Assembly: GCA_003963455.1 (NCBI GenBank)
Contig: RXJA01000155.1
Span: forward strand, 1 to 64,000
Length of the DNA stretch: 64,000 nucleotides
Origin: Hyphomicrobiales bacterium
GTDB taxonomy: Bacteria; Pseudomonadota; Alphaproteobacteria; Rhizobiales; Rhizobiaceae
Direction: 5' to 3'
In this document: positions 1 to 64,000 of the stretch, piece after piece
Layout of the letters: every line of letters begins with the position of its first letter
Position numbering within the stretch: position 1 is the first letter of the stretch
Translations under genes and position numbers: made by a program
Notes under the pieces: generated by a model
Told to the model about the DNA's origin: nothing
The model's database searches: none
Seen by the model: the letters and a program-made list of their open reading frames with translations, nothing else

Positions 1-162
1 CGCGGGAGGCGGGGCATGACGAGGAGAGTGACCGGAGCCTCGTCGAAAGAGAAATGCTGACTGGCTCTTAAATCGATACCTGAAAACTATCGCGGATCAT
101 TTATCGGCGCGCGATTCCGAGCCACGACATAACGCGTGGCCCCGGCTCTTTTCTTCGATTTG

Positions 163-1077
163 CTATGCAGCCGTTTTCCTTACCGACACATCGATGCCGC
201 TTTCGGGCCAGCTGTGTGCCTTGACGCTGTTGACGAAGGTTGATGTGGCTGGCGAAAAACGGCGCCCGGCAACAACTACAAGCGATACCTCTCGTCAAAC
301 CTCCGGATCGATAACGGGCCTGATCTGCAAGCCCGGGATGACGGCGCTGAATTCCGGAATGAAGCAGATGCCCAGCCCGCCCGAGACCATGTTTTGGATC
401 CAGTCTTCGCGTTCGCTGGCGTAGGAGATCCTGAGCTTGACACCGCGTTCATTGCAAAGGCCCGCAAGATAGTCGCGATATTCGCAGTTCAGGCGCCTGA
501 GATAGTTCTCGCCGTCGAGCTCGGAGATGGCGACATTGTCGTTGCGGGCCAGGCGATGGCCATTAGGAAACGCAAGCACGAACCGCTCGCGATAGAGCGG
601 CGTGACATCGAATCGCTCCGGAAAACTATTGCTGGACGCCATGATGGCGACATCGATCTCGCCCGCTTCCAGCAGCTGCGAGAGGGATGCCGGCACGCCC
701 TCGACAAGCTGCAGCTGGATGCCTTGCTGGCGCCGGTTGAAATCCGTCAATAGACCGGTAAATCGGCGCGGACCAATGGTGCACATCACCCCAACCTTGA
801 GATTTGCATTCTCGAGGCACAAGAACCTCGATGCTTCCTGGCGCACGCCGGTCACCTCGTCGAGGATCTGCTGAAATCTGGGGCGTAGCAAAGCGCCCAG
901 ATCCGTCAGGTGCGTCAAGTTCCTCTCGCGGCGAAACAACAGGCCGCCGACCTCATCCTCGAGCTGCTGGATGGCGCGCGACAGTGCCGGCTGGGTCACG
1001 TTGCACTTTTCGCCCGCGCGCGTGAAATTCCGAGTCTCGCAGACGGCCAGGAAGTAGCGGATGTGATGGATGTCCAT
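163..1077 (-). pseudogene. LysR-family transcriptional regulator, 304-codon frame interrupted by in-frame TGA at 295-297
   Basis: N-terminus MDIHHIRYFLAVCETRNFTRAGEKCNVTQPALSRAIQQLEDEVGG is a LysR HTH. After the TGA the same frame continues REVSLVVVAGRRFSPATSTFVNSVKAHSWPESGIDVSVRKTAA to TAG at 163-165, giving normal LysR length. Confidence 0.8.
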
Positions 1078-1271
1078 GCCGATTTGTCCCGCATTGCGAC
1101 GATGATTTTCGTGGCTTGGAACGTGCCGCAAAGCGTCTGTCCGCGCCAATGCGCTGCGGCTATTAAGTCGATAGCGATCGGTCATGAAGCCTGGCGGCGG
1201 ACGTGCTAAACTTCCCAAACGATGATGGCGAGCAAGCCGCTCGCCATCATGTCGGGTTCGATGTCGGCAGC

Positions 1272-1547
1272 TCAGTTGGCGCCGCCAAGCGCCTGCAGGT
1301 TGGCGCAGAATTCGGCATGCGGCTTGCTCATCGCAGCATCCTGGCATTCCTTCATCATCGCGCCCTGCTTGTCCTTCGCCATCGCGTCCCAAGCGGCCTT
1401 GAATTCGGCCTTGGGCTTCATTGTCTTCATGCTGGCGTCGGTGAAGAAGGGCTGCATGTTGGAGGGTTCGTCGAGCGCGCCGGCGAACGCAACGCCACCG
1501 AGCATGGAAAGTGCAAAGGCGCCGAGGCAGATAGCTTTGATATTCAT
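1272..1547 (-). CDS. Small exported hypothetical protein (91 aa)
   Basis: Signal peptide MNIKAICLGAFALSMLGGVAFA; paralogous to 1742-2017. Confidence 0.75.
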   Translation of the reverse strand: MNIKAICLGAFALSMLGGVAFAGALDEPSNMQPFFTDASMKTMKPKAEFKAAWDAMAKDKQGAMMKECQDAAMSKPHAEFCANLQALGGAN

Positions 1548-1741
1548 GGTGAGGTCCTTCTCTGGAGTTTGTGCGATCGCCCAATCGACGACCGCTCTGG
1601 TGACCGGCAGCTTTTTGGAACTTTGTTGTTCCTGCTCGCCGAGATCGACTTTGCTTCACTCGGCGTTCAACTTGCCAATGCCCTTCGCGAATGGAGTTTA
1701 TGCCGGTTCTGCATCCCCACAGATGCTTGGCGGTCCAGCCG

Positions 1742-2017
1742 CTAGTTGGCACCGCCCAAGGCCAGGACATTGGCGCAGAATTGTGGGTGGGGCTTGCGCA
1801 TCGCCGGGTCTTCGCATGCCTTCGTCATCTGTGCCCGGTCATGCTTCGACAGGGCGAACCAGGCTTTCTTGAATCCGGCCATCGGTTTCATCGTCTTCAT
1901 TGTGGCGTCCGTGTAGAACGTCGGCAGTGCAGCGAGGTCGGTGAACGGGTTGGCGGACGCCGGGTTCGCACCAAAGGCGACGGCAAACACAGCCACGCAG
2001 GCAAGCTTTCTTCTCAT
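1742..2017 (-). CDS. Small exported hypothetical protein (91 aa), paralog of the neighbouring gene
   Basis: Signal peptide MRRKLACVAVFAVAFGANPASA; shared TDA(S/T)MKTMKP and LALGGAN motifs. Confidence 0.75.
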   Translation of the reverse strand: MRRKLACVAVFAVAFGANPASANPFTDLAALPTFYTDATMKTMKPMAGFKKAWFALSKHDRAQMTKACEDPAMRKPHPQFCANVLALGGAN

Positions 2018-2219
2018 CGTTGATCTCCTTTGCACTCCGGGCGCGGCTTGGGTGAACGGCGCCAGCCTGATCGGGAACAGAGTGCGGCGCGCGACGACGG
2101 GCAGCCAATGCAATCTGCCTATGGACTTCATGCCACCTTGGCATTTCGGCTGAACAAGAAGATGCGGCAGTCTCTCTCCAATCGCCCTTGCCGGCGACCT
2201 TGGGGATGGAGACCAGATC

Positions 2220-3071
2220 ATGCTTGCCCAGTCCGAAGTGAGAACAGTCGCAGTCGCCACGCCAACAGCGCATCTTGGTGTCGAAGACCGGACGATCGAC
2301 ATCGTGCTGGCAAACGACGCGCATGCTGCTTTCGTCTGGGGTGTGCTCGATCGGCTGCTGGATGAGCCGAACTGCAACGTGAGCGGCGTTACCGCGTCGG
2401 GCTTCGCGGCGATGCAAGCGGCGGTCTTTGCCTATGGGCTGAGCGTCGGCGGCAGGCGCGGAGCGCGGACGGCGCTTGCCAATTTCTGGCGGCGCGTCAG
2501 CCACGCCTCGATGTTCGCCATCGACAGAACGAGCCTGCTGCGCTCGATGCTGGAACAGTCGATCGACCTCAAGCGGATCCGCGACGAAGACTGCCCGGTG
2601 AAACTGGACGTCGTAGCCGTCAACGCCCGCAGCGACGCTTTGAAGATATTTTCGGGCAGGCAGTTGTCGATCGACGCGATCGTGGCGGCAGCCACTGTTC
2701 CGTTCCTGTCCGCAGCCGTTGAAATCGACGGCGACTTCTATTGGGGCGATGGCGACGTCTCGCAATTGCCGACCGAGTTATCGACCGGAGCCCGCCATCG
2801 TCTGATGGTCACGGGCAAGCCGTCGATATCCATGGCGCGGTGTCCGGATCGCAGCCTCACCTCTACCCATTGTGCGACCGGATGCGCCGCGGTTCACACG
2901 GTCTTCGACAGCCAATATCGGGCTGCAGCTCCGCTGCTTCTGAGACCCTGGATCGACTGGGGCGAGCTGACTGACGTTCGCGACAGGGGGCGGCAAACTG
3001 CTGAAGACTGGCTTACGGCCGATCCTTCACGCGCCGACGAGCGCCCGGCCTTCGACTGCAGAACCCAATAG
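2220..3071 (+). CDS. Patatin-like fold protein, predicted catalytically inactive
   Basis: Aligns by eye with rhizobial patatin phospholipases (AHAAFVWGVLDRLLDE, GARTALANFWRRVS, AVEIDGDFYWGDGD), but glycine loop, GxSxG and DGG/A motifs are altered. Confidence 0.65.
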   Translation: MLAQSEVRTVAVATPTAHLGVEDRTIDIVLANDAHAAFVWGVLDRLLDEPNCNVSGVTASGFAAMQAAVFAYGLSVGGRRGARTALANFWRRVSHASMFAIDRTSLLRSMLEQSIDLKRIRDEDCPVKLDVVAVNARSDALKIFSGRQLSIDAIVAAATVPFLSAAVEIDGDFYWGDGDVSQLPTELSTGARHRLMVTGKPSISMARCPDRSLTSTHCATGCAAVHTVFDSQYRAAAPLLLRPWIDWGELTDVRDRGRQTAEDWLTADPSRADERPAFDCRTQ

Positions 3072-3133
3072 ATCTAGGCGCTTCCCTCCCGCCTAGCCGC
3101 GCCTGCCTCGCATACTCCCGAACGCAGGCGCCG

Positions 3134-3166
3134 GGCCCTCCGGTTCCCCGGCCGGAGGGCCTTTTT
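3134..3166 (+). terminator. Rho-independent terminator
   Basis: ggccctccgg / ccggagggcc 10-bp stem followed by TTTTT. Confidence 0.8.
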
Positions 3167-3311
3167 CGCACTGCTCTCCAGAACATAGTGGCCGCGTATC
3201 AATTCTATGCCGAGACAGCATTTCAGCTCGGCATCACGATCGGAGAGACTGATCTGCAGACGGGCCTCGAGGCCGGTCTTCCACTCGAAACGCCAACCAG
3301 GAGACACGCCT

Positions 3312-3581
3312 GTGATCAACACCAAGACCCTCATCGGATCGGCCCTTGCGGCCGCCACCACGCTCGCCGCGACGGCGGCATACAGCGGCCCGGCCGCCAA
3401 GCCCGGCTTCGCCTTCGAAAAATGCTACGGCGTCGTCAAGGCCGGCCAGAACGACTGCCAGACCGCGACGCATTCCTGCGCAGGCACTTCCACCGCCGAC
3501 AACCAGCCGGATTCCTGGCTCTACGTGCCCGCCGGCAGCTGCGCCAAGATCACCGGCGGCAGCGATAAGCCGAAGGCCTGA
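3312..3581 (+). CDS. bufA1: DUF2282 protein, bufferin-type RiPP precursor (BufA1-like)
   Basis: GTG start after AGGAG; signal peptide then [24 protein letters not shown]...[12 protein letters not shown] with four conserved Cys; followed by DUF692 and DUF2063 genes. Confidence 0.8.
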
Positions 3582-3626
3582 CCAACCTTCCACCTCGAGC
3601 TAACCAGATTAGAATGGAGGAGACCG

Positions 3627-4661
3627 ATGTCCGTCATGTTTTCACCTCTCGCAATCCCCGCATCGGCGGGTATCGGTCTTCGCTCGCCTCACATCGCCGA
3701 GATGCTCACGCGGCGCCCTTCGGCTGGCTGGCTCGAGGTCCACGCCGAGAACTACATGGGTGACGGCGCTGGCGTCGAGGCGCTGAAAAGGCTGCGCCAG
3801 ATCTACCCGCTGTCCGTGCACGGCGTCGGCCTGTCGCTCGGCAGCGCGCAAGGCCTGGATCGCGATCATCTGGAGCGACTGCGCAAGGTCTGTGAGCGCT
3901 TCCAGCCCGATCTCGTTTCCGAGCATCTGGCCTGGAGCGTCGCCGACGGCGCCTATCTCAACGACCTGTTGCCGCTGCGCTATGACGAAGAGGCGCTGGC
4001 GGTCGTTGCCCGCAATGTCGAGACGCTCCAGGACACGCTGAAGCGGCAGGTGCTGATCGAAAACCTGTCAGCCTACCTGGCGTTCGCCGACTCCTCGATG
4101 AACGAGGCCGAATTTTTGGCGGCGCTGGTAGCGCAGACGGGTTGCGGCTTGCTGCTCGACGTCAACAACGTCCACGTTTCCGCGCACAACCTGCAATATG
4201 ACGCCAAGGCTTTCATCGACGCTTTGCCTGCTGAGGCTATCGGCGAAATCCACCTTGCCGGTCATGCGACCAACCAGGTCGGGACCGACACCGTGCTGAT
4301 CGACGATCACGGCTCGCGCGTGCCGCCAGTGGTCTGGGCCCTCTACCGGCATGCCATAGAGCGGCTCGGGCCGCGCCCAACCTTGATCGAGTGGGACACC
4401 GACGTTCCCGTTCTTGATGTGCTGCTTGGCGAAGCGATGTGGGCCGACATGCTGACCGCGTCGATCATGTTCAACCGCGGGCAAGCTGTCCGACGCGGGC
4501 AGCCGACCGAAGGCCGGGCGAAGCCAGTCTCCCTTTCTGTCGAATGCGAAACGAGGACCAGCATGCCTGTCCTTGCGGCGTTTGCGGCCGCCAGATCCGC
4601 CAGACCGTCCGCTTCCTCGGCGCTGCCCTCGCTCGAGGAGATGTACCATGCTGCCGCTTGA
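3627..4661 (+). CDS. bufB1: DUF692 / MNIO family multinuclear iron oxidase (BufB-like)
   Basis: GIGLRSPHIAEML, WLEVHAENYMGDG, VSEHLAWS, IENLSAYL, LLDVNNVHVSAHN, EIHLAGHA motifs. Confidence 0.9.
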   Translation: MSVMFSPLAIPASAGIGLRSPHIAEMLTRRPSAGWLEVHAENYMGDGAGVEALKRLRQIYPLSVHGVGLSLGSAQGLDRDHLERLRKVCERFQPDLVSEHLAWSVADGAYLNDLLPLRYDEEALAVVARNVETLQDTLKRQVLIENLSAYLAFADSSMNEAEFLAALVAQTGCGLLLDVNNVHVSAHNLQYDAKAFIDALPAEAIGEIHLAGHATNQVGTDTVLIDDHGSRVPPVVWALYRHAIERLGPRPTLIEWDTDVPVLDVLLGEAMWADMLTASIMFNRGQAVRRGQPTEGRAKPVSLSVECETRTSMPVLAAFAAARSARPSASSALPSLEEMYHAAA

Positions 4662-5445
4662 GCACCTGCAGACCAACATGGCGCGCGCCGTGCTGGCCAT
4701 GGAACCGACGATCGCCGCGAAAGCGCTGACTGCCGGCAAGGCCGATCCGCTGGCACGCTTGCGCATCTACCAGAACAACACCCGCAGTTCGCTGACCGCC
4801 GCGCTGATGGCGGTGTTTCCGGTCACGGTCCGCCTGGTCGACGAACGTTTCTTCCGCTACGCAGCGAGCGAGTTCATTCGACGCCATCCGCCGGCGGAAT
4901 CTCGGCTGGCGCGCTATGGCGCCGGCTTCCCGCGCTTCCTCAAGTCGATCGACACGCTATCCGACATGCCGATCGTCGCTGAAACGGCGCGGCTCGAATG
5001 GGCCATCGCCGAAGCGCTCGATGCGGCTTGCTTGCCACCTCGTCGTCTCGCAGACTTCGAGAATATGGATCTGGGCACTTCTCCCGACATCCTGGTGCAG
5101 CCATCGCTCAGGCTCATCGTTTCGCATTGGTCGATCCTGTCCGTATGGACGGCGCATCAGCAGGACGCCACCGACCGACATAGCGGCTGGACAAGACGCG
5201 CCGAACGCGTGGCGCTGTGGCGAGCGGGAGACAGCATCCGGCTCGTTCAGCTCGATCGCGCGAACTTCGCATTCCTGCACTCCTTGAAGCATGGCCTCGG
5301 CCTTGAGCATGCCGCCGGCCGCGCGCTGGCGCTCGATCCGGGTTTCGATCTTGTATCCGCGCTCGTGCGCCTTTTCGGCGACGGGCTCGTCACCAATGTG
5401 CGAGCCGTCGCGAACTCCCACTCAAACTCATGGAGACAATCATGA
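4648..5445 (+). CDS. bufC1: DUF2063 putative DNA-binding/MNIO partner (BufC-like)
   Basis: RIYQNNTRSSLTAALMAVFPVTVRLVDERFFRYAASEFIRRHPP; overlaps the DUF692 stop. Confidence 0.85.
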   Translation: MLPLEHLQTNMARAVLAMEPTIAAKALTAGKADPLARLRIYQNNTRSSLTAALMAVFPVTVRLVDERFFRYAASEFIRRHPPAESRLARYGAGFPRFLKSIDTLSDMPIVAETARLEWAIAEALDAACLPPRRLADFENMDLGTSPDILVQPSLRLIVSHWSILSVWTAHQQDATDRHSGWTRRAERVALWRAGDSIRLVQLDRANFAFLHSLKHGLGLEHAAGRALALDPGFDLVSALVRLFGDGLVTNVRAVANSHSNSWRQS

Positions 5446-5918
5446 CCGCAATGTCAGAACATTCTTCGTCCGCCCCCGCCGGCCTTGTCGGCCTCTACAG
5501 GCGCATCATCAAGCTGCCCGAACATATTCCGTTTTCGCTCGTCCAACTCGCCGCTCGCGGCGCGGTGGCGCATGTCTTCTGGCAGTCGGCCCAGAGCAAG
5601 CTTGCGTCCTGGCCAGTGACGCTGCAGCTATTCGCCAACGAATACAATTTGCCATTCATCGACCCGTCGATTGCGGCGCCTCTGGCGACGACGGCGGAAA
5701 TCACAGGTTCGGTGTTGATCTTCCTTGGCCTGTTCTCGCGCCTCGCAGCCTTGATGCTGCTCGGCGTCGTCTCCGTCATCCAGATCTTCGTCTATCCGGA
5801 GAACTGGGCCGAGCATTTGCTCTGGGCCTCGTTGCTGCTTCTGGTGCTGACACGCGGCGCCGGCGTCTTTTCGCTCGACCACGTTGCCGAGCTGACCCTT
5901 TCAGCATCCAGAAAATAG
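5442..5918 (+). CDS. DoxX family membrane protein
   Basis: Four hydrophobic helices; RGAVAHVFWQSAQSKL; translationally close to DUF2063. Confidence 0.8.
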   Translation: MTAMSEHSSSAPAGLVGLYRRIIKLPEHIPFSLVQLAARGAVAHVFWQSAQSKLASWPVTLQLFANEYNLPFIDPSIAAPLATTAEITGSVLIFLGLFSRLAALMLLGVVSVIQIFVYPENWAEHLLWASLLLLVLTRGAGVFSLDHVAELTLSASRK

Positions 5919-5944
5919 ACATTCCGGCCAGCTGGAAACGGACG

Positions 5945-6652
5945 ATGCGCATCTTCATCGTTCACGCTCACCCTGAGCCCAGCAGCTTCAACGGCGCGCT
6001 GACGCGCGCGGCTGAGCAAGCGCTGGTTGCGGTCGGGCACGAGGTCGCTATCTCCGACCTTTATGCAATGGGCTTCAATCCGGTGTCGGATCGCCGCAAC
6101 TTCACGACCGTGCGCGACGCGAACTACTATCGCCAGCAGGCTGAAGAGGCGAATGCCGCCGTTCACGACGGATTTGCCCCCGACATCCAGGCGGAGATGG
6201 ACAAGCTTTTCTGGTGCGACGCCTTGATCCTCCAGTTTCCGCTCTGGTGGTTCGGGCTGCCGGCGATTCTCAAGGGCTGGGTTGACCGCGTGTTCGCATC
6301 GGGTGGCCGCATCTATGGCGGCGGCAAATGGTATGATCGCGGTGTCTTCGCCGGAAAACGCGCGATGTGTTCCGTCACAATCGGCGGTCCGCCGCCGATC
6401 TATTCCGACCGAGGGCTGAACGGGCCGATCGGTTCGACCCTGTTTCCGATCAACCACGGGATGCTCTATTTTGTCGGCTTTACCGTGATCGAGCCTTTCC
6501 TTGTGCACGCGCCAGCGCGCATCAGCGATGCCGAGCGCCAGATGTGGCTCGATCGTTATCGCAACCGCGTCCTCAGCCTCGCACATGCCCCCACGATCGT
6601 GTATCCGAAGCTGGCAGATTTCGACGACACCCATGTTCTGAAGTCTGGTTGA
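5945..6652 (+). CDS. NAD(P)H dehydrogenase (quinone), flavodoxin-like fold (NQO/MdaB type)
   Basis: MRIFIVHAHPEPSSFNGAL; LILQFPLWWFGLPAILKGWVDRVFASGGRIYGGG. Confidence 0.85.
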   Translation: MRIFIVHAHPEPSSFNGALTRAAEQALVAVGHEVAISDLYAMGFNPVSDRRNFTTVRDANYYRQQAEEANAAVHDGFAPDIQAEMDKLFWCDALILQFPLWWFGLPAILKGWVDRVFASGGRIYGGGKWYDRGVFAGKRAMCSVTIGGPPPIYSDRGLNGPIGSTLFPINHGMLYFVGFTVIEPFLVHAPARISDAERQMWLDRYRNRVLSLAHAPTIVYPKLADFDDTHVLKSG

Positions 6653-6711
6653 CCTAATGGGCGCGGGCCTTCGCCTGCCAGAAGCATCAGCGAGTTCAAA
6701 GGAAAAAAGGC

Positions 6712-6786
<75 letters not shown>

Positions 6787-6958
6787 GACGGGCGCTGTTT
6801 CCTTGATTTCTGCGGTTTCGTCAACAGGGCAATTGCAGTTTGTTGCAGAACATAGCGGAACCTTGCGAGAACACCCCGTACCGAGTGGCCCACTGCTGCA
6901 CCAGTTTGTTCGAGAGACGTTCCGCCTTCCGCGACGATAGATGCATAGGAGATGATGG

Positions 6959-7288
6959 ATGCCTGAGCGAGTTCAGTTGAAGCGAGCCAAGGGCTGGCGG
7001 ATGCCGGACGACACTATCAAAGTCGACCGCTCCACAATCTGGGGTAACAACTGCCCCGTGGCGGACTACGGCAGCGCGGAGATGGCGGTGCTTATGTTCG
7101 AGCATGATCTGGATAAGTTCATGTGCTTCCACCCGGAAAAGTATGACACGTACATCAAGCCGCTGATCGGAAAGAATCTCGCCTGCTGGTGCAAGCCCGG
7201 CGCGCCATGCCATGCCGATGTGCTGCTTCGCGAGGCAGCGATTTATGGCGAATGGCTGACTTCAAAAGAGACCGAGGAAGCCCCATGA
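6959..7288 (+). CDS. DUF4326 domain protein
   Basis: RAKGWRMPDDTIKVDRSTIWGN...PLIGKNLACWCKPGAPCHADVLL. Confidence 0.8.
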   Translation: MPERVQLKRAKGWRMPDDTIKVDRSTIWGNNCPVADYGSAEMAVLMFEHDLDKFMCFHPEKYDTYIKPLIGKNLACWCKPGAPCHADVLLREAAIYGEWLTSKETEEAP

Positions 7289-7425
7289 CCGAGACGCCTA
7301 TACCAGAGGATATCCGCAAGGCTACTCTGGCTGCAACCAATAGGGCGACCACCGAGGCGCCAGAAGGATTTGAGCAGTTCAATGCTTGGTGCGCGCTGTC
7401 AGAGGCAACGGGAACCCCGGCATGA
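7285..7425 (+). CDS. Hypothetical protein (46 aa)
   Basis: ATGA overlap with preceding CDS. Confidence 0.45.
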   Translation: MTETPIPEDIRKATLAATNRATTEAPEGFEQFNAWCALSEATGTPA

Positions 7426-7512
7426 TCCTCATCGCGAGCATATGCACTGGCATCGTTTCGGGAGCGCTGGGTGGTTTTCTGTACTGCGCAATGGGATCGT
7501 GGTGGACAGCAT

Positions 7513-7794
7513 ATGGACGACGCTGAGAAGGAATTACGGCACGCCATCACCGACGAAGTGATAGCGGCCTACAAGGAAGGCTATAATGGCGTGATGACCA
7601 ACTTCCCAATCTACCGGGACCCAACCAAGGAAGCGACGCGTCAAGGGCTGGCGAAGGCCTTCGCCGCGTTCACCAAAATCCATTCTCTCCCTTCGATCAC
7701 GAGAGCGCGTCGGGATGGCGCACTCCGAGATCGGAGACACCATGGAAGCGAAACGGGAAAGACGCAGGCGCGACCTGCGGAGAATGAAAGCTAA
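7513..7794 (+). CDS. Hypothetical protein
   Basis: ORF MDDAEKELRHAITDEVIAAYKEGYNGVMTNFPIYRDPTKEATRQGLAKAF in the left-end plus-strand cluster. Confidence 0.5.
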   Translation: MDDAEKELRHAITDEVIAAYKEGYNGVMTNFPIYRDPTKEATRQGLAKAFAAFTKIHSLPSITRARRDGALRDRRHHGSETGKTQARPAENES

Positions 7795-7963
7795 AGCCGC
7801 ACGTCTTGCCAAACGCAACGGCGGTGATTGGAGCAAGCTCTACAACCATCTAGCGTTCTGCTCTCGGGCATGTTGCGGCAATCCGCGTCGGAGCTTTTGG
7901 TATTCAGCCGAGGAACAGCTTACGATGCAGGAGCGCCGATTTCTCGCTGAGCCGTTAGACTAG
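7742..7963 (+). CDS. Hypothetical basic protein
   Basis: MEAKRERRRRDLRRMKAKAARLAKRNGGDWSKLYNHLAFCSRACCGNPRR. Confidence 0.5.
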   Translation: MEAKRERRRRDLRRMKAKAARLAKRNGGDWSKLYNHLAFCSRACCGNPRRSFWYSAEEQLTMQERRFLAEPLD

Positions 7964-8120
7964 CCTGCAACCGCCTCTGCGCTTCTTTCCGCCAATGCAG
8001 CCGCTCGCCTTCATCGAGAGCACCCCAAACCCCGCCCGCGCTATCGAGTTGGTGCAGCCATCGGGCGAGTTCATCGACCTGACCGAAGGCGGTCATTTCC
8101 GAAGCTGTTCGGTTATCCAT
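7920..8120 (-). CDS. Hypothetical protein
   Basis: MDNRTASEMTAFGQVDELARWLHQLDSAGGVWGALDEGERLHWRKEAQ. Confidence 0.5.
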   Translation of the reverse strand: MDNRTASEMTAFGQVDELARWLHQLDSAGGVWGALDEGERLHWRKEAQRRLQASLTAQREIGAPAS

Positions 8121-8266
8121 CGAAGCGAGCTTGTAGCCTGTAAGGAATGCTCCAGCAGTTCGGTGTAGGTGAGGTCGCACACCTTTAGGCCATCGTAGAG
8201 CATTTCCCATGTGGGGCTGCGCCCGTCTGGACCAAGAGATACGCGGATTTTCAGCTTTTCAGTCAT
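8093..8266 (-). CDS. Hypothetical protein
   Basis: MTEKLKIRVSLGPDGRSPTWEMLYDGLKVCDLTYTELLEHSLQATSSLRW; overlaps neighbours. Confidence 0.5.
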   Translation of the reverse strand: MTEKLKIRVSLGPDGRSPTWEMLYDGLKVCDLTYTELLEHSLQATSSLRWITEQLRK

Positions 8267-9531
8267 GTGGCTGACATTCCTGCCGGGACGCGGATACGTG
8301 GGCGACGTGGTGCTTGCGGGTCTTCGAGGACAACCGGCACCCGCTCGCGAAGGCCCCATTTCTCATGAATGAGGGCAAGCCATTGCTGCGGGGGTTCGGG
8401 AAGGCCACGGATGCGAAGCGAATATTCGGAGTAGCCCACCATCGAACCGTTAGCCAACACGGTTCCAGGGTTCGAAGATGTGTGAAAATGAGCAGTCAGG
8501 ATGATGTCGTAGCGCTCACCCGTGGCGAAGCCAGAGAGCTTGATCTTCTTGCCGCCGCGCACAATGGGCAATTCCGGGCCGGCAAATCCCTGCCCGCCTC
8601 CTGTGCCCATGGAATCCCCGTGCGTCTGGAGCACCGACCATCCGAATAGTGGGAACACGATGTCGGCACCGGAAGCAGTGTTGATCGTAACCCTTCCATC
8701 GCTGGCGAATTCCCGGGCAAGGATATTGCCGATCATCACGTCATAGGAGAGTGCGGCCATGCGCTTGGCATGCGTTTTCTCAGTAGATCTGCCATGGTTA
8801 CCCGGTGTCACCGTGACCAGCACGGCATCGAACTGGTCCGCGAGCTTGCGAATGCCAGCCGCCAATTCGTCTGTAGCCAGTGCGACTTGCTCATGAGACG
8901 TGAGTGCGTTCGTCTCCCGCAATTCCGCGTGGATGTCTCCTGAGATCAGATCCCCGTTCAACGCCACCACGACGCCTTTCAGGTCGCAGTCGGATGACCA
9001 GCGGGGAAGAATGCGGATCGAAGCATCGATCATGCGCCTCAGACGACGCCGGAATATCTCGGGGTTGTACTCGTTGACGCCGGCAGCTTCCTCCAGGCGA
9101 ACGACTTCACCGCAATGAAGGTCGGACAGATGGATCAGGCCAACTGCCCTGCCCGTCTCTCCGTTGCCGGGAAGCGTCCATTCCGGGAGCGATAGCGGGC
9201 GCTGGAAGACGCCAGCCATCTCGCGTAGGATATGCTCGCTTTCAGCAGCGCGATCCTCAGCAGACTTCGCCTTGTTGCGCCAGAAGTTGGCATCGCGGAC
9301 CTCTACCGAGGTCGGCCCGACAATAGACATCGGGTCTTTCGCGACCGCTTCCTGTTGTGGTGGAAGCACGATCCCATCCGCAAGGCGGCCAGTGCTTCGG
9401 AGCATTTCGATGGTGTGCGCTAGAGTGCTTGGTCCCATGCCGAGCGACTCAGCCGCCGCTCGTATTGTTGGATGGGCATTCACGGCGGTAATGCGCCGCT
9501 GAATCTCTTCGTCCGTGAGTGGAGTGGCCAA
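8263..9531 (-). CDS. HTH-calcineurin-like metallophosphoesterase
   Basis: N-terminal TIRAAAESLGMGPSTLAHTIEML helix-turn-helix; C-terminal DLHCG, NGDLISGD, PGNHG, THGD, TAHFH motifs. Confidence 0.85.
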   Translation of the reverse strand: MATPLTDEEIQRRITAVNAHPTIRAAAESLGMGPSTLAHTIEMLRSTGRLADGIVLPPQQEAVAKDPMSIVGPTSVEVRDANFWRNKAKSAEDRAAESEHILREMAGVFQRPLSLPEWTLPGNGETGRAVGLIHLSDLHCGEVVRLEEAAGVNEYNPEIFRRRLRRMIDASIRILPRWSSDCDLKGVVVALNGDLISGDIHAELRETNALTSHEQVALATDELAAGIRKLADQFDAVLVTVTPGNHGRSTEKTHAKRMAALSYDVMIGNILAREFASDGRVTINTASGADIVFPLFGWSVLQTHGDSMGTGGGQGFAGPELPIVRGGKKIKLSGFATGERYDIILTAHFHTSSNPGTVLANGSMVGYSEYSLRIRGLPEPPQQWLALIHEKWGLRERVPVVLEDPQAPRRPRIRVPAGMSAT

Positions 9532-9573
9532 GCTCTTCCTCCGTGATCTGTTGACAGGAAGGGTTCCCAGAGG

Positions 9574-10320
9574 TCAGGGCTTCGGAGGGATCACGATGTC
9601 GGGCGCAGCCACCTTCAGATAGGCGTAGATGTCCGAAATCTGGGTGTAGAGCCCGAAGTATGGGAAGCCTCGCATTCCGGCCGTGGTGACACCAAGAAGC
9701 TCGTAGTCGCCAGCTTCATTCTTGTGATAGAGCGCGCCGCCCGAGGAACCAGGCGCGATATCGGGCGTCGCCCTGTAGTAGACGCGTCCAGGCTTGTCGT
9801 AGTCGTTCGTCTCCTTTGAAACGAATAGGCCCTTCGTGAGCGTCAAGGCCGCGCCCAGAGGGTAGCCAACCGTCCACGTATCTTCGCCCATCATCAGGGC
9901 CGGCTTTTCTGGTGCGAGCTTCGCCACATTGGGGAAAAAAGTCTGCTTGTCCTTCAGCCTCCAGAGGGACAGATCGGCGTTGTAGTAGACGCCCTGAACA
10001 CGCCCGACATAGGCATCCTTCTTCACGATCTCATTGTCCTGGTAGACCGGGATATCGATGCGTTGGTCCGCGTCCTTGTCGATGGCGCAATGGCCTGCCG
10101 AGAGGATGAGCGTGGTGACTTCGCCTGTCACCTTATCGCGGTTGGAATAGATGATGGTTCCGCTGCAATTGCTGTTGATCTGCACGGTGACGCCAAGAAC
10201 CTCCTTCTGGAGCTTTTCCAGTTCGGCCTTGTCGGCGTGGGCTATTCCGATAGCGGAGAAGAAGGCGGCAAATACCAGTGCGGCCAGCCAAATTGCCGGC
10301 TTCAAGACGATGCGAGACAT
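9574..10320 (-). CDS. Exported trypsin-like serine protease
   Basis: Signal peptide; LILSAGHC, YNADLSLWRL, DIAPGSSGGALYH catalytic triad contexts. Confidence 0.85.
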   Translation of the reverse strand: MSRIVLKPAIWLAALVFAAFFSAIGIAHADKAELEKLQKEVLGVTVQINSNCSGTIIYSNRDKVTGEVTTLILSAGHCAIDKDADQRIDIPVYQDNEIVKKDAYVGRVQGVYYNADLSLWRLKDKQTFFPNVAKLAPEKPALMMGEDTWTVGYPLGAALTLTKGLFVSKETNDYDKPGRVYYRATPDIAPGSSGGALYHKNEAGDYELLGVTTAGMRGFPYFGLYTQISDIYAYLKVAAPDIVIPPKP

Positions 10321-10414
10321 GGGGTTTAGCCTTTGATCGTGGGGAGGATTGACGCGACAAGACAGACGCAAAACACGCAGGCGAGAATGATGAGGACGCG
10401 GCGGGCTTCAGGGC

Positions 10415-10645
10415 TCATGGAGAGCCCTTGATGGCGAGCCAGAGCAGCCCGAGGGCGCCCGCAACGAGAATGCCTATGGCGGTGACCAGGCCTTGGTTCT
10501 TCACCGTGGCGACAGACTCCCGCCATGCCCTTAGATGGGCCATATCCTTCTGCATCTCGACAGGGTCACTGGCATCGATGCCGAGTTGCAGGAGCGTTTC
10601 GGCCACCGCTTCGGAGACAACCTTTTTCAATTCATGCTCGGTCAT
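10415..10645 (-). CDS. Small TM protein, candidate holin (DUF6127-like)
   Basis: MTEHELKKVVSEAVAETLLQLGID...one TM; in the lysis cassette. Confidence 0.55.
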   Translation of the reverse strand: MTEHELKKVVSEAVAETLLQLGIDASDPVEMQKDMAHLRAWRESVATVKNQGLVTAIGILVAGALGLLWLAIKGSP

Positions 10646-10938
10646 TTCGCCTCCAGTACGGAGGCTGCCTTCGCAAGCGCTCCATGGCGCCTAGCGCAGA
10701 TGAGAAGGGATTGGCGGTCTGTCGCCCAAAGCCGGGCCACATCAGCTTCAGTCAGATCCCGCTCGGGTATCGTGACGACACTGGAACAGGCTTGCTTGAG
10801 CAATTGCGGGATATGGGCCGTGACAGGAGGCAGCACAGAATGGCGACCGAACGAGGCGCATCCGGAGAGCGCAAAAAGCACCGCTAGCGCAGCGGTGGCG
10901 CGCCTATTGAGTAGTTTTGACAGCGGTAGCGCGTTCAT
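10642..10938 (-). CDS. Rz1-like outer-membrane spanin lipoprotein
   Basis: Lipobox LFALSGC; follows Rz-like gene with ATGA overlap. Confidence 0.6.
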   Translation of the reverse strand: MNALPLSKLLNRRATAALAVLFALSGCASFGRHSVLPPVTAHIPQLLKQACSSVVTIPERDLTEADVARLWATDRQSLLICARRHGALAKAASVLEAK

Positions 10939-11303
10939 CTACCCACTCCATTAAGCGCCTTCGCGACGCCCTTGGACATCGCCGGCTTCTTGTCCGCGCC
11001 CTCCGCATGGATGGAGCCTTCCAAGGCGCTCTGCGTCTCGGCAAGCCGCCCCTGAATTGCCAGGAAATCGGCTTCTAGCTGATTGATGGCCCGCTGATCG
11101 GCGGCGGCTTTGGCAAGCTGCTTGGCTTGGTCTTCCTCGCGCTGTGCAACCCAGGCTGTGCGCTCCTTGGCCGATCCAGCCGAATAGCCCTCGTTGTATT
11201 TGTGGGCGCTCCACCACAGGAACCCACCACCTATAACCAAGGCGAGAACGGCATAGATGATGAGAGAGTCGATGCCGAGGGCGCGCGCTATCGCCCCGAT
11301 CAT
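10935..11303 (-). CDS. Rz-like inner-membrane spanin
   Basis: N-terminal TM then coiled-coil; lysis cassette position. Confidence 0.65.
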   Translation of the reverse strand: MIGAIARALGIDSLIIYAVLALVIGGGFLWWSAHKYNEGYSAGSAKERTAWVAQREEDQAKQLAKAAADQRAINQLEADFLAIQGRLAETQSALEGSIHAEGADKKPAMSKGVAKALNGVGR

Positions 11304-11422
11304 TTCGACATCCCCCGAACAAAGCTCGTGAAAACCCAGACGATGATGACGAGGCCAAACGCGCCACCGACTGCCAGGAATAAGGACACCAGCGCGAAGC
11401 CGAGGGTAATGGGCTGGTCCAT
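11300..11422 (-). CDS. Small TM protein
   Basis: MDQPITLGFALVSLFLAVGGAFGLVIIVWVFTSFVRGMSK; 4-bp overlap with next CDS. Confidence 0.5.
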   Translation of the reverse strand: MDQPITLGFALVSLFLAVGGAFGLVIIVWVFTSFVRGMSK

Positions 11423-11880
11423 TACAGCCCCCGAAGGCATAGGGCGCGCTCGTCCTGCCGGCGCTTGGTCAGGCCCGGAAGGCGGATGCCACGTGACTTG
11501 TCCCACATGAGAAGCGCGTCACAGGCTCCCCGAATGTTCCCGGCATTGGCGCGACTAGCGACCGACGATTTGCAGAAGTTCCCCGGCCCGGCGTTGTAGG
11601 TGAAGGACAGGAACGCTGCATAGGCATTGTCGGGAATGGTGTCGGGTGAAGCGAGGCACTTGCGCATGCCCGTTTCAAACTCCCCCAGCCTTGAGATGAG
11701 CATGTCCTTGCATTCGGCTGGTGTCTTGTGATCGCCCATCTTCACGCCACGAGTTTCACCAAAGCAGATTGTTGGGATTCCGACCGGATCACGATAGGCG
11801 TAGGTTCTCAGCCCCTCGAATCCAGACACAAGTGCAACGACGGCGGCGGCCAGCGCCCCGCCCTTTTTCACGCGGCTCAT
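11422..11880 (-). CDS. Phage lysozyme (GH24, possible SAR endolysin)
   Basis: VSGFEGLRTYAYRDPVGIPTICFGETRGVKMGD (E..D/T catalytic context), hydrophobic Ala-rich N-terminus. Confidence 0.9.
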   Translation of the reverse strand: MSRVKKGGALAAAVVALVSGFEGLRTYAYRDPVGIPTICFGETRGVKMGDHKTPAECKDMLISRLGEFETGMRKCLASPDTIPDNAYAAFLSFTYNAGPGNFCKSSVASRANAGNIRGACDALLMWDKSRGIRLPGLTKRRQDERALCLRGL

Positions 11881-11889
11881 GATAGGCTC

Positions 11890-12102
11890 CTACAAATCTT
11901 GATCGATGAAGCGGCCAGCAAGCCCTGCGAGGCCAAACACAAGGCCAAGGATCGCGAAGGCCAGCGGCGGTATCGGCAGCAGCCCAGCAAACAGGCTCCA
12001 GCTGTCGCCGACAACGCCAGCCAGGCAGAGGATGGACACCGCCCAGAACCGGACGCTGTGCGCTTTAAGGGCGACGGCGCTTTTGTTCTTGATCAGGCGC
12101 AT
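11890..12102 (-). CDS. Two-TM holin-like protein
   Basis: MRLIKNKSAVALKAHSVRFWAVSILCLAGVVGDSWSLFAGLLPIPPLAFAILGLVFGLAGLAGRFI upstream of endolysin. Confidence 0.6.
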   Translation of the reverse strand: MRLIKNKSAVALKAHSVRFWAVSILCLAGVVGDSWSLFAGLLPIPPLAFAILGLVFGLAGLAGRFIDQDL

Positions 12103-12205
12103 GCAGGCGCCTGAGCGAAGTTGCGGTCCATGGGAACCTCTTTGTGATGTTGCTTGTCTGAAAATTGCGCTATCTAGCAACGGTCCCCGAGTAGGAGTTG
12201 TCACG

Positions 12206-13183
12206 TTGTTTTCCAGAAAGGCCACCGGCTATCGCAAGATCGTAATCCACTGCGGTCTGCATAAAACCGGCTCGTCGTATCTACAGCAGTTGTTCCTTGC
12301 GAACCGAAACGAGCTAAAGAGAAAGTCAGTCTACTATCCAGAGTTCCGCAACCCAGATGCCGCCGCGATGCACAAGGGCAACCACAGTATCGTCGCCGTA
12401 TCCTACGACAAGAATCGCAGCGCGGAAGAAAACCTATCCAGCTTCTTCGATCTCAACTCCGACTGCGATACCCTGCTTATCTCCGGCGAGGAGTTTTCGC
12501 GAGTGAACGACGTTTCCGGGTTCCTGTCGGGGCTGAAGCAATTTGCTCCAGATGCTGATATCCGGTTGGTTTTCTACCTACGCCGCTATGACCACATGAT
12601 CGAAAGTGTCTATTCCGAGACCGTGAAATATTCACTGACTGGCGACATCAGCCGCGCCGAATACCAGTTGGATTATGGCGCAATCCTTGCCCCATTCATC
12701 GACGCCGTGGGCCTGAAACAGATCACCGTTCGCCCCTACAATCGCGCCCTTTGGTATGATGAAGACCTAGCGACCGACTTCTTTGCGTCTTCCGGCCTAC
12801 ATGGTGTTCGCAAGACACTGCGCTTGATACCACGCACCAATGAAGCGCTGTCGAGGCAAGAGACCTTCATGTTGTCTCTCATCCGAACGACTCGGGCGAA
12901 GCAATTGATGACTGCGCTCCTAGCGCGAACCCCGCTCTCTTCATACGAGAGCCCCGGACGCTACTTTCGCTCAGCGAGCGACCGGCGAAGGTTCAACGCA
13001 GCCTTTGCTGGTAGCGGCCAAAAGCTCGCCGACAAATGCGGTCTTGGAGATATTGGCCTGTTCCTCGATCTATGGAACTTCGATGACGACCCCACTTGGG
13101 CGCCGTTCGATCCGGACTGGCTGGCAATTGCCGGCCACTTGACGAAACTCGGCGAGGAACTGGCCGACGCATTGTCCAAATAA
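12206..13183 (+). CDS. Sulfotransferase-family protein (P-loop)
   Basis: IVIHCGLHKTGSSYLQQLFLANR matches the PAPS 5'-phosphosulfate-binding P-loop; TTG start with taggag upstream. Confidence 0.75.
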   Translation: MFSRKATGYRKIVIHCGLHKTGSSYLQQLFLANRNELKRKSVYYPEFRNPDAAAMHKGNHSIVAVSYDKNRSAEENLSSFFDLNSDCDTLLISGEEFSRVNDVSGFLSGLKQFAPDADIRLVFYLRRYDHMIESVYSETVKYSLTGDISRAEYQLDYGAILAPFIDAVGLKQITVRPYNRALWYDEDLATDFFASSGLHGVRKTLRLIPRTNEALSRQETFMLSLIRTTRAKQLMTALLARTPLSSYESPGRYFRSASDRRRFNAAFAGSGQKLADKCGLGDIGLFLDLWNFDDDPTWAPFDPDWLAIAGHLTKLGEELADALSK

Positions 13184-15073
13184 TCAGACCCAATAAGTTC
13201 CCGAGATAATCAGGTTCGCTCCTGCGGCGATGGCGGACGTATTGTCATAATAGAATGCGTTTGATGTGGTTGCGGACCCCAAAATTAAGGATTGCAGCAT
13301 CTTTCCAGTCGATGCGTTCTCACGACCAGCCATCCCCCATCCACCTGTAGCGTTTGCTGTGAACGGTAAGGTGAAGACTACCCCGCCCGATGCAGTTCCA
13401 ACGGTCGTGATCGTGATCGATACCCTGATACTGACCAGTCGGCCGATCTTTGTATAACTTCCCGTCGCCGAAGTGGACGTAAAGGTTCCTGACGTTGCGG
13501 TAATGGTTGGCGTCCAGGTTCCTTCTTCGTAGTCGTCCAGCGTATTAGCATCGGAAGATGGAACCTGGGTCGCGGGGAATTTGATCTGGTCGGCTGTCAG
13601 CCTGGGGACATTGACGTTTCCAGTTCCAGCCGTCGAGAACACATAATCGCCATTGACGGTTGTGTTGGCCTTCAGCGTCCACGACTTGGTGTTGTTGCCA
13701 TAGTAGTAGGTGATTGCGTGGCCCGTCGCCATTGCGATGGCTTCGCCTGTGTTACCATCGGTGCCGTTCGTCCCATTGATGGCAGTGAAGCCGAAGCTGA
13801 TACCCTTGTCAAAAACAGCGTTGTTATTCCAAAAGTTGATGCCGACCGAGGACGCGAACTGGCCAACGGCCGACAAGCCGCCGCCGGCTGCAACCTGAAT
13901 ACCGACTGTCTGACCTGTCGCCTGAGCAAACGGGTTCGTTGCCGCGAGAGAGGCGTAGTTTACAGTGTCGATCTCAAATCCATATGCGCCACCGGACACG
14001 CCCGACGCGCGGTATGCCTCGGAATAGAGGCCATAGGTGTTGGTCGAGAATGATGTGTTGTTGTTGACGCCTACGGTAACTACCCCGATGGAATTTCCGG
14101 TACCAGCAAAGCCGGAAGTCTGCGCTCCGGCGACGAAGGCATTTGCCGCGTTCGCATTGGAATTGTTAAGGACCGCCGACTGCGCGAATTCAATGAACCC
14201 GAACGAGCGGCCGGTGCCGATCTGGTATGTCGTCAGCCAGTCGGGCTGCGAGGAAACGGCGCTGGCCTTGTTGTTGACGGCTGATCCCATCATCACGCGA
14301 TCAGCAAGATAATGAACATTGGCACCGGACGGCTGGAAGAACTGCCCCGTCTCGACGCTGCCCGCATATACCCATGCGCCGGCCGAGCCGGTTGGGCTGG
14401 CATCGCTGGCGATATAGCGAGGATCGGCGGCGGTGATTTGCGAGGACAAATCACCGCTCGTCCAGTCGAGGCGGAATTTACGCCCGGCCACAGTCAGAAA
14501 GGCGGTAGTATCTTTTGTCGTGTCAAGCGCCTTAAGCGCTGCTACAGAGGCAACATACGGAGCGGCGTCGATACGGTCGCGCATCGTGGCCTGAAGCGCG
14601 GATGTTGACGGACCATCATCGACATACGCCTTGACGCTCTGCTGCGTCGGCACCTTCGTGTCGCTGTTCGACGCCATATCGTCTTCATCGATCATCTGGC
14701 TTGTCGCCAGCACGGCACGAGCAAACACAATGCTGGTCGTGCCCACAGTGATATCGCCGGTAGTCGTAACTTCCCACCATCCGGCACCGGTGGAGCCGCT
14801 GACGACATTGACCATCGTCCCGGTCTTGATATCCTTGGTCTTGTTGAAGTCCTTGGAGCGGCGCCATGCCCCTGTATCGGCGATATAGATGCCGTTCTCG
14901 GAACCGGTCGTCTGATCTTTCACCAGTACACGATCATCGGTGACCACAGCCACGCCGTCGATGGTCTGCTCGCCCGACAGGGTGATGTTCGCAGTCGTGG
15001 CAACGCGGCACGGGCCTTTGATGGCCACCGAGGACGACAGGCCGTCTTTGATATCGATCTGGATGCTGGTCAT
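13184..15073 (-). CDS. Tail fiber / receptor-binding protein
   Basis: Repetitive Gly/Ser/Thr-rich beta protein, phage-fiber N-terminus IKGPCRVATTANITLSGEQTIDGVAVVTDDRVLVKDQTTGSENGIY. Confidence 0.8.
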   Translation of the reverse strand: MTSIQIDIKDGLSSSVAIKGPCRVATTANITLSGEQTIDGVAVVTDDRVLVKDQTTGSENGIYIADTGAWRRSKDFNKTKDIKTGTMVNVVSGSTGAGWWEVTTTGDITVGTTSIVFARAVLATSQMIDEDDMASNSDTKVPTQQSVKAYVDDGPSTSALQATMRDRIDAAPYVASVAALKALDTTKDTTAFLTVAGRKFRLDWTSGDLSSQITAADPRYIASDASPTGSAGAWVYAGSVETGQFFQPSGANVHYLADRVMMGSAVNNKASAVSSQPDWLTTYQIGTGRSFGFIEFAQSAVLNNSNANAANAFVAGAQTSGFAGTGNSIGVVTVGVNNNTSFSTNTYGLYSEAYRASGVSGGAYGFEIDTVNYASLAATNPFAQATGQTVGIQVAAGGGLSAVGQFASSVGINFWNNNAVFDKGISFGFTAINGTNGTDGNTGEAIAMATGHAITYYYGNNTKSWTLKANTTVNGDYVFSTAGTGNVNVPRLTADQIKFPATQVPSSDANTLDDYEEGTWTPTITATSGTFTSTSATGSYTKIGRLVSIRVSITITTVGTASGGVVFTLPFTANATGGWGMAGRENASTGKMLQSLILGSATTSNAFYYDNTSAIAAGANLIISGTYWV

Positions 15074-15088
15074 TGATGTCCTCATAGA

Positions 15089-15113
15089 AAAAGGCGGCCC
15101 GAGGACCGCCCTT
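15089..15113 (-). terminator. Rho-independent terminator (leftward)
   Basis: Minus strand gggcggtcctcgggccgccttttt. Confidence 0.65.
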
Positions 15114-15148
15114 GCGAAATTCTGGTTTTTGGAGTTCACTGCGTGGCT

Positions 15149-15478
15149 ATGCGCAAATCGTTATTCGGGCTGTTGCCCGTTGCCGCACTGGCGGCCTGTC
15201 AAACTGCAAGTATTCCGAGCGATTCCTACCGCCCCATCCTCAAGAACTATTATGCCTGCGTCCTCGTGCGCGCCGACCGCTACGCGGCTACCAGCAACGA
15301 AGACCCGTACTATCTTGCCCTAGCTTCGCGAGATGCCTGCGGCCGAGAGCGCCAGATCGCACAGGAGGCTGTCTTTGCTTCTGAGCGCCCCGCCGTAGCC
15401 GGCAGGATCTGGAAGATCTACGATGATGGGCTCATCACAGATATGACGGCTCGCATAACCAGGAAGCGCCAAGGTTGA
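15149..15478 (+). CDS. Lipoprotein of unknown function, reversed-orientation cargo
   Basis: MRKSLFGLLPVAALAACQTA lipobox; two conserved-looking Cys downstream. Confidence 0.65.
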   Translation: MRKSLFGLLPVAALAACQTASIPSDSYRPILKNYYACVLVRADRYAATSNEDPYYLALASRDACGRERQIAQEAVFASERPAVAGRIWKIYDDGLITDMTARITRKRQG

Positions 15479-15654
15479 GCCAGCCCACAGCCGTAGCGGT
15501 ATTCGCTTTTTGGACACTTGCCTTCGTCTTCGGCGTCTATGTCTGGACCACCGGTAAAACAAAGGGCTTCGGCTATTTCCTTGCCGTGTGGCTCGGGCCT
15601 TTCATTGTGGCCGGTGTGCTGGCCGCGCTGATTGCCTGGGATCAATCCTACTGA
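15475..15654 (+). CDS. Two-TM small membrane protein
   Basis: TTG start overlapping the lipoprotein stop; MSQPTAVAVFAFWTLAFVFGVYVWTTGKTKGFGYFLAVWLGPFIVAGVLAALIAWDQSY. Confidence 0.55.
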   Translation: MSQPTAVAVFAFWTLAFVFGVYVWTTGKTKGFGYFLAVWLGPFIVAGVLAALIAWDQSY

Positions 15655-18176
15655 AACGGCTGTAGCGGCTTCACCATCAGCTTCTGGCCGTACTGCGAGA
15701 ACCGCTTGGATTCGGTCTTCTTGATGTAGCCTGGCGTTGCCACTTCATGCAGCGAGTTCAGGAACAGGAAATCCAGCGCCGGCCGCACGTAATAGAGGTT
15801 CACATAGGGTGTGTTCTGCGTGGCGTAGTTCAGCCAGTCTGCCAGCTTCACTTGCTCATCCGAACTCACGCTAGCATCACGCGCTTTCAGGATCAGGTCC
15901 ACCAGCCCGGAGCCGGCGCCGATTGTCGGGCCAAGTGCCGCATCGAGGGGGCCACCACCGAAGCGATTGACGCGACTGAAGAGATAGTCGCCATAAATGC
16001 CGGCAGCGCCACCCTGGATAAAGGCCGCGCCCCATGTTTTCGGATCGGTAGGATCACGTGGCGGCCAATAGCCCCTGGTGAAATCCTTCATAGTCATAGC
16101 CGCGTAGCCAGCCATGGTAAGGCCCGCCAGCATCGTGCCAATGTGGGCGACCTGTTCGAGCTTAGCGCCCTGCCTGAAACCAAACGCCGCGCGGCCCATT
16201 GTCCTCTGTGCAAAGGCAATCGGGAAACCCTTGAACTGCATGATGAAGCGGATGCCCTCGCCCGCGATCGTGCCAGGCCTCGTGCCCATCGTCGTGGTGC
16301 GGCGAGAGCGCGCGTCGGTCTCGATGACGCCATAGCTTGTCTCATCAGCGAAGAACTTGCGCAGCGTCATTTCCAGATCGTGGCGGGCAGCATCTGGTGT
16401 CTTACCAAGACCGGCAACCGCCTCATCCGGCAGCTCACGGATTCTTTCAGGCGTGACATACGAGTTGCCGTTGATCTCGCGGAAGTTCGCCTTGCGGATG
16501 GCTTCCCATTTCGGCGCGTCGATGCCATGCAGGCCAAGCACATGCTTATAGTTCGCCGGCAGATCGGCAAAGGCGACCTTGGCCCGCATGCCCATCTCGG
16601 ATGAGATCATGCGCCCGGCCGAAGCGCGCTGGATATCGGTCCACCAGGACAGGCCATTCCAGCGGAAGAACGTCTCCTGCATCTTTGAGAGCTTGCCGAT
16701 TGGCCCATCCGCCGCAGCGGCAGGCGAAACGATGTGGCCGATCAGCCCATCAAAGCCCTCACCGAGCAGATAGGAAATCTCGGCCTGCTCGCCCTTCGGC
16801 CTGCCATGCATGATGCCATCGATCTGCGCGACGAAGCCCTTGATGAAACCGGAGCCGCGAAACTGCGAAGCAAGCCCGGCCGTCACGGTATCGGACATTG
16901 ACGACCAGATGGCGCCGCCAAGCTTTGCCATCGACTGCACCGCCCGGATGTCGGAGCTGACCTTGGCGATTGTCGTATTGACTGGCCTGGAGATGAGGCC
17001 CGTCGAGACGTCAAGCGCATCGCGAAGCGCGCCGCCATCGATAGTGAGACCCTTCATCTGCTTGGTCTTCTCGGCAGGCGAGAGGTTCGGATTATCCTTG
17101 ATGGAGCGCTTTAAACCCTCGACCACCGCGCCATACATGACTTCCGGGTTTGGCCCGAGCGCTTCCATATTAGCCGCCATGCGGGAGGCTGAGCGCAGAT
17201 GTGCAATGATGCCCGAGACGGTATTGCCGTAGCCGAACTGCTCACGATAGGCCAAGGCCGATTCCGCGTCGCGGAAATGCAGGACGCGGGACCTGCCCAA
17301 CGACTTCGCCAGATTGGCCGGGCTGACCCGCTGGCCGATTTCTCTAGGAGTGGGCTTGTTCGGCAGGCCGGTGACGATGGTATCGTAGATGCCGCTGAGA
17401 GCATCTTCCGCCTCCTTGACCGAAGTCAGGTCGGGGAATGTCTTGGCGATGTCCAGTTTCGGCAGAACCGAGGCAATCCATGCTTCCTTGCCGGCAGCCA
17501 GAAGCTTCATGTCGTCATGCGTCTGAGCACCAGACCAGCCGTCAAGCTTGCCGATCGACGCCCCGAGCTTGTTCAGGTCCGTGCGGGAGAGTTCCGCATA
17601 GGTCGAGAACACCTTGGCGACGTACTGCGCATCCTTGTTGCCGGTGATGCCTGGCTTGCCGCCATCCTTCAGCTCTGCCATCTCGCGCATGATATCGGCA
17701 TCGAGCCGGGGATCACGCAGCGCATGGATGAGATGCGGTGCATTGGCCTGGATTTCCGCGAACATATCGCCGATATAGCGGGCCTCATAGGCGAGGTTAA
17801 GCGCGCCGACAGAGTTGCGTCCATTCTCGATGCCCTCGCTCGTTCCTTCCAGGACTGCCAGCAATGCCTTCTTTGGCGTCAGGCCGGCAGCAAGGAACCC
17901 TTGGAGCGTCTTGTCGAGACGATCCCGCACGAGAATGTTCAGGGCCGCATGACGGCGCTGCATGGCCGCTGCAATCTTGGTGCGCTCCGCTTCACGCTCA
18001 GCAAAGGATTTTAGTTTATCGCCGAGATTGGTGATGTCGCCGCTCGCCTGCAGGCTGGCCTTGTACTCGGCCATGCGCTGGAAGGCAGCCTCGATGTCTT
18101 CGCGGTTGAGCTGTTCGCCCGATGCCGCATTGGCAGCGTTGAAGCATTCCTCGCCCATCTTGTAGCGGATTTTCAT
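15648..18176 (-). CDS. Large internal virion / ejection protein (842 aa)
   Basis: Long ORF in the structural module, Ala-rich helical, position as in T7-like internal virion proteins. Confidence 0.65.
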   Translation of the reverse strand: MKIRYKMGEECFNAANAASGEQLNREDIEAAFQRMAEYKASLQASGDITNLGDKLKSFAEREAERTKIAAAMQRRHAALNILVRDRLDKTLQGFLAAGLTPKKALLAVLEGTSEGIENGRNSVGALNLAYEARYIGDMFAEIQANAPHLIHALRDPRLDADIMREMAELKDGGKPGITGNKDAQYVAKVFSTYAELSRTDLNKLGASIGKLDGWSGAQTHDDMKLLAAGKEAWIASVLPKLDIAKTFPDLTSVKEAEDALSGIYDTIVTGLPNKPTPREIGQRVSPANLAKSLGRSRVLHFRDAESALAYREQFGYGNTVSGIIAHLRSASRMAANMEALGPNPEVMYGAVVEGLKRSIKDNPNLSPAEKTKQMKGLTIDGGALRDALDVSTGLISRPVNTTIAKVSSDIRAVQSMAKLGGAIWSSMSDTVTAGLASQFRGSGFIKGFVAQIDGIMHGRPKGEQAEISYLLGEGFDGLIGHIVSPAAAADGPIGKLSKMQETFFRWNGLSWWTDIQRASAGRMISSEMGMRAKVAFADLPANYKHVLGLHGIDAPKWEAIRKANFREINGNSYVTPERIRELPDEAVAGLGKTPDAARHDLEMTLRKFFADETSYGVIETDARSRRTTTMGTRPGTIAGEGIRFIMQFKGFPIAFAQRTMGRAAFGFRQGAKLEQVAHIGTMLAGLTMAGYAAMTMKDFTRGYWPPRDPTDPKTWGAAFIQGGAAGIYGDYLFSRVNRFGGGPLDAALGPTIGAGSGLVDLILKARDASVSSDEQVKLADWLNYATQNTPYVNLYYVRPALDFLFLNSLHEVATPGYIKKTESKRFSQYGQKLMVKPLQPFQ

Positions 18177-18223
18177 GCGGCGATACTCGTGCTATATATT
18201 TCACGTCGCGAAAGGAGATTTGG

Positions 18224-18469
18224 ATGTTCTCGGTAGGCGGTTCTGTACTTACGTCCTTGGCACACGCTGCGGAGGCGAGGCGCAATATGGAGCAGGCCCG
18301 CCGACTTCTCGAAAGCGGCCAACCAATCGGCCAAATTCAGCATGCAAATCTTGAGCGGGCCCTTGCCCGGCCTAGTCGGTCCATGGTTATCCAGCCATCG
18401 AACACAAGAAGTGGCTTTGGCTGGGGAACGATTATCCTCGCCTTCATTGCCGGCGGTCTGCTGTCCTAG
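18224..18469 (+). CDS. Small protein with C-terminal TM, reversed orientation
   Basis: MFSVGGSVLTSLAHAAEARRNMEQARRLLESGQP...FGWGTIILAFIAGGLLS. Confidence 0.5.
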   Translation: MFSVGGSVLTSLAHAAEARRNMEQARRLLESGQPIGQIQHANLERALARPSRSMVIQPSNTRSGFGWGTIILAFIAGGLLS

Positions 18470-20229
18470 ATCAAGCATCCGGCCACGCTCTTCAACGCTT
18501 CGGCAAAAGCACTGCCCGTCTGATAGTCGGCCTCGGCCTGCGCCAGCGTCACCGCATCATCCGGCGTCAAACGGCCTTCGGATGCGAGTTGTGCCACTTC
18601 CGCTTCCTCTGGAAAGGCTCCGGTGTTCGGATCGACGCTGAACTGATCAGCGAGCGCCTTGGTGTCTTCTGGTTTGGCGACTGAGGCTTCGGCTTGCTTG
18701 ACGCCATCCGAGCGCGGCTCTGGGCGGGCCTGCGTCGTGTCTACCGCGACCTGGTTCTTTAGCTTGCTCACCACATCCAATTGCGCGGCCTGAGCATCGA
18801 CCTCGCGTCGCACCTTGGAAAACTCCTGACGGGCTGATGCTAAAGCAGAGCGGGCCTGTTTGGCCTTCTTCTGGGGCCCGATGCGAAAGTCATTCTCGGC
18901 CTTAGCGATCTGATCTGGGCCCAGGCTTTCAACAATGGTGTTGCGTTCTGCCTCTAGTGCGGCCGCGCGTTTAGCTGAGGGCTTTTGCGACAGTTCCGCT
19001 TCTATGGCGCGCAATCTATCGGCGGATGGTTGATCGATCAGCGCCACGGCATCAGCCTGCGTCCTCGCGGCCAATGGCTCTTCTATCGCAGCAACCTTCT
19101 CTTGCGCTGCATTGAACTTGGCTTCGGCGGCCCGATATCGTGTCGCCAGTTCGGAATCGGCAGAAAGGATGTTGTTCCTTAGGGCGGTTTCGAAATCCTG
19201 CACATGCGGCGCACGCGCATCGATGACACGGCCTACCGCCGTCGAAGCGTACAGGTCTTGCCTATCCAGCGGCGCAAATAGATCGGCAGACCGCGTTGGA
19301 TTGATTTGGTCTGCTACCCTCTGCAGTGGATCGGTCGCATTCGGAGAAAGCCTGACATCTTCGCCACGGACTACGGCATCAATGCCCTCGTTCAGGGCAA
19401 TGCGAGCCTCCTGCGTGGTTCTGAGCGTAGCAAGGCGCTGTTCCGCATCCGAGAGCCTTGCTGCGTCTACACGCCCTCCTACGGCTCCCGCTAAGGCGCC
19501 GAAGGCATGGCCGATCAATGCGGCGGTGGCAATCTGCGAAATCGTCGCCTGCCAGGATACGTCATCGCCGAATTGCGCACGGACGCCAGCAGTGCCGATG
19601 CCGAAGATTGCGGTATTCGCAGCCGCATCAATGCCACCTACCAGCGCATGGCCCGCGATGTTACCCATTCTCGCAACGGCTGCCGCCTTGACCGCCTCGC
19701 CCGCGATCGGGACATAGTTGATCGGATCGAGCGCCTGCCCGGCGAGATTGCCGAGGAAAGAGCTAAAGGGCCGCTTCTGAGCGTAGAACTCACGCACCTT
19801 CTTTGCATCATCCATCGACGCGAGCGCTTCGGCCCGCGCGCTGGTCATGCCGGGATCGTAGGGGATATCCTTCCGATAATACGGCGATGCCTTATACTGG
19901 TCCTCTGACAGCGCGCCCATCTCGGCACGCTTCTTGGCGATCATGTCGGGCGTGACCCAATTGCCCTGAAGGTAGTCCTGCGGGCTGATGCCTTGCGGGA
20001 CATCCAGGCCTTGCGGGTCGAAGCCGTAGGGCGCATCCTGGCTGGGCGCCGGCAATGGCACCCGGCTTTCGCGCATGACGGTACCGAGGCCAAACGATTC
20101 TTGCGCACCGCCCTTGCCCTGCTCGACCAGCGTCGATGTCAGGCTGAGCGGCTGAGACATGGCGGCATCGAACAATGCCTGCCGCGACAGTCCGCTATAG
20201 GTCGGCGAGGACATCGAATAGATGCTCAC
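18466..20229 (-). CDS. Internal virion protein (587 aa)
   Basis: Ala/Gln-rich coiled-coil ORF in structural operon. Confidence 0.6.
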   Translation of the reverse strand: MSIYSMSSPTYSGLSRQALFDAAMSQPLSLTSTLVEQGKGGAQESFGLGTVMRESRVPLPAPSQDAPYGFDPQGLDVPQGISPQDYLQGNWVTPDMIAKKRAEMGALSEDQYKASPYYRKDIPYDPGMTSARAEALASMDDAKKVREFYAQKRPFSSFLGNLAGQALDPINYVPIAGEAVKAAAVARMGNIAGHALVGGIDAAANTAIFGIGTAGVRAQFGDDVSWQATISQIATAALIGHAFGALAGAVGGRVDAARLSDAEQRLATLRTTQEARIALNEGIDAVVRGEDVRLSPNATDPLQRVADQINPTRSADLFAPLDRQDLYASTAVGRVIDARAPHVQDFETALRNNILSADSELATRYRAAEAKFNAAQEKVAAIEEPLAARTQADAVALIDQPSADRLRAIEAELSQKPSAKRAAALEAERNTIVESLGPDQIAKAENDFRIGPQKKAKQARSALASARQEFSKVRREVDAQAAQLDVVSKLKNQVAVDTTQARPEPRSDGVKQAEASVAKPEDTKALADQFSVDPNTGAFPEEAEVAQLASEGRLTPDDAVTLAQAEADYQTGSAFAEALKSVAGCLI

Positions 20230-23126
20230 TGGCCCATGCTCCGGCGCATCTGGTTCAACTGCTGCTGCTGCGCTCCTGTGGTTCCAAGGTCGGTGATAGG
20301 CCCAGGCTTCGGTGCGGGGATATCGCCGGAGAGCTTGAAGATGATCGGCTGCTCGTTGGCGTCCGAAACCGCCATGCCCGTATAGGGATCGATGAACACG
20401 TAGCCATCGCCGGAGTTGCGGAAGAAGCCATTGGCCAGCACGTTCGGAATATGATTCTGCGTTGCGGCATCGATGACCGCAGAAACACCGCTGGCGCGAT
20501 TGCCGTAAAACTGTGCCTGCGCCTCATGGAGCGCCTGAGCATATTCGTCCGCAGCTTGCGGGCTATCGAACTTGCCGAGGTGCTGGCCAGTCTTGTGATA
20601 GAGGTCGATTGCCTGCTGATCGGAAAGGATCTTGCCATCCGGCGAAACGGTCGGGACAAGGATTTCCTTGCCATCCTCCTCGAATGACATCGAACGCACC
20701 GTGCTGATCGTGCCATCAGCGTTCTTGACGACTGGACGCTTGGCAAGATCGATATTGCCCGGTTCGCTCTGGCCCGGGATTGGGCCGAGCGGCGCCGGCC
20801 CCGGAGGAGCAATCGCCGTTCTAAGCGCCTGCTCGACCTCGGGAAGCTTAGCAGATAGGCCGGCAATGACAGCGCTTGGGTCTTGATTGGTCGGTACCAG
20901 GATCTGCGCATGCGGCTGGTTGACCACTTGCACATCGCCATAAAGGTCTTTCGTCACGCCCGCGATTGCCTGATCCATCGTTTCGCCATTGCGCAGGCGG
21001 ATGTTGACGGCATTGTTGATGAGCTTCGAATCCCGCTGGGCGCGGGTGTAATTATCGGCGGTCCCGTTCGAAAGTCCGTAGTAGATATCGCCAATCTGGC
21101 CCTGATCCATGATCGAGGACTGCACGGCCTGGGCAATGTCGGCTGGCTTCTGCCCATCCTTCGCGGCGCCGGCAAGCTTCGTCGGGTCGGTCATCGCTGC
21201 CTGGAACAAGCGCTGCGCGGCGCCTTGGTCACCACGCGAAAGCGCCTCAAAGGCACCCTCCGTCAGGTCGGGAAGGCCGGCATCCACCATCTGGTTGAAC
21301 AGCATCTTGCGCTGGTTCGGGTCCGGCGTCGCCATGATGATCGAGGCAACCGCGCCAATGCGGTTCTGCTGTGGCTGCGTCTCGTCCTTCCAGACGTTCA
21401 CGGCGTTGTCGGCAACGGTCTTAGGCAGTGGCTTGATGTCCTGGATGCCCAACTGCTGCTGAGCCGTGATCGAGGCTGCAACCGCCGATTGATAATTGCC
21501 GACCGACTGTGCGTTGTTCCACTGCTGATCGACTGATGGGAACGCAGTTCGCACATAGGTTGCCGGATCAGACTCGCGGGCCTTTAATGTGGTCTGTTGC
21601 GCGCTGGCCAGCGTGTCGTAGCGCTTGGCCTCCAGTGCTGCATTGTCGCCCGAGGACGTTGGCTTGGCAGCGTTCACCATCTGCTGGATATCGCCAGCGG
21701 ACATAGTCCGCATTTCAAAGGCTTGCTGGCTCGTCTGCATTGACGAAACGAAGGCATCGTAGCGTGATGCGCCTTCCTGCGGGCCGTAAGCCTGGAAGAA
21801 CTGGTCCTGCGTCGGCAGGGTGCCGGTATACTGCCCGGTGTTCAGTATGGCTGTTGGCGCGTTCGTGGTCGCGACATCGATGTTGGCGCGCGTGTCGGCC
21901 GCGATCTGGTTGTTGCGAGTGTCTACCTCGTTGTTGATGACCTGGCGCTGCTCGGGGGTGAGCACTTTGTACCAGTCAGGGTTCTCTCCGGCCCCCGCCT
22001 GATGCATGGCCTTGGCCATCGTGCCATCCGCCCAGGCTTTTACATCGCCAGCCGTCTTGCCGGCGAGGATAGAGCGGTTAGCCGCGATGGCTTGCGGGCT
22101 GAACAGATCGCTTGTTGGCGTGTCAGGCGAAGCCTTGGCGAGCTTCTCGGCCACACCGTAGCCGCTGAAGTGCGCAAGATAGACTTCGCCAGGCGTCGGA
22201 TCGCGGCCGAGGTCACGCTTGAGGCCGGCGATGTTATCCGCCGTCAGTCGAGCGCCGGCATCGGCATTAGCTTCCGCATCGAACTTGTTGCGCAGATGAT
22301 ACTGCGCTGCCGTGCCATCAACGAATTGGAACAACCCACCGGCAGAGGACGTGCCCGACTTGGCATTCGGGTTCATGCCGCTTTCGATCTGCGCTATGCC
22401 AAGAGCAATCGCTGGCGGAACGCCATGCCGTGTTGCCGCCGCCGCCACGATTCCAGCAACCGGGCCTTTCGGCTTCGAGATGATAGAGGGATCTTGCTCG
22501 ACGGCCAGTTTGCCGCGCGAGAACTCGGCATCCCGGATATACTTCTGGCGCCGCGCCTCTGCCTGGCTCGGATCAAGGAGACCCGATTTCTGCCCCTGCT
22601 CGATTGCGCCGGCAATGTCAGCCTTGGCCTTGGCCCTTACGTCCGGGGGAGTAGCTGGATCGACATACAGATTACGATTGGTCTCAAGCGCGTTGTCGAA
22701 GGCAACAGTCTCCGCCTCGCGCTGCATCGTGATGCCGTGGTCGTTGATGCCATTGGTGACGCGGAAGGCATCCGTGCCGGCCCCGATCGACCAGCGCTCC
22801 CGCATCTTGGGGTCGCGGATTAGGTTAGCCGCTTTGGATACAACCTCATTTGCGGCGACAGGTGCGCGCTTGCTGTAGGTGTCGTAGTTCGGATCGTTCT
22901 TGAACTGATCCTGAACCTGAAGCAGACCCTTGGTCTTTTCCGCCTCAGCTCGGGCAATATCAACCGTGTTCTGCTGCTGTTGGCTTTCGGCGCCGATCTG
23001 CTGGAGATTGGCGCCAAGGCTTTCCAGCCCGCGACCAATACCGCTAGTGTCGATCGTCGCGATAGCACGGCCCGAGCGGAGGTTTTCCGGCCCGCTAAGA
23101 TCGACACTGGATGGAAGTCGGGCCAT
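20226..23126 (-). CDS. Internal virion protein with lytic transglycosylase domain (T7 gp16-like)
   Basis: AAATRHGVPPAIALGIAQIESGMNPNAKSGTSSAGGLFQFVDGTAAQY SLT motif. Confidence 0.85.
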   Translation of the reverse strand: MARLPSSVDLSGPENLRSGRAIATIDTSGIGRGLESLGANLQQIGAESQQQQNTVDIARAEAEKTKGLLQVQDQFKNDPNYDTYSKRAPVAANEVVSKAANLIRDPKMRERWSIGAGTDAFRVTNGINDHGITMQREAETVAFDNALETNRNLYVDPATPPDVRAKAKADIAGAIEQGQKSGLLDPSQAEARRQKYIRDAEFSRGKLAVEQDPSIISKPKGPVAGIVAAAATRHGVPPAIALGIAQIESGMNPNAKSGTSSAGGLFQFVDGTAAQYHLRNKFDAEANADAGARLTADNIAGLKRDLGRDPTPGEVYLAHFSGYGVAEKLAKASPDTPTSDLFSPQAIAANRSILAGKTAGDVKAWADGTMAKAMHQAGAGENPDWYKVLTPEQRQVINNEVDTRNNQIAADTRANIDVATTNAPTAILNTGQYTGTLPTQDQFFQAYGPQEGASRYDAFVSSMQTSQQAFEMRTMSAGDIQQMVNAAKPTSSGDNAALEAKRYDTLASAQQTTLKARESDPATYVRTAFPSVDQQWNNAQSVGNYQSAVAASITAQQQLGIQDIKPLPKTVADNAVNVWKDETQPQQNRIGAVASIIMATPDPNQRKMLFNQMVDAGLPDLTEGAFEALSRGDQGAAQRLFQAAMTDPTKLAGAAKDGQKPADIAQAVQSSIMDQGQIGDIYYGLSNGTADNYTRAQRDSKLINNAVNIRLRNGETMDQAIAGVTKDLYGDVQVVNQPHAQILVPTNQDPSAVIAGLSAKLPEVEQALRTAIAPPGPAPLGPIPGQSEPGNIDLAKRPVVKNADGTISTVRSMSFEEDGKEILVPTVSPDGKILSDQQAIDLYHKTGQHLGKFDSPQAADEYAQALHEAQAQFYGNRASGVSAVIDAATQNHIPNVLANGFFRNSGDGYVFIDPYTGMAVSDANEQPIIFKLSGDIPAPKPGPITDLGTTGAQQQQLNQMRRSMGQ

Positions 23127-23641
23127 TAGCCGAATATACCTGACTTGTAGAGGCCGCCGGCAGTATCACCGAAGCCACCGATGACAGACCCAAGCAGGGA
23201 GGCATTGCCTGACGCGCGCCTTGCCTTGGCGCTATCCCTCAGTCCCGCAGCACGGGAATAGCCGCCATACATGGCCGTCTGGGCATTGTAATCAGCCTCT
23301 CCCGCCGTCTGGCCCATGAGCTTGACGATCGTTGGAGCATCCGTGCCCGCACCGCCACCCGATGCAGCGGCAAGCGCCTGGGCGCGCGAATTGAGGATTG
23401 CGCCTTCGCGGCGCTTGGCGATAGCGTCACGCTGGGAGGCTGCGACCTCCTCCTTCGCTTTCTGCTCCATCTGAGCGGCTTCGAAATCAGCCGCCTGTTT
23501 CTGTGCTGCACCAGCCGCGATCGTGCCGACACCAGAAACAACACTGCCGATAGCGCCGAGCGCGGTGCCCGTCGAGACGGTTGACGCGCCCGCAGCTCCG
23601 GCGCCACCGAATAGTCCGGCAAGAAGTTCAAGCCCCGACAT
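23126..23641 (-). CDS. Internal virion protein (T7 gp14-like)
   Basis: Gly/Ala-rich hydrophobic N-terminus plus AAQKQAADFEAAQMEQKAKEEVAASQRDAIAKRREGAILNSRAQALAAASG. Confidence 0.75.
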   Translation of the reverse strand: MSGLELLAGLFGGAGAAGASTVSTGTALGAIGSVVSGVGTIAAGAAQKQAADFEAAQMEQKAKEEVAASQRDAIAKRREGAILNSRAQALAAASGGGAGTDAPTIVKLMGQTAGEADYNAQTAMYGGYSRAAGLRDSAKARRASGNASLLGSVIGGFGDTAGGLYKSGIFG

Positions 23642-23667
23642 CAGAGACTCCAATTTCGCATCGTGAT

Positions 23668-23826
23668 TTGACCCAAGCCATTGATTCTGCTAGAAATAGC
23701 GAAAACGTTCTGGAGATCAGGAAACTTAGAGGGAAGCTGTCGCAGCGGGAGATTGGATTGATATTTGGTGTAAACCAGTCAGCTATCGCCGCGATCCATA
23801 CCCGTAGAAGGTGGGGTTGGATTTAA
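23668..23826 (+). CDS. Stand-alone HTH peptide, possible HNH-nuclease C-terminal remnant
   Basis: LEIRKLRGKLSQREIGLIFGVNQSAIAAIHTRRRWGWI; non-ATG start inferred. Confidence 0.4.
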   Translation: MTQAIDSARNSENVLEIRKLRGKLSQREIGLIFGVNQSAIAAIHTRRRWGWI

Positions 23827-24183
23827 CTGGCAGACATAGACCTCTTGTCCGTCTTCGGTCGCGAGGAATTCGAACCCGGCCAGCCTGATCAGCTTTGGTG
23901 CCGTTTCGAATTCCGGGTCGCGAATGGCGTAGATATAGCGCTCGCCCAACTGAGCGGCCTTCTTCTTGAACTTGCGCACCATCAATAGAACTGGCAGGGC
24001 GTATTCAGGTTTGGGCTTGGTTACAGTGAACCATATCCAGCATCTGTCGCCGCCCCATGCCAGGCCGCCAGTGCCCACCAGTTCATCGTCATCTATCCCG
24101 ATATAGGCGATCGCCGGCCAGTCGATTTCAATGTCCAGAGCCACCGCCACGGCGTGCGGATCAGCGTAGTGGATGGTAAGCAT
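23779..24183 (-). CDS. GNAT-like acyltransferase-fold protein
   Basis: 134-aa ORF; ELVGTGGLAWGGDRCWIWFTVTKPKP...LIRLAGFEFLATEDGQEVYVC; located between tail and internal virion genes as in T7-like phages. Confidence 0.5.
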   Translation of the reverse strand: MLTIHYADPHAVAVALDIEIDWPAIAYIGIDDDELVGTGGLAWGGDRCWIWFTVTKPKPEYALPVLLMVRKFKKKAAQLGERYIYAIRDPEFETAPKLIRLAGFEFLATEDGQEVYVCQLNPTPPSTGMDRGDS

Positions 24184-26927
24184 CAGCCGTTGGTTGTCAC
24201 ACCGATAACAAGTGATATGAGCGTCATGGTGTTCGGGCTTGCGCACTCAATCGCCACCCGGCTGTCGCTATTCCACTCGCCAGGAAAGGCGAACGGCTCT
24301 TCATCGTTCACGTCGCTGAGGACGATCGGCGATGCCGTGGTCAAATCCTTCATAGCCGGCAGCGGATAGAGCGGTCTTTCGCTATTATCGAACTCGGAGC
24401 CGTAGCGAACCCCCGCCCTCACGAAGTCAGTCATGATGATACCAACCTCATCGACCTTCTTCATTTGCAGCATGGCCGTACCGCCAGCGGCGCCATAGGC
24501 AAGCTTGGCTGACTTGTACCGGGCAGTGTAGGGAAGGCCGGCAACCCAGTTCGTTACCGCCGAGCCAACGGTGATGTTGCCGCTACCATTGACCGTGTAG
24601 GTGTTCGGTGCGGTCATCCCATCGGCGCCGAGCGTCACCAGCGGCGCGCCATCAGCCCAGACAACGACGCTTTCACCCTGAAGGTGCGTGCCGACATGGA
24701 TTGTCGTGGACGCCGGGGAGTTGGTTCCCGACGCGAAGGCATCCATCACCTTGCATGTCGTGGACGGCTTCACGTCGCTATCGAGGGCCATTTTCTCGAT
24801 GTAGCGGATCGTCGAGCCATTGATGGTGCGGTTCACCACGAAATACACACGATCCTGGGCGTCGTCGGGCAAAACTGCGACGCTCTCGAACTCGCCATCC
24901 GTTTCTATCGGAATGAAGGCCAGGACTTCCTCAAGCGGCTCATAGACGATGCAAACGCACGAGCCGTCATTGTTGATGACCCAGATGCGCGTGTCGGGCC
25001 GGCGCTGAACGGCAAGCGTCTTGATGCCCGACGTGAACAGGTCAGTCGCCAGTTTGCTCATCTGCGTGGCGTTGTAGTCTGAACTCTGCCCGTCAAAGGA
25101 GAGCTCGAACACGGCCCTGCTTGATCGATCGACAAATACCCCTCTGGTATCGACACGGGCAGGATCGACCGAAGACGCGCCGGTTGACGAAGAATCCTTG
25201 ATCGAAAGATTGGTCGGCGTCAGCGGCTCATCGAAGGATGAAGACTTAACCGTAGATACCGCACCTTCCGTGCCCACAAGAAGCCGCTGGAGGGGAAGGA
25301 GCCATTGCGTATCGTTGACACCACCAGTGGCTATCGATCGCGAGATGGGTCCGCTATCGCCTTCCGTGGTGTCGTCGAAATCCTCGAACCCGTCAGAGAC
25401 AGAGCCCCAGATCCGATCCGAACCGGACCACCACAGGCGCCCCTCGGCAAACGTTACGGCAGAGGGCCATATCTGCTCTTCAGACCACTCGCACTCGCGC
25501 CAGTTGTCCGTTGCATCCGTGCCGTGGAAAGGGGTCAGCACTTCTATGTCAACGGAGGTCGCGCTATTGAACGCTGTAACCCTGCATATTCCGGTACCGC
25601 CACCGCCATCATAAGTTACGGTGACGGTCGCCACGCCGGATGTGTACGACCCATCCTCGAAGCCAAGCTTATACCATATGATTGCGTTATTGTCGTTATC
25701 GTCGTTGTTCGTTGAACCGAGTGGTGCAGTTATATCAATTGTCGCCGACCCATGGGTGTAGTGGAATTGCTTAAACCCACTATCCTCTCCGTCGAACGAC
25801 CGCTGCCACCGCAACGTGCCAACCCATGTGCCACTAACGCTGTACGTCCAATTACGGTCGTTGTAGTCAGTGGTGTTGACGCCGGTCACTTTAAACGCGT
25901 CGGTGAACTGCCCCCCGCCAGCAAGTTTCGTTGAACAGGAAAACCCCTCATGCGTCAGAGAAAACAACGTTCCGACGTGATTGGCAGTGAAAAATGCAGA
26001 CGATGCCGTTAACGTCCCATTGCCTTCCGTCACGCTTGGGGTGAGCTTGACAGCTCGCGTGCGGGTCAACGTGAACGGACCGTTATCTGGCTGATACCTA
26101 ACAACCGACCACGAGCGAGTAGAGCGGCGTTCAATGCGCTGCGGACGGTATCCGTCGCAGGCTACAAACACCACATCCGCCGACTGGGCGAACCGCATCT
26201 TGAATAGATCCGCCTCAAGCCAACCGGTCGGCAGCGTCATCACGCCGGCGGCCTCAAGCGTCACGCTATCGACGCGCTTCAATTGTTCAAGTTCGGATTG
26301 GAAGAGAAGGTAGAACGAGGCGCCCGTTGGTGTAAATGCCAGGGAGTGGGTGCCAGTCCTCAGCGAGGTTTCGTTGATGTACTCGTCGCCGCCGGACGAA
26401 GAGCCGACCCGGATCGTGACGGGCCCGCGCTCCACAACGATACGCAACGCATGCTCAGTTCCTATCTCATTGACCGTAACAGTCTGCGCCGCAGAGGCCT
26501 TGGAGCCACGAGCGAGAGCCGTAAGATTGAGATATCCGCCTGATACCGTGCTTGTGGCGCCCGAAGTGGCGGTAAGCGTCCAGCCCGTGCCAGAGGAGAA
26601 ATCACCACTGGTGATCGCAGCAGTCACAGCGGGGCGCGTGACGAGCGTATCGTCCACCCTCACCCGCATAAGCTGGTTCGTAAACTCCAATAGCGCCGCA
26701 TCGGTGGCACCAAAGACGAACTCCTTAACGCGGCAGATGGCATTGCTGACCGTGGTCGAGAGGTATTCAAGGCCTGGCCGCATGAAGGCTGGACCGCTGG
26801 TGAGAGGCAGCAGATTGGTCTGCGTCTCCGCAGCCAGGCGCATCCTCTCCAGATCAACACGCGCAAGGTGCTTCTTGTCTTGCACGCCTACGGCAAAGTG
26901 CTGGAGGTATACGTTGACTTTCGGCAT
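24183..26927 (-). CDS. Tail tubular protein B / nozzle-like
   Basis: NVYLQHFAVGVQDKKHLARVDLERMRLAAETQTNLLPLTSGPAFMRPGLEYL. Confidence 0.8.
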   Translation of the reverse strand: MPKVNVYLQHFAVGVQDKKHLARVDLERMRLAAETQTNLLPLTSGPAFMRPGLEYLSTTVSNAICRVKEFVFGATDAALLEFTNQLMRVRVDDTLVTRPAVTAAITSGDFSSGTGWTLTATSGATSTVSGGYLNLTALARGSKASAAQTVTVNEIGTEHALRIVVERGPVTIRVGSSSGGDEYINETSLRTGTHSLAFTPTGASFYLLFQSELEQLKRVDSVTLEAAGVMTLPTGWLEADLFKMRFAQSADVVFVACDGYRPQRIERRSTRSWSVVRYQPDNGPFTLTRTRAVKLTPSVTEGNGTLTASSAFFTANHVGTLFSLTHEGFSCSTKLAGGGQFTDAFKVTGVNTTDYNDRNWTYSVSGTWVGTLRWQRSFDGEDSGFKQFHYTHGSATIDITAPLGSTNNDDNDNNAIIWYKLGFEDGSYTSGVATVTVTYDGGGGTGICRVTAFNSATSVDIEVLTPFHGTDATDNWRECEWSEEQIWPSAVTFAEGRLWWSGSDRIWGSVSDGFEDFDDTTEGDSGPISRSIATGGVNDTQWLLPLQRLLVGTEGAVSTVKSSSFDEPLTPTNLSIKDSSSTGASSVDPARVDTRGVFVDRSSRAVFELSFDGQSSDYNATQMSKLATDLFTSGIKTLAVQRRPDTRIWVINNDGSCVCIVYEPLEEVLAFIPIETDGEFESVAVLPDDAQDRVYFVVNRTINGSTIRYIEKMALDSDVKPSTTCKVMDAFASGTNSPASTTIHVGTHLQGESVVVWADGAPLVTLGADGMTAPNTYTVNGSGNITVGSAVTNWVAGLPYTARYKSAKLAYGAAGGTAMLQMKKVDEVGIIMTDFVRAGVRYGSEFDNSERPLYPLPAMKDLTTASPIVLSDVNDEEPFAFPGEWNSDSRVAIECASPNTMTLISLVIGVTTNG

Positions 26928-26928
26928 T

Positions 26929-27558
26929 CTAGAGGCCGCGCCTCGTGCCGGTGAGCGAGCCCCGGCGAAGCCTGGACTTCACCAGACGGCCGGCTGGAGA
27001 ATAGGCCACTCGCTCATCCACAGCGTCGAGTGTCTTGGCTTCCGTCAACAGGGCCTTGGAGAGGTTGAACAGATCGTTCCTGCTGCCCTTGTCGGCAGAG
27101 ACTGGAAGCGAGCACTGGAACGCCAGATAGGCCGCGAATGCTTCGGCAAACGGCTGTCTCCAGGCCCCGATGTTCCAGCCATAGGCATCATCGTTCGAGA
27201 CATAGCGGACGTAGAGCGTGTCGTTGTTGGCGTACCAGTATTGCGTCTCGTCCGCGAAATCCTCGAAGCCGATGGCGAAGGCCGGGTCGGTGTCGATCGC
27301 TACCGTGCGCACCCAATCATCGGGCTTGGAGAATGCATGCTGGTATCCGAATAGCGGCTCCACATCCTCATCCTCGCTGAGCTGCGAAGTGCGGATGGCG
27401 AAGTTCCACAGGCCCTTGGCGAGCATGTATTCGCCGGCTTCCTGCCAGGCATCATCCAGGGCGCGGCGGGTGACGCTTGCCTCTGTGAGGCTGGCGATGC
27501 CGGCCGCATTGCCGAGATAGCGCAGCGCCGATTTGTAGATGCTCAATCGGCTCGCCAT
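26929..27558 (-). CDS. Tail tubular protein A-like (gp11-type)
   Basis: IYKSALRYLGNAAGIASLTEASVTRRALDDAWQEAGEYMLAKGLWNFAIRTSQL. Confidence 0.8.
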   Translation of the reverse strand: MASRLSIYKSALRYLGNAAGIASLTEASVTRRALDDAWQEAGEYMLAKGLWNFAIRTSQLSEDEDVEPLFGYQHAFSKPDDWVRTVAIDTDPAFAIGFEDFADETQYWYANNDTLYVRYVSNDDAYGWNIGAWRQPFAEAFAAYLAFQCSLPVSADKGSRNDLFNLSKALLTEAKTLDAVDERVAYSPAGRLVKSRLRRGSLTGTRRGL

Positions 27559-27561
27559 TGA

Positions 27562-27987
27562 TCAGACCTCACACTTCATGGTCTTAACCTCGCCACCCGT
27601 GCAATCATCGAGGAGGGCCGCTATCTCGACGGCCTTCGCGGCGTCGGCTCCCATGTACATTGCGGCGTTTGCGGCCGGTGAACCGCTCCCCCACGCACCA
27701 AATTCGGTGGTGACGTTGAACGATGCGCCCGCCTCATAGATTGTCAGCGTTCCATCCTTGCGAAGGCGAACCACTGTGGCTTCGGAGAGCGTCGGCTTGT
27801 CCCCTGCCTCTCCACCCTGTAGCCACGAGACAAACGCTACGGCTTCGGCGTAGGTGCCGGTTACTCCGACTATCTCGCCATTCGGAAGGCGGAAAAGCTT
27901 GTCGCCGCCATAACGGTGAATCCAGCCGCCATTCATCATGCGGCTGTCAGAGGCCAACACGCCCCAGCGATACGCGATCGTGGTCAC
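27562..27987 (-). CDS. Proteasome/HslV-like Ntn-hydrolase-fold phage protein
   Basis: MTTIAYRWGVLASDSRMMNGGWIHRYGGDKLFRLPNGEIVGVTGTYAEA...AWGSGSPAANAAMYMGADAAKAVEIA. Confidence 0.75.
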   Translation of the reverse strand: MTTIAYRWGVLASDSRMMNGGWIHRYGGDKLFRLPNGEIVGVTGTYAEAVAFVSWLQGGEAGDKPTLSEATVVRLRKDGTLTIYEAGASFNVTTEFGAWGSGSPAANAAMYMGADAAKAVEIAALLDDCTGGEVKTMKCEV

Positions 27988-28460
27988 GCGGCGAGGCCTT
28001 GCGCCTTGGCGGCGTGCGCATGCGCGGCCTGTACCGCCTCTGCCCGCGTGCGATGATCCTTGCTGATGACCATGTGTGGATCATTGGTCATCGCGCGCCA
28101 CTTGTGGGCCGGCGCAAAATTCACAGTGTAGCCGGCCGGCGGCTGGGGAGCGTCATCGGCAACTTCACTCGGCTGCTGAACAGCGGGAGCCTTGGCAATC
28201 ACCTTGGTCAGGTCGATCGCATGCAGGAGAGCCGTCTTGACGAAGCCGACGCCAACTTCTGTCACCAGCAGATGCAGGCGCCAAGTTCGGTCCTCGGGGA
28301 TCACGATCACTTCATCGTCAGCCTTGACCAGAGAAAAGACGTTGGCCCAATTGCCGGGGACTGAAACATCCTCCATCGTCATGTCGCTCGGCACGATCAT
28401 GCGGCGAAGGGTGCGCGAAAAGTCGGCGCCATTGAGCCTCGTAATAGCTGGGATTTTCAT
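27984..28460 (-). CDS. Hypothetical phage protein
   Basis: ORF MKIPAITRLNGADFSRTLRRMIVPSDMTMEDVSVPGNWANVFSLVKADDE, 4-bp overlap with next gene. Confidence 0.6.
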   Translation of the reverse strand: MKIPAITRLNGADFSRTLRRMIVPSDMTMEDVSVPGNWANVFSLVKADDEVIVIPEDRTWRLHLLVTEVGVGFVKTALLHAIDLTKVIAKAPAVQQPSEVADDAPQPPAGYTVNFAPAHKWRAMTNDPHMVISKDHRTRAEAVQAAHAHAAKAQGLAA

Positions 28461-28560
28461 ATGTGCCTCTTGAGTTGGAAGCGGTTCGGGGGCCAGCGCA
28501 ATCTGGCCAGCCCCCTCGACCGCCGGGAGGCAACCAGCGACCGAAGTCGCTAGCTGCTCA

Positions 28561-28827
28561 TCAGGTGATCGCGATCGGAGCCGCGACAGTCGCAGCCGCG
28601 CCGGAGACCGACGCAACCTGGTAGCGCTTGTACTTGGCGGTGCCGGTGTTGATGGCGTCCACCAGATCGCCAACCCGCATGCCCTTCGTGACGCCATCCG
28701 AGAACCAGGATGCACCGACGATGGTGCCGTCCGAGTCCGCAGCGGAGTTGAAGTACATGAACACGCGCGGCATAGCGCCGCCGACCGGGTTGATGACCAT
28801 TGCGAGGTTGTCAGGAACGTATGCCAT
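28561..28827 (-). CDS. Hypothetical structural protein
   Basis: ORF following the capsid gene. Confidence 0.55.
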   Translation of the reverse strand: MAYVPDNLAMVINPVGGAMPRVFMYFNSAADSDGTIVGASWFSDGVTKGMRVGDLVDAINTGTAKYKRYQVASVSGAAATVAAPIAIT

Positions 28828-28839
28828 TGGTTCGTCTCC

Positions 28840-29682
28840 TTACGTGGCAACGAACGCCGAGCCGTCGTGAGTCCATTTCACGATGCCGGTATTCTGGAGG
28901 ATCTTCGCATTGTGGAAGAGCGTGGCGCGGGTCCAGGACGTGTCCTGTTTCTCGTCGTAGCCGACGGCGATCTTCTCTTCGCCAACGTTCACTGCGTAGC
29001 CGAGGGCGTTGCGGTGGAACAGGTAGCAAAGCTCGGACGAAGTGCCGAGGCCGGTGATGCGACTGGAAACAGCCCAGTTGATGCCAGCCCACCGGAAGAA
29101 GCGACGGGATGCCTGGCCGAATGGCTTCACATCCACGTAGTCGCCATTGGAGAATTCGGTGGTCTGCTCAAGATACGCCTCGAATGCCGGCGAGATGATG
29201 CCGAACATGTTGTCGGCTTCCTCGATCGGGATGTCGGCGTTGCCCAGAATGGCCTTGGCGCCAAGAACCATCTGCAGCGAGGCGGTCTGTGCCGTCGAAG
29301 GATAGTCCTGGGTAGCGTTGGCCAGCTCAGCAAGGATGGTGAGATCGATATCGCGGTTGATGACCGCCATCGAATTCATCTGCATGATGCGCTTCTGGTC
29401 GCCCTGCGAGGCGAAGATGTTGAACCCGGTCAGTTCATACGGCGCGTGTTTTTCAACAAGCGTCGCAGTAACCTGCGAGTTCGTGGGATTGCCATACGGA
29501 ATCTGACCGTTGGTCCCACGGGTGACGGCGGTGTCAGTACCGGAGCCGGAAACGAGGAAGGTGGCCTGATTGCCATTCATCACCGTTTCTTTGGTCGCCA
29601 TTGCTTTGAGCGAGCTGACGCGCTGCTCGAAAGCCCCGACGAACTCCTTGCGGTACTGCACAATCTGGGCTTCAATAGCCAT
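28840..29682 (-). CDS. Major capsid protein
   Basis: 280-aa ORF MAIEAQIVQYRKEFVGAFEQRVSSLKAMATKETV..., downstream of scaffold, capsid-like composition. Confidence 0.75.
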   Translation of the reverse strand: MAIEAQIVQYRKEFVGAFEQRVSSLKAMATKETVMNGNQATFLVSGSGTDTAVTRGTNGQIPYGNPTNSQVTATLVEKHAPYELTGFNIFASQGDQKRIMQMNSMAVINRDIDLTILAELANATQDYPSTAQTASLQMVLGAKAILGNADIPIEEADNMFGIISPAFEAYLEQTTEFSNGDYVDVKPFGQASRRFFRWAGINWAVSSRITGLGTSSELCYLFHRNALGYAVNVGEEKIAVGYDEKQDTSWTRATLFHNAKILQNTGIVKWTHDGSAFVAT

Positions 29683-29855
29683 TGTTCAGTCCTTTCAAAG
29701 GGTTGAGGGAGGTTTGGAGCCGCTGTCGTGCAGGGTGGCCGAAGGCGTTCCGGGGCCTTTGCAGGGGTGGCCGGTCAGCAAATCGGGGCTTCACGTCATA
29801 GGCAGGGTAGATTTGCCGTGCTCGGGGCCGTTTCCGGGGTGGCCGATCAGGCAAT

Positions 29856-29880
29856 AAAAACGCCCGCCGAAGCGAGCTGT
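29856..29880 (-). terminator. Rho-independent terminator (leftward)
   Basis: Minus strand ctcgcttcggcgggcgttttt. Confidence 0.6.
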
Positions 29881-29906
29881 TCACTGACAGATCGTCAGAG
29901 AATTCC

Positions 29907-30806
29907 TTATCTGCGGCGGCGCATCTCGCGCTCTAGGATCTGGGCATATTCCTTATCCAGACCCTTCTCGTAATACTCATCGGTGCCGATGATCTTTTCG
30001 ATTTCCGCCTTGCGAGCCGTGTGCTTGGCTTCGCTATCGGAGGAAGTGAACGCGACATCGCCGAACTTCTCGCGGCCCATGTCGGCAGCCCATGCGATGA
30101 ACTCGGGCATATCGCCAAGCCGCTTGCCGTCAATGCGAGCCTCGGCCCATTTCGCACCCACGCCAGGAATGCCCTCGATGAAGCGGCGGGCGATCGTGGT
30201 GTTGGCCTTGTACTCGCCGTGCGCCCAATCCTTGCGAAGAGTATCCTCGGCTTCTTCCGAAGCTACCTTGTCGGCCTCGATCTGCTTGGCCTGGGCGGCC
30301 TCAGCCATTTCGATGTACCATTCAGACGCGATATCAACGACATCCGGCCTGGCGCCCTTGGCATGAGCAAACTCGGTGAAGCTCGACAGGATCGGCTTGT
30401 CGTCATCCGTCAGGCGTTTCTGCACGGCCTCGGGCAGCTTGTAGCCTGTCGGATCATCCGGGATGCCCTCGGCCTTACGCCATTCGGCCATGGCCTTTTC
30501 GTCCTTGGGGTCCGGCTTCGGAAGCCGCTGCTGTCCAGAACGAATAGCAGCCTGTGCCTCACGCAGAGCCCGCGCAACACCCTTGGGAGAGCCATAGCGG
30601 GAGATAGCCTTGGCGACATCATCGTCACCACCAGCCATTTCCTCGCGCCAGTTGTCGCCCCACGGCGATCTCTGCTCAGGAGCAGGATCGGGCGTTGGTG
30701 CTGGGTCAGGAGTGGGAGTGGGAGCCGGCGCAGGTGCCGGGTCTGGGGTCGGCGCTGGGGATGGTGCCGGATCGGGTGTAGGAGTCGGGTTTTCCAACTC
30801 AGCCAT
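29907..30806 (-). CDS. Scaffold/assembly protein with Pro-rich N-terminus
   Basis: PTPDPAPAPAPTPTPDPAP then acidic helical region; between portal and capsid genes. Confidence 0.7.
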   Translation of the reverse strand: MAELENPTPTPDPAPSPAPTPDPAPAPAPTPTPDPAPTPDPAPEQRSPWGDNWREEMAGGDDDVAKAISRYGSPKGVARALREAQAAIRSGQQRLPKPDPKDEKAMAEWRKAEGIPDDPTGYKLPEAVQKRLTDDDKPILSSFTEFAHAKGARPDVVDIASEWYIEMAEAAQAKQIEADKVASEEAEDTLRKDWAHGEYKANTTIARRFIEGIPGVGAKWAEARIDGKRLGDMPEFIAWAADMGREKFGDVAFTSSDSEAKHTARKAEIEKIIGTDEYYEKGLDKEYAQILEREMRRRR

Positions 30807-31104
30807 TCTGTGCCTCTTGCCTCTTGCCTCGAACTGGTTTCGGCGGCTTGCCTTCCACCGCCTTGAGGGTCTCAGCCCTCAGCATTTTCACTATCTGCGC
30901 GCCGACGAACCGCCTGCCCTCGGCAAAGGCCGTGGCGTGGCTGTCCTGCTTGCGATAGCTCAGGTCGTAATAGTTGCTGGCCTGGTTGATGATCCAGTCC
31001 ATGGCCGTCTGCTGCTGGCCTTCATTGGCCTTGCCGGCAATCACGGCACGAACGGCCATGAGGATGTCTTTGTCGTAGGGAGCCGGCGAATGCGCTTCGC
31101 TCAC
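30799..31104 (-). CDS. Hypothetical phage protein
   Basis: 101-aa ORF MSEAHSPAPYDKDILMAVRAVIAGKANEGQQQTAMDWIINQASNYYDLSYR. Confidence 0.6.
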   Translation of the reverse strand: MSEAHSPAPYDKDILMAVRAVIAGKANEGQQQTAMDWIINQASNYYDLSYRKQDSHATAFAEGRRFVGAQIVKMLRAETLKAVEGKPPKPVRGKRQEAQNG

Positions 31105-31208
31105 TGCTTTTCCTTTGCCAGCTTGACGATTGCCAGCGCTGTTTCACGTGACATATCGCGGTGAGATGCGCAGCCCGCGAGGAGCAGGAGCGCCAGAAGC
31201 ACCCTCAC
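31101..31208 (-). CDS. Tiny lipoprotein (35 aa)
   Basis: GTG start; MRVLLALLLLAGCASHRDMSRETALAIVKLAKEKQ, overlapped with both neighbours by 4 nt. Confidence 0.5.
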   Translation of the reverse strand: MRVLLALLLLAGCASHRDMSRETALAIVKLAKEKQ

Positions 31209-32866
31209 GCGGCCACCGCTGGCGGCTGGATCATGCCGGCCTGCTGTAGAGCCAGCGATGCATCGGCAACGCTCTTGCCCACGTCCGCGCCGCCCTTGAG
31301 CGCCGCTGCCGCCTGTGCGAGACCATCAACCGTGTTGGTCTGGTCCGCCGCGTCCTGCTGCGTCTGTTCATCATTGAACCAGTCAGCCGGCGCCTGCGTG
31401 CCGCGTACCGCATCCTTGGTGGCCTTCTGCCAGTCAATGAGCGTGGCAACCGTCTTGTCGATATTGGCCGCACCAGCAACGATCTGGAGTGATTCCTGGA
31501 AGGCCTGCACGTTCTGCCTACCCTCAGCCGTGTTGAGCGGGCCCTCGAACGTGAAGGTCACGTCCTTGTCGCTCAGCGCCTTGGGCATCTCATCGATGTT
31601 GAAGGCGTTGTTGCGCACCGCCATCTGGAACGCCACGTCGAGCAGCGGCAGATGGTATTCGCTCTCAATCGGGCCGGTGAATGGCAGGATGGCGCGGCGG
31701 TATTCCTCTAGCCTGGCCTGTGTTTCGAATGCCGTCTTCTGCTGCGGCGGCAGCATGATCTTGTTGAGCAGGAAGGCTTCCGCAATGAGGTTGCGCACGT
31801 CCTGCTTCATTTCCATCCCGAAGCTCAGGCCGCTTGATGGCTGCTCCGTAAAGATGGCATCCTGGATCTTCTGGTCCGCCTCCAGATCCACATAGGTCAT
31901 GCCGCCTGCATAGCGGTTCACGGCGTCGCGGAAGATTTCTCCACGTGCGAACATCGGCGCATCAACAGCCTTTTCGCCCTGCTCCAGAAGGATGCGTGCA
32001 AGCGATTGAAGCATGCGGACATCGGGCAACGAGTTGATCGCGGCCGGGCTGAACCCCTGCGGGAAGCTCGATACCGTGCGCCACCGGGGAATGATGTAGT
32101 TGAAGACCGGTAGCGGGCCTTCGCCCAGCACTTCCTCATGCTCGCAATCGATGTAGAGCGAGCAGAAGGGATTGTCCTTGTACTGGCGACGCTTGGCCTT
32201 GTCGTCGCCGTAAATCTCCTCGAACGGCAGGACGATGTGCCTGATCTTGAATTCCTTCGACGGCTCTTTCTCCGCCGCCTGGATGATGTCCTGATGCAGT
32301 TGCGCCTTCGGCCAGCGCTGCTTGATGCTGCGGGCCGTCATGGGCATGTGGCGCTGAACATGATCGATCTTGCCGACCTGGTTCAGCATCCATGCGCATT
32401 CCTTGGGATGCCATGTGCGGAACAGGAAGTGCGTGCGGTCGGGGCTTTCCTCTACCGACAGAACCGGATTGCCGAATGCCACCCAGTCGTGATCGGCTTC
32501 ATTGGTCGAGCGCACGAAGTTAGCGCGGCGATCGTAGACCAGCCTACGGAAATGGTTCGTGGCATACTCAAGCCAGCGCGCATTGCTCGGATCTTCATCA
32601 ATCTCCTTGAGCCCGGTCTGGACCTTGAACCAATCACCCTGACGAAGCAGCGCGCCAATGGTGTTGCCGAGCGTTTCCCGCGCCTGTACCTGGAACGAAT
32701 CCATGAGGTCGGCCGAGAAATCATCGCCAAGCGTGAACGACTGCGTGAAGTCGCCGCGCATGGGATAGATGTACTCGGCAACCTCCTGCTGGAGGCTGTC
32801 CCATTGCTGCTTCTTGGCGAAGAGCTTATCCCCGATAGAGACAAGCTCCTTGGCGCGGATTTCCAT
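31205..32866 (-). CDS. Portal / head-tail connector protein
   Basis: 553 aa; WDSLQQEVAEYIYPMRGDFT...NTIGALLRQGDWFKVQTG...PVFNYIIPRWRTV. Confidence 0.85.
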   Translation of the reverse strand: MEIRAKELVSIGDKLFAKKQQWDSLQQEVAEYIYPMRGDFTQSFTLGDDFSADLMDSFQVQARETLGNTIGALLRQGDWFKVQTGLKEIDEDPSNARWLEYATNHFRRLVYDRRANFVRSTNEADHDWVAFGNPVLSVEESPDRTHFLFRTWHPKECAWMLNQVGKIDHVQRHMPMTARSIKQRWPKAQLHQDIIQAAEKEPSKEFKIRHIVLPFEEIYGDDKAKRRQYKDNPFCSLYIDCEHEEVLGEGPLPVFNYIIPRWRTVSSFPQGFSPAAINSLPDVRMLQSLARILLEQGEKAVDAPMFARGEIFRDAVNRYAGGMTYVDLEADQKIQDAIFTEQPSSGLSFGMEMKQDVRNLIAEAFLLNKIMLPPQQKTAFETQARLEEYRRAILPFTGPIESEYHLPLLDVAFQMAVRNNAFNIDEMPKALSDKDVTFTFEGPLNTAEGRQNVQAFQESLQIVAGAANIDKTVATLIDWQKATKDAVRGTQAPADWFNDEQTQQDAADQTNTVDGLAQAAAALKGGADVGKSVADASLALQQAGMIQPPAVAA

Positions 32867-32869
32867 CGA

Positions 32870-33082
32870 TTAGCCGGCCTGGCCCAAGAGCGAGTTGGAG
32901 TAGCTCGACGTGCCAGCATCGCCACCACCAGAGCGGCGGGACAACATCGTGGACGCCCTACCCGAGCGCGCGGCGATCTGCTGGCGCTGGCGAAGATCGG
33001 CCGCCTTGGCGGCTGCATCGTCAGGCGTCGGCATGGGCGTGGGCGCTTCGGGTTTTTGGGCCTTGCCAAAGAGTCCGGACAT
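32870..33082 (-). CDS. Hypothetical phage protein (70 aa)
   Basis: MSGLFGKAQKPEAPTPMPTPDDAAAKAADLRQRQQIAARSGRASTMLSRR. Confidence 0.6.
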   Translation of the reverse strand: MSGLFGKAQKPEAPTPMPTPDDAAAKAADLRQRQQIAARSGRASTMLSRRSGGGDAGTSSYSNSLLGQAG

Positions 33083-34482
33083 TAGGCTCTCCGTTTTGTT
33101 TTGATGGAGGAATATCCAAGGTTAACGACTGGCGCGCGGCGCCCGAACTGGCCTTCCTCGCGCTTCGTCATGGCCGGGAACAGGGACGCAAGGCCCCAGA
33201 TCATTGCATCGGCGCGGTCAGGCGAGCGTGAGCCCACATAACCAGCCGTGGTCATTGCGCAGAGCTGGTCTTCCAACTCGCCGAAATAGCCGACGAGCGA
33301 GACCTTCTGCTGCTCGAACAGAGCCGCGATAGGCTCAGCCCGTACAATCTTGCCCCTCGACGCGGTGACTTCCCGGTACGGAACCATCGAACCGATGCGC
33401 TTCGAGGCTGCGGAGCGGATGATTTCCGCCACCATGGCCCCGCCGAAGTTGCCTTCAGCCACCACGCAGTCAGCTTCCCAGCGATCGAATGCCGAGACCG
33501 CAGCCGCACCCCATTGAGCGGGAGCCATGCGCCCCGAGATATCCTCAAGGACATAGCCGCGCCCGTCCTTGCCGAGGCCGCAGACGACTATGCCGACCTC
33601 GTCTGAGCGCTTGTCTTCCTCGCCGGCAACACCGGAGGGATCGACCGCCACGACAATGCGCACCATCTCCGGTGTATTGCCGTCAACGATGCGCTGCTGA
33701 TCGAGCAGTTCCATCGTCCATAGCGCTGAATCCGCCATGTCGGCGAACTGCCCGAGCCAGAAGCGGCGCCGCATCGCCTCCGACATGCCTTGAAGCTCCT
33801 CCAGATACGAGGCCGGGAGATTGGCTTCGTTGTCCTTTGGGTTCATGGTGATGGCGGCGTAGTTCGCTGGATTGGCCAGCGGCGTACGGCGATCGGGGTC
33901 TCTCTTCTCCACGAAGAGCTTGTAGGTCCAGTGCGCCATTCCTGGCGGGTTGCAGTCGTAGTAGGCTTTCAGCCGAAGCGGTGTCTTCTGCGCCAGGCGG
34001 GTGATCGCCATGTTGCGGGAGGCATAGGGAATCTGCGAACACTCGTTGAGGTAGAGCGTGGCGTATTCCTGGCCGAGGATCTTTTCCGTGCGCTCCTTGT
34101 CGTCCAGGCCGCCGAACCAGATTTCCGAGCCGTTGGGCAGCGTCAGATACCAGTCCGACTTGTCGAGCTTGCAATTTGGCCCGAGGCCAGGAAAGCACCG
34201 CTCCATTACTGTGGGCAGCGTATCCAGAATGATCGAGGCCTTGATATGGTTGAACCGGTAGCGAAGCATTGCGTGCCGGCTCTTATGGGCCAGCGCGCGG
34301 ATCATCACGGCACGGACGAAGCCGAAAGTCTTTCCAGATCGTGAGCCACCATACGCCATGATGTGCGTGGCATCAGAAGCCAGAAGATCAATCTGCGCCT
34401 GCTGCTTCTTGTGAAGCTTGAACGGCTCGTCGGGGCGCTTGACCTGGCCGAGGATTCCCGTCCACTCACCAATAACGGTCAA
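33082..34482 (-). CDS. Terminase large subunit
   Basis: Walker A AYGGSRSGKTFG, Walker B-like YLNECSQIP, nuclease-domain VVAVDPSG. Confidence 0.95.
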   Translation of the reverse strand: MTVIGEWTGILGQVKRPDEPFKLHKKQQAQIDLLASDATHIMAYGGSRSGKTFGFVRAVMIRALAHKSRHAMLRYRFNHIKASIILDTLPTVMERCFPGLGPNCKLDKSDWYLTLPNGSEIWFGGLDDKERTEKILGQEYATLYLNECSQIPYASRNMAITRLAQKTPLRLKAYYDCNPPGMAHWTYKLFVEKRDPDRRTPLANPANYAAITMNPKDNEANLPASYLEELQGMSEAMRRRFWLGQFADMADSALWTMELLDQQRIVDGNTPEMVRIVVAVDPSGVAGEEDKRSDEVGIVVCGLGKDGRGYVLEDISGRMAPAQWGAAAVSAFDRWEADCVVAEGNFGGAMVAEIIRSAASKRIGSMVPYREVTASRGKIVRAEPIAALFEQQKVSLVGYFGELEDQLCAMTTAGYVGSRSPDRADAMIWGLASLFPAMTKREEGQFGRRAPVVNLGYSSIKTKRRA

Positions 34483-34916
34483 AGGATGGCCGCGTCCTTG
34501 GTGCCGATGAGCACCTGGATTGGCCCGCCATCTGGACCGGTATGCTCCTGCTTGTCGCGCCAGTCAGCTGGGCGGCGGTTTTTCAGCCAGAAGATCGCCG
34601 CTGTCGTATCAGGCGCGACATGCTCACGTACCGGAGCGCGGATGATCTCGCCCTGATGCTGGAATATCTTCTCGCTTTCGAACGTGTATCCGACCGCCTT
34701 ATGGTAGAGGCTGCTCACCACGCGCTCGTCGGCTTTTTCCTTTCCGGCGTTTAAGGCCTGACAAAATTGCTCGTGTGCGTGCTTCCAGCGATAGATGGTT
34801 CGCACGTCAACATCGAAGAAATCTGCCACCTCGATATCTGTTGCTCCGAGTGAGGCAAGCTTTTCTGCCTGCCCCACATAGGAGGGATCGAAGTCGGTGG
34901 GCCTTCCAGCGGTCAT
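34479..34916 (-). CDS. Terminase small subunit
   Basis: LGATDIEVADFFDVDVRTIYRWKHAHEQF HTH; NRRPADWRDK; adjacent to the large subunit. Confidence 0.85.
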   Translation of the reverse strand: MTAGRPTDFDPSYVGQAEKLASLGATDIEVADFFDVDVRTIYRWKHAHEQFCQALNAGKEKADERVVSSLYHKAVGYTFESEKIFQHQGEIIRAPVREHVAPDTTAAIFWLKNRRPADWRDKQEHTGPDGGPIQVLIGTKDAAIL

Positions 34917-34944
34917 AAGCTTGTTGCCTCCAAGCTGTTCCCGT

Positions 34945-35349
34945 TTAGGCCTTGACGACCACGAACGAGATAACCAGCGTACCGTTGACTGCGGCAGCGC
35001 CGGAAATATTCTGGATGGTGATGGCGACGGAGCCCGCAGCCGGGATGACATCGGCCACAGTGACAGTGCCCGTGGTTGCGGTGCCCTTGCCGACAGTGAC
35101 GAGTACGATATCGGCCGCCGCGATCTTCGAGTTGGTCAGCGTGAGCACATGGGTAGCAGCCGCTGCCGTGGTCAGGGCTGCCGTCGTGATCTTGCCAGAC
35201 GCCTTGTTGAGCGTTGCAGTGCTCGTGCCACCAGTGCCGGTAGCGGTTGCCGTCTTGGTGCCGCTGTCGATCGAGATGGCGCCCGCATCGTGACGGAGCG
35301 TGTCGTTGTCGTCGAAGCCGAGCTTCTTGCCGTAGAGAGAGTGGAACAT
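34945..35349 (-). CDS. Hypothetical beta-rich structural protein
   Basis: Thr/Ala-rich ORF. Confidence 0.5.
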   Translation of the reverse strand: MFHSLYGKKLGFDDNDTLRHDAGAISIDSGTKTATATGTGGTSTATLNKASGKITTAALTTAAAATHVLTLTNSKIAAADIVLVTVGKGTATTGTVTVADVIPAAGSVAITIQNISGAAAVNGTLVISFVVVKA

Positions 35350-35423
35350 TGGTGTAAACCCTTATGATTGCTGGTTGCTGGTGGGATGCCCGGAATGGGC
35401 TACACTGCTCTGAGGCAGGATCT

Positions 35424-35690
35424 TCAGGATTTCAGATCGCCGGGGATGACGGCCCACTCGATCGCGGACGAATGCGCCGTCACGTTGAGCCGGATCGTGG
35501 TCATGGCCGGCGATTCCCATACGTTGGAATAGTCAGCCGTGATGCCGGTAACGACCTTGATCCAGTTTCCGGAGGGCATCTTCTCTTCGATGTCAACGGA
35601 ACCGGTACCGAAGTCCATCTTGATCGCGAACTTGTAGTTCGGCCCGACCGCAGCAAGCGCGCCGGTACCGCTGGTTGTACCTGTAGCCAT
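35424..35690 (-). CDS. Hypothetical phage protein
   Basis: 88-aa ORF, beta-rich. Confidence 0.5.
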   Translation of the reverse strand: MATGTTSGTGALAAVGPNYKFAIKMDFGTGSVDIEEKMPSGNWIKVVTGITADYSNVWESPAMTTIRLNVTAHSSAIEWAVIPGDLKS

Positions 35691-35699
35691 GTTCGGCTC

Positions 35700-36950
35700 C
35701 TATAAACCTGCCCGTGTGATCCGATTCACGTCAACGGCACCGCTGTTCTTGATGCGAAGATAGCCGGCCTGCGTGCTGTGCAGACCATCGGATGTGGTGG
35801 CATTGGCAACGCCAGTGACCCACCATTTGCCAGAGTTGCGCGCGCTCTCGACCTGATCGGCAATTTCGAAGAAACCCAGCGAGTTTGCCACGCCTGCCCG
35901 GATCGCATCGTTGTAGGCGGTGATCTGCGCCGAGTTGGCGTTGACGGCTTGGTTTGCCGTGGTCGCGAAGTTGTCGCTGGAGGTCGGGTTCGGCCCGCCG
36001 CAAGTCGTGGTGAAGCAGCGCCTGTCCGAGAACATGGCAAGGATCGACTGCAGCTCCAACAACACGGTCGCCGCAGTCTTGTTCTGCCCTGAACCGCCAG
36101 AGCGCAGCGCGTTGATGGCATCTCCGACGATGACATGGGACACATACTGCTTGAGCGACTGGCGCTTGGTGCCGCCTGCAATGAGCGCTGAGAATGTATC
36201 GCCAGCACAGGACGCATTGATATAACCAAATGATGGCCCAATCGATCTGGCTATATCGCCCAGGTCACCACTGGTGTCCAGCGTGTCGGTAAAACCCCAG
36301 TCGCGGCTGTCCCCGATGATCAGCACAGAGGGGTTACTTGTTTGGGCGATGATAGCAGTCGGAACAAATATCGGCGCTGTCGCCGCCCCGTTGTCGTTTA
36401 CCGTTCCACCCATGGTTTTGTCGGTTGTGGTCGATGCCGAATATTCGTACGCCTCGCCGTTGCCCAAATCTCGGCGGGCAAAACCGGTATTGCCTTCGCA
36501 GAACACGATCGCTGTAGCGGCATTGACGAAGATGCGCACCCAGAAGGATGCACCCTTGGGGATGTTGACGGCGATCGCATCCGAGAGCGCGGACGCGCCG
36601 CTGGCGATCACCTTACTGGTAGCCCCTGAGAAGGTGCCCTGCCAGAAGGTGCCGGCCGGATATTCAACAGAGAGCGTTGCCGTGATGTTGCCGCCGCCAT
36701 TAGTCTCCGGTCCTGTCGTGCCGCGCGCCCAGTACCAGTTCGGGATCTCGATCTTGAGCGCCGAGATGTCATCTCTGGCGATGTGGTGGCTGCGGGACTG
36801 CGCCGTCTTGTTGGTGGTCGAGACGCCGGAGGGGATATACGATTTTGTCGCAACCTGCCCCCAATACAGGCTTGGAACGAACTTATTGCTCAGCGCTGAG
36901 TAGACCGGACCACTGATTGGGCTATGGACCGGCGAGCGGACAATCGTCAC
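35700..36950 (-). CDS. SGNH/GDSL-like hydrolase
   Basis: LIIGDSRDWGF (block I), GDAIN, DGLHSTQAG (D..H block V). Confidence 0.7.
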   Translation of the reverse strand: MTIVRSPVHSPISGPVYSALSNKFVPSLYWGQVATKSYIPSGVSTTNKTAQSRSHHIARDDISALKIEIPNWYWARGTTGPETNGGGNITATLSVEYPAGTFWQGTFSGATSKVIASGASALSDAIAVNIPKGASFWVRIFVNAATAIVFCEGNTGFARRDLGNGEAYEYSASTTTDKTMGGTVNDNGAATAPIFVPTAIIAQTSNPSVLIIGDSRDWGFTDTLDTSGDLGDIARSIGPSFGYINASCAGDTFSALIAGGTKRQSLKQYVSHVIVGDAINALRSGGSGQNKTAATVLLELQSILAMFSDRRCFTTTCGGPNPTSSDNFATTANQAVNANSAQITAYNDAIRAGVANSLGFFEIADQVESARNSGKWWVTGVANATTSDGLHSTQAGYLRIKNSGAVDVNRITRAGL

Positions 36951-37138
36951 TTCGACTTGTTCCGCAGCATGTTTAAGATCGCGCCCGCCACTCTTTCCCC
37001 GGCTTCTGGCGAGCCGTACTTCTTCCCGGCCTTCTCAGCAATCTTCGAAAAGTTGCGGCCTTTGCGCCCGATGTCCTCAACCTGGGCCATTGGGTTCTTC
37101 CTTCGAAAGAGGTGGAGGAATGCGGATAAGATGGACAT
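36947..37138 (-). CDS. Hypothetical protein (63 aa)
   Basis: MSILSAFLHLFRRKNPMAQVEDIGRKGRNFSKIAEKAGKKYGSPEAGERVAGAILNML. Confidence 0.55.
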   Translation of the reverse strand: MSILSAFLHLFRRKNPMAQVEDIGRKGRNFSKIAEKAGKKYGSPEAGERVAGAILNMLRNKSK

Positions 37139-37314
37139 CAGCCGAACTCTTCAAGAAGTTCGATATGGTCCCTGAGCAGCCTGATAACCGCCGGGATGGG
37201 CATGTGCGTTGCAGCCAGGTTGATCGAGCAGTCGATGAACTGCCGCGATTGCTCAGCCAGGAATAGAGCTGCCTCGCGCTGGGCTATCTCTGTGATCTGG
37301 CGGGGTTCAGGCAT
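37138..37314 (-). CDS. Hypothetical protein (58 aa)
   Basis: ORF MPEPRQITEIAQREAALFLAEQSRQFIDCSINLAATHMPIPAVIRLLRDHIELLEEFG. Confidence 0.45.
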   Translation of the reverse strand: MPEPRQITEIAQREAALFLAEQSRQFIDCSINLAATHMPIPAVIRLLRDHIELLEEFG

Positions 37315-37319
37315 TGGGG

Positions 37320-37562
37320 CTACTTGCCTTTCGGGCGCTCACCGAGTTCGGCACTTGCAAGCAAACCGGCGACATCATCGACATGAAGGCAGTCCACCAT
37401 GCACGCATAGTCGTTCGCCTGTTGAATTACCGCGATATAGCCATTGCAGTAGTCATTCCCGGGCGTCGCGCTATGAAGCACACCAAAGGCGACGATCTGG
37501 CCACCGTTCAGTTTAACGATTTTGTCACCATTCTTCGCCTCGCGGCCATTGCGATAGTGCAT
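37320..37562 (-). CDS. Hypothetical protein (80 aa)
   Basis: MHYRNGREAKNGDKIVKLNGGQIVAFGVLHSATPGNDYCNGYIAVIQ. Confidence 0.6.
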   Translation of the reverse strand: MHYRNGREAKNGDKIVKLNGGQIVAFGVLHSATPGNDYCNGYIAVIQQANDYACMVDCLHVDDVAGLLASAELGERPKGK

Positions 37563-37675
37563 TGGACTTTTCCTCTTCACGTGATTGGGGCTTGCCGGCG
37601 GCTGACCGCGAAGGTCTGCGCTTATCCCTGCCATGTGCGTTTCAACGCGGATGGGGAGGCCGGCAATGAGTGAAT

Positions 37676-37753
37676 TGGTTGCGGAGCCTCGGATTTGAAC
37701 CGAGAACCTCAAGGTTATGAGCCTTGCGCTCTACCGGATTGAGCTAGCCCGCT
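37676..37753 (-). tRNA. Phage tRNA-Met(CAT)-like with irregular acceptor stem
   Basis: D arm GCTC AATCCGGTA GAGC, anticodon arm CAAGG CTCATAA CCTTG, T arm CTCGG TTCAAAT CCGAG, encoded CCA; acceptor strands differ by one nucleotide. Confidence 0.85.
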
Positions 37754-37893
37754 AAACTGAATTTTGGCAAAGCTTCGCAATGCGGCTGCGGTGAGGTCAG
37801 CCTGATTTGCAATCGGGACGTGTCCCAGCCATCGCGTGCAAATCACCCTGCAGAAAATATATGCGATTTTAATTTCTGATGCAATAGGGATAT

Positions 37894-38244
37894 TCATCCC
37901 ACTCTGACCACTCTCACGCCGGCATTCCCAGCCCGAGAAACCATGTCTTCAGTCCCTTTGCCCCCAGGAAAAGCTACGACCAACCCAGGCTTCCCATCGT
38001 CAAGCATTTTCTGGTTCCTGATTGGTCCAGCGGCTCGGCCGTGCGCCTTCCAATTGGCTCTAAACGTCAGTGTGGAAATGCCATTGCTGTGCGCCCAGCG
38101 AAACCCCAGCCTGTCAGCGCCGCTTGCCCCTCCCTCGATCACGTGGGTGAATGGGCCATATTGCTCCTGAAGTGCCTGGAGCGCGGAAAACACACGCCTT
38201 TCATCCGTGTAGTCTCTGCCACCACAAACGAGAACTCTCATCAC
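37894..38244 (-). CDS. DUF2493 / SLOG-domain protein
   Basis: MRVLVCGGRDYTDERRVFSAL...VIEGGASGADRLGFRWA...VAFPGGKGTEDMV. Confidence 0.9.
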   Translation of the reverse strand: MMRVLVCGGRDYTDERRVFSALQALQEQYGPFTHVIEGGASGADRLGFRWAHSNGISTLTFRANWKAHGRAAGPIRNQKMLDDGKPGLVVAFPGGKGTEDMVSRAGNAGVRVVRVG

Positions 38245-38876
38245 GCCACCAGCTTCACCGAGTCCATCGGCACCGACATTTCCAGGCTTTGGATGAGCAA
38301 GCGCAACCGCCCTTCTCTGTCCGTTCCGGTGACAATGCCGTGCCGTTCCTCTGCCGGGCCTCTCGTGACTTCGACCAGCGACCCCATGGGAAACATGCTG
38401 CTCGTCTTGCGGCGCGGAAGCCGCCTTGCTGCCGCCTCTCGCTGCTCGATCAGCTTCTGAAGCTTGGCCTCGGCTTCGGCTTCCATCACGCGCAGCATAT
38501 CGATTTCAGCAACCGGTATCGTCATCGGTCTGCCTTGGTTGCGCACGACGCTTGCGACGCCAGCCGTCTCTTCCAGCCGCACCCAATCTTCCACGTCCTT
38601 GACGAAGACGTAGCCAAGAAGGAGCGCGAAGCGGCGCGGCTTCCATAGATCGGTTTTCTTGCGATCTCGGACTAGGCGCCGCTCGACGGGCATATAGTAG
38701 GTGAAGCCTTCGTTAGAGAGAGCGCGCTCAATCGCGGAGATATTGGGGTCAAGGCTTGGCGTGATACGATAGCCCTTCCCTCTCGGCCTGCCGTCTGCGC
38801 CCAGCGAGGTCGATTCCACAACATACTCACGTTGCGGCATTTGGGCACCCGGAGCCGTGCGCACAGCGTACCACAT
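38241..38876 (-). CDS. Phage NusG-like transcription (anti)termination factor
   Basis: MWYAVRTAPG N-terminus, RFALLLGYVFVKD, C-terminal KOW-type MGSLVEVTRGPAEERHGIVTGTDREGRLRLLI. Confidence 0.85.
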   Translation of the reverse strand: MWYAVRTAPGAQMPQREYVVESTSLGADGRPRGKGYRITPSLDPNISAIERALSNEGFTYYMPVERRLVRDRKKTDLWKPRRFALLLGYVFVKDVEDWVRLEETAGVASVVRNQGRPMTIPVAEIDMLRVMEAEAEAKLQKLIEQREAAARRLPRRKTSSMFPMGSLVEVTRGPAEERHGIVTGTDREGRLRLLIQSLEMSVPMDSVKLVA

Positions 38877-38943
38877 TTCACGTCCCTCGCCTTGTTGCCA
38901 TTGTGTCCCTCGTTGTCCCTTAGTGATGCGATGGATTGGTGGG

Positions 38944-39150
38944 TTATGGGGTCTGCGCCGTTTTGATCCACAGCCCCTTGCCGGACGCGGCGATACGCAC
39001 ATCTGTGATGACGTGGCGTGTTCTGTAGCCGCGCTCCAGTTCCCAGAGGCAGCCACCGCCCTCGCCTATAAATTCCCAGCCGTCTCGCTCCATGTCGCGA
39101 CGATCGCGGCGCACCTTGAGAACTTGGCGAGTGATCTGCGTTAGCTTCAT
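38944..39150 (-). CDS. Hypothetical protein (68 aa)
   Basis: MKLTQITRQVLKVRRDRRDMERDGWEFIGEGGGCLWELERGYRTRHVITDVRI. Confidence 0.6.
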   Translation of the reverse strand: MKLTQITRQVLKVRRDRRDMERDGWEFIGEGGGCLWELERGYRTRHVITDVRIAASGKGLWIKTAQTP

Positions 39151-39698
39151 CTAACCCTCCGCAGGTAATGATCCGATGCCCGCTGGCGATTGCGCTCACG
39201 AGCATTCGCAAGATCATAGCCGACGAGCGGGGGCGCCCCGGTGGCATCGCTGTAGCTGGCTATGGAGTGCAAAATTGACGTGTGGTCGCGATCGAACCAG
39301 TTCGCGAGCTGCGTGCTGGACAGCATCGGCTTGCGAGCCTTGATGAGATAGATCGCTTCGTTGCGGGCCCTGACGACGGGATATTTCCGGTTGTCGCCGG
39401 CCATATGGCTCGGACATACGTCGTGCTTCTGGGCGGTTTCGTCGACGATCTGGCGAGCCCATTCCGGCATATAGCGGCGCTTGAAGGTCAATAGCCCTTG
39501 ACGGCGCGCTTCAGCCCTCGCCTCGATATGCCTCTCTTCGTCGGCGCGCGCCCGTGCTTCATTGGCTCGTTGGATAAACTCCTTGGTATAGACGCTTTTC
39601 GCCGAGCGGACTCTGTCCCTGTGATCCTTGGCAAAGGCCTTGTGAACCGGGACAATTCGCTTTGCATCATAGACGGGCGGATAGGCGATGAGGCCCAT
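39147..39698 (-). CDS. DnaA domain IV-like DNA-binding protein
   Basis: RNEAIYLIKARKPMLSSTQLANWFDRDHTSILHSI resembles the DnaA DNA-binding signature. Confidence 0.7.
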   Translation of the reverse strand: MGLIAYPPVYDAKRIVPVHKAFAKDHRDRVRSAKSVYTKEFIQRANEARARADEERHIEARAEARRQGLLTFKRRYMPEWARQIVDETAQKHDVCPSHMAGDNRKYPVVRARNEAIYLIKARKPMLSSTQLANWFDRDHTSILHSIASYSDATGAPPLVGYDLANARERNRQRASDHYLRRVR

Positions 39699-39708
39699 AG
39701 TTTACTCC

Positions 39709-40080
39709 TTACGCTGCGATTTTTGCTTGCGAAAATATTTGCCAGATGCGCTGTTTTGTGAGGCCGAATTTGTCGGCCGTTACTTCCATGCTCTCACCGG
39801 CTGCCAGATAGGCTAGGATCAGGCGATCGCGCTCGATGTTCTTGCTGGGGCGGCGCAACCGCGTCTTGTACATGCGTTGCTTCCGCATCGGAGCTGGCGT
39901 CGTATTAAGCGTTGGCTGTTGATATGGCCTGTATGGGTATGGCTTCCCGAGGAGGGCAGAGCGGCACGAGGATATCTCGCGTAGGATCTCTTGCTCTTTG
40001 CGGCCAGTCATTGCCGCAATATCGAAAGTGTCGTGCCCCGCCTTCCAAAGCCCATAGGCGTCGCGAATAGTCAGGCTCAT
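39709..40080 (-). CDS. HTH-containing hypothetical protein
   Basis: RDRLILAYLAAGESMEVTADKFGLTKQRIWQIFSQAKI. Confidence 0.65.
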   Translation of the reverse strand: MSLTIRDAYGLWKAGHDTFDIAAMTGRKEQEILREISSCRSALLGKPYPYRPYQQPTLNTTPAPMRKQRMYKTRLRRPSKNIERDRLILAYLAAGESMEVTADKFGLTKQRIWQIFSQAKIAA

Positions 40081-40082
40081 GC

Positions 40083-40457
40083 TCAACCCTCCCGCTTCTG
40101 GGTTTCCCATTCCTGGAGAAACTTTGGCTTGTAGTTGCTGATGGGCTTCATCTGGACGACGTTTTCGGCCCGGGCTGCTAGACGCGCCTGGTACTCGCGC
40201 TCCTTGTCGGCCCAATCGAGATAGGCGCACTTGTTGAGCCATGAGGCAGCAAGCGGGATGTAGGCTTTGTCGCGCTCCGGCATGTCGCGGAGGAAGGCCC
40301 TCGCCCCGTCGATGATGTCCTGCGGCAGTGCGCCGGCAAGGATATGCTTGCGATAGGCGTCTCTTGCGTCACCGCGTCCATCAGTACGGCGCATCGTTGG
40401 GCGCCAGACGCCCCAGAACTCGGCAAATCCTTCCGGCTCCTGTAGTTGGATCTTCAT
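40083..40457 (-). CDS. Hypothetical phage replication-region protein
   Basis: FAEFWGVWRPTMRRTDGRGDARDAYRKHILAGALPQDIIDGARAF...YIPLAASWLNKCAYLDW. Confidence 0.6.
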   Translation of the reverse strand: MKIQLQEPEGFAEFWGVWRPTMRRTDGRGDARDAYRKHILAGALPQDIIDGARAFLRDMPERDKAYIPLAASWLNKCAYLDWADKEREYQARLAARAENVVQMKPISNYKPKFLQEWETQKREG

Positions 40458-40495
40458 CTTCCCAAACCCTCATGCGGCGCTTTTGCGCCTGGTTG

Positions 40496-40852
40496 TTATG
40501 CTGCTTCGAGTTCGATGCGGACTGCGCCGCCCTTGGTCGGTGCTTCCCTGCGGATGGCGATCTGCCATTTGGAATCGTCAACGCCGATCACGTCGGCTAT
40601 GCCGTCGAGATATGCTTTGGAGGAGGCTAGGCATCCATCGAGGTCGTGCTTATGCCGGTTTGGCGGATAGAAAATTGCGGTGACCTTCAGGTTCTCCGGG
40701 ATATCTGGATCGCCTTGGCGTAATCCGGCCTCTTTGGCACACCAGCCGGCCAGCATGCGGGCTTGCTTGGTGTCCTTTGCCTTGCGCGCCCAATGATCGC
40801 GGCAATTGGGGTGTAGGGATCTAGGCGGCCACGGGAGCGTTATCGCGATCAT
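40496..40852 (-). CDS. RusA-like Holliday junction endonuclease
   Basis: ITLPWPPRSLHPNCRDHWARKA...FYPPNRHKHDLDGCLASSKAYLDGIADVIGVDDSKW. Confidence 0.85.
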   Translation of the reverse strand: MIAITLPWPPRSLHPNCRDHWARKAKDTKQARMLAGWCAKEAGLRQGDPDIPENLKVTAIFYPPNRHKHDLDGCLASSKAYLDGIADVIGVDDSKWQIAIRREAPTKGGAVRIELEAA

Positions 40853-42210
40853 GCTGCCCTCGCTTCGGAAAGCCGCTCAACCATTTCGATGCGGCGACCG
40901 ATCCAGCGCATCGCGTTCACTGCCATGGAATTGCCAAGCGCTTTGTAGCGAGGACCGTCAGACGCTTCGGCCTGCCCGCGCCATGGAATGTTGGTGTAGC
41001 CGTCAGGGAAGCCCTGTAGGCGCTCGCATTCTGTCGGCGTAAGGCGGCGGACAGCCCAAGCCTCTTGGATGTAATCGCCGCCTTGGTTGCCTCCTACGGG
41101 GCCACCGGCCATGATAGGCTGCGCGACATCGACTTGACGGGCCTTGTAGTCCTTTCCGCTGTTCTGCGGCATGATTGACCATGCAACAGATTGGACATGG
41201 TGCCTTGCCTCTAGCGTGTAACTGACGCCCTCCTGCCATCCCTTTCCTTGCGGCCCGGCGTTTGGATTTTCTGATGTAGCGCGCTCTTGGATGGCTATTG
41301 CCGGCGGATGAGCTCCAGCGGCCAATGGATGGCATGGGTCTCCAGCTTTCGGCTGCGAATAGTTTGAACGGCTAGTGATCTGAGTCGTGTCAAAGGCGAC
41401 GATGTTAACGTCATCTTCCTGCCGCCGGCCTGCATAGCCACCCTTCCCCGAACTCTCCGCGCCGCGAGTCAGCGTCGAAGCGACTGGCCCCGCTATGAAC
41501 TCCATTTCGTTAGGGTCTAGGCGACCTGTGGCTGTGTTGCAGGCAGTGAGAGCGCGTGAGAGGTTATCGTCTGCGCCGCATGTTCCAACGCCGTTCGCAG
41601 TAAGGGCGGCAACTGACGCCCCCTTTTCTCGGCGCGGCGCAGAATCCCCCTGCATGCCTTCGGACTCAAGAAGTACCGCTGCGGCACGTCGCCAGTCTCC
41701 AAGATATCCGACAACGAACACACGCCGTCGTCTTTGAGGGACAGCCCTTGAATACCCGTCCACTCGGACAAATTGAGCGTCAAGCACTCGCCAGGCCGCA
41801 TGATACCCGAGTTCTTCCAACCCTCGGATAAAGGTTGCAAAGTCCCATCCTTTGCTTGACGACAGGACGCCGGGGACGTTCTCCCAAACCAGCCAACGGG
41901 GCTGATATCGTCTAGCGATGGCAAGATAGGTGAGCATGAGGTTGCCGCGCGGGTCAGCAAGTCCTTGGCGAAGTCCTGCGATCGAGAAGGACTGGCAGGG
42001 GGTGCCTCCGACAAGAAGGTCAATTGCGTCATCCGGCCAATCCTTGTATTTTGTCATGTCGCCTCGATTGGGCACTTCCGGGTGATGGTGAGCCAATACG
42101 GCGCTCGGGAACTTCTCGATCTCCGAGAGAAACGTTGCCTTCCAGCCGAGCGGCTTCCACGCCATCGATGCGGCCTCGATGCCTGAACAAACTGAGCCGA
42201 AGCGGATCAT
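40849..42210 (-). CDS. DNA (cytosine-5-)methyltransferase
   Basis: MIRFGSVCSGIEAASMAW (motif I), GGTPCQSFSIAGLRQG (motif IV), VWENVPG (VI), PQRRRRVFVVG (VIII). Confidence 0.93.
   Translation of the reverse strand: MIRFGSVCSGIEAASMAWKPLGWKATFLSEIEKFPSAVLAHHHPEVPNRGDMTKYKDWPDDAIDLLVGGTPCQSFSIAGLRQGLADPRGNLMLTYLAIARRYQPRWLVWENVPGVLSSSKGWDFATFIRGLEELGYHAAWRVLDAQFVRVDGYSRAVPQRRRRVFVVGYLGDWRRAAAVLLESEGMQGDSAPRREKGASVAALTANGVGTCGADDNLSRALTACNTATGRLDPNEMEFIAGPVASTLTRGAESSGKGGYAGRRQEDDVNIVAFDTTQITSRSNYSQPKAGDPCHPLAAGAHPPAIAIQERATSENPNAGPQGKGWQEGVSYTLEARHHVQSVAWSIMPQNSGKDYKARQVDVAQPIMAGGPVGGNQGGDYIQEAWAVRRLTPTECERLQGFPDGYTNIPWRGQAEASDGPRYKALGNSMAVNAMRWIGRRIEMVERLSEARAA
41517..42032 (-). CDS. Nested same-strand ORF (171 aa) inside the cytosine methyltransferase gene, different frame
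   Basis: MTQLTFLSEAPPASPSRSQDFAKDLLTRAATSCSPILPSLDDISPVGWFGRTSPASC...GVCSLSDILETGDVPQRYFLSPKACRGILRRAEKRG; recalled as a recurrent phage protein family. Confidence 0.6.
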   Translation of the reverse strand: MTQLTFLSEAPPASPSRSQDFAKDLLTRAATSCSPILPSLDDISPVGWFGRTSPASCRQAKDGTLQPLSEGWKNSGIMRPGECLTLNLSEWTGIQGLSLKDDGVCSLSDILETGDVPQRYFLSPKACRGILRRAEKRGRQLPPLLRTALEHAAQTITSHALSLPATQPQVA

Positions 42211-42410
42211 GCGAACAGCCGCCAAGCGCCCCAAGCAAGCAGGGCGATCGGGACCACACCGACAAGCCAGGCTCCTACCCAGATCATCCAGGTTACGGGG
42301 AGCGAGTAATGCTCGTCGGCTGGCTCGGGGATGTAGTGGCCGTACTCGTCGAGGACATAGCTTCCATCGAGGGCATTGATGCGCTGGCGGTGGTCTATGA
42401 GGGCGTTCAT
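42207..42410 (-). CDS. Small membrane protein
   Basis: C-terminal TM WMIWVGAWLVGVVPIALLAWGAW. Confidence 0.5.
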   Translation of the reverse strand: MNALIDHRQRINALDGSYVLDEYGHYIPEPADEHYSLPVTWMIWVGAWLVGVVPIALLAWGAWRLFA

Positions 42411-43213
42411 GCCGCGCTCCGATCCATAACGGGTGTGTCGATCAATTCGCGGAAACGCTGGCGTGCCGTCTCGCCGGCTTTGTTCCAAGCGGCAACTAGG
42501 GCATCATATTGTTTATCGGCGGCCTCATCGTCCGTGAGGGGGACGACGCGCCGAGCAATCGCGCCCTTGGCGTGTTCGCGCTGCTGATGCTTGATGAATG
42601 CCAGTTCGCGCTTGGCGACGACGACCTGTTCGCTAGGGGAAAGCTTTTTCAGTTTGTCAAGGAATGTACCGGTGTCGAGCTGGGTGCCGCGAATAATGTC
42701 GATGGCAGCCTGGATGACCTTTTCGCCACGTTCAGCATCTCGTTGCACGGCACGTTCTGATTGACCTGTAACCTTCGCAGTGGCCTCGGTGAACCGTTCG
42801 GCATCGCCGCGCTCGCGTGTGTCGCCAACTTGGCGACTTACGCCCGGAGTACCATGCGCGGTCTCTGGGTGGAGTTCGAGATAAATGGCCTTGCGCCTTG
42901 CTGTGTGCTTGGCGCGATCTGCCGGGGAAAGTTCTGCCCGGCAGAGGTTTTCATCGATCATTGCCAGTTCGGCGTGGAGGTCATCAGCCTCGATCGCGTC
43001 CGCCGCAATATCTGCGAGGCCAAGCCGCTTACAGGCGGCAAGGCGATGATGGCCGGCCACGACTTCCCATTGATCGCCAACGGCACGGACGCGGATAGGA
43101 TTGATGAGGCCGATGGTGCCGATACTATCGACAAGTCCGCCAACCGTGGCTTCGTCTATCAGACGCGCATCTGCACGCGCATGGATTTGATCAATGGGAA
43201 GTTCGCGGAGCAT
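42407..43213 (-). CDS. ParB-like N-terminal domain protein
   Basis: IDQIHARADARLIDEATVGGLVDSIGTIGLINPIRVR...VVAGHHRLAACKRLG. Confidence 0.9.
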   Translation of the reverse strand: MLRELPIDQIHARADARLIDEATVGGLVDSIGTIGLINPIRVRAVGDQWEVVAGHHRLAACKRLGLADIAADAIEADDLHAELAMIDENLCRAELSPADRAKHTARRKAIYLELHPETAHGTPGVSRQVGDTRERGDAERFTEATAKVTGQSERAVQRDAERGEKVIQAAIDIIRGTQLDTGTFLDKLKKLSPSEQVVVAKRELAFIKHQQREHAKGAIARRVVPLTDDEAADKQYDALVAAWNKAGETARQRFRELIDTPVMDRSAA

Positions 43214-43216
43214 GAC

Positions 43217-44122
43217 TCAGTTCTCCAACGCTGGAAGCAGACCGCCACCAATCCAAATGCGCTTGACGGTTTCCCGCTTGCGCCAGTGGTTCCATGCCTT
43301 GAAGATGAGTTCGAGGCGATCGCCAGTCTTGAGTTGGCGGCGTTCGTTGATCAGCCGATTGCGGGCATAGAGGATTGGGTCACCCGCCCGGAGGCCGGCA
43401 CCGCGAATGAGGCTGAGAATGAAGTGGTCGGCGTCTTCCTTTTTGCCGGTTCCACAAAGGATGAAATGAGCCGCTGCGAGAGCCGATTTGCCGCCAGCAG
43501 CATCGGCGCCCTTTTCATGCACGAGACCGACAGATTTGATGATGCCGGGATTCTCTGCGACAAATTCAAGTATCTCGCCCTTAGTAGCTGTATATCGACT
43601 GCTGTGGTTGACAGCCCCTCGCATCCGATATTGGCACACAAAGTTTCCGGCCGCGCCGAGAACGTTGGTGTTAATGTTTCCTTCCATAGAAAGGAAATCA
43701 CCGACAGTGCGCATCCGGCCCTGGTCGAGCGTGGTGCGGGTGTCCCGTTTGATGCCAACGACCATCAGGACTTCGATGGCCCTGCCAGCGGCAATGACCG
43801 CCCGACAACGATGCTGTCCGTCATTCAATTCGCCTGTATCGGAAATGATGATCGGCTCACCGTTGAACGCCCAGCGTCCGCCGACGATCTCGTGCATGTA
43901 GTTTTCAACGATCCGCTCGCTGACTTTGCGGTTCGCTTGATTGCGGTCCAAAAACATTTCGGCCATTTCCGGCGTAAGCGAAATGATCTGCGAAATGGGC
44001 TTGGCCTTGGATTTCTCGACCAGGCTGTCGAGCCAGATGCCGAGCTTCTTGCGAGCGCTTTCGATGTGGAGACCAGCCGTCACGGATTGCGTCGGCATGG
44101 CCTTTTCGACTACACTGAGCAT
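43217..44122 (-). CDS. ParB/DGQHR-like phage protein
   Basis: WAFNGEPIIISDTGELNDGQHRCRAVIAAGRAIEVLMVVGI. Confidence 0.75.
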   Translation of the reverse strand: MLSVVEKAMPTQSVTAGLHIESARKKLGIWLDSLVEKSKAKPISQIISLTPEMAEMFLDRNQANRKVSERIVENYMHEIVGGRWAFNGEPIIISDTGELNDGQHRCRAVIAAGRAIEVLMVVGIKRDTRTTLDQGRMRTVGDFLSMEGNINTNVLGAAGNFVCQYRMRGAVNHSSRYTATKGEILEFVAENPGIIKSVGLVHEKGADAAGGKSALAAAHFILCGTGKKEDADHFILSLIRGAGLRAGDPILYARNRLINERRQLKTGDRLELIFKAWNHWRKRETVKRIWIGGGLLPALEN

Positions 44123-44193
44123 GATTTGATTTCCTCGGCGGACACCTTCGGGCGTGCCGCCATTTTTCTTTTCAGTGCCCGAAGTCACTATCT

Positions 44194-44643
44194 TCAAGGT
44201 TGTGATCCTCTTCCAACTCGGGGGCGATCCATGCCGCTAGACTGGCCGCGAAGTCCCTCAATCTCAGGGCCAAAGAAATCCTCGTCCGTACGCTCAAGAA
44301 GCGCACGATAAGCGGCGGTTTTCTCGATGAATGCGGCATGCTCTTTCCTCGCTTTCTGGAGCAGTTCACGCTCTTCTTTTGCCTTCGCCGCTGCCGCGTG
44401 TAGTTCGCGCATCTCACGGAATTCGACGTAGGCGGCCTCTTGGTTCCAGAACGAACGAACCCTCCGCTCGGTCCACTGCAATTTCGGGTTTTCCTCGTGA
44501 GGGAACATCTTCACGAGCTTGGAATAGGCTGCGTACAGGATGGCCTGGACCTTCCCGGAGCCTCCGATATCGGCCACGTAGGACCGTGCCAAAGCTACAT
44601 CTGACATCTGCTTCTTATCCGTGTTGCGGGTATGATTTCCCAT
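44194..44643 (-). CDS. Hypothetical protein
   Basis: MGNHTRNTDKKQMSDVALARSYVADIGGSGKVQAILYAAYSKLVKMFPHEENPKLQWTERRVRSFWNQEA. Confidence 0.65.
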   Translation of the reverse strand: MGNHTRNTDKKQMSDVALARSYVADIGGSGKVQAILYAAYSKLVKMFPHEENPKLQWTERRVRSFWNQEAAYVEFREMRELHAAAAKAKEERELLQKARKEHAAFIEKTAAYRALLERTDEDFFGPEIEGLRGQSSGMDRPRVGRGSQP

Positions 44644-45117
44644 GATCTCGGGCGTCCTTCTGCTGCATGGTTTGACCATGGACAGCAGGAGACAAAAGCG
44701 CCCCGATTGGCGGGAAACGGAAAGTTTGAGTGATGCTGCGTCCCGACTTTTGCGGGTGCTGGACGAGCGGAAGAAAAGACGGCTTGCCGGAGCCGAAACG
44801 CCGGCAGAAATTCAGCAATCCCGGACGTATGTCCCTGCGTATCCGGGAGAAAATGGCCGGGAGGCGAGCGCCAAAAACGGGTCCGCTGCGCTCAAACCTC
44901 CCGGCCAGTTGACACCGCAACGGGAGGAATGCGGCGATCACACGCTCGAAGGAGGTAACGGGCGTGGATTGGAAACGGATGGACGCGCGGAATTTTCGAC
45001 ACTGGATTTTGTGCAAAGTTTCAGTCCCCAAGGCACCGCGCGCCCTGGCTCCGGAAGATACCTTGGGAGGGAAAGAACGCGCGAAAGACACGCTCCGGAG
45101 GATGAGGTTGAATGAGG

Positions 45118-45780
45118 TCATGCAGCCTCCGATGTTACAAATACTGGGAGTGAATGAAGTTTTGACCCAGAATTTGTAACGCCCCATTGGGAGGCCATTG
45201 CCATGGCGATGCCCTCATAGGTACGAGAGCGATCGCGCTTCCGGTCTGGTCCAGGCGCCATCTTGAAAACGCGCTGTTCCCGGCCTTCCACAATGCTCGT
45301 CGGGATAAGGCTTGGAATACCGCGAAGCCAAAGACAGGTTGCCTTGGTTTCGCCGTGCCCGAATTGCCACGGCTGGATGATCTGCGTCGGATCGGGAATG
45401 CCGAACAGGCGCTTCGGATGGCCGAGCATGATAGGGTTCTCGACCGCAACCATTGGCGCGGGGGCATTGAGCAGGGAGAGAAAGAATTGAGCTGCAGCAC
45501 CCATTTTTGCCCACCGATCGGCTTCCGGCCCGTTGACGGCGTTCATTCCTGCATAGAGGTGCTTCGCGCCGCTGTTCGCCAGATAGGTGCATTCTGGGTG
45601 GGCGATGATCAGATCCCAATTGCCGGTATAGGCCGCCTTGATGGCATCACCCTGGATGTGGAACTCGCTGCCGTCATCCGCCGGAACAAGATCGTTCGAC
45701 CAGGCGTCATGACCAAGAGTCCTAAATGCGGAGCGGACAACGCCAGACCGTTCGCATGCGACAAGGACGCGCATATTCAT
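45118..45780 (-). CDS. Second DNA methyltransferase-like protein (short phage type)
   Basis: MRVLVACERSGVVRSAFRTLGHDAWSNDLVPADDGSEFHIQGD...LIIAHPECTYLANSGAKHLY...VAVENPIMLGH. Confidence 0.85.
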   Translation of the reverse strand: MNMRVLVACERSGVVRSAFRTLGHDAWSNDLVPADDGSEFHIQGDAIKAAYTGNWDLIIAHPECTYLANSGAKHLYAGMNAVNGPEADRWAKMGAAAQFFLSLLNAPAPMVAVENPIMLGHPKRLFGIPDPTQIIQPWQFGHGETKATCLWLRGIPSLIPTSIVEGREQRVFKMAPGPDRKRDRSRTYEGIAMAMASQWGVTNSGSKLHSLPVFVTSEAA

Positions 45781-45977
45781 GACTGCGCCTCGGAATTGGG
45801 GCCGACAGATTCCGGTAAGAAACAGATGAATATCGCAATGTTCACAATGGCCGCGAACAGGTTGAGCCCAGCCGCCCAATACGCCCCTTGAATTGTTGGG
45901 ATGACCGCCATGCCAAGCGAGAAGCCGGCATAGAATATGTTCACGACATGCAACCCGTTGAATGTGGTGTTGCTCAT
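45777..45977 (-). CDS. Small membrane protein
   Basis: Two TM segments; ATGA overlap with next CDS. Confidence 0.55.
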   Translation of the reverse strand: MSNTTFNGLHVVNIFYAGFSLGMAVIPTIQGAYWAAGLNLFAAIVNIAIFICFLPESVGPNSEAQS

Positions 45978-46207
45978 GCGTCACCTGTGGAATTGGGGCC
46001 GACAGATTCCACCGGGGGAGGGTTTGCGGAATCTGTCGGCGTCGCTGCAGGGGTGGGCAGCGAGTTGGAAAGTCGTTCGTATTTCGAAGCGAGATTTCGG
46101 CAGACCAAGGAAGCGCCATGATCGCCAAGTGCCGCGAGATCATTTGCTGCCCGGCTATATCGCGCCGCCTTAGTCGCATACAGAAGATGTTCACCGATAG
46201 AGATCAT
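45974..46207 (-). CDS. Hypothetical protein (77 aa)
   Basis: ORF in leftward operon with 4-bp overlap. Confidence 0.5.
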   Translation of the reverse strand: MISIGEHLLYATKAARYSRAANDLAALGDHGASLVCRNLASKYERLSNSLPTPAATPTDSANPPPVESVGPNSTGDA

Positions 46208-46555
46208 CTAGCGATCCTCCGAGGGCAGCGAGCTGGGAGATTGGGAGAGCGTCTTGTCCGCGTAATCGCGAGCCGCTTTGAAGCGATACTCTCTGTCGAG
46301 ATCGAGGGGATTTTCTTCTTTCCACTCAACGCCACGGAGGTATGCCTCAATTATCATCTTTTCGAGTGGCATCGCCTCGATGGCGGCGCGGGCGGCGGAA
46401 AGGCAGATGGATTTTACCTGCTCAAGCTGCTCCTGCATCGTCTGGCCTTCGACAAATTCGGAGTGATGAAAGGTGACGCCAATTGGATCTCCGCTTGTCG
46501 GGTCAATGGCGTCGCCTATCGCCTTCGCAATGCGATCGATCATGGTCTCGCTCAT
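46208..46555 (-). CDS. Hypothetical protein (115 aa)
   Basis: MSETMIDRIAKAIGDAIDPTSGDPIGVTFHHSEFVEGQTMQEQLEQ. Confidence 0.6.
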   Translation of the reverse strand: MSETMIDRIAKAIGDAIDPTSGDPIGVTFHHSEFVEGQTMQEQLEQVKSICLSAARAAIEAMPLEKMIIEAYLRGVEWKEENPLDLDREYRFKAARDYADKTLSQSPSSLPSEDR

Positions 46556-46767
46556 GACATCAACCCCGCTTGAATAGTGGAATGTGAGGCGGGGCTAATG
46601 ATCGCTGGGCGCGAAGAACTTACGCCCTGGTTGAAGGCGTTAATCGGCTCTTCACCGTAAGCTGAACTTAAGCTGAACAGTCTGGAAACAGCCCTTGTAG
46701 GTGCGGCGCGATATGCCCCAGCCTGAACATGAGCCGGCGAACAACAACGGCTCTTGGGATCAACAGA

Positions 46768-47019
46768 ATGGGCAAGAACTTCATGGAACCGGCGAACGTG
46801 CCGGAATTCTTCGTTTGCGGAGTTTCGAGGATAGAAAACCTGGGCTCCATCTCCAGACATGTATTGGTGGCAGAGCGCCGTGTTGGAGATCGCGTCCTCT
46901 ATATCCCGAAGGTACACATCATCATTTCGAACGCCAACGCCCATATTGCGATCATGAAGACCGCGCGCGAACTTGCGTTCAATCTGGTTTCTGGCGGGGA
47001 GCGGATGGTGCAACATTGA
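46768..47019 (+). CDS. Hypothetical protein, opposite to the leftward operon
   Basis: MEPANVPEFFVCGVSRIENLGSISRHVLVAERRVGDRVLYIPKVHIIISNANAHIAIMKTARELA; folded-protein-like composition. Confidence 0.5.
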   Translation: MGKNFMEPANVPEFFVCGVSRIENLGSISRHVLVAERRVGDRVLYIPKVHIIISNANAHIAIMKTARELAFNLVSGGERMVQH

Positions 47020-47021
47020 GG

Positions 47022-47255
47022 TCACGCCGCGTCTGCAAAGAAGTCTGCCGGCGCCAGATCGATCTTGTTTTCCTTGGCGTAGGCCAGAAGCTTTTCAGCG
47101 TCCTCCTGTGGAACGCGGCCGCCAGTCCCGCCGCGCTCCTTGGGGTACATCCACCGGTACACGCGCGAGACGTGCTTACCGGTGATGCTCGCCACCTTTT
47201 CGATGCCGATCTTGCCGATGACTGATTTGGCTGGATTGAGGTGCGTTTCGCTCAT
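47022..47255 (-). CDS. Cro-like HTH regulator
   Basis: IGKIGIEKVASITGKHVSRVYRWMYPKERGGTGGRVPQEDAEKLLAYA; divergent from repressor. Confidence 0.75.
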   Translation of the reverse strand: MSETHLNPAKSVIGKIGIEKVASITGKHVSRVYRWMYPKERGGTGGRVPQEDAEKLLAYAKENKIDLAPADFFADAA

Positions 47256-47348
47256 GGTGTCTATATTTGCGATTATCGCGATTTTTTGTCAAGCGGATTT
47301 TGCGAACTTCGCGATAGGAAATTTTGCGGCCATCGCGATTATGCCGGG
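47256..47348. promoter_or_regulatory. Divergent control region with three operator-like 16-mers
   Basis: TTGCGATTATCGCGAT (47267-47282), TTGCGAACTTCGCGAT (47300-47315), TTGCGGCCATCGCGAT (47324-47339). Confidence 0.8.
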
Positions 47349-47948
47349 ATGAGCGATCCGCAGCGCGATATCAGGGTTTGGGTGCAGGCTGAGCTGGCCA
47401 AGCGCGGGCATGGGGCCAAGGGTATGCTCGCCAAGCACCTCGACGTGCGCCCCGACGCTATCACGCGGATGATGAACACCGACCCAGGGAAGGAGACGCG
47501 CGAGATCCGGGCTCACGAGCTGGTGAAGATGCGCCAGTTCTTTTCCGATGAAACCGAGACGGACGACTATCTGACGACGGTCCCTCTCGTCGGCTACGTC
47601 GGAGCCGGGGCCCGGGCTTACTATAATGCCGACAATGAAGAGCTTGAGCGGGTGAAGGCTCCCAAGGACGCCACTTCCGATACAGTCGCGGTCCAGATTC
47701 GCGGCGAAAGCCTTGGTGCCCTGTTCGATACCTGGCTTGTTTTTTATGACGATGTGCGCTCGCCGGTGACACCCGACATGATCGGCGTGCTTTGCGTCGT
47801 TGGCCTGCCTGATGATCGCGTGCTTGTGAAACGCATCCGACGCGCTAAAACGCCCGGGTTTTTCCATCTCGATTCGAACACCGAGCCGACGATCAACGAT
47901 GTCGAGATCGTCTGGGCTGCGAAGGTCAAGAGCATGGAGCCTAGGTAG
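47349..47948 (+). CDS. CI/C2-type repressor with S24-like C-terminal domain
   Basis: N-terminal HTH GMLAKHLDVRPDAITRMM; C-terminal VPLVGYVGAGA, VQIRGESLGALFDTWLVFYDD, DDRVLVKRI. Confidence 0.88.
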   Translation: MSDPQRDIRVWVQAELAKRGHGAKGMLAKHLDVRPDAITRMMNTDPGKETREIRAHELVKMRQFFSDETETDDYLTTVPLVGYVGAGARAYYNADNEELERVKAPKDATSDTVAVQIRGESLGALFDTWLVFYDDVRSPVTPDMIGVLCVVGLPDDRVLVKRIRRAKTPGFFHLDSNTEPTINDVEIVWAAKVKSMEPR

Positions 47949-48479
47949 TTCCATAGCTCCGCCCTTTCCGCCTTGAGGTATGGGCGCGGGGCCGTCCTCA
48001 AGTCCCTGACCACGGGAGAAGCCTAGGCTTCGCGTACTCGCTTCCCTTTCGCCTCCGCAGAGACGCCGCACATTGTCCCTGTGCGTCCACTGGCAGCTTT
48101 TTTCGGCGCCGCCACATTGATTGACAGACGGAAGGTCAGTCCGCTGATGTCAACCGATGCTCAAGACCGTTCCCGGGGTTGCCGGGCCACTCAAGGCCGC
48201 GCGTTCTATGGGCCACGATTCCGCGCGATTTTTAATTCCCTCTGAGACTGGCACAGGGCGACCGCTTGGGATTGTGTTTCCGGAGTGATCGTAGCTGGCG
48301 ATCCAAGTCCCGTGGAAAACCGCCGCTGACTGCGATCCAGACGCAAGCTCTTGCCGGGAACCACCGGGCAGACGCAAGATATTGCGAATTTCACGCCGTG
48401 CAGCGGAATTTTCTGTTGCGAGATGATCATGCATTTGATACATAACCACTGACTTATCGGTTTTGCTTTGTTGCTGCAC

Positions 48480-48517
48480 GCCTCGGCCAGGATCATCCCT
48501 GCCGAGGCTTTCTTTTT
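48480..48517 (+). terminator. Rho-independent terminator
   Basis: gcctcggc / gccgaggc stem followed by tttcttttt. Confidence 0.8.
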
Positions 48518-48549
48518 GCGCCATCGCAAAAGAGATGTCAAACAAATTT

Positions 48550-48600
48550 GCGATTTGCGCGATTTTCCCCTTGACTATCTTTGCGATAATCGCGAATATG
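48550..48600 (+). promoter_or_regulatory. Rightward promoter with two operator-like 16-mers
   Basis: TTGCGATTTGCGCGAT (48550-48565); TTGACT-N17-GAATAT with TTGCGATAATCGCGAA (48583-48598) in the spacer. Confidence 0.75.
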
Positions 48601-48623
48601 TCTCCAACAAACGGAGACGAGAC

Positions 48624-49040
48624 ATGGCGACTAACCATCCTGGATTTGGCGTGATGATCGGAATGCTCGGCGGCAACGCTGATACGGTCAAAGCGCACCA
48701 GTCCGCAATGAACAAGATCATCGCTACGGCGACTGTCGCCAACGACACGCTGACGCTGACGTTTCTCGACGGTTCCATTCTCAAGGCTGTCGATAGCGGC
48801 CAGTCATGCTGCGAGCACCGCTATATGGTCTGTGACGACGATCTGGCGGCTTACGCGGGATCGGTCTTCACCGGAATGGAAATCCGTGACGCGCCAAATG
48901 AACCGGACGATTACGGCGAGCACGAGGTTCAATTTCTCTACGTGAACACCTCGAACGGCCCATTCCACGTCGCCAGCCACAATGAACACAACGGATACTA
49001 CGGCGGGTTTTGGATCACGCTCAATTACGAGCCGGCCTAA
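48624..49040 (+). CDS. DUF7448-like hypothetical protein
   Basis: 138-aa ORF; DDDLAAYAGSVFTGMEIRDAPNEPDDYGEHEVQFLYVNTSNGPFHVASHNEHNGYYGGFWITL. Confidence 0.7.
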   Translation: MATNHPGFGVMIGMLGGNADTVKAHQSAMNKIIATATVANDTLTLTFLDGSILKAVDSGQSCCEHRYMVCDDDLAAYAGSVFTGMEIRDAPNEPDDYGEHEVQFLYVNTSNGPFHVASHNEHNGYYGGFWITLNYEPA

Positions 49041-49103
49041 CCCCATCCCCCACAACAAGCGCAGCAGATGCGCTCACACCAAAGCAACCAAGGGACAACC
49101 AAC

Positions 49104-50033
49104 ATGGCCGCTAAGGCAAAAACCAAGAACGCCGGACTTATCAAGTTCGAGATCAAAAACCGCTGGACCGGCGACATCCAGTTCGTCGCCGAGATCGAAG
49201 CCGATGAGAACGCGACGCTTGGTTTTAAGGTGGGCCTGGCGGTGAAGTGGGCGCTTGGGAATAGCGCGAACCTCAGCGGCGCGAACCTCCGCAACGCGGA
49301 CCTCCGCGGCGCGAACCTCCGCAACGCGAACCTCAGCGGCGCGGACCTCCGCAGCGCGAACCTCAGCGGCGCGTACCTCAGCGGCGCGGACCTCCGCAGC
49401 GCGGACCTCAGCGGCGCGAACCTCAGCGGCGCGTACCTCAGCGGCGCGGACCTCCGCGGCGCGAACCTCCGCAACGCGAACCTCAGCGGCGCGGACCTCC
49501 GCAACGCGAACCTCCGCAGCGCGGACCTCAGCGGCGCGAACCTCAGCGGCGCGTACCTCAGCGGCGCGGACCTCCGCAGCGCGGACCTCCGCAACGCGGA
49601 CCTCCGCGGCGCGAACCTCCGCAGCGCGAACCTCAGCGGCGCGGACCTCCGCAGCGCGGACCTCCGCAACGCGAACCTCAGCGGCGCGGACCTCCGCAGC
49701 GCGAAGAATGCCGATCTTGTCATTGCCAGGACTCGTATCCTGCCGGATGGCGACATCATCGGTTGGAAGAAATGCGCGGCTGGCGTGATTGTCAAATTGC
49801 GCATCCCGGAAGCTGCGAAGCGCTCCCATGCCTTCGGCCGCAAGTGCCGTGCCGAATACGCCGACGTGGTCGAAGTCATCGGCGCCGACAAGGGCATTTC
49901 ACAGCATGACGGCAAGACCGAATACGTAGCCGGCCAGCGCATCACGCCAGACAAGTTTGACGAGAATTGGCAGGAGGAATGCTCCAGCGGCATTCACTTC
50001 TACATCAGCCGGATTGAGGCCGAAAACCACTAA
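49104..50033 (+). CDS. Pentapeptide-repeat protein with phage C-terminal domain (DUF5758-like)
   Basis: 29 tandem A(N/D/Y)L(S/R)(G/N/S) units followed by [44 protein letters not shown]. Confidence 0.9.
49266..49700 (+). repeat. 29 x 15-bp tandem coding repeat
   Basis: Units of the form GCG(A/G/T)AC CTC (A/C)GC (G/A)(G/A)C read directly from sequence. Confidence 0.9.
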
Positions 50034-50075
50034 ACGCCCTATCCCCGTCCTGACTGGTCAACAAGGAGAGAGACG

Positions 50076-50348
50076 ATGAGCAGCCTGACTGGAGAATGCC
50101 GTTGCTGCCGTAAGCCGATAGAGCGCTCGCGGCTCGCGTGTCCGCCCCATTGGGCTATGCTTCCTAAGCCGCTCAAGGACGCGATCCTCGATACCTACAA
50201 GCGCCGCGACATGCGCGCCTACGCAGCGAACATCGGCGAGGCTGACAAGATTTGGCAGGCGGCAGGCATCTGGAAGCCCGGCGTACCAATGTCAACGCGG
50301 GCGAACAAGGGCATGGAAGCGCTGCGCGATGCTCTCAAGCCAGTCTAG
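50076..50348 (+). CDS. Hypothetical protein with Cys motif
   Basis: MSSLTGECRCCRKPIERSRLACPPHWAMLPKPLKDAILDTYKRRD. Confidence 0.65.
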   Translation: MSSLTGECRCCRKPIERSRLACPPHWAMLPKPLKDAILDTYKRRDMRAYAANIGEADKIWQAAGIWKPGVPMSTRANKGMEALRDALKPV

Positions 50349-50396
50349 CCCCCTCCCCAACCGCAAGCCCGATACCGCGATAGATGGAGCAACAGC

Positions 50397-50597
50397 ATGC
50401 CGTATTTCAGCAACGAAGAGATCAAAAGCCGCACGAGCAGCTACGAGCCCGCGCAAATTCTGGAAAACGGATCCGTTCGCGGGCCTCGCTGCTGCGGCGC
50501 TCCCATGGCCGACGACGGCGGCTGCTCCGAAGGCTGCTGCGACGACTATCGCTGCGAAACATGCGGACACACCGTTCGCATCGAATGGCCTGACTGA
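50397..50597 (+). CDS. Cys-rich putative zinc-ribbon protein
   Basis: PRCCGAPMADDGGCSEGCCDDYRCETCGHTVRIEWPD. Confidence 0.6.
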   Translation: MPYFSNEEIKSRTSSYEPAQILENGSVRGPRCCGAPMADDGGCSEGCCDDYRCETCGHTVRIEWPD

Positions 50598-50647
50598 CCC
50601 ACCCATCAACACCACTCGCAGTCCCGCACAGTCGGGGGGAGAGACAG

Positions 50648-50986
50648 ATGAACACTAGAGCCAGTAAAATTGTTGGCCAGCTTTGCAAGGCAATAGAGGC
50701 AGGAAGCGCGCCGCTTGAGGTGCTTGAGGACGCCCGAGACTTGATCGTTGATATGGCCTCTCACAGGGCAGATGGCGCAGTCGAGACCGACATTCAGTTT
50801 GAACTGAATGCGGCTGTGGAGTTTGGCGACTTAGAACGCGCCGAGCGCATGCAGCGGATCATGGACGCGCACCGAAACGCGCGTCTAGCTCTGCTTTCCA
50901 TAGCCGAGGGCAACCTTGGCGATGCCCCATGGCAGGCTGGCTACGAGAAGATCAAAGCCACAGCCCGAGCAGCCATTTCAGCCTAG
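50648..50986 (+). CDS. Hypothetical protein
   Basis: 112-aa ORF after RBS-like ggggagagac. Confidence 0.55.
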   Translation: MNTRASKIVGQLCKAIEAGSAPLEVLEDARDLIVDMASHRADGAVETDIQFELNAAVEFGDLERAERMQRIMDAHRNARLALLSIAEGNLGDAPWQAGYEKIKATARAAISA

Positions 50987-51023
50987 TCCCGCACAGTCGG
51001 CGGCTTCACCAGAGAGAACATAG

Positions 51024-51296
51024 ATGAGCCTTCCAGCATCAGAACACAACGCGAGCAGGATGCCCACGAAACCCGGATACTACTGGGCCAAGTGGCGCAT
51101 CGCGACTGACGAGACCCACGAAGGCGATGAACTAACGCCGTGCGACGACTGGGAAATTGTCCAGGTCAACGACAACGGCGGCGAGCCAGGAACGCTCACG
51201 GAACTTTCTGTCTCAGTTCATGGCGTCCGCGAAACCCAGTGGCGAGACCAATTCGTCTGGGGTTCCTACGTCGCCCCGCTCTGTAATGCCGCCTAG
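51024..51296 (+). CDS. Hypothetical protein
   Basis: RMPTKPGYYWAKWRIATDETHEGDELTPCDDWEIVQVNDNGG. Confidence 0.6.
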   Translation: MSLPASEHNASRMPTKPGYYWAKWRIATDETHEGDELTPCDDWEIVQVNDNGGEPGTLTELSVSVHGVRETQWRDQFVWGSYVAPLCNAA

Positions 51297-51327
51297 TTCA
51301 AACCCAGCATCGATAAGGAGCAGGACT

Positions 51328-51699
51328 GTGAGCACCTGGACACTTGAAGAACAGAAGGCGCATCGCAAACTGTGGGCCGCGGCTCTGCGCAGTGGGAAGT
51401 ACCAGCAAGGACAATTCCAACTCCAAGACACGCGGGGTCGCATGTGCTGTCTCGGTGTATTGGCTGACATATCGGGGTGCGAGTGGTCGCCAGCAACGGA
51501 AATATTTGGAATGGCTGCGGACGGTGAAGACCGTTCTGCTCCACTTCGAGCTCGCAATTTCGTCGGCCTTGCTACATCTCTTGGGTCGGCAATTTCATTC
51601 AGCCTTATGGATCTGAACGACGGCGGCGAAAGCTTCGCTACTATCGCTAACATCATTGAGTCTGAGCCTCTTGGCCTTTTCATCGAGGCCACCCCATGA
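51328..51699 (+). CDS. Hypothetical phage protein
   Basis: GTG start; AALRSGKYQQGQFQLQDTRGRMCCLGVLADISG pattern of a common phage family. Confidence 0.65.
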   Translation: MSTWTLEEQKAHRKLWAAALRSGKYQQGQFQLQDTRGRMCCLGVLADISGCEWSPATEIFGMAADGEDRSAPLRARNFVGLATSLGSAISFSLMDLNDGGESFATIANIIESEPLGLFIEATP

Positions 51700-51824
51700 C
51701 TCCGATGAACGCGCAAACACTTGAAGCACTGAAAGCTTCCATCGCGAAGTGGGAGCGGAATGCTGAGGCGGAAAGACCCGACGAATATCTTACGAGCATT
51801 CTTGCGGCAGGCGAGCCTGCGTGA
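51696..51824 (+). CDS. Small hypothetical protein (42 aa)
   Basis: ATGA overlap. Confidence 0.4.
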   Translation: MTPMNAQTLEALKASIAKWERNAEAERPDEYLTSILAAGEPA

Positions 51825-51918
51825 ACCCGCGACATCTTCGCTGGGCAACGCGGGCAGAAAACGAAGCCGACAAGATCATCCACGGCACCAACAAACGAGG
51901 CTCTAGGAGGGCGACGCA

Positions 51919-52275
51919 ATGACCTGCGTTTCTGACGACTTCAGTATCTCTTACGAGTTCGAAGATATCGAGATCGAGGAAGACGGCGTTTACTTCGGAT
52001 CTTTCTGGGGCACTGCCGAGCTTTGTCTGAACGATCCGCGCGACGGTGACTTCTACGTCAAGCACATCGCCATCAACGGACAGAAGCGCGAGCGGCAGAC
52101 GCTCAAAGGCTACAGCTTGTCCGTCATGAAGCGCACCGATGCGGTGCTGATGCTGCCATGGCCGGCGAAGGACAACACCGGTTTCAAGGCGCGTCTGTTC
52201 CGCAAGATCGAGGACGCGCTCTACGCCAGCCAGGATGCGCGCGAGCGGTTCGCTGGCGAACTGGAGGCCGCGTGA
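51919..52275 (+). CDS. Hypothetical protein (118 aa)
   Basis: ORF in rightward operon. Confidence 0.6.
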   Translation: MTCVSDDFSISYEFEDIEIEEDGVYFGSFWGTAELCLNDPRDGDFYVKHIAINGQKRERQTLKGYSLSVMKRTDAVLMLPWPAKDNTGFKARLFRKIEDALYASQDARERFAGELEAA

Positions 52276-52277
52276 CC

Positions 52278-52448
52278 ATGGAGCGCAAGGTTATCACGTC
52301 GCACGTGTTCCCGCCCATCCCAGTCAGGTGTTTCGACTGGTGCGCTTGGTTTGATGATCTCGGTGCCGACGACAGCCCATACGGCTACGGGCGCACCGAG
52401 GAAGAAGCTATCGAGGATTTGCTCGAAAACTATGGCGAAGGTGAATGA
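52278..52448 (+). CDS. Small hypothetical protein
   Basis: MERKVITSHVFPPIPVRCFDWCAWFDDLGADDSPYGYGRTEEEAIEDLLENYGEGE. Confidence 0.6.
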   Translation: MERKVITSHVFPPIPVRCFDWCAWFDDLGADDSPYGYGRTEEEAIEDLLENYGEGE

Positions 52449-52639
52449 CCATGGCCCCCGAACTCATAAACATCGAACTCGCCCGACTTGTCGAGGACAG
52501 TTCAGCCTGGCGGAAGCGTTTCGATCGCTACGACAGATTAATCGACGCCGGCCTTTCCTGCGAGGAAGCGGCGGTCATCGTCACAGCAGCCTATCAGATC
52601 GATCTCCTCGCGGAAATGGAGGTTCGCCATGCCGCGTGA
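52445..52639 (+). CDS. Small hypothetical protein
   Basis: 4-bp overlap with previous CDS. Confidence 0.5.
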   Translation: MTMAPELINIELARLVEDSSAWRKRFDRYDRLIDAGLSCEEAAVIVTAAYQIDLLAEMEVRHAA

Positions 52640-52841
52640 CCACATCGCATCCGATCTTCGCGCCGCCGAAGCTTTGGCCGACGCAGCCAATGACGAAATC
52701 TATGGCGCCGGCTTCGTCGAGTACAGCATTCGCACCAGCTACCGCGACTTGTGCCGTCTCATTGGAACCCAGAACGCTCGGGCGACCGTGAACGAGATCA
52801 TGGACGCCGAACCCAAGAAGAGGATCACCATCGATGCCTGA
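52629..52841 (+). CDS. Small hypothetical protein
   Basis: 70-aa ORF overlapping neighbours. Confidence 0.5.
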   Translation: MPRDHIASDLRAAEALADAANDEIYGAGFVEYSIRTSYRDLCRLIGTQNARATVNEIMDAEPKKRITIDA

Positions 52842-53343
52842 CCAATATCTTTTCCTCGATGCAGCGTTCGTCAAGGCCGAAATCGGCAAGCTCCTGGCTG
52901 AGTATCCAGAGCTTGAGGAAGACGAGGCGCTGCGCATCGATACCATCGAAGGCGAGACCGACGCTCTGCGCATCATTCAGCGGGCTCTGGACGAGCAGCG
53001 GGAAGCGGAAACAATGGTCGGCGCCATCAGGGCGCGCGAGATCGACATCGCAGCCAGGCGCGGCCGTTACGAACGCAAGAGCGACGCAATGCGGCAGTTG
53101 ATCAAGGCCGTTATGCGAGCCGCCAAGCTCGACAAGATCAGTCTTGCCGAGGCCAGCTTGAGCCTGACGAAGCCGCGCCAGACAGTCGGAATCGAGGACT
53201 TGGACGCCCTTCCGCAGGGATACTTCAAGACCATTCGGCAGGCCGACAAAACCGCCATCAAATCAGCCTTTGACCAAGGCGAACAAATCCCCGGAGCCAT
53301 TCTGGTGACGGGCGATACGGGTCTCATGATCCGAACCAAGTGA
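52834..53343 (+). CDS. Siphovirus Gp157-like protein
   Basis: EIDIAARRGRYERKSDAMRQLIKAVMRAAKLDKISLAEASLSLTKPRQTVGIEDLDALPQGYFK. Confidence 0.85.
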   Translation: MPDQYLFLDAAFVKAEIGKLLAEYPELEEDEALRIDTIEGETDALRIIQRALDEQREAETMVGAIRAREIDIAARRGRYERKSDAMRQLIKAVMRAAKLDKISLAEASLSLTKPRQTVGIEDLDALPQGYFKTIRQADKTAIKSAFDQGEQIPGAILVTGDTGLMIRTK

Positions 53344-53366
53344 AGCACAAGCGCAAGGAAGCAACT

Positions 53367-53876
53367 ATGGGTTACGACATCAGCGAAGTTTACCAGAGCA
53401 ACAGCGACTTTCTCAAGGCAGACGACATCGGCACGAATTTCTGGACTGTTACCATCAATGCCGTTGACATGAAGAACTTTGACGACGGCAGCCGCAAGCT
53501 TTTCATCATGTTTCAGGAACTCGACAAGGGTCTGGTCCTGAACAAGACCAACGCGGACACCATCGGTGATCTGTACGGCCGGAATACTGACAATTGGATC
53601 GGCAAGCCCGTGATGCTGTTCACGGCCCCGGTCGATTACCAGGGCAAGAAGGTGCAGGCAATACGGCTTCGCGCTCCGGCACAGCAGCAGGCCATGCCGC
53701 AGCGCCAGCCGGGGCAGATACAGCCCCAGGCGAATATGCGTCAGGGCGACGCATGGAATACCGCGCAGTCGCCTAATCGGCCGCTGAACAACCAGCCGCA
53801 GAAGTACGCTCAAGCCAGCGGGGTTGATTTCAACCCGCCGGCACCGCCGCCTGAAGACAACGAAATCCCGTTCTAA
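53367..53876 (+). CDS. SSB-like protein
   Basis: N-terminal OB-like region; Gln/Pro-rich linker; C-terminal PPPEDNEIPF resembles the SSB acidic tip. Confidence 0.6.
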   Translation: MGYDISEVYQSNSDFLKADDIGTNFWTVTINAVDMKNFDDGSRKLFIMFQELDKGLVLNKTNADTIGDLYGRNTDNWIGKPVMLFTAPVDYQGKKVQAIRLRAPAQQQAMPQRQPGQIQPQANMRQGDAWNTAQSPNRPLNNQPQKYAQASGVDFNPPAPPPEDNEIPF

Positions 53877-53947
53877 ACGCAGATAGCAACGAGGAAGGCC
53901 GCCAGTCCCGCGCGAATGCGAGCTGGCGGCCGGAAAGGCTAAGGGAC

Positions 53948-54340
53948 ATGGCCCAAACTGTACTGCTACGCGGACCATCGCAGCGAGACTTTGCGAAGAC
54001 CATGATCGATCGCGCGCCGGTCGATGCGGTCGTGACCATCAAGGCGGCAACGCGAACCAACGAGCAAAACTCGCTCATGTGGTGCCTGCTGTCCGACCTG
54101 TCGCGCGCCAAGCCGGAAGGACGGATGCATACCCCAGAAGTATGGAAGCAGCTCGTCATGCACGCTTGCGGACATGCTGTGCAATTCGAGATCGGACTGA
54201 ACGGTCAGCCCTTCCCGACCGGGTTTCGCTCGTCGCGAATGACCAAGGCTGAAATGTCGGATCTCATCGAATGGATTTACCAGTATGGCGCCGAGCATAG
54301 TGTTCAATGGTCAGATAGCTACGACGAGAGGGCAGCATGA
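53948..54340 (+). CDS. NinB-like recombination protein
   Basis: TRTNEQNSLMWCLLSDLSRAKPEGRMHTPEVWKQLVMHACG...FRSSRMTKAEMSDLIEWIYQYGAEHSVQW. Confidence 0.85.
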   Translation: MAQTVLLRGPSQRDFAKTMIDRAPVDAVVTIKAATRTNEQNSLMWCLLSDLSRAKPEGRMHTPEVWKQLVMHACGHAVQFEIGLNGQPFPTGFRSSRMTKAEMSDLIEWIYQYGAEHSVQWSDSYDERAA

Positions 54341-54540
54341 TCCGCGAATCTCGCCAAGTCTGGGTTGCCGCACACCCTCGCCGCCTGCCCAGCCGCAACA
54401 CCGAGGTACACAATGAGCTGAGAGCCGCCAGGGTCCGAGATCTCATCAATGAGCGGCGCCTTCAAGACGAGCTTGCCGACGCAATTGCATCAGAACTTGA
54501 GCAGGCCGAGGAGCATAGCGCTCTGGCGGGGAGGCGGTGA
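54337..54540 (+). CDS. Hypothetical protein (67 aa)
   Basis: 4-bp overlap with NinB-like CDS. Confidence 0.5.
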   Translation: MIRESRQVWVAAHPRRLPSRNTEVHNELRAARVRDLINERRLQDELADAIASELEQAEEHSALAGRR

Positions 54541-54954
54541 ATGGGATTCGTTACCGAAGAACAAGCGGCTGCCATCTTTGCCGCCATCGACCGCAGGGAC
54601 GCAGAGCGTGAGGCGGAAATGCCGGACACGCGGGCAGCTCTTTACCACGCATCAGTCGGTCAGGACAGGCTTATGAAGCTTGGCTGGGCAGACGGGATAT
54701 ATTGTCCGAAGGACGGCACTAGGTTCGCCCTCGTCCAGTGGGGATCGACTGGAGTTCACGCTGGTTTCTACATGGGCAACTGGCCGGATGGTCACATTTA
54801 CTGCGGCGACTTCCTGGTCCAGCCACAGGCGGTGATGTGGAAGGCTATTGACAAGCTCTCTCCCGACGAAACCGCAATGCTCGCAGCGTCAGAAGCCGAC
54901 GACCGCGCCTTCATGAACAGGCAGCTTGCAGCATTTGCTGAGGAGATCGGCTGA
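54541..54954 (+). CDS. Hypothetical protein (137 aa)
   Basis: ORF contiguous with neighbours. Confidence 0.6.
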   Translation: MGFVTEEQAAAIFAAIDRRDAEREAEMPDTRAALYHASVGQDRLMKLGWADGIYCPKDGTRFALVQWGSTGVHAGFYMGNWPDGHIYCGDFLVQPQAVMWKAIDKLSPDETAMLAASEADDRAFMNRQLAAFAEEIG

Positions 54955-55361
54955 TGACACGATCAGTCCCAGAGTGGCGCGGGAAAACCGACAACCACAT
55001 GCCGCCGGCAACAGTTCGCCAGCGCATTCTAGAGCGCGCCAACTTCAAGTGCTGGATCTGTGAAGGCGAGATCGACAAGCCTGGCTGGCACGCTGACCAC
55101 GTTCCACCGCTCAAGGATGGCGGCGAGAACCGCGAGAGCATGATCAAGCCAGCGCATGCCGTTTGCCACCGTCGTCTGACCGCGCGGCAAGCCATCGAAC
55201 GCGCGCCGATCGAGCGCAAGAAGATGAAGCAGAGCGGGGCCATCCGTCCCGCCGGCAAGATCCGTTCTGCGCCCTTCCCGAAGGCGGACAAGCCGAAGCG
55301 TGAAGGCAAGACGGCGCTGCCGCCAAAGCAATTATTCAGCAACACCCGTAGGAGCGCCTAG
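54954..55361 (+). CDS. HNH endonuclease
   Basis: ERANFKCWICEGEIDKPGWHADHVPPLKDGGENRESMIKPAHAVCHRRLT. Confidence 0.85.
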   Translation: MTRSVPEWRGKTDNHMPPATVRQRILERANFKCWICEGEIDKPGWHADHVPPLKDGGENRESMIKPAHAVCHRRLTARQAIERAPIERKKMKQSGAIRPAGKIRSAPFPKADKPKREGKTALPPKQLFSNTRRSA

Positions 55362-55363
55362 CT

Positions 55364-55570
55364 ATGAGCAACTACAGCGATTGGATCACTTGGCGCGGAA
55401 CGCCAAGGAGCAAATGTCCTGTTCCATCCGGAACCAAAGGGCACCTACAATTCCGCTGCGAGCTAGGCCGGGATATTGAGCGCGGCTTCCCATACGACAT
55501 CAGCAAATATCGCTGGGACGACACCGGCCGCAAGGAAGACATCGTAGCCTATCGCGTGGTTCAGCCATGA
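55364..55570 (+). CDS. Hypothetical protein (68 aa)
   Basis: MSNYSDWITWRGTPRSKCPVPSGTKGHLQFRCELGRDIERGFPYDISKYRWDD. Confidence 0.6.
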   Translation: MSNYSDWITWRGTPRSKCPVPSGTKGHLQFRCELGRDIERGFPYDISKYRWDDTGRKEDIVAYRVVQP

Positions 55571-55607
55571 CCAAACCCCTTTTCCGTAACGCAAGCAGGA
55601 GCGCGAC

Positions 55608-55772
55608 ATGAGCGACGAACAGGCGATTGACCGAGCCGCAAAATATTTGCGCGAGACGTTGCAGGCAGGGAAGCGTTTGACGCCATGGGAGCAGACGCCA
55701 AAATTCACCAAGAGGAAATGGATCATCTTGGCAGAGGGAACACTCAAAGCCGCCGAGGAGCCGACGCCATGA
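55608..55772 (+). CDS. Hypothetical protein (54 aa)
   Basis: ATGA overlap with next CDS. Confidence 0.5.
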   Translation: MSDEQAIDRAAKYLRETLQAGKRLTPWEQTPKFTKRKWIILAEGTLKAAEEPTP

Positions 55773-56959
55773 CCGACGCCCCCGAACTGGAGCCGGCGCT
55801 TGACATCTACGAGGTGGCGAACCAGCTTGAGGGCTATGTTGGCCCTGATACGCCAGAGCCATTAGCGCAATTCCTTTTGCGCGAAGGCAGGGAAGCCGCA
55901 AAGCTAGCTGACGAGATTGTCCGGCTTCGCGCCGCTCGTTCCGCACCGGAAGCTGGGAAGGCGGTGGATGAGACTGCCTTGATAGCTGAGATGCTGACGG
56001 CCTTGAAGCAATCGGCGGCTCAGTTTTCTCAATACACCAAACACAGGCGGCTGACAGCAGACGAGCAATTCGCATTCGATTCCGCGCGGCTGGCTATCGC
56101 TAAATTCGATGCGAAGCCGCTGGAGTGGACAGCGGAGACGCCATATCACGTCGCGCGGGCATTGGGCGGTCACTACTCTATTGAGTGCGTCGATAGCGAT
56201 GTGACATATTTCGAACTCAAGGGCAGTTTTGTTTGGCCCGCGAAGAAATTGGCGACGATCAAAGAAGCTAAAGACTACGCGCAAGCCGATTACGAACAGC
56301 GCATTCTCGCCGCCCTCGCATCCTCTCCGGCCCCCACAGGAGCGAAGCCGGTGGCTTGGCAGATTGGCGACCATGGAGCGCTGTATCCGACAAAGGAAGC
56401 AGCCGATAAGCATGTCGCAGGGTGGGCGCGGCAAAACACTCCGTGTGCTTCTCCTCGTCCCCTCTACGCCCGCCCACATCCGGTAGCGCCGACAGGGGAG
56501 ATCGCCAGATTTGAGCCGTGCTTGGTTGGAACGCGCGAAGACCTAGCCGATTGCGCAGAGCATTCCGAAGGCTCTTACGTCCTCTATTCAGATCACCTTG
56601 CCGCGCTCACCGCCTCCGAAGCAGAAGCGGCAGACCTACGCCGCAAGCTGGAGGAGCACCAAGATGCCGAAGATAAAGCTGCACGAGAGATGGCAACCGT
56701 CATCCAAGGCCTGCGCAACAGGGCAACAGCCGCCGAGCGCAAGCTGGAGGAGGCAAGGAACGAGCCAAAGATATCGGGTGCAGAAGACGAGCTGCTTATC
56801 CAGTGGCCGGGGCGCGTCTCCCTTTCTATTTCCAAGGGTGACGTCGGCTATGCCATCATGCGAGACGGCAATTGGGCGCCGGGCAAGCACATCGTTTTCG
56901 ATGCACCGCAAGAAGCCGCCGAAGAGATCGCCCGCACCCTCTCAGGAGCACCCGAATGA
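55769..56959 (+). CDS. Hypothetical protein (396 aa)
   Basis: Long ORF; coiled-coil near C-terminus. Confidence 0.65.
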   Translation: MTDAPELEPALDIYEVANQLEGYVGPDTPEPLAQFLLREGREAAKLADEIVRLRAARSAPEAGKAVDETALIAEMLTALKQSAAQFSQYTKHRRLTADEQFAFDSARLAIAKFDAKPLEWTAETPYHVARALGGHYSIECVDSDVTYFELKGSFVWPAKKLATIKEAKDYAQADYEQRILAALASSPAPTGAKPVAWQIGDHGALYPTKEAADKHVAGWARQNTPCASPRPLYARPHPVAPTGEIARFEPCLVGTREDLADCAEHSEGSYVLYSDHLAALTASEAEAADLRRKLEEHQDAEDKAAREMATVIQGLRNRATAAERKLEEARNEPKISGAEDELLIQWPGRVSLSISKGDVGYAIMRDGNWAPGKHIVFDAPQEAAEEIARTLSGAPE

Positions 56960-57375
56960 GCACCCGCATCACAGAGGCTGGTCCACAGAGCCCATGTTGG
57001 GAATGGGAAGGCGCGCGGTTTACCGCAGGGTATGGCGCAATTCAGGTGGAGGGCAAGACGCGACGCGCCCACCGGATTGTTTATGAACCAGTTAGAGGCC
57101 CGATACCTGACGGCTTGGTTCTCGACCATCTCTGCAGAAATCGGATCTGCGTCAACCCATGGCATCTAGAGCCGGTGACGCTCGTTGAGAATATTCTCCG
57201 TGGTGAATCGCCAATGGCGGGAAATGCCAAGAAAACTCATTGCATCCACGGACATGAGTTCACGGCGGAGAACACGCATATCTATAACAATGCACGTATC
57301 TGTCTAGCCTGCCGCCGCAACTTCAACCTTGTAAACGCTCGCATTTATCGGGCTAAGCGGAGGGCAGCGAAATGA
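56956..57375 (+). CDS. HNH homing-type endonuclease
   Basis: RRAHRIVYEPVRGPIPDGLVLDHLCRNRICVNPWHLEPVTLVENILRG. Confidence 0.9.
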   Translation: MSTRITEAGPQSPCWEWEGARFTAGYGAIQVEGKTRRAHRIVYEPVRGPIPDGLVLDHLCRNRICVNPWHLEPVTLVENILRGESPMAGNAKKTHCIHGHEFTAENTHIYNNARICLACRRNFNLVNARIYRAKRRAAK

Positions 57376-57728
57376 CCCTTGTGACTGACAGGATGGTCGA
57401 GGCGGCCTTGAGCGCCTATCACCGCAAACTGCCGCGCGGATCGTCTGCGGAAGCAAACACTGCGCGCGATCGAATGCACTCTGCTCTCGCCGCCGCCCTC
57501 TCCACAGAGCCAGGAGTGGCGGAGGGGTGGCGCAGCATGGACGGCGCTCCTAGGGACGGGAGCCGCTTCCTCGCCTTTGAAAAGGGTCGCTACTTCGATT
57601 GCTGGTGGGAAGATAAAGGCTACGGCGAAGCTTATTGGATGGATGAGGCCGATAGCGAGCCGAAACCGACGCACTGGTTGCCCCTTCCCGCCGCACCCCT
57701 CCCCGAGGATACCCATCATGGCCGGTAA
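57372..57728 (+). CDS. DUF551-like protein
   Basis: WRSMDGAPRDGSRFLAFEKGRYFDCWWEDKGYGEAYW...PTHWLPLPAAP. Confidence 0.6.
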   Translation: MTLVTDRMVEAALSAYHRKLPRGSSAEANTARDRMHSALAAALSTEPGVAEGWRSMDGAPRDGSRFLAFEKGRYFDCWWEDKGYGEAYWMDEADSEPKPTHWLPLPAAPLPEDTHHGR

Positions 57729-58155
57729 GCTGACAGAGATCGAGCAGCAGTTGCGCGAGAAAATGGACGGAGTGACACCCGGCCCATGGCGCATGCATGT
57801 GCCAGATCGCGGCTATTGTAGCAACCTTGTTCTGACGGACGCGCCAGACTTCGCGCCAGACGAGAAATACCGCTGGCGTCACCTCATTGCCGACTTTGAC
57901 GACTGCCAGCGCGGCGAAGTCAATGCCGCATTCATCGCGCTATGCTCACCCGAGAACATCCGCGCTCTTCTGGACGAACTCTCCCGGCTGAGGGAAGCGC
58001 TGAAGCCATTCGCAGCCGCAGCCAATTGCCACAGCAACGATAAGGAGTTCATGCCGGACGCCATGCTGATCTGGCAGGGTGGCGAATGTACGATACGCCT
58101 TGGCGATCTCCGCCGCGCCCGCGCCCTCTCCACACAGGTTGAGGAACGCGAATGA
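57718..58155 (+). CDS. Hypothetical protein
   Basis: MAGKLTEIEQQLREKMDGVTPGPWRMHVPD...NAAFIALCSPENIRALLDELSRLREAL. Confidence 0.6.
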   Translation: MAGKLTEIEQQLREKMDGVTPGPWRMHVPDRGYCSNLVLTDAPDFAPDEKYRWRHLIADFDDCQRGEVNAAFIALCSPENIRALLDELSRLREALKPFAAAANCHSNDKEFMPDAMLIWQGGECTIRLGDLRRARALSTQVEERE

Positions 58156-58526
58156 GCCCTGTGGAAACGGCGCACAACATACTCGACCGCGCAATGTCGC
58201 CGGAAATGGCAGTTGCGCGCCTGGCCGATCTCGGCTTGCATATCTCAGAACGCGCCCTGCGCAAGAAAGCGCGAGACCTTGGCGCCTGCCGTGTGTTTGG
58301 AAAGGCGATGATCCTCCTTCCCGAGCATCTGGAAATCCTGCTGGAGGAACCATGCCGCTCGTCGTCTACAACCGCAACGGCATCTATTGGTACAGGGGTA
58401 CGGTTGCCGGAAGACGGATACACGAAAGCACTCGAACGACTGACAAAAAGACAGCGGAGCGCATCGCCAACCGGGCCGAAGCAAGGGAATTCAAACGTGA
58501 CCTTGATGGCCCGGCGTCGATCCTGA
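58152..58526 (+). CDS. Putative excisionase-like DNA-binding protein overlapping the integrase start
   Basis: MAVARLADLGLHISERALRKKARDLGACRVFGKAMILLPEHLEILLEE; immediately upstream of int. Confidence 0.5.
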   Translation: MSPVETAHNILDRAMSPEMAVARLADLGLHISERALRKKARDLGACRVFGKAMILLPEHLEILLEEPCRSSSTTATASIGTGVRLPEDGYTKALERLTKRQRSASPTGPKQGNSNVTLMARRRS

Positions 58527-59350
58527 CGTTCGGCGCCGCCGCTGCGCTCTATCTGGACGCCGGTCGCTCAGACCGATTCCTGAAGGAAGTGCTGGACCAT
58601 TGGAAGAACACGCTGGTGAAGGACATCACGCCTGGGGCCATCAAACTGGCAGCGATCAAGGTCTATCCGAAGGCCGGACCAGCCACGCGAAACCGCCAGT
58701 TCATCACCCCCACGGTGGCTGTCATCAATCATGCGGCGACGCTGGAGCTTTGCACGGCTTTGATGAAGGTCGATCGGTTTCAAGTGCCAAAGAAGCGGCG
58801 CGACGAAGCCGACTGGAAGTGGGTGGAGGCTTTTGCCAAGCACGCACCGAAGAACCTTGGCGCTCTCGCGATGTTCGGCTTTGTCACCGGGTCGCGGATC
58901 AGCAACATCACAAGTCTGGAGTGGAGTGCGGTGGACTTCGAGAGGAGAGAGGCTGTGCTATGGCGGACCAAGAACGGTCACGACCATGTGGCGCACTTGC
59001 CGCCGGCCCTGATCGTCGCGATGGCCAACCTGGAAACAGATCGCAAGGGGAAGGTGTTCGGGTACTCCAGCCGGCATAGCATCAAGTCGGCGTGGAACGC
59101 CTCGATCAAGCGCGCCAAGATCAGGCCTCTTACACCGCATTCGCTTCGCCACGGCTTTGCTACCGGGCTACTGCGTGCCGGCGTCGATCCGGTCACCGTG
59201 GCATGGCTTGGAGGCTGGGAAAGCGCACAGCTCGTGGTCGAGACCTATGGGCACGCTATGAAGGACCGGACAGTCACAAATCGCCTTGCTGGCCCACTGC
59301 TGCACCAGCAGCCGGAGTCGGCATCGGAATTGCTAATGAAAACAGGATGA
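58352..59350 (+). CDS. int: Tyrosine recombinase / integrase
   Basis: FGFVTGSRISNITSLEWSAVD, TPHSLRHGFATGLLRAGVDPVTVAWLGGWESAQLVVETYGHA catalytic motifs. Confidence 0.95.
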   Translation: MPLVVYNRNGIYWYRGTVAGRRIHESTRTTDKKTAERIANRAEAREFKRDLDGPASILTFGAAAALYLDAGRSDRFLKEVLDHWKNTLVKDITPGAIKLAAIKVYPKAGPATRNRQFITPTVAVINHAATLELCTALMKVDRFQVPKKRRDEADWKWVEAFAKHAPKNLGALAMFGFVTGSRISNITSLEWSAVDFERREAVLWRTKNGHDHVAHLPPALIVAMANLETDRKGKVFGYSSRHSIKSAWNASIKRAKIRPLTPHSLRHGFATGLLRAGVDPVTVAWLGGWESAQLVVETYGHAMKDRTVTNRLAGPLLHQQPESASELLMKTG

Positions 59351-59363
59351 TATATAAAAAGTG

Positions 59364-59407
<44 letters not shown>

Positions 59408-59632
59408 CTGCGATGGCGGCGCTTCTGCCATATCGAACCGGCAAGCGCAAGGCCAAGAGAAACCTAAAGCGTCGCGGGCGATTCCTGCCGCCAATTGTGC
59501 GATTTCAGGCGACATGCCTGGCTGATCCACAGCATGAAAGCCGCCTTGCGGCCTGCTTTCATGACATGACCGCGCAAAAATGCTAGCCATTTCGGAATCG
59601 CGACCGGCCGACCACCGGCCAGGGACGGGACA

Positions 59633-59830
59633 ATGGACGATAAGGCAAATCCACCGAAAAAAGGCGCCGGCGAGCGCAAGGACCGGTTGGCGGAGGCGCT
59701 GCGCGCCAATCTTCAGAAGCGCAAGGCACAGGCGCGTTCGCGGCGGGTTGGCGACGCCGGCCATCACGCCCCCGATCCTGACGACCGGCCGGAAGGATTG
59801 TCGGCTGCTGGAAAAATGCACAAGGACTGA
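59633..59830 (+). CDS. Hypothetical protein upstream of murA
   Basis: MDDKANPPKKGAGERKDRLAEALRANLQKRKAQARSRR. Confidence 0.6.
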   Translation: MDDKANPPKKGAGERKDRLAEALRANLQKRKAQARSRRVGDAGHHAPDPDDRPEGLSAAGKMHKD

Positions 59831-59968
59831 CCAAATCAGCCATACTGCCCGGCCATGGTCGGTCCGGTTTTGAGAAAATCCTATTTCTTGAACCAAGCCG
59901 GCCAATGGTCTAAGCCGGGCGCATCAACCGATTGAAGCGGCCGGTTCTGGCCGAGGGGACGTTTTCTT

Positions 59969-61261
59969 ATGGATCGCATCAGAATTGTCGGCGGCAATGA
60001 GCTTGCCGGTACCATTCCGATCTCGGGCGCCAAGAACGCGGCGCTGCCGCTGATGATCGCCTCGCTGCTCACCGACGACACGCTGACGCTCGAGAACGTC
60101 CCGCATCTCGCCGATGTCGAGCAACTGATCCGGATCCTCGGCAATCACGGCGTCGACTACTCGGTCAACGGGCGCCGCGAGAGCCAGCAGAAAGGCTATT
60201 CGCGCACCATCAATTTCTCCGCCCGCAACATCGTCGACACCACCGCGCCTTACGAACTGGTGTCGAAGATGCGGGCCTCCTTCTGGGTGATCGGGCCTCT
60301 GCTTGCCCGCATGGGCGAGGCCAAGGTGTCGCTGCCAGGCGGCTGCGCCATCGGCACGCGCCCGGTCGACCTGTTTCTCGAGGGCCTGCAGGTTCTGGGC
60401 GCCGAGCTCGACGTCGACAACGGCTATGTCGTCGCCAAGACCAAGAACGGCCGCCTTGTCGGCAACCGCTACGTGTTCCCGAAAGTGTCGGTCGGCGCCA
60501 CCCATGTGCTGATGATGGCGGCCTCGCTCGCCAAGGGCGAGACGGTGCTGGAAAACGCCGCGCGCGAGCCGGAAATCGTCAATCTCGCCGAATGCCTGAT
60601 CGCCATGGGCGCCAAGATCCATGGCGCCGGCACCTCCACCATCACCATCCAGGGCATCGAGGCGCTGTCCGGGGCGCGCGTGCGCGTCATCCCCGACCGC
60701 ATCGAAACCGGCACCTATGCCATGGCGGTGGCCATGACCGGCGGCGACGTGATGCTCGAAGGCGCGCGGCCGGACCTTTTGCAGACCGCGCTCGACGTTC
60801 TCGTCGAGACAGGCGCCGAGATCACGCCGACCAATGAAGGCATCCGCGTCAGGCGCAATGGCTCAGGCATCGCGCCGGTCGACGTGACGACCGCCCCCTT
60901 CCCCGCCTTCCCGACCGACCTGCAGGCGCAATTCATGGGCCTGATGACGATGGCCAAGGGCAGGTCGCGCATCACGGAGACGATCTTCGAGAACCGTTTC
61001 ATGCATGTGCAGGAACTCGCCCGCCTCGGCGCCCACATCACGCTCGCCGGCCAGACGGCGATCGTCGACGGCGTTACCAGGCTCAAGGGCGCGCCGGTCA
61101 TGGCGACCGACCTGCGCGCCTCGGTGTCACTGGTGATCGCGGGCCTTGCCGCCGAAGGCGAGACCACGGTCAACCGCGTCTACCACCTCGACCGTGGCTT
61201 CGAGCGGCTGGAGGAAAAGCTTTCCGGCTGCGGCGCGGTGATCGAGCGGATTTCGGGCTGA
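59969..61261 (+). CDS. murA: UDP-N-acetylglucosamine 1-carboxyvinyltransferase
   Basis: [54 protein letters not shown]. Confidence 0.98.
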
Positions 61262-61353
61262 GGGGTAACCGCATCCGCCTCGGGCGAGTTGCACCGGCGG
61301 GAAAGACCGCATAACAGAGGGCTGAATTATCAACCTTCAGGTGCGCATTCCGC

Positions 61354-61788
61354 ATGGCAGCTCTCAAGCTCATCGCGCTCGACGATCAGGATCTGAGCAT
61401 CGTCTCGGCGCATGTCCAGGACGCCGTGATGAAGGTCTCCGACCTCCAATACCTGCCGGCGGCCAAGCGCTTCGTGCTGACCATGAACCGCTTCGTGTGG
61501 GAAGCGAAATCCGGCCTGCTGCGCCAGCACAATGAGCGGCGGCAGAGCGTTCTGCATTTCGACCGTGTGCTCGGCGCCAAGACCAGCGGCATTCCGCGCG
61601 ACAAGCCTGCGGAGGTGCTGTCGTTGCTGGCGATCAGCTTCATCCCCATCAGCAAGCCGGCCGGCATCGTCGAGCTGGTGTTTTCAGGCGGCGGCACCAT
61701 CATGCTCGACGTCGAATGCGTCGAGGCGCGGCTTGCCGATGTCGGCGGCTCCTGGGAAGCCACCTCCCGACCCGTGCACAGAGGCTAG
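61354..61788 (+). CDS. DUF2948 family protein
   Basis: LKLIALDDQDLSIVSAHVQDAVMKVSDLQYLPAAKRFVLTMNRFVWE. Confidence 0.88.
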   Translation: MAALKLIALDDQDLSIVSAHVQDAVMKVSDLQYLPAAKRFVLTMNRFVWEAKSGLLRQHNERRQSVLHFDRVLGAKTSGIPRDKPAEVLSLLAISFIPISKPAGIVELVFSGGGTIMLDVECVEARLADVGGSWEATSRPVHRG

Positions 61789-61794
61789 AGCGCA

Positions 61795-63087
61795 ATGGCC
61801 ATAACGCTTCGCCAGCAGGACGCCGATTTCGAGCAGCGCTTTTCGGCATTCCTCACCACCAAGCGCGAGGTGTCTGCCGATGTCGAGGCCGTGGTGCGGG
61901 ACATCATCGCCCGCGTACGCGCCGAAGGCGACAAGGCACTGATCGACTATACGCTGAGGTTCGACAAGGCCGATCTCGGCGCACTCGGCATCGCCGTCTC
62001 GAAAAGCGACGTCGCCAAGGCCTATGAAGCGGCTGATCCGGCGACGGTCGAGGCGCTCAAGTTCGCGCGCGACCGCATCCGTTCGCATCACGAGCGGCAG
62101 AAGCCGAAGGACGACCGCTATACGGATGCCGCCGGCGTCGAGCTCGGCTCGCGCTGGACGGCGATCGAAGCCGTCGGCCTCTACGTTCCCGGCGGCACGG
62201 CAAGCTATCCGAGCTCGGTGCTGATGAATGCCGTGCCGGCCAGGGTCGCCGGCGTCGAACGCATCGTCATCGTCGTGCCGGCCACCGGCGGCGTCATCAA
62301 TCCCCTGGTGCTGGTGGCCGCCGACCTTGCCGGCGTTTCGGAAATATACCGCGTCGGCGGTGCGCAGGCCGTTGCGGCGCTCGCCTACGGCACCGAGACG
62401 ATCAAACCCGTCGCCAAGATCGTCGGACCGGGCAATGCCTATGTCGCGGCGGCCAAGCGGCAGGTGTTCGGCACGGTCGGCATCGACATGATCGCCGGAC
62501 CGTCGGAAGTGCTGGTCGTGGCAGATGCCGACAATGATCCGGACTGGATCGCGGCAGACCTTTTGGCACAGGCCGAGCACGACAGTTCGGCGCAATCGAT
62601 CCTGATCACCGACAACGCCGATCTCGGCCGGGCGGTCGAGCGGGCGGTCGAACGCCAGCTCAAGGTCCTGCCGCGCGCCGGGACCGCGGCCGCGAGCTGG
62701 CGCGATTTCGGCGCGGTCATCCTGGTGCCGACGCTCGACGCCTCGCTGCCGCTGGTCGACAGGATTGCGGCCGAGCATGTCGAGCTCGCTTTCGACGACG
62801 CCGAGTCGTTCCTTTCCAGGATGCGCAACGCCGGTGCCGTCTTTATCGGCCGGCATACGCCGGAAGTCATCGGCGACTATGTCGGCGGCTCCAACCATGT
62901 CTTGCCGACAGCGCGGTCGGCGCGTTTCTCGTCGGGCCTGTCCGTGCTCGACTTCGTCAAGCGCACCTCGATCCTCAAGCTCGGGCCGGAGCAGCTCAAG
63001 GCGCTGGCGCCCGCCGCGATCGCGCTCGCCAAGGCGGAAGGTCTCGATGCGCATGCCCGCTCCGTCTCGATCAGGCTGAACATGTAG
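61795..63087 (+). CDS. hisD: Histidinol dehydrogenase
   Basis: [56 protein letters not shown]. Confidence 0.98.
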
Positions 63088-63089
63088 CG

Positions 63090-63575
63090 ATGTCCGGCCG
63101 CGACCAAACCCGCGACAGGCTGATCGACGTCGAGCTCGACGAAACGATCGGACGCTCGACGCCCGACGTCGAGCACGAGCGGGCCGTGGCGATCTTCGAC
63201 CTCATCGAGGAGAACCGTTTCCGGCCGGTCGGCGACGAGGGCAGCGGCCCGTACAGATTGAAGCTCTCGCTGGCCGAGCAGCGCCTGGTCTTCGCCGTCA
63301 GCCGCGAGAATGGCGCCGCGGTGGTCACCCACATCCTGTCGCTGACGCCGCTGAGGCGCATCGTCAAGGATTACTATCTGATCTGCGAAAGCTACTACGA
63401 GGCCATCCGCTCCTCGACGCCCAGCCATATCGAGGCGATCGACATGGGCCGGCGCGGCCTGCACAATGAGGGCTCGCAGACGCTGATGGACCGGCTCGCC
63501 GGCAAGATCGAGATCGACTTCGACACGGCGCGACGGCTGTTCACGCTGGTCTGCGTGCTGCACTGGCGAGGCTAG
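63090..63575 (+). CDS. UPF0262 family protein
   Basis: [38 protein letters not shown]. Confidence 0.9.
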
Positions 63576-63623
63576 ACCAGGATGACGTTTCGTTGAATCG
63601 CCACCCTGATCCAGTTCTTTGTC

Positions 63624-63753
63624 GGAGCATGATCTTCTCCGAAAACCGGTTCCCACTTTTTGCATGCGCTGACCTCCGGTTCGGGATCATGCTCTTTTGT
63701 TGGATCATGATCTCTTCCGAAAACCGGTTCCCACTTTTCGGGATCATGCTCTA
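63624..63753. repeat. Two tandem copies of a palindromic rhizobial intergenic repeat
   Basis: gagcatgatct..tccgaaaaccggttcccacttttt and ggatcatgatctcttccgaaaaccggttcccacttttcgggatcatgctct. Confidence 0.8.
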
Positions 63754-64000
63754 GTGTCGGCCGCCCTGCCTCATTCGATCCTGTTCCTGTGCGGCATGAA
63801 CGCGGTGCGCTCGCCGATCGCGGAGCAACTGGCGCGCCGCATGCTGCCCGCCACCACCTTCGTCGCCTCGGCCGGCGTGCGCGCCGGCGAGCGCGATCCG
63901 TTCGTCGACGCGGTGCTTGCCGAGGAGGGCCTGTCGCTCGGCGAGCGTCAGCCCAGGACGCTGGAGGAGCTGGAAGACGATTATTTCGACCTGATCGTCA
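63754..64000 (+). CDS. Low-molecular-weight protein tyrosine phosphatase family, truncated by window end
   Basis: HSILFLCGMNAVRSPIAEQLARRML (C-x-x-N-x-x-R-S); GTG start. Confidence 0.85.
   Translation, partial: MSAALPHSILFLCGMNAVRSPIAEQLARRMLPATTFVASAGVRAGERDPFVDAVLAEEGLSLGERQPRTLEELEDDYFDLIV

Follow-up and report, generated by a model that had tools for sequence, protein, structure and literature searches.

The C5-cytosine DNA methyltransferase gene of the window (the whole stretch of 64,000 nt that was analysed) contains a second gene in its +1 frame and, judged from sequence, the two are a true and widespread overprinted gene pair. The assignment follows from the open nested frame across relatives, the synonymous constraint, the selection acting on the nested frame, the enrichment of Shine–Dalgarno (SD) words and the +1 position held throughout. 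An earlier note on this DNA had described a 171-aa ORF, shifted by +1 and running from near motif IV to past motif VIII, and had suggested that related sequences recur in unrelated phages, again with methyltransferases. The ORF was confirmed at 41517–42032 on the minus strand. The recurrence was borne out at all 233 viral loci picked by similarity to the nested protein: each lies in the same relative frame, +1, of a methyltransferase, and the cases checked include dmt of phage P1. Our best guess, with moderate confidence, is that the nested protein would be a small methyltransferase subunit. The full reading, in which the pair is truly overprinted and the nested protein is a β-like small partner subunit of its own methyltransferase, is given a probability of about 0.45.

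40849–42210, minus strand: C5-cytosine DNA methyltransferase, the outer frame, 453 aa from the ATG at 42210 (PF00145, E = 1.3e-48; TIGR00675, E = 7.7e-48).
41989–42000, minus strand: methyltransferase motif IV (PCQS), from the translation; P71, C72 and Q73 are invariant, and the motif is within the overlap.
41707–41739, minus strand: methyltransferase motif VIII (PQRRRRVFVVG), where the alignment of the main chain to ordinary Dcm ends (hhalign).
41005–41049, minus strand: methyltransferase motif IX (RRLTPTECERLQGFP), from the translation, conserved columns R388–P402; in the outer frame and outside the overlap.
41517–42032, minus strand: overprinted gene, 171 aa, ATG start, in the +1 frame of the methyltransferase, with family-wide openness, synonymous constraint and purifying selection on the nested frame.

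Motif X is also present in the window methyltransferase. The ORF finder puts the start of the enzyme at a TTG codon (42234; ORF 40849–42234); translation more probably begins at the first ATG (42210). The SVCSGIEA sequence at the beginning of the enzyme is conserved among relatives. Neighboring genes code for a ParB_N domain, a DnaA C-terminal domain, a phage head–tail connector and an SLT domain, and they mark the locus as a prophage. The DnaA-type gene (39147–39698, minus strand) is a phage gene with the C-terminal helix-turn-helix domain (PF08299, E = 1.1e-9). Residues 201–372 of the methyltransferase (41095–41610), where the target-recognition region is expected, gave no confident fold with AF2 from a shallow alignment. 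The nested ORF is located wholly within the methyltransferase ORF, with its start offset by 202 nt (202 mod 3 = 1). It begins just upstream of motif IV and stops past motif VIII.

When the synonymous codons of the window gene alone were shuffled, the nested span acquired 3.45 stops on average and remained open in 1.0% of the shuffles. Taken by itself, the openness of this single gene is only moderate evidence beyond chance. Relatives were therefore needed in numbers, and two sets of them were used. The first was picked by similarity to the nested protein and carries an ascertainment bias, which the second, unbiased set answers. The query for this second set was the C-terminal part of the methyltransferase, beyond the overlap, so that the nested gene played no role in the choice; it yielded 160 loci, 136 of which have an intact methyltransferase. 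In this set, which is dominated by close relatives, one open +1 ORF matched by the nested profile was present in 134 of the 136 intact loci, against 10.9 expected from synonymous shuffling, and the other two show frame changes or a split. The nested frame is open in 65 of 66 distinct P1-like dmt genes, with a stop in the remaining one, and it is also open in phages of 35–45% GC. For 17 phage genes outside the training set of the profile, the real +1 frame scored 47–164 bits, above all 200 synonymous shuffles of each gene. An ordinary Dcm used as control gave 8.2 bits in its +1 frame, within its shuffle null. Ordinary methyltransferases have stops in the equivalent of the nested frame in most cases, and they do not have the nested C-terminal domain. 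A chance open frame in GC-rich DNA is ruled out by the synonymous shuffles and the low-GC relatives. Five loci considered as exceptions (L119, L137, L177, L187 and L219) were rejected as such; their frame changes moved both frames together.

Selection was measured by the ratios NN/NS and SN/SS, obtained from an OLGenie-like count over pairs of related sequences and not from full OLGenie. In the unbiased set, the nested-frame NN/NS, which is a dN/dS-like ratio, is 0.21 (0.14–0.35) in the overlap compared with 0.79 and 0.82 in the flanks. The SN/SS ratio in the same set is 0.43 (0.32–0.59) in the overlap compared with 1.24 and 1.99. At 50–60% protein identity, the third bases of four-fold sites in the unbiased set have an identity of 0.61 in the overlap and of 0.32 and 0.33 in the flanks; in the first set, at 60–70% protein identity, four-fold sites match at 73% versus 34% and 29%. 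Among the 66 P1-like dmt genes, four-fold divergence is 0.022 in the overlap versus 0.101 and 0.136 outside it. The codon-position pattern in these genes is reversed in the overlap, with the third position (0.046) below the first (0.061). In the first set, the same-codon constraint climbs at the nested ATG, has its maximum (0.93) at nested residues 112–123, and comes down to 0.31 towards the nested stop. The strongest signal is in the C-terminal domain.

41553–41717, minus strand: C-terminal domain of the nested protein, aa 106–160 (SLSDILETGDVPQRYFLSPKACRGILRRAEKRG...), the most constrained nested part, with NN/NS 0.14 and SN/SS 0.25.

Within aa 106–160, methyltransferase-only changes (0.237) exceed nested-only changes (0.140) in the unbiased set. 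Nested aa 2–45 show little selection (NN/NS 0.85). The nested frame is under purifying selection independent of the outer frame. The earlier note had proposed a true overprinted pair with both frames selected, and had named as evidence against it frequent nested-frame stops beside an intact methyltransferase, or synonymous variation that is not reduced in the overlap. Such stops are almost absent, and the reduction is strong and lies exactly over the overlap; the proposal thus stands. An explanation that involves no protein at all is very improbable and already largely refuted; selection would then act on RNA structure, on codon choice or on a regulatory element, and methyltransferase conservation and GC content would leave the frame open incidentally. 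This explanation can call on the long open alternative frame that a lone GC-rich gene can leave (P 0.01 for the window) and on the N-terminal part of the nested protein, which faintly matches ordinary methyltransferases through shared codons. It does not account for a selection that is codon-frame-specific by both ratios, for a constraint whose limits coincide with the nested start and stop, or for a frame that is open at low GC and scores above every synonymous-shuffle null.

The nested start is preceded by a candidate ribosome-binding site.

42041–42045, minus strand: Shine–Dalgarno sequence AAGGA, 8 nt ahead of the nested ATG (context acaaaatacAAGGAttggccggATG).

In the unbiased set, SD words are found at 58% of nested starts and at 13% of other start codons in the same frame (p = 3e-32). 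The lysine codon that forms the SD is AAG in 22 relatives and AAA in 2, whereas the lysine two codons upstream is AAG in 6 and AAA in 21 (Fisher, 6e-7). The nested protein thus appears to have its own translation start. The alternative is a programmed frameshift near motif VIII, which would produce a short methyltransferase isoform ending in the nested C-terminus, without internal initiation. Most of the selection is indeed in the nested C-terminal half, beyond motif VIII the nested C-terminal sequence carries on the Dcm chain (see below), and the chain is exchanged between frames at two loci (L339 and L119). A frameshift, however, would not require the whole upstream nested region to stay open, nor would it require the nested start to have a conserved, synonymously constrained SD, and we consider it unlikely. 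The SD enrichment and the AAG constraint favour internal initiation over frameshifting.

Using tblastn, the nested product was matched in at least 132 phage records and in at least 529 plasmid records, the latter being mostly P1-like elements. A low-GC nested query matched at least 210 phage records, mainly from Streptococcus, Lactococcus and Lactobacillus. All strong matches to the nested protein in 299 genomes of the source phylum sit inside methyltransferases, and no free-standing homologue was found in these genomes or among the 233 viral loci. Weak matches at L328–L330 and L332 were discarded as ordinary methyltransferases, in which conserved motifs give a faint +1 similarity. Two further loci (L027 and L065) were first read as having no methyltransferase, and it is present in both.

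The family has almost escaped annotation. The window nested protein has no match in Pfam, NCBIfam or a PDB sequence search, and none of 90 nested-family members has a match in Pfam. Its one PHROG match is PHROG_16143 (E = 1.5e-8, residues 51–126). This group, named 'DNA methyltransferase' and 139 positions long, also matches 19 of 58 nested C-terminal domains; it probably represents the overprinted protein, with a name inherited from the overlapping gene. In the record of Streptococcus phage MM1, the nested ORF appears within ORF13 as ORF14 (CAC48080, 'putative methyltransferase'), and in 813R1 it is annotated as a hypothetical protein. It is rare for a long same-strand overprinted gene to be conserved among very distant phages, and such genes are normally discarded by annotation programs. 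Since phage and plasmid records with the nested gene run to hundreds and the model phage P1 is among them, expression and function of the gene are open to direct test by synonymous stop codons. If the reading is true, many catalogued phage methyltransferases have been described with one component missing, which would affect the prediction of activity and studies of methylation and restriction.

The AF2 model of the nested protein has a confident helical C-terminal domain, with pLDDT of 93–98 at residues 121–150, and little else is confident. The domain is basic. Foldseek and the PDB sequence search did not identify a known fold for the protein. When the window enzyme family was aligned with ordinary Dcm by hhalign, residues 2–169 corresponded to Dcm residues 73–245 (motif I to the end of motif VIII), with nothing beyond. 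The nested C-termini of Gram-positive phages match Dcm residues 256–287, directly after motif VIII, with an hhalign E-value of 5e-5 and a score of 32.4; the best of 100 column shuffles reached 18.0. The match is weaker when all nested C-termini are pooled, with a score of 26.0 against 20.4 for the best shuffle. The Dcm of the IncHI2 plasmid has SLSDLLDPSVDSKYILSPK after motif VIII, in its own frame. This resemblance is short, about 25–30 residues, and was noticed before being tested. Its SLSD part overlaps the codons of motif VIII, and therefore some of the likeness could be coincidence. No significant match in Pfam or NCBIfam links the nested proteins to Dcm. We also considered homology of the nested N-terminus to nested ORFs bearing motif IX, on the basis of a match to L329, and rejected it; ordinary enzymes match nearly as well.

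The nested protein could instead be a separate accessory, acting as a regulator or inhibitor of the methyltransferase or against a host defence (one example is type IV restriction, which depends on modification and attacks 5mC DNA), nested so that both travel together. It is always in cis with the methyltransferase, is under strong selection and has a basic helical C-terminal domain with no recognizable enzyme fold, all of which would suit such a role. PADLOC and Pfam, however, gave no match of the nested protein to an anti-restriction or defence family, and the likeness to Dcm after motif VIII would have to be coincidence. Mobile anti-defence genes often have free-standing copies, and none was found here. 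We consider an accessory role somewhat less probable. A role as a methyltransferase subunit fits the sequence better than the regulation or anti-restriction suggested in the earlier note.

As such a subunit, the nested protein would initiate at its own ribosome-binding site within the methyltransferase mRNA; selection has preserved it in a very wide range of phage methyltransferases. The outer chain would provide the catalytic core (motifs I–VIII) plus motifs IX and X. The nested chain would provide the segment that connects motif VIII to the target-recognition domain in ordinary Dcm. Nesting would keep both parts linked and co-expressed, and we count the constant cis and +1 arrangement (233/233) in favour of the subunit, along with the Dcm alignments above and the two nested ORFs with motif IX described below. 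Against it, motifs IX and X are both present in the window methyltransferase itself, which may therefore work alone. The likely history would involve paired compensating frameshifts around the post-motif VIII segment. The outer frame would then have read new sequence, while the old segment survived in +1, where it acquired a start further upstream and turned into a polypeptide of its own. Tentatively, and at somewhat less than even odds, we suggest that the nested proteins are an ancient, almost unannotated family within the C5-methyltransferases of phages from several bacterial phyla. Their C-terminal domain would be a part of the enzyme that the main chain lost through the paired frameshifts and that the second frame retained as a trans-acting subunit. 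On the tree, which has several long branches, the nested-bearing label needs 3–4 changes, and nearly all nested-bearing enzymes are in one clade. Two enzymes of Gram-positive phages group with ordinary Dcm, apart from this main clade; there may therefore have been one ancient origin with losses, or several origins.

The window pair is similar to M.EcoHK31I in that a C5-methyltransferase has a second polypeptide in an overlapping alternative frame, +1 in the window; the small polypeptide of M.EcoHK31I is reportedly encoded in such a frame. M.EcoHK31I consists of two polypeptides, a large chain without motif IX and a small chain that carries it (Lee, Kam and Shaw 1995, as described in PMC3404938). 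Compared with that description, the large chain of the window keeps motif IX, and the 171-aa nested product does not have it. The nested protein of the window also differs in bearing a segment like that following motif VIII of Dcm. Since its outer chain keeps motif IX, the window pair is best regarded as a variant that would work like the M.EcoHK31I type and not as a member of it. Microcystis phage Mwe-JY08 (L460) and L329 have a nested +1 ORF with motif IX and an outer chain with motifs I–VIII and X but no IX, which is the split reported for M.EcoHK31I in the description cited (PMC3404938). In Mwe-JY08 (1–753), the motif IX ORF of 216 aa is only partly annotated.

ORF14 and ORF13 of phage MM1 have the same arrangement as the window pair, with a homologous product at the same position in +1 inside a C5-methyltransferase. 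MM1 differs in being the low-GC Gram-positive version with a shorter C-terminus, and neither the overprinted family nor this pair was found described in the literature searched. The ShiLan domain is an out-of-frame HNH endonuclease in phage methylases, a mobile insertion of sporadic presence (PMC11855218). It shares with the window pair a second protein in another frame of a phage methylase ORF, whereas the window pair is overprinted on core motifs, contains no HNH domain and occurs almost throughout its subfamily. Mycobacterium phage Thibault (L334, 896–2404) has an HNH endonuclease in another frame inside a methylase whose own frame is unbroken, and its gp104 is the nested C-terminal domain in its own frame. 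In Faecalibacterium phage FP_Toutatis (L339, 1611–3031), the enzyme is split; one ORF consists of the methyltransferase N-part and the nested C-part, and the other runs from motif VIII onward. The 'DNA methylase' genes gp79 and gp78 of Mycobacterium phage Twister (L459, 1401–2394) overlap by 50 nt and may be the two chains of a split enzyme in which the overlap is shorter.
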